Source of the DNA: Acidimicrobiales bacterium
GTDB lineage: Bacteria; Actinomycetota; Acidimicrobiia; Acidimicrobiales; SHLQ01
Length of the DNA: 35,189 nucleotides
NCBI GenBank assembly: GCA_004282895.1
Contig: SHLQ01000010.1
Coordinates: 1 to 35,189 of the forward strand
Reading direction: 5' to 3'
The translations under genes were made by a program, and so were the position numbers. The stretch's first letter is position 1. Each line of letters begins with the position of its first letter. The notes beneath the pieces were generated by a model that saw only the letters and a list, made by a program, of their open reading frames with translations, was not told the DNA's origin and did not search any database. Below are positions 1 to 35,189 of this stretch, piece after piece.

Positions 1-1
1 T

Positions 2-898
2 GTTACTGACTACGACGATCCGTTCACGGCCCGGATCGAGGATGGACGCCTCTACGGACGGGGCAGCTGCGACATGAAAGCGGCTTTGGCCGCGTTCGTC
101 GAGGTGGCCCGCGTCATCAACGAACACGATGCCGACTTCGCCGGTGAGCTCATGATCGCCGGCATCGCCGACGAAGAGGACCGGATGATCGGCTCGGTTC
201 ACTGGTCAGAGCATGGCCCGGTTCCGGACTTCGCCGTCGTGGGAGAACCGACAAGTCTGAAGGTGTGCCCCGCGCACAAAGGTCAGTACGGCGCGAAGTT
301 CCGTACGTTCGGGACGGCGGTGCATTCCAGCATTCGCAGCGAGGGCGTCAATGCGATCGAAAAGATGGCGGATCTCATCGCGGGGTTTGCCGACTACAAC
401 GACGAGCTCAACTCACGACCTGCGCACCCGTTGTGTGGCAACGCAACGTTCAGCATCGGCACCATCAACGGCGGTGAGGTCATGTCCACCGTGCCCAATT
501 TCTGTGAGATCGAAGCCGATCGCCGTATGGTCCCCGGAGAGACGGTCGACCAGGTGCTCGCCGAGTACAACGACCGTCTCCACGCCGTCGCCGCAGCCGA
601 CTCGGAGTTTCGGTACGAACTGGACGGGCCAACGATGTCCTCGGCTGTACTCGACACGCCGCTCGATCATCCGATCGTTACGACGGTGGCAGACGAAACG
701 GAGACCGTCCTGGGCACCCCGGCCATAATCGAGGCGTTCACGGGCGCCACCGACGCACCGAACTTCCATTGCCCGGCCGTCATCATGGGCCCGGGATCGA
801 TCGCGCAGGCACACACGCTGGACGAATTCGTACCTCTCTCCGAGCTCGAGGCGGCGACCAAGATCTACCTTCGAGTCGCCCTCTCGCTCCTCTCCTAG
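2..898 (+). CDS. M20 family metallopeptidase, acetylornithine deacetylase / succinyl-diaminopimelate desuccinylase type (5' partial)
   Basis: The reading frame is open from base 2, so the N-terminus lies outside the window. The ATG at 74 is internal, because it sits inside the conserved motif GRGSCDMKAALAAF (M20 metal-binding region), whose first half is encoded before it. Further M20 hallmarks follow in order: IADEEDRMIG (catalytic and metal-binding Glu pair), GEPTSLKV, the dimerisation-domain stretch SIGTINGGEVMSTVPN followed by EADRRMVPGE, and the C-terminal GPGSIAQAHTLDEFVP with the last metal-ligand His. The family consists of zinc-dependent cytosolic enzymes that hydrolyse N-acyl amino acids, such as N-acetylornithine or succinyl-DAP. 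The sequence does not fix the substrate; the GTINGGE...VPN pattern is typical of ArgE/DapE-like proteins. Its TAG stop overlaps the stop of the convergent CDF gene. Confidence 0.92.
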   Translation, partial: VTDYDDPFTARIEDGRLYGRGSCDMKAALAAFVEVARVINEHDADFAGELMIAGIADEEDRMIGSVHWSEHGPVPDFAVVGEPTSLKVCPAHKGQYGAKFRTFGTAVHSSIRSEGVNAIEKMADLIAGFADYNDELNSRPAHPLCGNATFSIGTINGGEVMSTVPNFCEIEADRRMVPGETVDQVLAEYNDRLHAVAAADSEFRYELDGPTMSSAVLDTPLDHPIVTTVADETETVLGTPAIIEAFTGATDAPNFHCPAVIMGPGSIAQAHTLDEFVPLSELEAATKIYLRVALSLLS

Positions 899-1881
899 CC
901 CAGAAGGTCAGACGAGTTCAGATCCACCCGAAGATCGGAGACTTCGGGCATTTCCTCTCTGATCCGAGCTTCGACCTCGTCCAGAAGTACCTCGATGTCG
1001 TTGGTTTCCAAGTCATCTTCGAGATCGAGGTCGAGCTCCACGCGTACGTGGTTCGCTCCGGAGTGCACGGCGACGAGCGAGTTGAGTGCCTCGACTCCAG
1101 GTGTCCCGCTCACCACGATTCGTAGCCGCTCGAGATCACGCTCGGGCACTGACTGCCCGGTGATCAAGCCACGAGCCTGCGCCATCAAAACGACGGCGGC
1201 GAATGACATCATCACCGCCGCGGCGATGGCGCCGGCGGCATCGAACTCCACCGCGTCCAGTGCCGCGTAGAGAATCAGCGCGACCAATCCGATGATGCTG
1301 GTGGTGGTACCGATGACGTCGCGCAGCAGAGCGGACTTCACGAGCGGCTGGCTCCCCTCCCGGAACCGATCGATCACACCGTGGATGCCGTTCTCGGTCA
1401 GGTTGCGAACACTCAGGCTGACCGCGTAGCTGTTGGTCACAATCGCGAGGACCAGGACACCAATGGCAAGCCAGGAGTCGCTCAGCTCTTGTGGATCGGT
1501 CAGCTGTCGATAGCCCCGCAGCCCAGACAGGCCAGCTCCCACGAACAACATGGCCACCGCGGACAAAACGGCCCAGAAGAACGCCTCCCGCTCGTACCCG
1601 AGGGGATGTTCCTCGTCACGCGGCCGCCCCGCTCTGCGATCTCCAATCACCAGAAAGGCCGAACCAAGCGAGTCGGCAATACCCTGCGCCATCTCCGCGA
1701 AGACAACTGCGCTGCCGGTGATGATCGCCACAATCAGGTTCGTCACGATGTCGAACAAGTCGACCAGGAACGAGACGAGGACGACGCGCCCACGAGTCGG
1801 TGTTGCCATCGATACCCATCTCAGCACAGACCGCGCGAGTTCCCTCAGTTTGGGTGGCCATTTCGGGGCCTTATGGGTCAT
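895..1881 (-). CDS. Cation diffusion facilitator (CDF) family transporter
   Basis: A 328-residue inner-membrane protein with the CDF layout: several hydrophobic helices (VLVSFLVDLFDIVTNLIVAI onward), a loop with HPLGYEREAFFW and a soluble C-terminal domain (VHSGANHVRVELDLDLE...). CDF proteins export divalent metals (Zn, Mn, Fe, Co) in exchange for protons. The HP(Y/L)GYxRE(R/A)xF motif resembles the SLC30A9/ZNT9-like branch. The usual metal-site motifs are altered: TM2 reads AEMAQGIAD, with Gln where His or Asp is common, and the TM5 motif reads LLRDVIG. Metal specificity is therefore unclear. I chose the ATG at 1881 because GAGGG precedes it at good spacing; a GTG at 1926 would add 15 residues with a poor ribosome site, and an ATG at 1809 is also possible. 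It diverges from the giant surface-protein gene with 71 bp between starts. Confidence 0.88.
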   Translation of the reverse strand: MTHKAPKWPPKLRELARSVLRWVSMATPTRGRVVLVSFLVDLFDIVTNLIVAIITGSAVVFAEMAQGIADSLGSAFLVIGDRRAGRPRDEEHPLGYEREAFFWAVLSAVAMLFVGAGLSGLRGYRQLTDPQELSDSWLAIGVLVLAIVTNSYAVSLSVRNLTENGIHGVIDRFREGSQPLVKSALLRDVIGTTTSIIGLVALILYAALDAVEFDAAGAIAAAVMMSFAAVVLMAQARGLITGQSVPERDLERLRIVVSGTPGVEALNSLVAVHSGANHVRVELDLDLEDDLETNDIEVLLDEVEARIREEMPEVSDLRVDLNSSDLLG

Positions 1882-1952
1882 TTGGCCCTCATCGGAGGCC
1901 GTGCGGACTCCGACTGGAACGACCACAAGGCGGATCTACAAGGGACAACCCA

Positions 1953-4900
1953 GTGATACCAAAACGGCGTTCTGCACAGTTCGCGCTCATCGCTATTGCA
2001 TTCGTGATGACGAGTTATGCCTTCTTCGCTCTCATGCCCGCGCAGCCGGCAGGTGCCGGCCCCGGCGACAACTTCTCGCTGACGCTTGCCGACAGTGTTG
2101 GCGGTCGAGCTCTTATCGGTGAAGAAGTGACCATAACCATCAGCGCAACCGGTGACCACTCGTCTGGCGCATATCTCTACAACCTGTCCTTCTCGCAGGT
2201 CCTTCCGCCTGGCGTCTCGTACCTCTCGTCCGACACGCCTCCCAACGAGATCCTCGCGGACGTGCCCGCGGCCAACCAGACAACCCTCATCTGGACAAAC
2301 GTCTCCGATCTACCTGCGAACTCCCAAGCCGCGCTGAGCTTCACTGTCGACACCAACCTCGATGTCGTTGCGGGAACACTGCCCGTAACAGCGATGTTGT
2401 CGCTCGCTCCCACAGCGGTCGCCAGTCTCGACCCCTTCACCATTCCGGACTACAGCACAACAACCGGTCTCTTCACTGGCGACTTCGATGGTCAGGCGTC
2501 CGGGTCACACTCGGTCGAGATCATCCCGTTCCGCGTCAACAAGTCCGCCGAAAGCGAGTTGCTACGTGGCGTTCATGCAAACGGCGTCGATGGCGGATCC
2601 GGATCGGTCGGCACGCTCTACACAATCGAGATCGAGAACAACCCGGACTATCCAACGACCGGTGTCACCCTTCGCGACACCTTGGGTCCGATGCTCGAGT
2701 TCCTCGGGTGCACCGACTACTACCCCACCGACAACACCACTGTCGGCGAGGAATGGCCCGGTTCAGGACCCGTGGCTTCAGGACCCTGCCCAGGGCCGGT
2801 CTTCACTCCCACGTCCGTTGCCACGGGCGGCGCCGGCGAAACGATCGTTGATTGGAACGTCGGCTCACTCGCTCCTGGACAAACCGCAACGGTCACGTAC
2901 AACGCCGGTATCCCACTGAACGCGAACGCTCCCTTTGCCGTGCCGCCGACCGGCCTCGCGCATGGCCGAAACCTCGACAACAACACCGGCGCCAGCACAG
3001 GCGAACCAGACGCGGTCCCCGGCACCGATCCGGAACTCTTGTCCGCTCCGGAAGCAGCGGTGGACAACACCGCCGTCGCGACCGGTACCTACAGCCCATC
3101 TGGCGCAACGAGCAGTGAGTCCAGCGTGCTCATGACCGAGGCCGAGGATCTGAAACTTACGAAGTCGATGACTGGCCCGTTGAGCCACGGCTCGATCATC
3201 ACCACGGTCCTGACCATCGAGACCGGCGAATATCGGGACTTCTCCAATCTCGTCGTTCGGGATCTGTTGCCGTCCGGACTGTGTTTCCTCGGCACCTTCA
3301 ACAGCGACCTGTCCGGATCTGACTGGAACACGACGGACTGCGCCGGCGCCGGAGGCACCCCGGCGACCATCAACGGAGCTCCCGCCGACCTCGCTCGAGT
3401 TCGCGAGTTGCCCGACGGAGGGCCCTACGGAACCGGGCGCATGGAACTTGTTTGGGACTTCGCCGATCCGGACAATGCGGTCCTCGCCGACCTCGACAGC
3501 GATGGCACCATCACCATTCAGTATCAATCGGTCGTGCGACAGAGCTACCGCGGTGGATTGGCAAGCCTCCCTGGGGAACCTGTGCTCGCAGGTGACACCG
3601 TCAGCAACGCAGCTGAGGTTTCCGGCCCCGACATGGTTGCCAGCGCCGCGCTACCAGCCGATCCGGCCGACCCCGATGGCGGCGCCGACGGCGACACGGC
3701 CTCGGACTCGATCACCAATCAGGGTGCAACCATCAACAAACGCGTCTCGGTGAAGACCGGACCGATGGCCAACAACGCCGGCACTACGGGAAGCACCTGC
3801 TTCGATGACTACGCAACGATCACCTGGTCGGAAGCCGATCCGAGTGCCGAGCTCGGCTACGGACCCGGTGACATCGTGTGCTTTGAACTGAACGCCGGGT
3901 TCCCCGGAAACGTGAACTACGAGGGCACGACCATCCAGGACCTGATGCCCCCCGGGTACAACTACATCGCCGGCTCTGCGCAACGTATCGCTGCGGGTGA
4001 CACCCTTCCCACAACGACATTCACCGAGTCGGACGAGCTCGTTACCTTCACGGTGGGCGGATCGGGAGATGTCGGCAACAACGGCAACACCTTCCAATGG
4101 GTGGTGGCAGCCGACATCACGGACAACGCTCTCGGTGCTGCGCTCGACATCAACGCCAACCTCGAGAAGCTCGTGCATAACAACAACTCGGGACTCGTCT
4201 TCCAACTTCGAGACCAGACCGAGGCCGAATGGACCGAACCCCAGGTTCGAGTCGCGGTCGGCGTCGAGTCGGTCAATGGAAGCCCCTCGGCTGGACCTGA
4301 CGCCGATGGTTCGCTCGGCGGGTCATCCACTGCGACCGAGGTGACCGGCAGCGATGTCGTGACCTATCGAGTCGATGTGTGGAACACCGGCAACACCGAC
4401 GCGCTGAACACGGTCATCCAGGACGTGATACCACCCGAGTTCACCTGTGCCGACATCTCGAACATCAGCGACGGTGGCACGTGTGTGGGCGGCGTCATTA
4501 CCTGGCCCGCGGCAACGGTGGCCTCCTCGACCGGCGGGGCGGATATGACCCCAGACGACGAGACGACCGCTCCCATCACCTACACGTACGACCTGACCGT
4601 GCCCGACTCGGTCGACCCCTCCAACGCCTACACCAACACCGCCGGCGCCGCGACGTATCAAGGCGCAACGAACACCGGACCCTACGACTACTACCCGGAG
4701 GACAACGTCGACCCGGCAAATGCGGCGCTCGAGAACACCGACTCCGCCCACGACCCCGCGTACATAGTTATTGCTGACCCAGACATTGTGATCGTTCAGC
4801 AGAGTGGAATCTCTCAGACCGGCAACGCCGCGAACCCGTCTCCCGCGTCCACCGACGATCAGGCCACGATCGGCGAGATCATCGAGTACCAGATCACTGC

Positions 4901-7900
4901 CACCATTCCCCAGGGCACGACGATCTACGACGCCACGCTCACCGCAGACCTTCCGGCCGGCGTCACCTGGTTCACCGGCAACGGTCTCTTCGGCGGAGTC
5001 GTAGGCGACCTGCAGCCGACAGCCACGAGCCCAACCGGTTCGGCCGGCATCATCACCGGCACGATTTCCGAAGCAGCCGGAACGGTGACCTACACGATCC
5101 CCGCGCCGTACACGAACGCCGGCGGGTCGGGCGATGATCAGGTGACGGTCACGTTCTACGGCATCGTCGATGATGTCGCCGGAAATTCGGCTTCAACGCC
5201 GACGGTCCTGTCCATCTCCGCCGATCTCGACTGGAACGACGCAGCAGCAGTAGCCGCTCCGACCGTTTCCGCCCCGTCGATCGACACCGAGGTTGTCGAG
5301 CCGAACCTGACAATCGTCAAGGGTCACACCGTGCCCATCGGAACCGAGGTCGAATCGGGTGACCCGATCACCTATGAGATCACGATTGGCAACCCATCGA
5401 CGCCGGGCAACGTCTCGGTCGCCCACGATCTCGAAATCGTCGATGTAATACCGGCCGGTATCACTCCGATCGGCGTGAGCGGCGCCGTCAGCGCAGACGG
5501 TGATCTCGTTCCTTCGATCAGCATCACTCCTGCCGGGTCGTTCGACGGGGTGTGGTCGGAAACGAACCACACGGTCACGTGGACGCCCGACGATGTCTTC
5601 GATCCGGATGAAGTACTTCAGTTCTCCTTCGACGCCGAGGTCGACGACCCGGCGGTCTCTTCGGGTGTTCTGAACAACACTGCGGACGCCACAGTGCATT
5701 CTCTCGACCAGAACGTCTTCCCCATCACCGATCCGAACGCTGCCGCTGGACGTTCCTACACCGTGTCCGATGACGACACGCTCACCCTGCCAGAGGCTTC
5801 ACTTTCCAAGGACATCGAACCATTCGACGCCGGCGATCCCACCAACGACCGCAGCAGCTTCGCCGTCGGCGAGCCGGCCGACTATCAGCTCACCGTCTTC
5901 ATTCCGAACGGCACCGTGATCTACGACGCGACGGTGTTCGACACCCTCCCGGTCGGGCTGGCGTTCGACAGCTTCGGCACGATCACTCCCGACCCCACGT
6001 GTTTCATGTGGGACTCCGTCGCTGGCGCCAGCACTGGCCTTCCCCTAACCGCCGGTGACGTCGAACAGTTCAATCCAGCCGGTGGTGATCCAGCGGTTGC
6101 GGGATGGTATGTCGGCGACTTGTATGCAGCCGGCGACTGTCAGATCAGCTTCGAGTACACCACCCACGTCACCTCCAGCACGGCCGACACCGACGTGGTG
6201 CCCAACGACGCGTTGTTCAACTGGAACGCATCCAGCATGATCGCCAACGAGTCGCCGACCGCTCTCGAACCGGGCTTCGACGCACCTGGCGCCGCCGCGT
6301 TCGCCGATGGCACCGACCCAGCATCGGAATCCTTCACAGTCGTAGAGCCACTCCTCGAGATCGACCAGGACGTGACCGCGGCCGATGGAAGCCGACTCGT
6401 ATCGCCCACCTGCGACACGACACCAGGCAACAACAACGGTGCTGCCGACGACCCCGACGGCCTTGCCGCGGACGGCTGCGATGTCGTTCCAGGTGGCGAG
6501 GTCACGTACACCGTCACCGTTTCCAGCATCGGAACAACCGACGCCCACGACGTGACCACGGTCGAGACCGTGCCTGTCGGAATCACCCCATTGTCAATCG
6601 CCGGAGGTGCGCCCGTCACGACAACCGGCGACACGATCACGGGCGCATCGGGATCGGTGGGAGTCTGGGACGAGACCGCACGTACGATCACCTGGCTGAC
6701 GGCGGGCCCGCTCGCGCCGGGCACGACGGCAACACTCGATTGGAACGCAACCCTCGATGCTTCCGACTCCTTGACTCGCGGTCAGGACTTCACGACCCAA
6801 ATCGACGTCGACACATACTTTGCGCTGACCGGGGCGGACCGCAGCCAGATCACCACCGACAACCCGGCCAATGCCGACATCATCACCTACGGGAACGGCA
6901 CCACCGCGACACGAGGTGTCGTGACTCCCGACATCAACACGATCGAGGTGCACTTCCCCGAGCTCGACATCGTTACCGTCCCCGCCAGCGGCCAGGACAT
7001 CACGGACGTACTCCTCAACCAACCCTTCACGTGGGAGATCACCGTCACCAACATCGACGCCACCGCCTCGGCCTACAACGTCGACGTCGTCGATGTACTG
7101 CCCGAAGGTTGGACGTTCGATCCCGGCTCCGTCGCCATCGTCACCCCGTTCGGTCCGGCGACGACCGACCCTGGCTGCGCGGCCGACGTCGGAGTTTGCG
7201 CCGATCCCTCAGCTCTCAACATCGAAACACTCACCTGGACCGACCTTGTCAGCGGACCGACCGAACCCCTCGGCCCAGGCGAGACCATCACGATCAGCTT
7301 CACCGCCACACCACAGGGCGCAGCGTTGACGTCCACGCCGGCAATCGGCGACGCCCACACCGGCTACGACGGCGGTGCCGGCCCGGTTCACACGAACCAG
7401 GCATCAACGTCCGGCGAAGACGCCAGCGGCTCGCCGAGCTGCTGCGATCCGGATGGTGCTGGAGTTGCTCCGGCGGAGTTCTATACGGACACCGACTCCA
7501 CCGATGTCTGGATTGCCCGTGCCGACATCGAAGTCGACAAGACCATCACACCGATCGAAACCGACGCTGACCCCAACAACGGTCCGTACTGGTTCGGCGC
7601 CTGGGCGTACTACACCGTCACGGTCACGAACGTTGGCCCCGACGCCGCGACCGGCGTCGACGTGGCAGAGATTCTCGATCCTGTCGGACTCGAGTTTGAT
7701 TCCGTCGACTCGATCGACGCCGGCACATTCGATAACACGACCAACATCTGGACCGTTGGCGACATGGCCAACGCCGACTCCTTCCAACTCGTATTGCGAA
7801 CGCGCCTCGTTGAAGTCGGGCCGGTCACAAACATCGCCCAGAACGCAGCGGCTGATCAGTACGACTCCGACTCGACCCCGAACAACAGCGTCGCCACAGA

Positions 7901-10900
7901 GGACGACCAGGCGTCGGTAACGATTGAGGTCGTACCGACCTCCCTTGGTGACTACGTCTGGCTCGATCTGAACGCCGACGGAGTGCAGGACCCAGGCGAG
8001 CCCGGCATACCCGGCGTCATGCTTGACCTCACGTGGCTCGATCCCGCCACTGGTGCACCCCAGACCTTCACCGTCACAACCGCAGCTGACGGCTCATACG
8101 GTGTGCCCGCGGCCGCGAACCTGCCGACCTTCACGGACATCACGGTGACCGTCGATCCGGCATCAGCGAACCTCCTGGGCCTTGCCCCCAGTTTCGACCG
8201 GGACGGAACAGCAGACGGCGTCGCCACCGACCAAGTCACCCCCGCCGACACCATCCTCCCCGACGGATCGTTCGCAGACCTGGCGTTCGACTTCGGCTAC
8301 ACCCCCGACGGTGCTCAGTTGCTGGGCGACACGATCTGGTGGGACCAGGACAACTCCGCAGATGCGACCAACGGTGTCGGTGAAGTTGCGATGTCCGGAA
8401 TCACGGTCACCGCCACGTGGGCCGGATGGGACGGCACCATCGGTACCGCAGACGACCTCGACTTCACCCGGGTAACGGGTGCCCTTGGGGACTACCTGTT
8501 CGACGACATTCCACCTGGCCAGTACGAGGTTTCCGTCACGACAACCGACCTGCCCGCGGGGCTCGACACGCCGACGTTTGACCTCGATGGTGTTGCCAGC
8601 GCATCGACCACGACCCTGACCGTCAACCCAACCGACGCCCTACTCGATGTGGACTTCTCCTATCGCGGCATCGGCCAGCTCGGCGACACCGTGTGGTTTG
8701 ACCACAACGCCAACGGAGTTGTGGATGCCAGCGAGCCGGGACTCGGGGACGTCGATGTCACCGCCAGCTGGTCCGGCCCCGACGGCATCACTGGAACAAC
8801 TGACGATCTCGCCTTCACCATCACCACCGACCCCGACGGAGCATGGCTGTTCGAGAACATGCCACACGGCGAGTACGTCATTACGGTCGACCCGGCGTCG
8901 CTGCCAACTGGCATGGTGCCGACCTTCGACCAGGACGGCATCGGAACCCCGAACGTCTCGATCGCCACGCTCGCGACCGGAGCGGAGACCGACCTCGACC
9001 AGGACTTCGGCTACCGCGGTGCCGGCACGATCGGTGACACCGTCTTCTTTGATGTCGATGGTGTCGAAGCCGACGGAGGGCTCGACGCAGGCGATGCCCC
9101 AATCGTGGGCGCGACCGTGACAGTTGTCTGGGACGGTGCGGATGGAGTCGCCGGGACCGGCGACGACTTCACATACAACGCGACGACAATCGTTGGCGGC
9201 GCCTACAGCGTGACGGATCTGCCTCATGGCAACTACACGGTGACCGTCGATCCGGCCTCCTTGCCCGCCGGACTCATGACACCCACGTTTGACCCGGATG
9301 GCATTGCGACAGCGAACACCTCCGCCACCCGATTGACCAGCACCGCTCCCGATGACCTCGCTCAGGACTTCGCCTACACCGGAAGTGGCGTAGGCCAGAT
9401 CGGTGACACCATCTACTTCGATCAGAACAACGACGGCATCCAGGACGTCGGTGAAGTTGGCTTCACCGGAGTCACGGTGAACCTGACCTGGTTCGGTCCA
9501 GATGGTGCGCTCGGCGGAACCGACGATGTCATTCAAACGACGACAACTGGTGTCGACGGCGCGTACCTGTTCGACAACCTGCCGGATGGCAACTTCCTCG
9601 TCGCGGTCGATGACACAACACTTCCGACGGGTCTGACCCCAAGCGCCGACTTTGACGGCATCGGTTCGCCGAACGAGTCGCTCGTTTCACTCGATGCCAC
9701 CACGCCTTCGAGTTTCGACCAGGACTTTGGCTACGCCGGCGTCGGCTCACTCGGTGACGTTGTGTGGCTGGACGTCGACAACTCCGGTACGAACACCATT
9801 GATACGGGCGAGATCGGGATTCCCGGCGTGGCACTCACCGTCGTGTGGACCAACCCGCAGGGCGACGACGTGACCTTCGCAACGACGACAGGCGCCGATG
9901 GAACCTACCTGATCCCACACCTTCCGCATGGCACGTACAACATCGCGGTTGACCCGCTGACGTTGCCCGGTGGGATCAGCCAGACATACGACGTCGACGG
10001 CCTCGCCACTCCAGACACGAGTGCCGTGCTCGTCGATGCTCTCAACCCGGACAACCTCGACCAGGACTTCTCCTACGCCGGCGTTGGCTCCCTTGGTGAC
10101 ACGGTCTGGTTCGACCAGAACGCCGACGGCGGAACCGATCCTGTCGGCTCCGGCATCTTCGATGACCAGGACCAGCCGCTCGCTGGCGTCGACGTTGTTG
10201 TCACCTGGTCCGGATTCGATGGTGTGGCTGAAGACGACCCCGCAACCCCCGGCATCGACGAGGGTGCAGACGACCTCGTGCACATAGCGACGACGAACGC
10301 CGCAGGCGAATGGACCGTCGCCAACCTGCCTCACGGTGACTACACCGTCGCCGTGGATACTGCGACGCTGCCTGCTGGCATTGTCGTTCCCACCCATGAC
10401 ATGGACGGTCTCACCACGCCCGACATGAGCTCGGTGACGCTCGATGCGCTTCTCACCGACGACCCGACACACGACTTCTCCTACACCGGCGCCGGCCAGG
10501 TCGGGAGCATTGTGTGGTTCGATCTGAACGGCGATGCCGTCATCGATCCGCTCGATGTCCCACTGGCCGGAGTCACGCTGAACATCGAGTTCGTCGGACC
10601 GGAAGGAGCCATCGTGACCGACTCCACCGTGTCCGGAATCGATGGCAGCTACCAGTTCGTCAATCTGCCCTTCGACACGCCGATCACGATCACGGTCGAC
10701 AACACGACGTTGCCAGCCGGCTTCGTACCCGTGTGGGACGCCGACGATGCGGTGCTGACGCCGCACGTGTCTGTAGCAACCTTGTCGGACAGCGCACCGA
10801 TCGATCCCAACCAGAACTTCGCCTACAACGGAACCGGCTCCATCGGCGACACCATTTGGTACGACCGGGACAACTCTGCGACCGACACGGTGGATGCCAC

Positions 10901-12542
10901 CGATGTGGTGATTCCTGGTGTTGGCGTGACCGTCACCTGGTCCAACCCGACCGGTGCGGCCGATCTCACCACGTTCACCTCAACCGACGCGGCGGGCATG
11001 TATCTGTTCGAGAACCTTCCCCACGGCGACTACACGGTCACCGTCGAGCCGAGCACGCTTCCTGGCGGAGTCATTCCCACGTTCGATGGAGACGGCACAC
11101 TTACCGTCGACACGAGCATCGTTCCGCTGGACGACGTGCTGAACGTACAACTCGATCAGGACTTCGCATACACCGGTACGGGCAGTATCGGAGACACGAT
11201 CTGGCGTGACGAGAACGGCGACGGCATCGTCGATACCGACGAGCTGCCGATCGAGGGTGTTGTGCTGAACCTCAACTACGTCGATCCGATCACCGGGATC
11301 GTCATGGCCGACACCACCACATCCGACGCGCTGGGCAACTACATCTTCGACCACCTGCCTGCTGGTGACTACACGATTACGATCGATCCGGCGTCACTGC
11401 CCGCAGGGTTCGTGCCGACCCACGACCCTGACGGAACGGACTCGATCCACGTGGCTTCGCTCACGCTGGCTCCCGGAACCGCTCAGAAGGATGTCGACTT
11501 TGGGTATCGCCCTGAGGCCGACCTCTCGATTGATATCTCCCATGTTGGTGACGTCGAAGTCGGCGCAGAGAACATCTTCACCGCCACCATTCACAACGAT
11601 GGCCCGGCCGCCAGCGGGCCGGTGATGGTCACGACGGTGCTGCCACCTGGTGTCAGCCTCGTGGCATCACCCAGCCCGGACTGGAGCTGCGTTGAGGTCA
11701 GCGGCGGTGTTCAGTGCACGCTGATCAACCCAGTCACAGGCGTGCCGGCCGACATCCCTGCGGGTGAGACGCTCGCGTTTGACCTCGCCGTTGACGTCGC
11801 CCCCCATGCGGCTCCGGAAATCACGATCGACGCAATCGTCTTCTCCGAAATCGTTGACCCGAACCCGGACAACGACACTGCCAGCGACACCGCGGCGACT
11901 CCGTTGTCCGTGTTGACAGTCGAAACGACGTTGAACGACGACCTGGTGGCTGGCGGCGATGCGACCTACACGATCGACGTCGCGAACCTCGGGGCGGATT
12001 CGACGCGCGGTCCGGTTGTCGTCCAGTTCGAGCTCCCGCCGGGTATGACGCTGGACTCCGCCTCGAGCGAGGCCGCTGGCGTCACGTGCAACATCGACGG
12101 CTCAAGCAGCTTGTCTGCTGCAGCGTCCCCATCCTCAACACTTGTGACCTGTACCAACCCGACGCAGTTCGCACCAGGCGAAGGTTGGTCAATCGATCTG
12201 AAGGTGGATGTTGCCTCCTCCGCCGGTGGCCAGAACCTCACAACAACCACGACGATCTCTGGCGGCAACCTCGTGAACGGCGCGCAGCTGCCGCCGGCCA
12301 CCATGGACGCCATCTACGCCGACCTTCAGGATCCGGACAGCCTCCTCGGGGCCAACCTCGGGCTCGACCCCGCCGTTGCGGCGATCAACATCGTGGTCGA
12401 CTCCGCCCCCGTCGAGATCGTTCAACCGCTTGCGTTCACCGGGGCGACCGTTCTGTCGTTGATTGGCATCGGCATCGGCTTGATCCTCATCGGCGCCGTC
12501 GCGTTGTGGTTCGCCGACGACCGTCGCCGACTACTCGGCTAG
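1953..12542 (+). CDS. Giant LAxTG-anchored cell-surface protein with DUF11-like and SdrD-B-like repeats
   Basis: The protein has 3,529 residues if it starts at the GTG at 1953, which is preceded by AAGGGA with 7 nt spacing. The frame is open from 1800, but that region overlaps the divergent CDF gene and the signal peptide begins right after 1953. Order: Sec signal peptide (residues 1-35; KRR, hydrophobic core, cleavage near AGA|GP); about eleven DUF11-like beta-sandwich domains starting near residues 39, 193, 400, 592, 765, 945, 1119, 1283, 1468, 1671 and 1859; ten SdrD-B-like repeats (about 1995-3188, each opening with GxxGDTVWFD-type sequence); two more DUF11-like domains (about 3190 and 3319); the sorting signal LAFTG (3493-3497), a hydrophobic helix and the tail DDRRRLLG. 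LAxTG followed by helix and basic tail is the class E sortase pattern of Actinobacteria. It is strongly acidic and rich in Asp and Thr. The likely role is adhesion or a surface coat, possibly Ca2+-stabilised as in SdrD; that role is inferred. Confidence 0.93.
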   Translation: MIPKRRSAQFALIAIAFVMTSYAFFALMPAQPAGAGPGDNFSLTLADSVGGRALIGEEVTITISATGDHSSGAYLYNLSFSQVLPPGVSYLSSDTPPNEILADVPAANQTTLIWTNVSDLPANSQAALSFTVDTNLDVVAGTLPVTAMLSLAPTAVASLDPFTIPDYSTTTGLFTGDFDGQASGSHSVEIIPFRVNKSAESELLRGVHANGVDGGSGSVGTLYTIEIENNPDYPTTGVTLRDTLGPMLEFLGCTDYYPTDNTTVGEEWPGSGPVASGPCPGPVFTPTSVATGGAGETIVDWNVGSLAPGQTATVTYNAGIPLNANAPFAVPPTGLAHGRNLDNNTGASTGEPDAVPGTDPELLSAPEAAVDNTAVATGTYSPSGATSSESSVLMTEAEDLKLTKSMTGPLSHGSIITTVLTIETGEYRDFSNLVVRDLLPSGLCFLGTFNSDLSGSDWNTTDCAGAGGTPATINGAPADLARVRELPDGGPYGTGRMELVWDFADPDNAVLADLDSDGTITIQYQSVVRQSYRGGLASLPGEPVLAGDTVSNAAEVSGPDMVASAALPADPADPDGGADGDTASDSITNQGATINKRVSVKTGPMANNAGTTGSTCFDDYATITWSEADPSAELGYGPGDIVCFELNAGFPGNVNYEGTTIQDLMPPGYNYIAGSAQRIAAGDTLPTTTFTESDELVTFTVGGSGDVGNNGNTFQWVVAADITDNALGAALDINANLEKLVHNNNSGLVFQLRDQTEAEWTEPQVRVAVGVESVNGSPSAGPDADGSLGGSSTATEVTGSDVVTYRVDVWNTGNTDALNTVIQDVIPPEFTCADISNISDGGTCVGGVITWPAATVASSTGGADMTPDDETTAPITYTYDLTVPDSVDPSNAYTNTAGAATYQGATNTGPYDYYPEDNVDPANAALENTDSAHDPAYIVIADPDIVIVQQSGISQTGNAANPSPASTDDQATIGEIIEYQITATIPQGTTIYDATLTADLPAGVTWFTGNGLFGGVVGDLQPTATSPTGSAGIITGTISEAAGTVTYTIPAPYTNAGGSGDDQVTVTFYGIVDDVAGNSASTPTVLSISADLDWNDAAAVAAPTVSAPSIDTEVVEPNLTIVKGHTVPIGTEVESGDPITYEITIGNPSTPGNVSVAHDLEIVDVIPAGITPIGVSGAVSADGDLVPSISITPAGSFDGVWSETNHTVTWTPDDVFDPDEVLQFSFDAEVDDPAVSSGVLNNTADATVHSLDQNVFPITDPNAAAGRSYTVSDDDTLTLPEASLSKDIEPFDAGDPTNDRSSFAVGEPADYQLTVFIPNGTVIYDATVFDTLPVGLAFDSFGTITPDPTCFMWDSVAGASTGLPLTAGDVEQFNPAGGDPAVAGWYVGDLYAAGDCQISFEYTTHVTSSTADTDVVPNDALFNWNASSMIANESPTALEPGFDAPGAAAFADGTDPASESFTVVEPLLEIDQDVTAADGSRLVSPTCDTTPGNNNGAADDPDGLAADGCDVVPGGEVTYTVTVSSIGTTDAHDVTTVETVPVGITPLSIAGGAPVTTTGDTITGASGSVGVWDETARTITWLTAGPLAPGTTATLDWNATLDASDSLTRGQDFTTQIDVDTYFALTGADRSQITTDNPANADIITYGNGTTATRGVVTPDINTIEVHFPELDIVTVPASGQDITDVLLNQPFTWEITVTNIDATASAYNVDVVDVLPEGWTFDPGSVAIVTPFGPATTDPGCAADVGVCADPSALNIETLTWTDLVSGPTEPLGPGETITISFTATPQGAALTSTPAIGDAHTGYDGGAGPVHTNQASTSGEDASGSPSCCDPDGAGVAPAEFYTDTDSTDVWIARADIEVDKTITPIETDADPNNGPYWFGAWAYYTVTVTNVGPDAATGVDVAEILDPVGLEFDSVDSIDAGTFDNTTNIWTVGDMANADSFQLVLRTRLVEVGPVTNIAQNAAADQYDSDSTPNNSVATEDDQASVTIEVVPTSLGDYVWLDLNADGVQDPGEPGIPGVMLDLTWLDPATGAPQTFTVTTAADGSYGVPAAANLPTFTDITVTVDPASANLLGLAPSFDRDGTADGVATDQVTPADTILPDGSFADLAFDFGYTPDGAQLLGDTIWWDQDNSADATNGVGEVAMSGITVTATWAGWDGTIGTADDLDFTRVTGALGDYLFDDIPPGQYEVSVTTTDLPAGLDTPTFDLDGVASASTTTLTVNPTDALLDVDFSYRGIGQLGDTVWFDHNANGVVDASEPGLGDVDVTASWSGPDGITGTTDDLAFTITTDPDGAWLFENMPHGEYVITVDPASLPTGMVPTFDQDGIGTPNVSIATLATGAETDLDQDFGYRGAGTIGDTVFFDVDGVEADGGLDAGDAPIVGATVTVVWDGADGVAGTGDDFTYNATTIVGGAYSVTDLPHGNYTVTVDPASLPAGLMTPTFDPDGIATANTSATRLTSTAPDDLAQDFAYTGSGVGQIGDTIYFDQNNDGIQDVGEVGFTGVTVNLTWFGPDGALGGTDDVIQTTTTGVDGAYLFDNLPDGNFLVAVDDTTLPTGLTPSADFDGIGSPNESLVSLDATTPSSFDQDFGYAGVGSLGDVVWLDVDNSGTNTIDTGEIGIPGVALTVVWTNPQGDDVTFATTTGADGTYLIPHLPHGTYNIAVDPLTLPGGISQTYDVDGLATPDTSAVLVDALNPDNLDQDFSYAGVGSLGDTVWFDQNADGGTDPVGSGIFDDQDQPLAGVDVVVTWSGFDGVAEDDPATPGIDEGADDLVHIATTNAAGEWTVANLPHGDYTVAVDTATLPAGIVVPTHDMDGLTTPDMSSVTLDALLTDDPTHDFSYTGAGQVGSIVWFDLNGDAVIDPLDVPLAGVTLNIEFVGPEGAIVTDSTVSGIDGSYQFVNLPFDTPITITVDNTTLPAGFVPVWDADDAVLTPHVSVATLSDSAPIDPNQNFAYNGTGSIGDTIWYDRDNSATDTVDATDVVIPGVGVTVTWSNPTGAADLTTFTSTDAAGMYLFENLPHGDYTVTVEPSTLPGGVIPTFDGDGTLTVDTSIVPLDDVLNVQLDQDFAYTGTGSIGDTIWRDENGDGIVDTDELPIEGVVLNLNYVDPITGIVMADTTTSDALGNYIFDHLPAGDYTITIDPASLPAGFVPTHDPDGTDSIHVASLTLAPGTAQKDVDFGYRPEADLSIDISHVGDVEVGAENIFTATIHNDGPAASGPVMVTTVLPPGVSLVASPSPDWSCVEVSGGVQCTLINPVTGVPADIPAGETLAFDLAVDVAPHAAPEITIDAIVFSEIVDPNPDNDTASDTAATPLSVLTVETTLNDDLVAGGDATYTIDVANLGADSTRGPVVVQFELPPGMTLDSASSEAAGVTCNIDGSSSLSAAASPSSTLVTCTNPTQFAPGEGWSIDLKVDVASSAGGQNLTTTTTISGGNLVNGAQLPPATMDAIYADLQDPDSLLGANLGLDPAVAAINIVVDSAPVEIVQPLAFTGATVLSLIGIGIGLILIGAVALWFADDRRRLLG
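7937..11515 (+). repeat. Ten tandem SdrD-B-like coding repeats inside the giant gene
   Basis: Ten diverged coding units of about 330-410 bp. Each encodes a start such as GSLGDTVWFDQNADG, then a (I/L)xGV beta strand, a DGxYxFxNLPHGxYTVTVD block, PAGxxPTxDxDG and an end such as LDQDFxYxG. Units begin near 7937, 8314, 8671, 9025, 9394, 9745, 10086, 10497, 10840 and 11182. The Asp/Asn-rich openings resemble the Ca2+-binding loops known from staphylococcal SdrD B domains. The units are diverged rather than identical, so the array looks old. Confidence 0.85.
12429..12539 (+). other. C-terminal cell-wall sorting signal (LAFTG, membrane helix, basic tail)
   Basis: This segment encodes residues 3493-3529 of the giant protein: LAFTG, a hydrophobic helix of about 24 residues and DDRRRLLG at the end. 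It fits the tripartite signal for sortase-mediated attachment to peptidoglycan. The LAxTG variant is known as the preferred substrate of class E sortases. No sortase gene lies in this window. Confidence 0.85.
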
Positions 12543-13024
12543 GCCGGGATCGGATTCGCGAGCCCCTCCACGACGGATGCTCCCGGGTGACCGGCGAGTG
12601 TCGCCGGTGGCACGAGCAGCTTGCGGTCGCGGCTGCCACCGCCGATGATCAGGCGCTCTCGTTCCATGACGCGCGAGTCGATCCAAAGCTCGAGCGGGGT
12701 CGTGATTCCGAACGGTGTGACTCCACCGATCTGCATCCCGGTCAGTTCGATCGTCTGATCCGCCGAGGCGAACGACGCCTTGCGTGTACCCAGCCGTTTG
12801 CGAACGACCTTGTTCACGTCCAAGCGCGAATCGGCGAGCACCAGGCACATCGCAAACACCGGCGGATCCGACTTCCCGACCACGACGATGGCATTGGCTG
12901 ATTCGTCGGCCGAGTAGCCATACGCCTCGCAGAACGCCGCGGTGTCCGCCAGGTCCGGGTCGCACTCGACGACCTCGTAGTCCAGGTTGAGTTCCTGAAG
13001 TTGGTTGAGCACGGAGTCGGACAT
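12539..13024 (-). CDS. YbaK/EbsC family aminoacyl-tRNA deacylase (prolyl-tRNA editing type)
   Basis: A 161-residue cytosolic protein with the YbaK/ProRS-INS fold signature: AIVVVGKSDPPVFAM with the conserved Lys, the segment LDVNKVVRKRLGTRKASFAS, then TGMQIGGVTPFGI matching the family's TGxxxGGxxPxG glycine motif. Relatives hydrolyse mischarged Cys-tRNA(Pro) or Ala-tRNA(Pro) in trans; which substrate applies here cannot be told. I chose the ATG at 13024; a GTG at 13033 would add three residues. No clear ribosome site precedes either, but a TATCGT -10-like hexamer ends 7 nt before the ATG, so the transcript may be leaderless. Its stop shares a CTAG with the giant gene's stop, and its start is only 23 nt from the divergent exporter gene. 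Confidence 0.88.
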   Translation of the reverse strand: MSDSVLNQLQELNLDYEVVECDPDLADTAAFCEAYGYSADESANAIVVVGKSDPPVFAMCLVLADSRLDVNKVVRKRLGTRKASFASADQTIELTGMQIGGVTPFGITTPLELWIDSRVMERERLIIGGGSRDRKLLVPPATLAGHPGASVVEGLANPIPA

Positions 13025-13047
13025 GGCACGCACGATAGCGTCGGAGG
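13025..13047. promoter_or_regulatory. Compact divergent promoter region, probably leaderless in both directions
   Basis: Only 23 nt separate the ATG of the ybaK-like gene from the GTG of the exporter. The plus strand carries TAGCGT at 13036-13041, exactly 6 nt before the GTG at 13048. The minus strand carries TATCGT (13037 down to 13032), 7 nt before the ATG at 13024. Both match TANNNT at the position expected of a -10 element when transcription starts at the first codon. The two hexamers overlap by two bases. No transcription data support this; it is a pattern reading. Confidence 0.5.
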
Positions 13048-14454
13048 GTGCTCGCCCGCTTCGAATACAAACAGCTCGTCGCGGCCGTCTACATGGTCTC
13101 GCTGTTCATGCAGATCATTGACAGCACCATCGTCAACGTGGCCATTCCGACGTTGGCCAAGGAGTTCGACGTCACCAAGACCTCGGCCAGCTGGACCGTG
13201 CTCTCGTTCGTGGTTGCGCTCTCCGCCGCGATCCCCGCTGCGGGTTGGCTGGGCGACCGCTTCGGTCTGAAGACCGTGTTCGTCTGGTCGATGATCGGAT
13301 TCACGGTGGCATCCCTGCTTTGTGGGTTGTCACAGAACCTGGAGCAGCTCGTCATTTCTCGAGCATTGCAGGGTTTGTTCTCCGGCTTCATCACACCGGT
13401 GGGCGCCGCGTTGCTGTTCAAGGCATTCCCGCTCGCGGAACGAGCTGATGCCTCCCGCAAGATCATCACCGTTGTCGTGATCGCGCCCGCGCTTGGCCCG
13501 GTCCTTGGCGGCGTGATCATTGACGCCCTTGATTGGCGCTGGATCTTCTTCGTCAACATCCCCATTGGTCTCCTAGCCATCTGGCTCTCAATGACGGCAT
13601 TGATCGAAGACCGACACCCAGACCCGAGCCGACTCGACATCGCCGGCCTTGTTTTGTCGGCGGTGGGCCTTGGCACTCTCGTCTTTGGCATATCCCAGGG
13701 CAGTGATTTCGGTTGGTCGTCAACTGCAGTTGTGGTGAGTCTTGTGACCGCCGCAGTGTCGCTCGTCCTTCTTATTATCGTGGAGTTGAGATCCGCGCAC
13801 CCCTTGCTCGACCTGCGGCTCTACCGGGATCGGATCTTCCGATCGATCTCCATCGCATCGCTCCCGATCTACGCGGGCTTCGTCAGCCTGCTCTTCCTGT
13901 TGCCGCTGTTCCTCGACACCGCCGGCTATTCGCCGACGCAGATTGGACTGGCGCTTCTTCCTCAACCAATCGGGGTGATGCTCGCGAGTCAGCTGGCCGG
14001 GCGCTACCTCTATCACCGCTTCGGCCCCCGGACCCTGATGTTTGCGGGATCCATCGCCGCCGCCATTGTCAGCATGGTCATCGCCTCACTCGAACTCTCG
14101 TCGTCGATCTGGACGGTTCGTACCTTGATGTTCGGTCGAGGTTTGGCGATGGGCGTCATCTTCATCTCGGTGCAGGCCGCGGTCTACGCGCAGACGTCGC
14201 CGCCGGACACCGGGCGAGCGACCGCACTGTTCAGCACCACCCGCCAATTCGCACCGGCGCTGGGCGTGGCGATCGTGGCCACTGTTCTGGCATCGTCGAT
14301 CGCGACACCAACCGGAGAATCGACCGATCTGGCCGTTCTGGAGAGTGGTTACCAGACAGCCATGGTGTGGAGTGCGCTGATGTTCGTCGTTGCCGTCGTA
14401 GGCACGCTCCTCGTACACAACCGTGATGCGGCCGAGACGATGCGTTCCACGTAG
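13048..14454 (+). CDS. MFS exporter, DHA2 (EmrB/QacA) drug:H+ antiporter family
   Basis: A 468-residue membrane protein with about 14 predicted helices. Motif A appears as GWLGDRFGLKTVFVW after TM2, and motif C-like glycines occur in VVIAPALGPVLGGVIID, followed by DWRWIFFVNIPIG, a highly typical DHA2 sequence. The family exports toxic organic compounds in exchange for protons; the substrate is unknown here. The start is the GTG at 13048, giving MLARFEYKQLVAAVYMVSLF. GGAGG touches the start codon directly, too close to act as a normal ribosome site, which fits a leaderless message. There is no linked TetR or MarR regulator next to it. Confidence 0.93.
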   Translation: MLARFEYKQLVAAVYMVSLFMQIIDSTIVNVAIPTLAKEFDVTKTSASWTVLSFVVALSAAIPAAGWLGDRFGLKTVFVWSMIGFTVASLLCGLSQNLEQLVISRALQGLFSGFITPVGAALLFKAFPLAERADASRKIITVVVIAPALGPVLGGVIIDALDWRWIFFVNIPIGLLAIWLSMTALIEDRHPDPSRLDIAGLVLSAVGLGTLVFGISQGSDFGWSSTAVVVSLVTAAVSLVLLIIVELRSAHPLLDLRLYRDRIFRSISIASLPIYAGFVSLLFLLPLFLDTAGYSPTQIGLALLPQPIGVMLASQLAGRYLYHRFGPRTLMFAGSIAAAIVSMVIASLELSSSIWTVRTLMFGRGLAMGVIFISVQAAVYAQTSPPDTGRATALFSTTRQFAPALGVAIVATVLASSIATPTGESTDLAVLESGYQTAMVWSALMFVVAVVGTLLVHNRDAAETMRST

Positions 14455-14504
14455 ATACCATGGTCGCTGCGTGCCATCCAGGGGCATCGCAGTAAAGGGA
14501 CACC

Positions 14505-14975
14505 ATGGTGCTTCAAGACCTCACGATGACCTCACTCACCGGCGAGGACGTCGCCTTGAGTCAGTTCGGAAACGACTTCAACCTCATTGTCAACGTCGCC
14601 AGTCGTTGAGGCGCCACGCCTCAGTACGCAGGTCTGCGTGCGCTCCACAACGAGATCGACGGTCTGAACGTTCTCGGCTTTCCCTGCAACCAGTTCGGTG
14701 GACAAGAGCCGGGCACCCCGGAGGAAATCCTTGAGTTCGTGACCTCGAAGTACGACGTCAACTTCCCGATGTTCGCCAAGATCGACGTGAACGGCGAGAA
14801 TGCCTGCGAGCTCTACAACCGGCTCAAGGAAGCACAGCCGGGCGAAGGCGAGTCGGCCGATATCGGCTGGAACTTCGAGAAGTTCCTCGTTGACGGATCC
14901 GACACGGTCGTTGCCCGATGGGGCACCGGCGTAACCCCCGAACAGATCCGAGACCAGCTCGCCGACTACATGTAG
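14505..14975 (+). CDS. Selenocysteine-containing glutathione peroxidase (in-frame TGA at 14607-14609 read as Sec35)
   Basis: From the ATG at 14505 (AAAGGGA 5 nt upstream) the frame runs 157 codons to TAG, with one internal TGA. The product would be 156 residues, a normal glutathione peroxidase length. The TGA falls in NVASR-U-GATPQY, where homologues have NVAS(K/Q)(C/U)GxT, so it is exactly the peroxidatic residue. The rest of the catalytic tetrad is intact: Gln67 in FPCNQFGGQEPG, Trp122 and Asn123 in WNFEKFL. Homology continues in phase on both sides, so decay or sequencing error is unlikely. A hairpin resembling a bacterial SECIS follows the TGA. The resolving Cys of thioredoxin-dependent relatives (F-C-x-x-x-Y) is Val79 here, so the reductant is probably a low-molecular-weight thiol. 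The role is reduction of H2O2 or lipid hydroperoxides in the cytosol. Decoding needs SelA, SelB, SelC and SelD elsewhere in the genome. Confidence 0.87.
14607..14641 (+). promoter_or_regulatory. UGA (Sec) codon with bacterial SECIS-like hairpin
   Basis: After the TGA (14607-14609), GTACGC (14624-14629) pairs with GCGTGC (14636-14641), five Watson-Crick pairs and one G-U, closing the six-base loop AGGTCT (14630-14635). The loop starts 20 nt after the TGA and has G at its second position, which fits the published bacterial SECIS consensus (loop 16-37 nt from UGA, G within the first two loop bases). The core GCAGGTCTGC matches what I recall of the E. coli fdhF element, where the hairpin lies 11 nt rather than 14 nt from the UGA. 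A second small stem, GAGGCG/CGCCTC (14608-14622), overlaps the TGA. Confidence 0.72.
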
Positions 14976-15053
14976 GCCCGCCAGGTCCGAGTGTTTACCC
15001 GGCGGCCATGTCCTGTAAATCTATTGTTCGTGACGACCAATCAACCTATGGAG

Positions 15054-15473
15054 ATGTCTGCATCCGACGTGCCCGCCGTTCTCTTCCTCTGTGTCCACAA
15101 CGCTGGGCGATCACAAATGGGAGCCGGATGGTTGCGTCACCTCGCAGGAGACCGGGTTTCCGTCTACTCCGGCGGATCCAACCCGGCATCGGAGACCAAC
15201 CCGGCCGCAGTGGAAGCCATGGCCGAAGTCGGTATCGACATCTCGAGTTACGAACCGCAACTCTGGACCGATGACATCGTGCGTCAATGCGACGTGATCA
15301 TCTCGATGGGCTGTGGTGATGTCTGCCCCGTCTATCCGGCCACTCGCCATGAGGACTGGGAGCTGACGGATCCCGCCGGACAGGGCCTCGACCTCGTACG
15401 AACCGTCCGCGATGAGATTCGTGATCGAGTGTCGACGCTGATCGAAAGCCTCGACCTCCCACCGACCGACTGA
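15054..15473 (+). CDS. arsC: Arsenate reductase, low-molecular-weight phosphatase fold, mycothiol-type
   Basis: A protein of about 139 residues with the LMW phosphatase-like ArsC core: VLFLCVHNAGRSQMG (P-loop with catalytic Cys13), YSGGSNPA, NPAAVEAMAEVGIDIS, then MGCGDVCPVYP and EDWELTDPAGQG, a combination typical of actinobacterial arsenate reductases that use mycothiol. It reduces arsenate to arsenite in the cytosol. The start is uncertain: ATG at 15054 (MSASDVPA) or the in-frame ATG at 15048; an in-frame GTG at 14991 would add a non-homologous leader. It lies 78 nt downstream of the peroxidase in the same direction, so the two may share an oxidant or thiol-stress context. No arsenite pump or ArsR is visible in the window. 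Confidence 0.9.
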   Translation: MSASDVPAVLFLCVHNAGRSQMGAGWLRHLAGDRVSVYSGGSNPASETNPAAVEAMAEVGIDISSYEPQLWTDDIVRQCDVIISMGCGDVCPVYPATRHEDWELTDPAGQGLDLVRTVRDEIRDRVSTLIESLDLPPTD

Positions 15474-15480
15474 CTCGCAA

Positions 15481-15486
15481 TACGCT
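15481..15486 (+). promoter_or_regulatory. Possible -10 element for a leaderless amidase transcript
   Basis: TACGCT matches TANNNT and ends 6 nt before the amidase ATG at 15493, the spacing expected if transcription starts at the initiation codon. GGAG directly touches the ATG and is too close to act as a ribosome site. The arsenate reductase stop is only 19 nt upstream of the ATG, so read-through transcription is equally possible. Confidence 0.35.
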
Positions 15487-15492
15487 TCGGAG

Positions 15493-16905
15493 ATGGCCTC
15501 CGCCCTTGTCGAACTGACCGCAATCGAGCTCGCTCAGCGAATTGCGAACGGCGAACTCTCGTCGGTCGAGGTGGTGACGGCTCATCTCGATCGGATCGAT
15601 GAGGTGAACCCGACGGTTAACGCCATCGTGTCGATGCGCGCTCGCGACGAGATCATTGCCGACGCGGCCACAGCCGATGCGAGCGAACCCGCTGGACCCT
15701 TGCACGGTTTGCCGGTCGCCGTGAAAGACCTTCAGGACGTCGCCGGATTACGCACCTCGTTGGGGTCGGTCATAACCCCGGATGTGCCCGCCGCAGCCGA
15801 CGGGCTGGTGGCGGCGAGGTTCCGCGCGGCCGGCGCGATCATCGTCGGCAAGACCAACACGCCCGAGTTCGGAACCGGCTCCCACACCTTCAACGAGGTA
15901 TTCGGAACCACCCGGAACCCGTGGAACCTCAACCGCATCGCGGGAGGGAGTAGTGGCGGCGCGGCGGCGGCGCTGGCCAGTCGGATGCTGCCGATTGCCG
16001 ACGGCAGTGATCTGGGTGGCTCCTTGCGAAACCCGGCGGCGATGTGCGGCGTTGTGGGTCTGCGGCCGAGCGTTGGTCGCATCCCGAACCCGGTTGCGCC
16101 AACAACCCACCTCCGTCTGGGTGTGGACGGGCCGATGGGCCGCACAGTCGCGGATGCAGCTCTGGTGATGTCGGCGCTTGCCGGCCCGGACGACCGGGAT
16201 CCGTGGGCGCGGCCTGAACCCGGCGATGCCTTTATGCCGCCACTTCCGACGACCACAACCGCGACGCTCGCCTGGGCTGGTGATCTTGGCCTCTTCACCT
16301 GCGATCCGGAGTCGCTCTCGATCTGCGAGAAGGCCGCCCGATCAATCACGACGGTGGGCGGTGCGTTCGAGGAGGCAGCGCCGGAACTGACTCACGCCGA
16401 ATCGATCTTTCGCGTGCTGCGGGGCGCGGGCTACGCCGGAATGGCCTCGAGGCTTCCCGAGGGAGCACTGGCGCGAACAAAGCAGACCGTGCAAGACAAC
16501 GTGGCCTACGGCGAGAGTCTCTCAGTGGCCGACGTCCTGCAGGCCGAAGAGCAAAAGGCCGACCTACATCGAACCATGAGCGACTTCTTCGACGAGTACG
16601 ACATCCTCGCGCTTCCAACCACCCAGGTGCCTGCGTTCCCGGTCGAAGTCGAATACCCGACCGAGATCAACGACGTCCAGCTGGCCGACTACCTGTCCTG
16701 GATGATGTCGTGTTGCGTGATCACTGCCACGGGGTGCCCGGCCATCTCCATCCCCGCAGGGTTCAACAAGGATGGTCTACCGGTCGGATTGCAGCTCGTC
16801 ACCCGACTGGGTCACGAGCGACAGCTGCTTGAAATTGCGGCTGCCATTGAGGCAGCCCAGCCGTGGCACGGCCGGGCACCTGGCGTGATCTCACATGCCG
16901 AGTGA
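15493..16905 (+). CDS. Amidase signature (AS) family hydrolase
   Basis: A 470-residue enzyme with the full Ser-cisSer-Lys catalytic triad of the amidase signature family: Lys78 in GLPVAVKD, Ser153 in GGSSGGAAAALAS and Ser177 in DGSDLGGSLRNPA. The 75- and 24-residue spacings are those of the family. Other landmarks are GKTNTPEFG and the C-terminal GCPAISIPAGF...GLPVGLQLV. Members hydrolyse carboxamides or serve as GatA. The absence of gatB/gatC nearby and the TTRNPWNLNRIAGG context point to a stand-alone amidase rather than GatA; the substrate is unknown. Its 3' end overlaps the convergent regulator gene by 15 nt. Confidence 0.92.
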   Translation: MASALVELTAIELAQRIANGELSSVEVVTAHLDRIDEVNPTVNAIVSMRARDEIIADAATADASEPAGPLHGLPVAVKDLQDVAGLRTSLGSVITPDVPAAADGLVAARFRAAGAIIVGKTNTPEFGTGSHTFNEVFGTTRNPWNLNRIAGGSSGGAAAALASRMLPIADGSDLGGSLRNPAAMCGVVGLRPSVGRIPNPVAPTTHLRLGVDGPMGRTVADAALVMSALAGPDDRDPWARPEPGDAFMPPLPTTTTATLAWAGDLGLFTCDPESLSICEKAARSITTVGGAFEEAAPELTHAESIFRVLRGAGYAGMASRLPEGALARTKQTVQDNVAYGESLSVADVLQAEEQKADLHRTMSDFFDEYDILALPTTQVPAFPVEVEYPTEINDVQLADYLSWMMSCCVITATGCPAISIPAGFNKDGLPVGLQLVTRLGHERQLLEIAAAIEAAQPWHGRAPGVISHAE

Positions 16906-17238
16906 TTCGATCAGGTCGCCCACGGTGTGCGTGCTTTCCAGCGGGTGTCGGAGTGGGAGATCACCAATCACCTCGTAGCGGTTGCGCCTACCGATGCGCT
17001 GGTGGCGGAGATAGCCGCCGGCTTCAAGTTCGCTGATGATCCGTTGCACGGCGCCCACGGTGATTCCCACCGCATGTGCGATGTCGCGTTGTCGCAGCTC
17101 GGGATTGCGCCCGATCGCAATAAGGACATGAGCGTGGTTGGTGAGAAAGGTCCACGACGGCACGTCTGGTTCAGGGTCGACCAATTCCATGCGCCAATCG
17201 TACCTGTTGCCAAAGGTGGTATCGGAAATTGTCTTCAT
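16891..17238 (-). CDS. Winged helix-turn-helix transcriptional regulator (MarR-like)
   Basis: A 115-residue DNA-binding protein. WTFLTNHAHVLIAIGRNPEL is followed by a recognition-helix region (RDIAHAVGITVGAVQRIISELEAG, cited here only as the segment around residues 51-74) and a wing GYLRHQRIGRRNRYEV, then LPLRHPLE. This is a widespread actinobacterial winged-HTH family. The ATG at 17238 overlaps the antiporter stop as ATGA, so it is probably coupled as the last gene of the five-gene operon; an internal ATG at 17190 would fit the usual family length equally well. A natural hypothesis is autoregulation through the palindrome in the operon promoter (20441-20455). The effector is unknown. Confidence 0.82.
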   Translation of the reverse strand: MKTISDTTFGNRYDWRMELVDPEPDVPSWTFLTNHAHVLIAIGRNPELRQRDIAHAVGITVGAVQRIISELEAGGYLRHQRIGRRNRYEVIGDLPLRHPLESTHTVGDLIESLGM

Positions 17239-19394
17239 ACGCCAGCTTTCTGTGGGACGGGGATATCTCCCGACGTCAGTTGCGGAGTTACCGCGAGGAC
17301 GACGGTGGTATTCGGGCTTCCGGAAATGACCTGTGGAATCGTGTGTCCGAGGAACAGCTCGCCGTCATGCAGCCGGCTCGTTCCGGAAATCACGAGAAGG
17401 TCGGCATCAAGTTCGCGCTGCGCCTCGACGATCGCCGTTGCGGGGTTGTCCGCGTGCTCAACAATCGAGGTTGCGTGGGCACCAACAGTGGTGGCAATGC
17501 GGGACGAGGCGTCCAGAATGCGACGAGCGTCGTCGGTGTGCGGTCCGCCATCGGCCAACAGGGCTTCGATCCGGTTCGCGGGATCGGTCGACACATGCAA
17601 CATGTGCAGACGCGTTCCGAGCCGCGCACTGAGATACGACGCGATCTCCTGAGCGGGTCGGGAGGTGCCACTGCCGCTGGTTGGAACGACGGCACGAGCG
17701 AACGCCCAAGGGAGCCGTTCGAGCGTCGCCGGGGGGCGAACGACGATGACCGGTATCGGTGAACGTCGCAACACCTCCTGCGCAAATGGACTCAGCAGCT
17801 CTTCCTCAGACACCGCCGAGCCGAGCACAATCGCGGAATATCCAAGCTGAGCCTCATCGAGCAGTGCTTCGATTGGATCGTCGGTGTCCACATGTTCATG
17901 GCGGACCGTATGGTCGTGCAGAACGTTCTGATGCGCATAGAGATCAGAGGTCTCGTAGCGACGACGCCCAGCGGTGAACAGTGTCATCTCGCTATCTTCC
18001 GGCCAGGACAGCGACGCGATTTGGGTGGCAAGAAGTGACGCCACGCCACCCCGGGTCGGAACCAGTACGCCGCCACCGTTCACCAATACGTTCGACTCCA
18101 GCTGGTTTTCCAGGTCGAGCCGCTGACGCTCGTCGGGAGTTCCCTCCCAGTTGCGCAGAATGCGCCGAAGAAGCGGCGGTGCGGCCATCGATGTCGCCAT
18201 GGCCATCAGCACCACAATCGTGTACGACCGCTCATTCAGCACACCAAGCGAGAGACCCACAGCCGCGATCACGATCTCGAGAGCACCGCGGGCGTTCAGC
18301 CCAATGCCGAGGGCCGCACCCTCACGGTTGGGCAGCAGCGAAAGTCGCGCACCAAGAAGGGATCCGGCGAACTTGGATACCGACGCCGCAACAACAATGA
18401 TGGCGGCCCACATGATTGTCTCGCCGTCGGCGAGCAGCCCGAGGTCGACGCGCAGACCAGCCGTGGCGAAGAAGATTGGCGCAAAGACTGCGGCCGTCAT
18501 CGTCTCCACGGGACGAATCAATTCATGATCGGCGTACCGCGACCGGGCAAGGATCACACCCGCAATGAACGCACCCAGTACCGCTTCAACGTGGAGCCAC
18601 TGGGTTATGACACCGAAGGTCAGTGCGGTGACGAGGACCACGGTCAGGCCTGAGAGCGGGTCGTTTCCGTTCATGCGGACACGACGCAGGCTGGCGTCCA
18701 CGACGCGCTGTCCAACGGTGAAGGCCAGCGCAAAGAACACGGCGACCCCGATGACGGTGAAGGCCAGCTTGCCGAGCTCAACCCCTCCGGCTTGCGCAAG
18801 CCCAGCGACGAAGCCAAGCCCGATCCAGCCCACGACGTCGTTGGCCATCCCGGCAGCCAGGGTCAGCTGCCCGAAGTTTCGACGCATGAGTCCCATCTCG
18901 GACAGGATCTTGGCGATCACTGGCAACGACGAAATCGACAGCGCGGCGGCGATGAACAGGGCGAATATGTATCGCTCTGTCGAGTCACCGACGAACGCGC
19001 CGGGGATGTACCAACCGACGACGAAGCCCGCGACTGCCGGGACGACGAGGGACCCGGTCGACACGAGGGTCGCGGCACGACCGAGGCGCCGTATCAGCGC
19101 GAGGTCGGTCTCGAACCCCGTCACCACCAGCAGCAGCAACACCCCAATCCATCCAACCGTGAAGAGCATCGCGGTCTGCGCGTCATCTGCGGGGAAGAGC
19201 CAGTCGGTTACACCGGGGGCCAGCCAGCCCAACAGTGACGGCCCGAGCAGAAGCCCGGCCGCGAGCTCACCAATCACCGCCGGCTGGCCGAAGCGCTGGG
19301 CCAGTGCACCCAGGCCTCGAGCCGCGACGAGCAGGACAAGGAGACCCACCCAGAAGACAAGCAATTGGTGTTCGGTTGGAGGATTGAGTGTCAC
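17235..19394 (-). CDS. Monovalent cation:proton antiporter (CPA2-like) with two C-terminal universal-stress (Usp) domains
   Basis: A 719-residue protein. Residues 1-410 form a Na+/H+ exchanger domain of about 12 helices, with GQPAVIGELAAGLLLGPSLLG-type sequence near residues 36-56 and the ion-site helix containing AAGMANDVVGW. The Asn185-Asp186 pair is the ND form generally linked with electroneutral exchange, whereas DD is usual in electrogenic CPA2 proteins. Residues about 440-570 and 575-715 are two Usp-like alpha/beta domains; the second ends GTSRLHDGELFLGHT...VLAV, resembling the nucleotide-binding GxxxG(9x)G(S/T) motif, so ATP or a nucleotide may regulate transport. The start is the GTG at 19394, overlapping the upstream usp stop as GTGA. 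It resembles GerN/KefB-type proteins, but no KTN/TrkA domain is present. Confidence 0.9.
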   Translation of the reverse strand: MTLNPPTEHQLLVFWVGLLVLLVAARGLGALAQRFGQPAVIGELAAGLLLGPSLLGWLAPGVTDWLFPADDAQTAMLFTVGWIGVLLLLVVTGFETDLALIRRLGRAATLVSTGSLVVPAVAGFVVGWYIPGAFVGDSTERYIFALFIAAALSISSLPVIAKILSEMGLMRRNFGQLTLAAGMANDVVGWIGLGFVAGLAQAGGVELGKLAFTVIGVAVFFALAFTVGQRVVDASLRRVRMNGNDPLSGLTVVLVTALTFGVITQWLHVEAVLGAFIAGVILARSRYADHELIRPVETMTAAVFAPIFFATAGLRVDLGLLADGETIMWAAIIVVAASVSKFAGSLLGARLSLLPNREGAALGIGLNARGALEIVIAAVGLSLGVLNERSYTIVVLMAMATSMAAPPLLRRILRNWEGTPDERQRLDLENQLESNVLVNGGGVLVPTRGGVASLLATQIASLSWPEDSEMTLFTAGRRRYETSDLYAHQNVLHDHTVRHEHVDTDDPIEALLDEAQLGYSAIVLGSAVSEEELLSPFAQEVLRRSPIPVIVVRPPATLERLPWAFARAVVPTSGSGTSRPAQEIASYLSARLGTRLHMLHVSTDPANRIEALLADGGPHTDDARRILDASSRIATTVGAHATSIVEHADNPATAIVEAQRELDADLLVISGTSRLHDGELFLGHTIPQVISGSPNTTVVLAVTPQLTSGDIPVPQKAGV

Positions 19395-19897
19395 GCGGCT
19401 TGCCTCAGATCAGGATGTTCGGCGAAGGCGCGAACCTCGAGCTCGTCGAGCCACAGGTCCTGGCTGTTCTCCGTCAGACCTGACATTGGGATCCGAATCA
19501 CCGGACAGTCCACCTGCCGCTGAAGGGAACGCTGCGTGTCGCGACGGCTGAACGGCCGTCGCCGCTTGGGCCCCAGGAGCACAAGCCGAGCGTTCTCTGT
19601 ATGGGTGGAAAGGAGATCGACTGGTCGATCGCTCCCAACAATGGTGGTGGTCCTGTCGACCGGAGCGCCGGCCTGGACCGCGGCGGTGTACACCGTTGCC
19701 CAGTCCGGATTCCCAAGCTGGGTGGCAATGGCCTCACTCGGCCCGTTCTTGATGGCGATCGGCACAGACGCGGCGTGGACTACAACCAGCGATACGTCGG
19801 GTTGGGCTCGCGTGAGGGAGATGCCGTGACGCAGCGCGCCGAGTGAGTCTGCAGCGGAACAATACCCAACGACGATCCTCTTTTTATCCGGAGTCAT
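19391..19897 (-). CDS. Universal stress protein family (UspA-like)
   Basis: A 168-residue soluble alpha/beta protein: KRIVVGYCSAADSLGALRHG at the N-terminus, central VSLVVVHAAS, then ARLVLLGPKRRRPFSRRDTQ and QVDCPVIRIP. The UspA nucleotide motif G-2x-G-9x-G(S/T) is not intact (GPKRRRP replaces it), so it may not bind ATP. The ATG at 19897 was chosen for the GGGAGGA site just upstream; the longer open frame would overlap the small membrane protein gene. It overlaps its neighbours by ATGA (upstream) and GTGA (downstream) and so is tightly coupled to the antiporter that carries two fused Usp domains. A regulatory partnership is inferred. Confidence 0.82.
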   Translation of the reverse strand: MTPDKKRIVVGYCSAADSLGALRHGISLTRAQPDVSLVVVHAASVPIAIKNGPSEAIATQLGNPDWATVYTAAVQAGAPVDRTTTIVGSDRPVDLLSTHTENARLVLLGPKRRRPFSRRDTQRSLQRQVDCPVIRIPMSGLTENSQDLWLDELEVRAFAEHPDLRQAA

Positions 19898-20094
19898 GAG
19901 CCGTCCTCCCACTCGATGTTCAGGCGTGCGTAGTCGTCCTCCTGCCGTTGATCGAGCACAACGGAAAGCCACAGGGGTCCAACGACGGCGGCAAGCGGAG
20001 TCCACGCCCACCGCGGTTCGTCAGGGGAGGAAAGGGTGACGGCGGCGATGACCCCGCACGACATCCAGGCAACAAGAAACAGGAGACTCATCAT
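19894..20094 (-). CDS. Small two-helix membrane protein, unknown function
   Basis: A 66-residue protein I do not recognise. It has two hydrophobic segments (SLLFLVAWMSCGVIAAVTL and WTPLAAVVGPLWLSVVL) joined by a short charged loop SSPDEPRW, and an acidic tail DQRQEDDYARLNIEWEDGS. The first of two consecutive ATGs (20094) follows GGAAGG at 7 nt. The start overlaps the previous stop by one base (TGATG) and its stop overlaps the usp start (ATGA). Size and position suggest a small subunit or modulator of the antiporter, but nothing in the sequence proves it. Confidence 0.68.
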   Translation of the reverse strand: MMSLLFLVAWMSCGVIAAVTLSSPDEPRWAWTPLAAVVGPLWLSVVLDQRQEDDYARLNIEWEDGS

Positions 20095-20417
20095 CACGCC
20101 GCCTTCCCACTCGAAACGAGGGCTGGCCCGCCCGATGGGAGTAGCAATCCGTCGTGCGCTCCGCCCAGCTGGCGAATACGTTCTGCGCACTTCTGGAGTC
20201 GAGTCGAATGGTCGTCATCGAGAAGCGAAACCTCGGCTCGAAGAGAAAGCCGTTCCAGCTCCAAGTCGAGATCAACAAGTTCATTGAGAACTCCGACCTT
20301 GCGGTGGGTCTGTCGGTTCGACTCGATATCCCAGAGGCGACGAGCGGCGATTCGAAGCCGTTCGAGCTCGCTGGAAAGGGCGGTAGGTACTGTGCTGGGA
20401 TGAATGATTGATGTCAT
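20094..20417 (-). CDS. Hypothetical helical protein, first gene of the antiporter/Usp operon
   Basis: A 107-residue soluble protein without recognisable homology to me. Residues about 15-85 are dominated by Leu/Glu/Arg-rich helix-forming sequence (SELERLRIAARRLWDIES, NELVDLDLELERLSLRAE, STRLQKCAERIRQL), suggesting a helical bundle or coiled coil. A Gly/Pro-rich tail follows. The ATG at 20417 has an excellent AGGAGG site 8 nt upstream and lies just downstream of a TTGACA/TATGGT promoter. Its stop overlaps the next start (TGATG). Confidence 0.72.
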   Translation of the reverse strand: MTSIIHPSTVPTALSSELERLRIAARRLWDIESNRQTHRKVGVLNELVDLDLELERLSLRAEVSLLDDDHSTRLQKCAERIRQLGGAHDGLLLPSGGPALVSSGKAA

Positions 20418-20438
20418 GGGTAATACCTCCTGCAATAC

Positions 20439-20466
20439 ACCATACAGAAAGTATGTTTTGTGTCAA
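20439..20466 (-). promoter_or_regulatory. Sigma70-type promoter of the five-gene antiporter/Usp operon
   Basis: On the minus strand TTGACA (20466-20461) and TATGGT (20444-20439) are separated by 16 nt. The AGGAGG site and the ATG at 20417 follow within about 20 nt. The promoter begins only 3 bases beyond the stop codon of the upstream Ca2+ exchanger gene. The AT-rich spacer contrasts with the GC-rich surroundings. Confidence 0.7.
20441..20455. promoter_or_regulatory. Palindromic operator candidate CATAC-N5-GTATG
   Basis: CATAC AGAAA GTATG is a perfect 5-bp inverted repeat with a 5-nt centre. It lies in the spacer and overlaps the -10 element of the promoter above, where a bound dimer would block RNA polymerase. 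The winged-helix regulator ending the operon is the obvious candidate ligand; this is inferred. Confidence 0.45.
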
Positions 20467-20469
20467 GCC

Positions 20470-21576
20470 TTAATTGAGATCTACTTTTGAAAGGTCTGAA
20501 AGCCTGCTTGTGTTCAGGTGTCGCCGGGCGCGGACAATTACAACGACCATGGTGATGATCGTGAGTGGCAGCACAAGCCCCAACATCACGATGGCAAAGG
20601 GTTGTGCGATGCCGTTTCCGGAGCCATCGAGAAACAAGAACACGGTGTACGAGATGTAGTACCCAACGAACACCCCACCCTCCCAGCGATCCAGTGTGTG
20701 ATCCCATGCCACAACGGGAAGGCACGCGATCGCCGCTGCGAGAAGAACCGGGAGATCCAGTCGCAGCGCGTCACTGGAGATCGCGATCCCGTCGGGTGCA
20801 ACCAGCCCGGCAGCCCCAAGGACGAGCAGGATGTTGAAGATGTTCGACCCGACGGCGTTGCCTACCGCCAGATCTGCCCTTCCACGGGTTGCGGCCACCA
20901 GGGTCGTCACGATCTCCGGAGCCGACGTGCCCAGAGCGACCACAGTTAGACCGACGACCAGCTCCGGCAAACCAATCGCTTCGGCAATTCCTTCGGCGCC
21001 CCGCACCACGAATCGTGCGGCGATCGAGAGACCGACAACGGCGACCACAAGCCGAATGATGGAGCCTCGGACGGGCACTCCTTGACTGAGACGACGTCCA
21101 TCGACAGATTCCCCGCGGTCGGACGGGTCTGATCGCGTGGCACGGAGGGTCCACCCCACGAACGCCAGCAGACTCAGCAACATCAACACTCCCTCATGTC
21201 GCTCGATCGCGCCGTCGAGGGAGAACAAGACGAAGGCGACCGACGCGGCGATCATCACCGGAATGTCCGTTTGTACGGCGCGTGTCGTCACCGCAATCTT
21301 CCCGATCACTGCGGCCAGCCCAAGCACCAACAGAACGTTTGAGATGTTGGAGCCGATGATGCTACCTACCGCCAACTCCGTGTCGTTGACCACGATCGCT
21401 TGGCCAACAACGGCCAGCTCCGGTGCTGACGTACCGGCGGCAACGATGGTCAAGCCGATCGCCATTGGCGTGAGACCGAGACGGGCGCCTATGCGGGACG
21501 CGCTGTCCACGAGGACGTGTCCGGCCCCCAGGAGACCAACCAGCCCGAGGAGGAATGCAGCGACGCTGCTCAGCAC
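20470..21576 (-). CDS. Ca2+/Na+ antiporter, CaCA family (YrbG-like)
   Basis: A 368-residue membrane protein with the two signature alpha repeats of the calcium/cation exchangers: GTSAPELAVVGQA...GSIIGSNISNVLLVLGLAA in the first half and GTSAPEIVTTLVAA...GNAVGSNIFNILLVLGAAG in the second. About 10 helices are evident, with an Arg/Asp/Ser-rich cytosolic loop (RATRSDPSDRGESVDGRR) between the halves. The family exchanges Ca2+ for Na+ (some with K+) across the inner membrane, usually exporting Ca2+. The start is a GTG at 21576 without a clear ribosome site; the AT-rich repeat copy at 21608-21675 lies just upstream and could hold its promoter. Confidence 0.93.
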   Translation of the reverse strand: MLSSVAAFLLGLVGLLGAGHVLVDSASRIGARLGLTPMAIGLTIVAAGTSAPELAVVGQAIVVNDTELAVGSIIGSNISNVLLVLGLAAVIGKIAVTTRAVQTDIPVMIAASVAFVLFSLDGAIERHEGVLMLLSLLAFVGWTLRATRSDPSDRGESVDGRRLSQGVPVRGSIIRLVVAVVGLSIAARFVVRGAEGIAEAIGLPELVVGLTVVALGTSAPEIVTTLVAATRGRADLAVGNAVGSNIFNILLVLGAAGLVAPDGIAISSDALRLDLPVLLAAAIACLPVVAWDHTLDRWEGGVFVGYYISYTVFLFLDGSGNGIAQPFAIVMLGLVLPLTIITMVVVIVRARRHLNTSRLSDLSKVDLN

Positions 21577-21607
21577 GTACGTCGCGGGTAGATCGCGTGC
21601 ATTTTCA

Positions 21608-21675
21608 CAACACTGTCACCCTAATAGGCTATTTTGAAAATAGCAATTGTGTTGCACCTATAGATTAATAGCTAT
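21608..21675. repeat. AT-rich 68-bp element, copy 1
   Basis: It aligns with 22653-22721 in the same orientation at roughly 80% identity by eye, including an identical 15-base core TTGTGTTGCACCTAT and conserved CAACA, TGTCAC, AATAGG and GATTA blocks. Internal inverted pairs CAACA/TGTTG and ATAGG/CCTAT are kept in both copies. This copy also has a palindrome GCTATTTT-G-AAAATAGC that copy 2 lacks. It lies 9 bases past the lipoprotein stop codon and 31 bases before the Ca2+ exchanger start. Confidence 0.75.
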
Positions 21676-21684
21676 GTCTGCTGA

Positions 21685-22536
21685 TTATCCGCCGAGGCCA
21701 GCGAACACCTCATTGAGGGTCGTGCCGCAGACGGGTTCGTCCATACGACTGAGGTCGACCGCACTCGGATCGCTGAGCGCGCCGAACTCCCCGACGAGAC
21801 ACTCCGCCGTCTCCACGTCGACACCGAAAATCTGAGCAACAAAAGCCGCCGCTGACGTGAGCTCGGCCTCCGACAGCTCGTCGAAGTCGATGTCATCGAG
21901 GTCGATGCCCAGTTCATCAAGGTCGATGTCCATGTCATCGAGGGTCTCCGTACCGTCGCTGTCGAAGGTGTCGATTCCGCAGACGTCCTCGAGATAGGCG
22001 TCGAAGCGAGCGCCAGCTGCATCCATCTCCGTGGTGTCCATGGCCTCGAACTCCGCCAACGCTCCCTCGCTCATGAAGTTGTAGTCATACTTCTCGGCGA
22101 TCGCCCGCATATCGTCAAAGTTGGCGATGATCACTTCAACGTCGGGCCTGAGCTCGTCGGGCACGGATGGCAGAATGCCGTTCCAGAGCTCCGTGGCGGC
22201 ATCGAAGAAGTCGGCATCGAAAAAGTCGAGGTCTTCGAGGGGGTCATTCTCCTCGAACTCACGGGCGGTGTCGCAGAAGTCTCCGCTGCCTGACCCGCTG
22301 AAATCGGGGTCGGGTTCTTCGTCTTCAGGGTCTGGGTCGTCGGCAGGTACATCGGCCGGCTCGTCGGCGTCGTCGCTACCACCGTCGTCGCTGCCGGAAT
22401 CGTCTCCGGCATCAGAGCCGTCGTCACTCGAACTCGTTCCTTCGTCCAGGACATCGGACACGACCTCTGCGTCCGATCCACCGCAGGCACTCGCGACCAG
22501 TGCCACGATCATCAACGCCAACCACCATTTGCGCAT
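21685..22536 (-). CDS. Highly acidic predicted lipoprotein, unknown function
   Basis: A 283-residue protein starting at the ATG at 22536, which has GGGAGG 6 nt upstream; the frame stays open to 22599, but that extension lacks a better site and would bury the signal peptide. A lipoprotein signal (MRKWWLALMIVALVASAC, Cys18 followed by GGSD) leads to a Ser/Asp/Gly/Glu/Pro-rich linker (about residues 20-78), then a folded part with four spaced Cys (DFCDTA, EDVCGI, AECLVG, EPVCGT) and a very acidic run around LDDMDIDLDELGIDLDD. The Cys could form disulfides outside the membrane. It lies between a Ca2+ exchanger and the Mrp operon and is flanked by two copies of a 68-bp repeat. Cation binding is a guess from its charge. 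Confidence 0.82.
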   Translation of the reverse strand: MRKWWLALMIVALVASACGGSDAEVVSDVLDEGTSSSDDGSDAGDDSGSDDGGSDDADEPADVPADDPDPEDEEPDPDFSGSGSGDFCDTAREFEENDPLEDLDFFDADFFDAATELWNGILPSVPDELRPDVEVIIANFDDMRAIAEKYDYNFMSEGALAEFEAMDTTEMDAAGARFDAYLEDVCGIDTFDSDGTETLDDMDIDLDELGIDLDDIDFDELSEAELTSAAAFVAQIFGVDVETAECLVGEFGALSDPSAVDLSRMDEPVCGTTLNEVFAGLGG

Positions 22537-22833
22537 AACACGCCTCCCGCTTTCTCTTCGGCCACGCGTCCTTGCTGCGGCCAGTCCGTCACTATTCACA
22601 CTACGCCCTGTCGATCCTTGACGAGGCGCTCACATCGATTGCACGACTATCTCAACAGTGTCACTTCAATAGGTTATTTTAAAAAGAGCTGTTGTGTTGC
22701 ACCTATCGATTATATATCTATACCCTGAGAGCACTCGATCCCCACCTCGGCATCACAGACTCTCTGAAAGCTCCGCTCCTATGGCCACATCCTCTGCCAC
22801 ATGCATTAACAAGAACGCCGGAGTTGTGCGCCG
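22537..22833. other. Intergenic region between the divergent lipoprotein and mrp genes
   Basis: These 297 bases carry no convincing gene. They hold repeat copy 2 (22653-22721). A weak promoter reading toward mrp can be drawn inside and just after it: TTGCAC at 22697-22702, an 18-nt spacer and TACCCT at 22721-22726. GGAG at 22820-22823 is a plausible but distant ribosome site for the GTG at 22834. Confidence 0.4.
22653..22721. repeat. AT-rich 68-bp element, copy 2
   Basis: This is the partner of 21608-21675, in the same orientation, with the identical core TTGTGTTGCACCTAT. It lies about 117 bases upstream of the lipoprotein start on the minus strand and about 110 bases upstream of the first mrp gene on the plus strand. 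The two copies bracket a segment of about 980 bp that holds only the lipoprotein gene. Confidence 0.75.
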
Positions 22834-25107
22834 GTGATCTGGGCGCTGCTCGGACTTCACCTGATCGGATGCGCGGTAATCGCTGGCATCGGCGACGGGC
22901 TCGGTAACCGGGTCTTCGCCGTAGCTGCAGGCGCGCCCTTGGTGACATCGATCTGGGTGATCGGCAGAGTCGGAGACGCCAACGCCACTACCGCGCAGAT
23001 CACCTGGGTCGCTGGCCTCGACCTCGAGCTCGCCTTTCGAGTTGGCCCGCTCGCTGCGCTGTTGACCCTCGTGGTGTCGGGAATCGGCGTGCTCGTGTTC
23101 GGATACGCGGCCGGATACTTCGCCAACGGAATCGCGGGTGTCGGCCGATTTACTGCAACCCTGCTTGCCTTCTCGACCGCCATGGTTGGCCTGGTCTGGG
23201 CGGATTCGATCTGGACGTTGTTCGTCTTCTGGGAGCTCACGTCGATCACGTCGTTTCTACTGGTTGGTTACAAGAACACCGATGCGGACGCTCGATTGGC
23301 GGCCCGACGAGCATTGTTGATCACCGTCGCCGGCGGACTTGTGCTCCTCGCCGGGCTGGTCATCATGGCCGATTCGGCCGGCACGGGTCGCCTGAGCGAG
23401 ATGACGAACATTGGCGGAACGTCGGCGGCGGTGGCGTCGGTCCTCGTCCTCGTCGCGGCCGCCACCAAGTCGGCCCAGATCCCGTTTCACGTATGGCTCC
23501 CGGGAGCCATGGCCGCGCCGACGCCGGTCAGCGCGTACCTGCACTCCGCAACGATGGTGAAGGCGGGTGTAGTCCTGGTGGCACTGGCCGGACCGATCGT
23601 CGGCGATGCGGCGCCATGGACGCCGCTCGGCATCTCGTTTGGTCTGGGGTCAATGCTCTGGGGGGCGATCGGCGCGCTGCGGCATCGTGATGCGAAGCTC
23701 ATCCTTGCCTGGGGCACCATTTCTCAGCTTGGTTTGATGGTAGCCCTGCTGTCGGTCGGGTCGGCAAAGGCCACGTTCGCTGCCATCGGGCTCCTCGCTG
23801 CTCACGCCGTGTTCAAGGCTGCCCTGTTCATGGTGGTCGGTGAGATCGACGTCCGTACCGGCACTCGCCGCATCGACGAGCTCTCGGGGCTTCGTGCATC
23901 GATGCCGCTGACGTTTGCGGTCGCCCTCGTATCCGCAGCATCGATGGCTGGCCTGCCCCCAACCCTGGGGTTTCCCGCCAAGGAAGCGGCGGTCGAGGCG
24001 GCACTCGGACTAGCCGGTGCAGAGAAGGCCGTTCTGCTGAGTGGTGTCATCGCAGGTTCGGTGCTCACCGTTGCCTACACAACCCGGCTGATGATCGGCC
24101 TCTTCGGTTCGAAGCCCGACCACACCGCCAGCGCTGTCGCACCCAGCCGGTTGGCGATGGCGATCCCCATCGGCATTCTCGGCGTCAGCACCCTCGCGGG
24201 ATTCGTCGGATTGGGCTGGGTGACAACCGCAGTTCGTGCAGCCGCGGTTCAACTCAATCCATCCGCCGAGGTGTATTCCCTGCTCCGGTGGCCGGGGCTG
24301 ACCACGGCTCTGTTCATCTCGACCGGCATCATCGCCGGCGGCTTGGCGGTCGGTGTTGTGCTGGCCCGCCAAACCATGTCGGAACCCCGGGCGGTCGGGG
24401 CACAGGCCGTCGACGAGCTGGTGGCCGGAGTCCTCCACGCCGCGCGTTGGACCACCGGACGAGTGCAACACGGATCGCTACCCGTGTACCTCGTCACCAT
24501 GACCGTGGTGGCCACATTCGCTGCAGTTCCCTTCGCCCTCGGGATCGATACCTCCGCGGTCTACCTCTCCGACAACGGGACCCAACTTGTCCTGGCCGTC
24601 CTTGCCGTGGCTGGCGCGGTCGCATCGACAACGGTCACCTCCCGCCTTGGAGCCGCGCTCGCGCTCGGCGCGGTGGGCCTCGCCGTGGCTGGTTTGTTCG
24701 TCGCGCATGGTGCCCCTGATCTGGCGCTGACCCAGCTTCTCGTCGAAACCGTCGTGGTCGTTGGGTTTGTGCTGGGTCTTGGACATCTGCATCGACGCTT
24801 CCCTGCCGCGGACCAGGTCTGGGTCGGCGTTCGTCTGACCGTGGCTGGGATGTTGGGTGTTGCCGTCGGAGCGGCGCTCATCGGAAGTTCCTCCGCGCCG
24901 GTCGGCGTTCCCCCCGTCGAAGACTTCGTCGCGGAGAGCCAGACGACGGGCGGTGGAAACAACGTGGTCAACGTCATTCTCACCGATATGCGTGCGCTCG
25001 ACACCCTCGGCGAGATCATGGTTCTCGTGATCGTGGCGGTCGGAATCCTTGCCTTGGCCGCGCCGAGCAGGGACGAAACCCCGGCGCTCGAAGGAGAGCC
25101 GACATGA
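22834..25107 (+). CDS. mnhA: Na+/H+ antiporter Mrp/Mnh subunit A
   Basis: A 757-residue polytopic membrane protein homologous to complex I NuoL. The proton-antiporter core has FVFWELTSITSFLLVGYKN near residues 130-147 and, near 208-247, ATKSAQIPFHVWLPGAM and PTPVSAYLHSATMVKAGV, with the Glu and Lys residues of the antiporter channel. The C-terminal part (HGAPDLALTQLLVETVVVVGF and NVILTDMRALDTLGEI) is the MrpA-specific extension. It forms the main ion path of the Mrp complex, exchanging cytosolic Na+ for H+. The GTG start has GGAG about 10 nt upstream. The end overlaps mnhB by ATGA. Confidence 0.95.
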   Translation: MIWALLGLHLIGCAVIAGIGDGLGNRVFAVAAGAPLVTSIWVIGRVGDANATTAQITWVAGLDLELAFRVGPLAALLTLVVSGIGVLVFGYAAGYFANGIAGVGRFTATLLAFSTAMVGLVWADSIWTLFVFWELTSITSFLLVGYKNTDADARLAARRALLITVAGGLVLLAGLVIMADSAGTGRLSEMTNIGGTSAAVASVLVLVAAATKSAQIPFHVWLPGAMAAPTPVSAYLHSATMVKAGVVLVALAGPIVGDAAPWTPLGISFGLGSMLWGAIGALRHRDAKLILAWGTISQLGLMVALLSVGSAKATFAAIGLLAAHAVFKAALFMVVGEIDVRTGTRRIDELSGLRASMPLTFAVALVSAASMAGLPPTLGFPAKEAAVEAALGLAGAEKAVLLSGVIAGSVLTVAYTTRLMIGLFGSKPDHTASAVAPSRLAMAIPIGILGVSTLAGFVGLGWVTTAVRAAAVQLNPSAEVYSLLRWPGLTTALFISTGIIAGGLAVGVVLARQTMSEPRAVGAQAVDELVAGVLHAARWTTGRVQHGSLPVYLVTMTVVATFAAVPFALGIDTSAVYLSDNGTQLVLAVLAVAGAVASTTVTSRLGAALALGAVGLAVAGLFVAHGAPDLALTQLLVETVVVVGFVLGLGHLHRRFPAADQVWVGVRLTVAGMLGVAVGAALIGSSSAPVGVPPVEDFVAESQTTGGGNNVVNVILTDMRALDTLGEIMVLVIVAVGILALAAPSRDETPALEGEPT

Positions 25108-25547
25108 TCGCGACGCGTTCACCGATTGTCCGCCTCGGCATCCGCGCAGCCAGCCCGCTGGCACTCGTAATTGCGGCCTTTCTCTTCTTCGGGGGCCACA
25201 ACCGGCCAGGAGGCGGATTCGCCGCCGGCCTCGTCCTTGGGGCCGTCGTCGCATTGCGCACCGTGGCCGGACTGCAGCGTTCTGGTGGCGCCACCACCGT
25301 CCTTGGCGCCGGTGGCTTACTGGCCGGGGCGGTCGCCGTCAGCCCACTCCTCTTCGGCAACACCTTGCTCGATCAGGTCGTGGTGTCCACCGATCTCCCT
25401 CTCCTTGGCACGGTCAAGTCGGGCAGCGCCATCATCTTTGACGCGGGCGTGACGCTGATTGTCGTCGGACTCGTTATGGCCCTGCTCGACGGGCTGTCTG
25501 CGACCGATCTGGCCAAAGATCCCGGAACGAGGCAATCCGCATCATGA
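25104..25547 (+). CDS. mnhB: Na+/H+ antiporter Mrp/Mnh subunit B
   Basis: A 147-residue membrane protein with about four helices and the MnhB signature FLFFGGHNRPGGGFAAGLV followed by GAVVALRTVAG. In Mrp complexes this subunit packs against the C-terminal part of MrpA. The ATG overlaps the mnhA stop (ATGA), and the stop overlaps mnhC (ATGA). The length is normal for stand-alone MnhB. Confidence 0.93.
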   Translation: MIATRSPIVRLGIRAASPLALVIAAFLFFGGHNRPGGGFAAGLVLGAVVALRTVAGLQRSGGATTVLGAGGLLAGAVAVSPLLFGNTLLDQVVVSTDLPLLGTVKSGSAIIFDAGVTLIVVGLVMALLDGLSATDLAKDPGTRQSAS

Positions 25548-25924
25548 GCCTCGCACTTGTTTTCGCCGTAGCCGGTCTCGTGAGTGTCGGAACCTTCCTG
25601 GTGACGTCCCGCTCGCTCAGCCGCATTGTCCTGGGATTCTCGATGCTCGGTCATGCCGCGGTTCTTGCGCTGCTTGCCAGCGGCGGCCCCGCCGGCGATC
25701 CCCCCTTGGCCGACCAAAGCGACCTCGAAACGATCGCGAACCCTCTTCCCCAAGCCCTCTCACTCACCGCGATCGTCATCTCCTTCGGACTCACCCTGTT
25801 CCTGCTCGCGCTGGCACGCCGTCAGCACCTGCTCACCGGCGGTGACCTCGTCGAGGACGATCTCGAGGACCGGCGTATCGCCTACGAGGCCGACGACAAC
25901 GATGAGATCGGTAGCGCCGCATGA
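25544..25924 (+). CDS. mnhC: Na+/H+ antiporter Mrp/Mnh subunit C (NuoK-like)
   Basis: A 126-residue membrane protein with three helices, homologous to complex I NuoK. The family stretch DLETIANPLPQALSLTAIVI and following SFG is clear, preceded by the TM2 segment RIVLGFSMLGHAAVLALLA. The acidic cytosolic tail DLVEDDLEDRRIAYEADDND is longer than the minimum. ATGA overlaps occur at both ends. Confidence 0.93.
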   Translation: MSLALVFAVAGLVSVGTFLVTSRSLSRIVLGFSMLGHAAVLALLASGGPAGDPPLADQSDLETIANPLPQALSLTAIVISFGLTLFLLALARRQHLLTGGDLVEDDLEDRRIAYEADDNDEIGSAA

Positions 25925-27411
25925 CAACCATCGTTGCGCTTGTTGTTGTCGGGCCGCTGGTCGCAGCCGCAGCAGGTTTGATGTGGCAGGACCGGTCCGT
26001 CGTTCGGGACGTGATCACCCTCGGTGGATTGGGCGCCACAACTGCGGCCGCAGCCTGGCTGCTGGTGGCGGTCGAACGCAATGGCACGGTCGTCATTCGT
26101 GTCGGCGGCTGGGATCCGGACCTCGGGATCGTGTTGGTTGCGGACTTGTTCGCCGCACTGATCCTCGTTGTCGCGGTGGCGACGATTCTGGTGGTGGAGA
26201 TCTTCGCCATCGGTCAGCGCCGCACCGCCTGGGGTGCCGACGCTCGCCTCGCCGGACCTCTTTTGCTCGTTCTGACGTCAGGAGTTGCCCTGGCGATTGT
26301 CACGGGTGACCTGTTCACGTTGTTCGTTGCCTTCGAGTTGATCCTGATCTCCAGCTACGTGTTGCTCACCCACCAGGGCCGCCGGGGTCAGATCCGGTCG
26401 GGCATGACGTATGTGACGATGAACCTCTTTGCATCGACACTCTTTCTGCTTGGCGTCGCGTTCGTCTACAGCGCAACGGGGACGGTCAACTTCGCGCAGC
26501 TCGCGATCCGCATCCCGGAGCTATCGAGTGAACTGCGTTGGGGTATCGGGCTCTGGTTCCTGGTCGTCTTTGGGACCAAGGCCGCGATCTTTCCGCTGTT
26601 CTCCTGGTTGCCGGACAGCTACCCCACCGCACCGACGACCATCACCGCAGTGTTCGCCGGACTGCTCACGAAGATCGGCGTGTACGCGCTGATCCGATTC
26701 CACACAATGATGTCCATGGAGGATCTCGGACCCGTCATCTTGATCGTCGCCGGCGTGACCATGCTTGTCGGCGTGGCTGGCGCCCTTGCCCAGGACGACA
26801 TGAAACGAATTCTCTCGTTCCACATCGTGAGCCAGATCGGCTACATGTTGATGGGCTTGGGCCTGTTCTCGGTGGCCGGTGTCGCTGGTGCCGTGTTGTT
26901 CCTGATTCACCAGATTCCGATCAAGACCGTGTTGTTCCTGGTCGGCGGTTTGGTGGAGGAATCGGAAGGAACATCGACCCTCGATCGTGTGGGTGGTCTT
27001 GCCGCTCGCAAGCCCGTCATCGCGCTGCTGTTTGCACTTCCCGCTCTCAGCTTGGCGGGCCTGCCACCATTCTCCGGTTTCGTGGCCAAGTTGGCGCTGA
27101 TCGATGCCGGTATAGCCGATGTTTCTGTTCCGATCGTGGCGGTAGCGCTTGTCGGTAGCCTCCTGACGCTCCTGTCCATGGCGAAGATCTGGCTTGGGGT
27201 TTTTTGGGGTGGTCAGCCCAACTCGCCTGCGCCCGTGCCGGTCGATAGTGGGTCGGTCAGAAGTCATCGGCTTATGGTCACTGCCACGAGTTTCGCGGTC
27301 GCGGCCACGCTTGGAATCGCACTTGCGGCGGGACCGCTGTGGGAGCTCAGCGAAAGGGCCGCGATCGATCTGATCGACCCGTCGGACTATGTGGAGTTGG
27401 TGCTGCAATGA
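25921..27411 (+). CDS. mnhD: Na+/H+ antiporter Mrp/Mnh subunit D (NuoM/NuoN-like)
   Basis: A 496-residue polytopic protein of the proton-antiporter family. FVAFELILISSYVLLTHQG carries the conserved TM5 Glu, GTKAAIFPLFSWLPDSYPTA the TM7 Lys region, and DDMKRILSFHIVSQIGYMLMG the TM8 segment. It is the second antiporter-like subunit of the Mrp complex. It overlaps mnhC and mnhE by ATGA. Confidence 0.95.
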   Translation: MTTIVALVVVGPLVAAAAGLMWQDRSVVRDVITLGGLGATTAAAAWLLVAVERNGTVVIRVGGWDPDLGIVLVADLFAALILVVAVATILVVEIFAIGQRRTAWGADARLAGPLLLVLTSGVALAIVTGDLFTLFVAFELILISSYVLLTHQGRRGQIRSGMTYVTMNLFASTLFLLGVAFVYSATGTVNFAQLAIRIPELSSELRWGIGLWFLVVFGTKAAIFPLFSWLPDSYPTAPTTITAVFAGLLTKIGVYALIRFHTMMSMEDLGPVILIVAGVTMLVGVAGALAQDDMKRILSFHIVSQIGYMLMGLGLFSVAGVAGAVLFLIHQIPIKTVLFLVGGLVEESEGTSTLDRVGGLAARKPVIALLFALPALSLAGLPPFSGFVAKLALIDAGIADVSVPIVAVALVGSLLTLLSMAKIWLGVFWGGQPNSPAPVPVDSGSVRSHRLMVTATSFAVAATLGIALAAGPLWELSERAAIDLIDPSDYVELVLQ

Positions 27412-27923
27412 GGTCCGCCATCACGCTCCGTCGCGTTCTGACGATTGGCATCCTCACCCTGGCGTGGTGCGCCATGTGGGGTTCGGTCAGTGTTGCCAAT
27501 GTCTTGTCGGGGCTCGTCATCGCCAGCCTTGCCAGCGATCGCCACATCGGAACGCCGGCGCGCGGTGGAGTGCGCCTACTACCCCTCTTGCGGTTCCTTG
27601 CTCTCGTGCTGATCGATCTGGTGCAATCAACGGTCGCGGTAACGCGCGAGGTCCTCACCCCGACCGACTGGACCGAAGAGGCCATCGTCTGTGTGTCCGT
27701 TCCGGCGGATTCGCGTCGGCACCTGTTGCTCCTGATCGTGGCCGTAACCGTTACTCCTGGAACCGCCGTGGTGGACGCCGACCCCGAGACGGGGGACCTC
27801 TATTTGCACTTGCTTCACGCCGATCGCCGCGAAGAAATCGAAGTCCACGTGCAGCAATTGGCCGAGCTGGCCTGCGCAGCACTGCCGGTGCAGCCACTCG
27901 TGACCGAAAGGCTCCCCTCATGA
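27408..27923 (+). CDS. mnhE: Na+/H+ antiporter Mrp/Mnh subunit E
   Basis: A 171-residue protein starting at the ATG (27408) that overlaps the mnhD stop; the frame is open further upstream but only inside mnhD. Two N-terminal hydrophobic helices (TLAWCAMWGSVSVANVLSGL, then LLRFLALVLIDLVQSTVAV) lead into the cytosolic domain with LLLIVAVTVTPGTAVVDAD and the matching DLYLHLLHA, the most conserved MnhE block. It is a required accessory subunit of the Mrp complex. Confidence 0.92.
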   Translation: MRSAITLRRVLTIGILTLAWCAMWGSVSVANVLSGLVIASLASDRHIGTPARGGVRLLPLLRFLALVLIDLVQSTVAVTREVLTPTDWTEEAIVCVSVPADSRRHLLLLIVAVTVTPGTAVVDADPETGDLYLHLLHADRREEIEVHVQQLAELACAALPVQPLVTERLPS

Positions 27924-28177
27924 TCGCGACCATCGCCATCTCCCTCTTCATCACAACCGGCGCCTGTGCTGGATTCCGCTTGTTGCGGGGGCCAACACTG
28001 GCTGATCGCGTCGCGGCGCTCGACGTCGCACTGATCTCCCTGATGGGCGGCATCGCCGTCAACGCTGCAGACACCGGCTCTGTCGTGTACCTCGACCTCC
28101 TCGCAGTGATCGCAATCGTTGGGTTCACCGCAACGGTTGCCGCCAGCAGGTTCATCGAACACGAAGGAATATCATGA
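27920..28177 (+). CDS. mnhF: Na+/H+ antiporter Mrp/Mnh subunit F
   Basis: An 85-residue three-helix membrane protein with the MnhF signature FRLLRGPTLADRVAALDV and a C-terminal helix LDLLAVIAIVGFTATVAASRF. The ATG at 27920 overlaps the mnhE stop, and its stop overlaps the mnhG start, both as ATGA. The open frame upstream of 27920 is only a shadow inside mnhD/mnhE. Confidence 0.92.
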   Translation: MIATIAISLFITTGACAGFRLLRGPTLADRVAALDVALISLMGGIAVNAADTGSVVYLDLLAVIAIVGFTATVAASRFIEHEGIS

Positions 28178-28500
28178 CGCTCGTCTCATCCGTACTTCTT
28201 CTTGGCGGCGCGATCCTGTCGGGCTTGGCCGGACTCGGCCTACTTCGGTTCCGTACCTCCTACGCCCGCTTCCATGCTGCCGGGAAGGCAAGTCCGGTGG
28301 CATTCCTACTCGTCGCCCTCGGTGCGGCCATCGAAACGGGATGGGGTGGCGCAGCTCGCCTCATGGTGGCCGCCGGCGCGTTGGTTCTCACGTTGCCGGT
28401 CGGTGTGCACCTGCTCTTCCGCGCGGTACATCGCACCACGGTGTCAACGCTCGACATCGATGAGCTCGCTCCGGCCGAAGCCCAATCCAGAGCCAGATGA
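28174..28500 (+). CDS. mnhG: Na+/H+ antiporter Mrp/Mnh subunit G
   Basis: A 108-residue three-helix membrane protein with the MnhG hallmark GLLRFRTSYARFHAAGKA and a final helix ALVLTLPVGVHLLFRAVHRT. It completes a seven-gene mnhABCDEFG set, the group 1 Mrp layout. Its TGA stop directly abuts the stop of the convergent purQ, leaving no room for a separate terminator. Confidence 0.93.
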   Translation: MTLVSSVLLLGGAILSGLAGLGLLRFRTSYARFHAAGKASPVAFLLVALGAAIETGWGGAARLMVAAGALVLTLPVGVHLLFRAVHRTTVSTLDIDELAPAEAQSRAR

Positions 28501-29175
28501 CTAGGCGGAAACAGCGATGGACGCGAGCAGGCTGCGCATAAGCACGTTGCCATCCTCGCTGCCGAGCAGCTTGTGGCTGGCTCGCTCGGGATGGGGCATG
28601 AGACCGACCACATTCCGGGCCTCATTGCAGACGCCGGCGATATCGCCCACGCTGCCGTTTGGGTTGCCCACATAGGTGAGCACGATCTGGTCGTTGGCCT
28701 TCAGCTCGGACAGCGTGTCCGGACTGCACGTGTAGTTGCCTTCGAAGTGGTTGATCGGAATCGACAGTTCCTGCCCAACCTCTGCGGCTGAGGTGAACAC
28801 GGAATTGGTCGTCTCCACCCGCAACGTCTGCGGCGCGTTGATGAACTTCAGACCAGCGTTCTTCTGGAGTGCCCCGGGCAGCAGGCCGGCTTCGGTCAGT
28901 ACCTGGAAGCCGTTGCAGATCCCGACAACCGGCATGCCATCATTCGCCGCCTCGATGACGGCATCCATGATCTTCGAGAAGCGGGCGATGGCGCCGGGGC
29001 GAAGGTAGTCACCGTGGGCAAAGCCGCCGGGAACAATGACGGCGTCAACGTCGCCGATCGAGGAGTCACCGTGCCAAAGGATCTCGCCGTTGCCGCCGAG
29101 CCCGTTGATGGCCTCGACCGTGTCGAATTCGCAGTTGGTCCCAGGGAACCGAATGACACCAACCTTGGCTGGCAT
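28501..29175 (-). CDS. purQ: Phosphoribosylformylglycinamidine synthase subunit PurQ (glutaminase)
   Basis: A 224-residue class I glutamine amidotransferase: VIRFPGTNCEFDT at the N-terminus, the nucleophile Cys in VVGICNGFQVLTEAG, and the His-Glu pair in LMPHPERASHKLLG. It supplies ammonia to PurL in the fourth step of purine synthesis (FGAR to FGAM). The ATG overlaps the purS stop by one base (TGATG). The purL gene that completes the complex does not follow; the Mrp operon converges here instead. Confidence 0.95.
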   Translation of the reverse strand: MPAKVGVIRFPGTNCEFDTVEAINGLGGNGEILWHGDSSIGDVDAVIVPGGFAHGDYLRPGAIARFSKIMDAVIEAANDGMPVVGICNGFQVLTEAGLLPGALQKNAGLKFINAPQTLRVETTNSVFTSAAEVGQELSIPINHFEGNYTCSPDTLSELKANDQIVLTYVGNPNGSVGDIAGVCNEARNVVGLMPHPERASHKLLGSEDGNVLMRSLLASIAVSA

Positions 29176-29429
29176 CAGCCGGCCTCAACCAGGTTGATCG
29201 TTGCACCTTCGATGACGGGGTTGGTAAGGAACTTGTCGCACACGTCGCTTAGCTGTGCCTCCGCGGCGGCATAATCCGCGGCCTCGATCTCGAGGTGAAT
29301 GCTCTTGCCCGACCGCACCTTGGAAATTCCCTCAAAGCCGAGCGTCGGTAGTGCTCGCTCGATCGTCGACCCTTGCGGATCGGCGATTCCGGGGTGCAGC
29401 TGGATGTCGAGGACAGCGTTGAACTTCAT
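29175..29429 (-). CDS. purS: Phosphoribosylformylglycinamidine synthase subunit PurS
   Basis: An 84-residue protein with the PurS pattern: KFNAVLDIQLHPGIADPQG, ALPTLGFEGISKVRSGKSI and ISLEIEA-like beta strands (HLEIEAADYAAAEAQLSDVC). PurS is the small subunit that joins PurQ and PurL in Actinobacteria and Firmicutes. It lies 23 nt downstream of purC and is coupled to purQ. A TAGGTT element shared with purC precedes its start. Confidence 0.94.
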   Translation of the reverse strand: MKFNAVLDIQLHPGIADPQGSTIERALPTLGFEGISKVRSGKSIHLEIEAADYAAAEAQLSDVCDKFLTNPVIEGATINLVEAG

Positions 29430-29432
29430 GAT

Positions 29433-29446
29433 GGTGAAACCTACTC
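29433..29446. promoter_or_regulatory. Shared pur element, copy upstream of purS
   Basis: GGTGAAACCTACTC here matches GGTGAAACCTATTC upstream of purC (30365-30378) in 13 of 14 bases, and in the same orientation. On the minus strand it contains TAGGTT (29443-29438), which fits TANNNT. It could be a -10 element giving a near-leaderless purS transcript, or an operator. Confidence 0.4.
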
Positions 29447-29452
29447 CCCTAC

Positions 29453-30337
29453 TCAGCTAACCCCGGCCCACTCGGAGAAGGACCTGCCGGTGATTCGTTC
29501 ATAGCCCTCGACGTAGCGATCGGTGGTCGCCTGAATCACCTCGGCCGGAACCGCGGGTGGCGGTGGGGTCTTATCCCAATCGAGGGTTTCCAGGAAGTCC
29601 CGAACGGGCTGTTTGTCGAAGCTGGGCGGCGTCTTGCCAGGCTCCCATTGATCGGCCGGCCAGAAGCGCGAGGAGTCCGGCGTGAGCATCTCATCGGCAA
29701 CGACGAGTTCGCCGTCTACAAAGCCGAGCTCGAACTTGGTGTCGGCGATGATGATGCCGCGTTCCGCCGCCCACTCGGCACCAGCGGTGTAGAGCGCGAG
29801 GGAGATGTCGCGAGCTTTCTCCGCGACGTCGGCACCAACCATTTCGACCGCCTGCTCGAAGGAGATGTTCTCATCGTGCAGACCGTCTTCGGCCTTGGTC
29901 GAGGGCGTGAACACTGGCTCGGGAAGCTTCTGGCTCTCCAGCATGCCTTCCGACAACTCGGTGCCGTGCATCGTGCCGGAGCGCTGGTATTCCTTCCATG
30001 CCGAACCGGTGATGTACCCGCGAACGATGCATTCGATCGGCAGCATCTCCGCCCTGTTCACGTACATGGATCGTCCGGCCAGTTCCGGGTCCTGCGCGCC
30101 GGACGGCCAGTCGGCTTGGTCGACCGAGATGATGTGGTTCGGCGCGATGTCGCGGAGGTGTTCGAACCAGAAGCTCGAGATCGCCGTGAGGACCCGGCCC
30201 TTGTTCGGGACAGCCTCATTCATCACGACGTCGAAGGCGGACAGCCGATCGGTCGTGACGATAAACAGCGTTTCATCGCCGGCGTCGTACATTTCGCGCA
30301 CTTTGCCGCGGTACAAATGAGGAAGATCAACGTTCAC
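29453..30337 (-). CDS. purC: Phosphoribosylaminoimidazole-succinocarboxamide synthase (SAICAR synthetase)
   Basis: A 294-residue ATP-dependent ligase joining CAIR and aspartate. Landmarks: YRGKVREMYDAGDETLFIVT, the ATP-binding DRLSAFDVVM, CIVRGYITGSAWKEYQRSG, then DTKFELGFVDGELVVADEM with TPDSSRFWP. The length matches the long, yeast/actinobacterial form rather than the ~240-residue form. The GTG at 30337 was chosen because GGAG lies 5 nt upstream; a GTG two codons earlier is less likely. Confidence 0.95.
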   Translation of the reverse strand: MNVDLPHLYRGKVREMYDAGDETLFIVTTDRLSAFDVVMNEAVPNKGRVLTAISSFWFEHLRDIAPNHIISVDQADWPSGAQDPELAGRSMYVNRAEMLPIECIVRGYITGSAWKEYQRSGTMHGTELSEGMLESQKLPEPVFTPSTKAEDGLHDENISFEQAVEMVGADVAEKARDISLALYTAGAEWAAERGIIIADTKFELGFVDGELVVADEMLTPDSSRFWPADQWEPGKTPPSFDKQPVRDFLETLDWDKTPPPPAVPAEVIQATTDRYVEGYERITGRSFSEWAGVS

Positions 30338-30364
30338 GAGCACTCCAACCCGACTGGCTTACGG

Positions 30365-30378
30365 GGTGAAACCTATTC
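30365..30378. promoter_or_regulatory. Shared pur element, copy upstream of purC
   Basis: GGTGAAACCTATTC, 13 of 14 bases shared with the copy before purS. On the minus strand TAGGTT (30375-30370) would act as a -10 element and give a purC leader of about 25 nt containing the GGAG ribosome site. No convincing -35 was seen. Confidence 0.4.
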
Positions 30379-30452
30379 GCCCGCACGCCCAGATGCGACG
30401 ACCGAACGGCACCAATTCACCTGATCGAAACCCGGTCGCCGACCGCACGTTG

Positions 30453-30481
30453 CCCAAAAAGGGGTCTGACCCCTTTTTGGG
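30453..30481. terminator. Perfect 29-nt palindrome, probable intrinsic terminator or dispersed REP-like element
   Basis: CCCAAAAAGGGGTC and GACCCCTTTTTGGG are perfect inverted arms around a single T at 30467; as RNA, a GGGGTC/GACCCC stem would be flanked by an A-run and a T-run on either strand. It directly abuts the purB stop codon (30482-30484) and so would end the purA-purD-purE-purB transcript before purC. The GGGGTCTGACCCC core flanked by A5/T5 is also a sequence I recall as dispersed in many bacterial genomes. Confidence 0.7.
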
Positions 30482-31897
30482 TTAGAGGATGGCGGCGGGG
30501 CGGTACGAGGCCGCGTGGGGGTCGTCGGCGACGAGCTTCGCTACTCGGGCTTCGATGGTGCGCACCTGCGCCTGAGCCAAGCCACTCAGGCTCAGGGGGT
30601 CAGCCAGCGCCTCGTTGAGATCGCTTTGATCGAGCGATAGCCGGGCATCGTTGGCAAGTCGCTTGGCGAGGTCATTGTCACTTCTCCCCTGCTCGCGCAT
30701 CTCGAGCGCAACCGCTACGGCATGCTCCTTGATCGCCTCGTGCGCCTCTTCTCGGCCAGCGCCTGCTTTCACGGCAGCCATCAACAGTTTGGTCGTCGAT
30801 AGGAACGGCAGATACCGCTCGAGTTCGCGATCGATCACTGCGGGGAATGCACCGAACTCGTCGAGGACAGTAAGGAGTGTCTCGAACATGCCGTCGATCG
30901 CGAAGAACGCGTCGGGCAGGGCGACGCGGCGCACCACCGAACAACTCACATCACCTTCGTTCCATTGATCTCCGGCCAATGATCCGACCATCGTCACGTG
31001 ACCTCGGAGAATCGCATGGAAACCCGCAATACGTTCCGACGATCGGGCATTCATCTTGTGGGGCATCGCGGACGAGCCAACCTGCCCCTCCTTGAACCCC
31101 TCCGTCACCAGCTCCTGTCCGGCCATCAGACGCAACGTGTTCGACAGGCTCGCCGGACCAGAGGAGACCTGCAACAGTGCCGACACGACGTCCAGGTCGA
31201 GGGACCGTGGATACACCTGGCCGACGCTGTCGAGCGTCTCGGTGAATCCAAGATGTGCGGCAACCCGCCGCTCGAGGTCGGCAACCTTGTCGGCGGAGTC
31301 CACCAGGTCGAGAAGGTCCTGTTGTGTGCCCATCGGGCCCTTGATCCCACGAAGTGGATATCGAGCGATCAGCTCATCGACTCGGCGGTGGGCCTGCAGC
31401 ATCTCCTCCGCGGCATTTGCGAACCGTTTGCCAAGGGTTGTCACCTGCGCGGCAACGTTGTGGCTTCGTCCTGCCATGGCGACGTCACCATGTTCGACCG
31501 CCAGCTCCGACAAGCGCGCCAGCACGGTCACAATTCGTGATCGAACCAGCTCGAGCGAACGACGAATCTGCAGCTGCTCCACGTTTTCGGTGAGGTCGCG
31601 CGAGGTCATTCCCTTGTGGATGTGTTCGTGGCCGGCGAGCGCGCTGAATTCCTCGATGCGTGCTTTCACGTCGTGACGTGTGATCAGTTCACGCTCAGCA
31701 ATTGAGGCGAGATCGACGTTGTCGACGACCTTCTCATACGCCTCGACAACCCCGTCGGGAACATCGACGCCAAGTTCCTTCTGCGCCCGAAGCACCGCGA
31801 TCCAAAGCTCGCGTTCCAGAACGATCTTCGCCTCAGGCGACCACAAGGTCGCCATTGCGTCACTGGCGTATCGCGAGGCGAGAACGTTCGGGATCAC
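30482..31897 (-). CDS. purB: Adenylosuccinate lyase
   Basis: A 471-residue enzyme of the fumarase/aspartase superfamily. It starts IPNVLASRYASDAM, has the conserved block HIHKGMTSRDLTENVEQLQI, the second active-site region MAGRSHNVAAQ, and the superfamily signature GQVGSSAMPHKMNARSSERI. It cleaves SAICAR to AICAR and adenylosuccinate to AMP. I prefer the GTG at 31897, which has GGAAGG 7 nt upstream and gives the common (M)IPNVLASRY start; an ATG at 31918 would add seven residues. It follows purE by 31 nt. Confidence 0.95.
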   Translation of the reverse strand: MIPNVLASRYASDAMATLWSPEAKIVLERELWIAVLRAQKELGVDVPDGVVEAYEKVVDNVDLASIAERELITRHDVKARIEEFSALAGHEHIHKGMTSRDLTENVEQLQIRRSLELVRSRIVTVLARLSELAVEHGDVAMAGRSHNVAAQVTTLGKRFANAAEEMLQAHRRVDELIARYPLRGIKGPMGTQQDLLDLVDSADKVADLERRVAAHLGFTETLDSVGQVYPRSLDLDVVSALLQVSSGPASLSNTLRLMAGQELVTEGFKEGQVGSSAMPHKMNARSSERIAGFHAILRGHVTMVGSLAGDQWNEGDVSCSVVRRVALPDAFFAIDGMFETLLTVLDEFGAFPAVIDRELERYLPFLSTTKLLMAAVKAGAGREEAHEAIKEHAVAVALEMREQGRSDNDLAKRLANDARLSLDQSDLNEALADPLSLSGLAQAQVRTIEARVAKLVADDPHAASYRPAAIL

Positions 31898-31928
31898 GCC
31901 GCGGCCTTCCGCGGACATCGGCCCAAGC

Positions 31929-32378
31929 TCACCGGTTGGCCATCTCCGCGCGGTGTTCGGCGAGTTGTGCCTGCAGGCCTTCGTGGCTGATCGCCAGCAT
32001 CTGAATCACCAGCAGAGCGGCGTTCATCGAACCGTTGATCGCCACGGTGGCGACCGGGATGCCCTTGGGCATCTGCACGGTTGCGTACAGCGCGTCGACG
32101 CCATCGAGCCCGCCGCCAGAAAGCGGGACCCCCACCACGGGCAGCGTGGTGTGGGCGGCGGCCGCACCAGCGAGGTGGGCGGCCATTCCCGCGCCGCAGA
32201 TAATGGCGACATAACCCGCCTCGCGTGCACCGCCGATGAACTCGGCCACCTTTGCCGGTGTTCGGTGGGCGGACATGACCCGAACATCAGCTTCGATACC
32301 AAACTTCTCGAGCGTCTCCCCCGCGCCTGCCATCTTCTCGGCATCGTTGGGCGAACCCATCAAAACTGCGACCTTCAC
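31929..32378 (-). CDS. purE: N5-carboxyaminoimidazole ribonucleotide mutase
   Basis: A 149-residue class I Pur[38 protein letters not shown] and [16 protein letters not shown]. It converts N5-CAIR to CAIR and normally needs PurK, which is not in this window. The start is the GTG at 32378, preceded by AGGAAG and overlapping the purD stop as GTGA; the longer open frame upstream lies within purD. Confidence 0.95.
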
Positions 32379-33601
32379 GTTGTACTTCCTTTTCCGATAT
32401 CGGTTCGATAGTGCATGCCCGGCCACGTGATCTTGTTGACCCCGGCGTAGGCATTGGCTTTCGCCTCTTCGATCGTGGCCCCTCGGCCGACAACATTCAA
32501 CACGCGCCCACCGCCGGTGATGAGCTCGCCCGCGCGGTTTTCTTTCACTCCCGCGGCATACACCGAAACCCCCTCGGTTGAGCGGGCCGCGTCGAGCCCA
32601 TGAATCACATCGCCGGTGCGGGGCGAGACCGGGTATCCCTCCGACGCACACACGATGGTTACCAGCGCGTCGTCGGAAAACTCTGGAGTCGAGGTGATGT
32701 TCCCCGCAGCCGCCTGCGACAAGAGCTCCACGAGGTCCGACTCGATCCGGGGCAAGACCACCTGGGTCTCCGGATCACCGAACCGCACGTTGTATTCGAG
32801 CATCTTCGGACCCGACGGCGTAAGCATCAATCCCGCAAAGAGCGCCCCGCGGTAATCGATGCCGCGCTGTCGCAGCTCCGCCAGCGTTGGTTCGATCGCA
32901 TCGGTCATCACCTGGGCGACGAGCTCTGCACCCGCGACTGGCACCGGAGTGTACGCCCCCATCCCACCCGTATTCGGTCCTTCATCACCGTCATAGGCCC
33001 GTTTGTGATCCTGCGCGGGCGCCAGCGCGATGGCTCGGGTGCCGTCACAGATCGCAAAGACGGAAACCTCGGGACCGGTGAGCCCTTCTTCGATCACCAC
33101 CGTGGAGCCGGCATCACCAAAGGCCCCGCCGGACAGGTACTCACGCACCGCCGCTTCGGCCTCGGTTCGATCCTCGGTGACAAGCACGCCTTTGCCGGCA
33201 GCCAAGCCATCCGTTTTGATGACGAACAGATCCTCCATGGTCGCGAGAAACGCGAGTGCGGACTCGACATCGGTGAACGACCCGTATCGGGCCGTGGGAA
33301 CACCGGCCGCGACGAGCAGATCCTTCATCCATGCCTTGCTGCCTTCGAGCTGCGCGCCGTCCGCGCCGGGCCCGAATACGAGCTTGCCTTGCGCCCGCAG
33401 TTCGTCCGCCAATCCGTCCACGAGCGGAACCTCTGGTCCGATGACGAACAGGTCGGCGTCGAGTTCGGTGGCGGGTGTATCAACCGAACCGGGGATACCA
33501 GCGTTGCCGGGGGTCACGATGACGGTGTCTGCGGTTCGGCCGAGCACATCGGCAAGCGCGTGTTCGCGACCGCCTGATCCAACGACGACGACGCGGGTCA
33601 T
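32375..33601 (-). CDS. purD: Phosphoribosylamine-glycine ligase (GAR synthetase)
   Basis: A 408-residue ATP-grasp enzyme, second step of purine synthesis. Landmarks: [57 protein letters not shown] in the ATP-grasp core, and the signature [19 protein letters not shown]. The ATG at 33601 overlaps the purA stop (ATGA), and its stop overlaps purE (GTGA), so all three are translationally coupled. Confidence 0.96.
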
Positions 33602-34881
33602 TCTGCGGAGAAGTCCAGAACCTGCTTGCGGCCCGGGCCCACGCCCACCAGGGTCACCTGCATTTCACACTGTTCCTCGATGAAGGCGAGGTAGTCCCTG
33701 GCCTCCGAGGGCAGTTCCGGTCGGGTTCTGACCCCGGTGAGGTCGGTCTTCCAGCCGGGCATCTCTTCATAGATCGGCGTCACCTGGTGAAGCGTGGACT
33801 GGTGATACGGGAAGTCGTCGATCCGTTGCCCGTCGTGTTCATACCCGACACACACTTTGACGGTGTCCAGCTGATCGAGCACATCCAGCTTCGTAATGGC
33901 GAGCTCGCTAAGGGAGTTCACGCGACGCGCATACCGCATCATCACGCAGTCGAACCATCCGGGCCGGCGGCGGCGCCCGGTGTTGGTGCCGTACTCGTGT
34001 CCGACGTCGACGATGTGTTCGCCCACGTCGTCGAAGAGCTCGGTGGGGAATGGCCCGGCACCGACGCGGGTGATGTACGCCTTGGCCACGCCGACGACGC
34101 GGTCGATGTAGCGCGGGCCGACGCCCGACCCGACGCAGGCCCCACCCGCAGTCGGGTTGGATGAGGTCACGTAGGGGTAGGTGCCGTGGTCTAGGTCGAG
34201 GAACGTTGCCTGCGCGCCTTCGAGAAGGACCTCGTCGCCAGCTTCGAGCCGCTCGTGCACCAGCGTGATGCAGTCGGTCACCATGGGCTCGATCTTGGGG
34301 CGGTATTCGTTGAGGAAGGTCTCCGCCAACGCGTCGGCGTCCACGGGCATGCGGTTGTAGACCTTGCTCAATGTTGGGTTCAGGGAGTTCAGAACAACCT
34401 CGAGCTTCGCCCGGAAGATCTTCTCGTCGAGCAGGTCCTGCACGCGTAGGCCGGTCCGCATGGACTTGTCCGCATACGACGGCCCGATGCCGCGTTTGGT
34501 TGTTCCCAGTTTGTTCTTGCCGAGGTGCCGTTCGTGCAGTGCGTCGAGTTCCTGGTGATACGGAAAGATCATGTGGGCATTGCCACTGAGCTTCAGTTTC
34601 GAGGTGTCGACGCCTCGTGACTGGAGCATCTCCATCTCTCGCAGGAGAACGCCAAGGTCGACCACGACGCCGTTGCCGATAACGGGAGTGATGTGGGGGT
34701 AGAGCACACCCGAAGGCACCAGCTGGAGGGCGAAACTCTCGCCTTCGACGACGATGGTGTGGCCCGCGTTGTGTCCACCCTGAAAGCGGACAACGGTGGT
34801 CATGTCCCGAGCGAGAAGGTCGGTGAACCGCCCTTTGCCTTCGTCTCCCCACTGGGTGCCGACAATTACGGTCGCGCCCAT
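33598..34881 (-). CDS. purA: Adenylosuccinate synthetase
   Basis: A 427-residue GTP-dependent enzyme converting IMP and aspartate to adenylosuccinate. Signatures: [18 protein letters not shown] (P-loop), [53 protein letters not shown] and [15 protein letters not shown]. The ATG at 34881 has GGAAGGG 7 nt upstream. It heads the purA-purD-purE-purB block; a TAGGCT hexamer (34917-34912 on the minus strand) is a weak promoter candidate. Confidence 0.96.
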
Positions 34882-34996
34882 TAACTCACCCTTCCTACAT
34901 CGGACCGACTGAGCCTAACGGGAACTGCCGAAACGTGTGGATGTGGAGCGCTGATGGTTCACGTCCGCGAAACACACAGGCGTTGTGCCAGAAGTT

Positions 34997-35189
34997 CTAC
35001 CCAGTGAAGGAGGGGGTGCCGGTTTGGGCGGTGGCCGTTTCGGTCTGTCCTTGGACTTCGACCGTTATCGCGTCGCTCTTGCCGTCGGTACCGCCACCGT
35101 TTCCAGCGTCGTTGCTGTTGTCGGTGCCGTCGTCCGAGCCGTTTCCGGCTCCGTTGTTGCCACCGGTGGTGCCGGTGTCGGTTCCGTCA
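34997..35189 (-). CDS. C-terminal end of a low-complexity Gly/Asn/Asp/Thr-rich protein (partial)
   Basis: On the minus strand a frame is open from the window edge (codons from 35188) to a TAG at 34997-34999, giving the last 63 residues. They are dominated by G, N, D, T and S (for example GTDTGTTGGNNGAGNGSDDG), followed by SDAITVEVQGQTETATAQTG and the terminus TPSFTG. Such composition suggests a secreted or surface protein. No membrane helix follows the SFTG end, so it does not form a complete sortase signal. The codon pattern (C/G at third positions) supports real coding, but the start is outside the window and identity is unknown. Confidence 0.5.
   Translation of the reverse strand, partial: DGTDTGTTGGNNGAGNGSDDGTDNSNDAGNGGGTDGKSDAITVEVQGQTETATAQTGTPSFTG

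Follow-up and report, generated by a model that had tools for sequence, protein, structure and literature searches.

How is it that the gene of a glutathione peroxidase (GPx) carries a stop codon exactly where the catalytic residue is expected, and what would be the product of such a gene? The question is raised by a coding sequence at 14505..14975 on the forward strand of the window, that is, the whole stretch of 35,189 nucleotides analyzed here, which belongs to a metagenome-assembled genome (MAG) of 3.48 Mb in 316 contigs, 85% complete and with 4.14% contamination. The frame opens with ATG at 14505, preceded by a candidate ribosome-binding site read from the sequence (AAAGGG, 14494-14499), and closes with TAG at 14973-14975. 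Its only other stop is a TGA at 14607-14609, codon 35, as had been claimed in an earlier note made from the letters of the window alone. With this TGA translated as selenocysteine (Sec, U), a product of 156 amino acids including U35 is obtained (MVLQ...NVASR-U-GATPQYAGLR...), which matches the Pfam family GSHPx (PF00255) with an E value of 4.9e-35 and 119.8 bits against a cut-off of 27. This match is to the full read-through product, and in relatives the frame is intact on either side of the TGA, in agreement with the earlier note. The shorter frame of 78 residues from 14739 begins with codon 79, a GTG, at which position the Cys-containing homologues have their resolving Cys. The comparative evidence indicates that the internal UGA is almost certainly read as Sec.

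The alignment of homologues with Sec and with Cys, a check that the earlier note had proposed, was built from 151 loci, which after removal of repeated sequences left 136 distinct proteins, without animal sequences. Codon 35 is TGA in 43 of these rows and a Cys codon, TGC or TGT, in the remaining 93; the TGA falls on the peroxidatic residue, as had been suggested. The catalytic tetrad of the window protein would be U35, Q67, W122 and N123; the last three had been described as intact, and the tetrad is invariant in all 136 rows. By sequence, the nearest solved chains are GPx proteins, the best being Schistosoma 2v1m. An AlphaFold2 model computed from a 46-sequence alignment (mean pLDDT 93.8) predicts a thioredoxin-like GPx fold, and the five best chains retrieved with Foldseek, among poplar GPX5, Schistosoma GPx and human GPX4, have query-normalized TM-scores of 0.92-0.95 (0.94-0.95 for Schistosoma GPx and 0.94 for human GPX4, 2obi).

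A pseudogene, a sequencing error or a random nonsense mutation would likewise leave one stop in a frame that is intact elsewhere, and the earlier note had considered the last of these improbable at this site. An even sample of a larger group provided 198 genomes of the same order; a GPx match (E <= 0.001) is present in 104, and in 33 of these 104 the gene has exactly one internal stop, a TGA. It lies at codon 35 in all 30 genes that were fetched first (L100-L129), and also in those of the three remaining genomes (G178 = L136, G191 = L168, G192 = L169). Altogether the TGA occupies codon 35 in 43 distinct genes, mostly from separate genomes, whose flanking frame and tetrad are kept. This conservation refutes the notion of decay or error, which retains next to no probability, and chance is excluded by the frequency of the TGA form among the GPx-bearing genomes of the order.

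A Sec-containing GPx (Sec-GPx) implies a full Sec-decoding system, and the absence of such a system had been named in the earlier note as what would speak against it. The search, in which selB, selC and selD were looked for in the MAG of the window only, found all the components: a tRNA-Sec (selC; 66.7 bits, gathering score 47, with anticodon tca according to ARAGORN), selA (380.5 bits for the whole protein, cut-off 267.9), selB (300.9 bits for the whole protein, cut-off 242) and selD (368.8 bits, cut-off 125). selA and selB adjoin each other on contig 41, and selB, selC and selD all lie on contigs other than that of the GPx gene; in two single-contig relatives (G006 and G134), Sec-GPx and selA are found on the same molecule. 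In the selD gene itself (L018:1483-2523), residue 17 falls on an in-frame TGA (SHGAGUGCK). Downstream of it, with 32 nt between UGA and loop, is a hairpin whose loop reads GGUCG, and selD is thus a candidate for a second selenoprotein of the same genome.

UGA-decoding tRNAs exist in other bacteria. It could accordingly be asked whether UGA35 is read as Trp, Gly or Cys through a variant code or a suppressor tRNA. UGA is, however, a normal stop in the window, where it ends 11 of the 20 long open reading frames picked, including the ArsC-like, amidase and CPA2 genes. Moreover, among nine tRNA genes in the eight candidate loci examined, the sole UCA anticodon is that of tRNA-Sec, selA and selB are present, and the Cys found at codon 35 in the 93 TGA-less homologues fits Sec. 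We regard reassignment as very improbable.

Shortly after the UGA, a near-invariant block, CAGTACGCAGGTCTGCGT, which encodes QYAGLR, is found at 14622..14639 on the forward strand. It is exact in 39 of the 43 Sec rows; of the exceptions, two end in CGC, one begins with CAA and one is divergent (L031). By contrast, GCAGGTCTG occurs in 0/93 Cys rows. Over the 198 genomes of the order, the pattern CARTACGCAGGTCTGCGY gives one match each in 33, which are the same 33 that carry the TGA form of GPx, and its backwards control gave 0 matches among the rows listed. The block would form the bulk of a bacterial SECIS (bSECIS) hairpin at 14624..14641 on the same strand, with a 7-bp stem (14624-14630 paired to 14635-14641) and the apical loop GGUC at 14631-14634. 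Its calculated energy is -9.9 kcal/mol and 21 nt separate the UGA from the loop. These values lie within the limits given in the cited part of PMC13188914 (loop of 3-9 nt, stem of 4-16 bp, G in the first two loop positions, spacing of 16-37 nt, MFE <= -7.5), the loop having 4 nt and beginning with GG. No Rfam family reaches its gathering score in the whole window.

Each of the seven pairs is formed in 41-43 of the Sec rows. When any hairpin of >=4 bp with MFE <= -7.5 in a 30-nt segment is accepted, 40/43 Sec rows pass, and 16/93 Cys rows do so by chance, the three Sec rows that miss -7.5 kcal/mol being the two with CGC and the one with CAA; the mean energies are -9.6 kcal/mol for Sec genes and -5.7 for Cys genes. 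Compared with synonymous shuffles, the gain in stability is modest (mean z -1.03, with 4/43 Sec rows at or under 5%). The choice of codons is more telling: heterozygosity is 0-0.09 in the block, whereas 49 other conserved sites in these Sec genes average 0.42 (P 4e-5, shared descent ignored); Cys genes show no such freezing at the three block sites that qualify (P 0.65, shared descent likewise ignored). The Ala codon of the block is GCA in 42/43 Sec rows, while ten codons upstream GCC, GCG, GCA and GCT are used 25, 12, 5 and 1 times, respectively.

A counterpart is the SECIS of Escherichia coli fdhF, which has the identical core GCAGGTCTGC, in the same frame (GCA GGT CTG) and with the same GGUC apical loop. 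The two differ in their predicted folds, for the stem of the fdhF element leaves one U unpaired and is interrupted in its lower part, whereas the stem of the GPx hairpin is an unbroken one, and the distance from UGA to GGUC is 18 nt in fdhF as against 21 in GPx. A second copy of the core was sought in the genome with the pattern GCAGACCTGCN{10,26}TCA, which gave two matches. The other one (C285) has its TGA out of frame and sits in what reads as an M16-peptidase-like frame; since the backwards control of this pattern also gives two matches, it is attributed to chance.

The RNA signal may have left its mark on the protein. The CGT codon at 14637..14639 (forward strand), in the 3′ arm of the hairpin, encodes Arg45, and Arg is present in 43/43 Sec rows; in the 93 Cys rows residue 45 is Glu in 71, Gln in 21 and Val in one. 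At position 46 the Sec rows have no residues other than Ala and Thr, and the codons of both give the purine followed by C that closes the stem. We infer that Arg45 and residue 46 would be forced by the RNA signal.

It is possible, besides, that the UGA sits in a hairpin of its own. The segment 14607..14623, on the forward strand, is predicted to fold as UGAGGCG-CCA-CGCCUCA, with the UGA in the 5′ arm. Counted from the U of UGA, an unbroken run of five pairs or more can be formed in 28 of the 43 Sec rows, of three in one and of only two in 14. Where the fourth codon after the UGA encodes Pro, which is so in 35 cases among the Sec genes, CCT is used in 26, against 9/88 at the same site in Cys genes and 26/331 Pro codons elsewhere in the same Sec genes (P 4e-18 for the latter comparison, descent ignored), and it is CCT that allows CCUCA to pair with UGAGG and that would place the UGA within this structure. 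The predicted energies beat synonymous shuffles somewhat (mean z -1.47, with 16/43 rows at or under 5%). Because no compensatory signal or covariation appears in the 43 Sec rows (for pair 6-12, 338/1000 shuffles are as good), we rate this hairpin as tentative.

The Sec and Cys rows differ at yet another site of the protein. A resolving Cys is present at column 79 in 93/93 Cys rows and in 0/43 Sec rows, which have Ala (28), Val (13) or Ile (2); in the window, the codon is GTG at 14739..14741 (forward strand), encoding Val79. This column aligns with the Cys of yeast HYR1, that of poplar GPX5 being one column later, and all 43 Sec rows are devoid of Cys from column 70 to column 95. In the helix that contains column 79, where a thioredoxin-dependent 2-Cys Gpx-like peroxiredoxin has its resolving Cys, the window protein has Val79. 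Without a resolving Cys, an intramolecular disulfide and a thioredoxin cycle are unlikely, and a selenol-thiol cycle like that of animal GPX4 is suggested as the best reading.

Nevertheless, another Cys might take over, so that the enzyme, with Sec inserted, would still depend on thioredoxin. C61 is present in 43/43 Sec rows, C101 in 12/43, and a Cys at column 26 in 24/43. But C61 is kept equally in the Cys enzymes (92/93), alongside Cys79, and is therefore no substitute peculiar to the Sec enzymes; C101 is Ala in 29/43 Sec rows, and the window protein has Asn at column 26. Taken with the stretch of columns 70-95 free of Cys, these data make such a substitute unlikely. The reading that we prefer, with a probability of roughly 0.95, is that of a GPX4-like monomeric Sec-GPx, in which Sec would be inserted under the direction of SelB and the SECIS and the selenium would be reduced by an external thiol.

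According to this proposal, SelB, carrying Sec-tRNA, would bind the hairpin with the GGUC loop 21 nt after UGA35, and this binding would direct the insertion of Sec in place of termination. The selenol of Sec35 would then reduce hydroperoxides, and the oxidized selenium would probably be reduced by a low-molecular-weight or other external thiol rather than through an intramolecular disulfide and thioredoxin. As to the nature of this thiol, mycothiol is a plausible donor and the best candidate. The genome of the window encodes an MshA-like full-length protein (390.9 bits against a cut-off of 462.5, the next glycosyltransferase having 95.9) and an MshC-like protein (450.9 bits against an equivalog cut-off of 485.1). 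As both remain below their equivalog cut-offs, and as the MshC model finds some match in 198/198 genomes of the order, with 0 above the cut-off, mycothiol is not established. For glutathione synthetase there is a weak match (75 bits against a cut-off of 299). The finding thus raises the question of what reduces a selenol peroxidase in a lineage where 0/12 genomes have a glutathione synthetase above the cut-off.

The distribution of the gene within the order connects it to the Sec trait. Besides the 33 genomes with the TGA form, 71 of the 104 with a GPx match lack an internal TGA; in this set, the catalytic codon was read in eight (L147, L149, L152, L153, L156, L157, L165 and L167), one genome (G008) has an internal TAG, and in another (G129) the match starts at residue 81. 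selA is present in 32/33 Sec-GPx genomes, against 25/71 genomes with a TGA-less GPx and 60/94 without GPx, counts that include three (G055, G070 and G172) of the five selA matches scoring under the family cut-off and leave out the other two (G021 and G180). The one Sec-GPx genome in which selA was not found (G170) is 83% complete. From the 60 genomes that have selA and no GPx, it follows that the Sec trait must often be kept by other selenoproteins. Each of the 33 TGA genomes has a single GPx match, and none of them has, consequently, a detectable second GPx; a TGA-less GPx is found in 0/33 of them against 71/165 of the others (P 1e-7, relatedness ignored).

Beyond the order, the TGA form becomes scarce. 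Of 396 genomes drawn from the phylum, 58 have a match at E <= 1e-35 and six the TGA form, the genome of the window included, all from the same order, and the earlier statement that bacterial Sec-GPx is uncommon holds for what lies outside this order in the sample searched. Among named genomes, where the best relatives are Acidimicrobiales, at least 587 relatives were matched and the best 80 loci retained. The TGA form appears in 10 of these 80, some of them from Myxococcota, a 'Deltaproteobacteria' MAG, a Pseudomonadales MAG and a gammaproteobacterial MAG. A maximum-likelihood tree of the 136 proteins sets the TGA rows apart from all others by one branch (ultrafast bootstrap 96, SH-aLRT 95; 96% of 200 bootstrap trees). 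On these sequences, the window gene is a member of a Sec-GPx clade and not an isolated gene. The pattern, in a tree whose root is not fixed, fits a single origin of Sec-GPx followed by spread between phyla, and given that all Sec rows are on one branch, the joint change of Sec, SECIS, Arg45 and loss of the resolving Cys may have been a single event.

Directly downstream of the GPx gene, at 14991..15473 on the forward strand (likely start ATG 15054), lies an ArsC-like gene of the LMW phosphatase family (Pfam LMWPc, 1.2e-17; NCBIfam arsenate reductase, 3.1e-26, below the cut-off), of which no counterpart (E <= 1e-6) was detected when the sequence around the gene was searched, out to 1.5 or 4 kb, in 39 Sec-GPx relatives. 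A conserved neighborhood was sought in these same 39 and rejected, the yield being distant matches only, two to MFS and one to amidase. The window also contains, at 1800-12542, a single open reading frame of 3,580 amino acids with ten SdrD B-like, four DUF11 and four carboxypeptidase-regulatory stretches, whose predicted product is a very large repetitive surface-type protein. Among viruses, the TGA was found in 0/55 GPx loci (L174-L228), 51 of which have Cys at the catalytic site, all 51 with Cys79. In the four other viral loci, the peroxidatic position is occupied by Ala or Thr and column 79 by Val. As for plasmids, 175 records have a GPx match, with less than 60% identity at the best place in each.

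That bacteria may have Sec-GPx is known already. A bacterial GPX-like selenoprotein family (PF00255, motif UxxT, with WP_010957027.1 as an example, and including a Treponema denticola member and Global Ocean Sampling sequences) is tabulated in the cited parts of PMC13188914 and PMC9312934; those of PMC1794560 count one Sec-GPx, with Gpx in the row of T. denticola, and in those of PMC2398784 the first count in the GPx row is 40, which we take as Sec sequences. The window gene is like these in having Sec at the peroxidatic residue. The cited passages contain no such lineage, SECIS constraint or status of the resolving Cys. In the open-licence literature, we found no report on Sec-GPx in Acidimicrobiales or their kin. 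The present analysis contributes the clade, the constraint from its SECIS and the absence of the resolving Cys.

With animal GPX4 and Schistosoma Sec-GPx, the window protein shares a length without oligomerization loops, the tetrad and the lack of a resolving Cys; Schistosoma 2v1m has the same Val at column 79, and the model has a TM-score of 0.94 to both 2v1m and 2obi. It differs from them in the bacterial in-frame SECIS placed beside the UGA. The bacterial Cys-based Gpx-like peroxiredoxins, represented here by the 93 Cys rows, are of the same family and have the same tetrad, but they keep the resolving Cys that the Sec clade lacks. It could be further imagined that a bacterial lineage independently evolved the one-selenol mechanism of the GPX4 type, having gained Sec and lost the resolving Cys, with mycothiol as donor, an Arg45 dictated by the SECIS and possibly a hairpin that sequesters the UGA. 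In this complete form the scenario is tentative, and we hold the odds to be somewhat against it.

In the cited parts of PMC10084747, bacterial Gpx-like proteins are classed as Cys-based and thioredoxin-dependent, with a resolving Cys in over 99% of a microbiome Gpx-like set, and PMC8614756 holds that Sec is specifically incorporated in animal GPx. The bacterial Sec-GPx described earlier already agree poorly with such a view, and the Sec-GPx clade is a large and clear exception both to that classification, as there given, and to the latter argument; it has likely been overlooked because gene callers stop at UGA. It allows peroxidases with Sec and with Cys to be compared inside one order of bacteria, and in it, furthermore, a residue of the protein appears to be set by an RNA signal.
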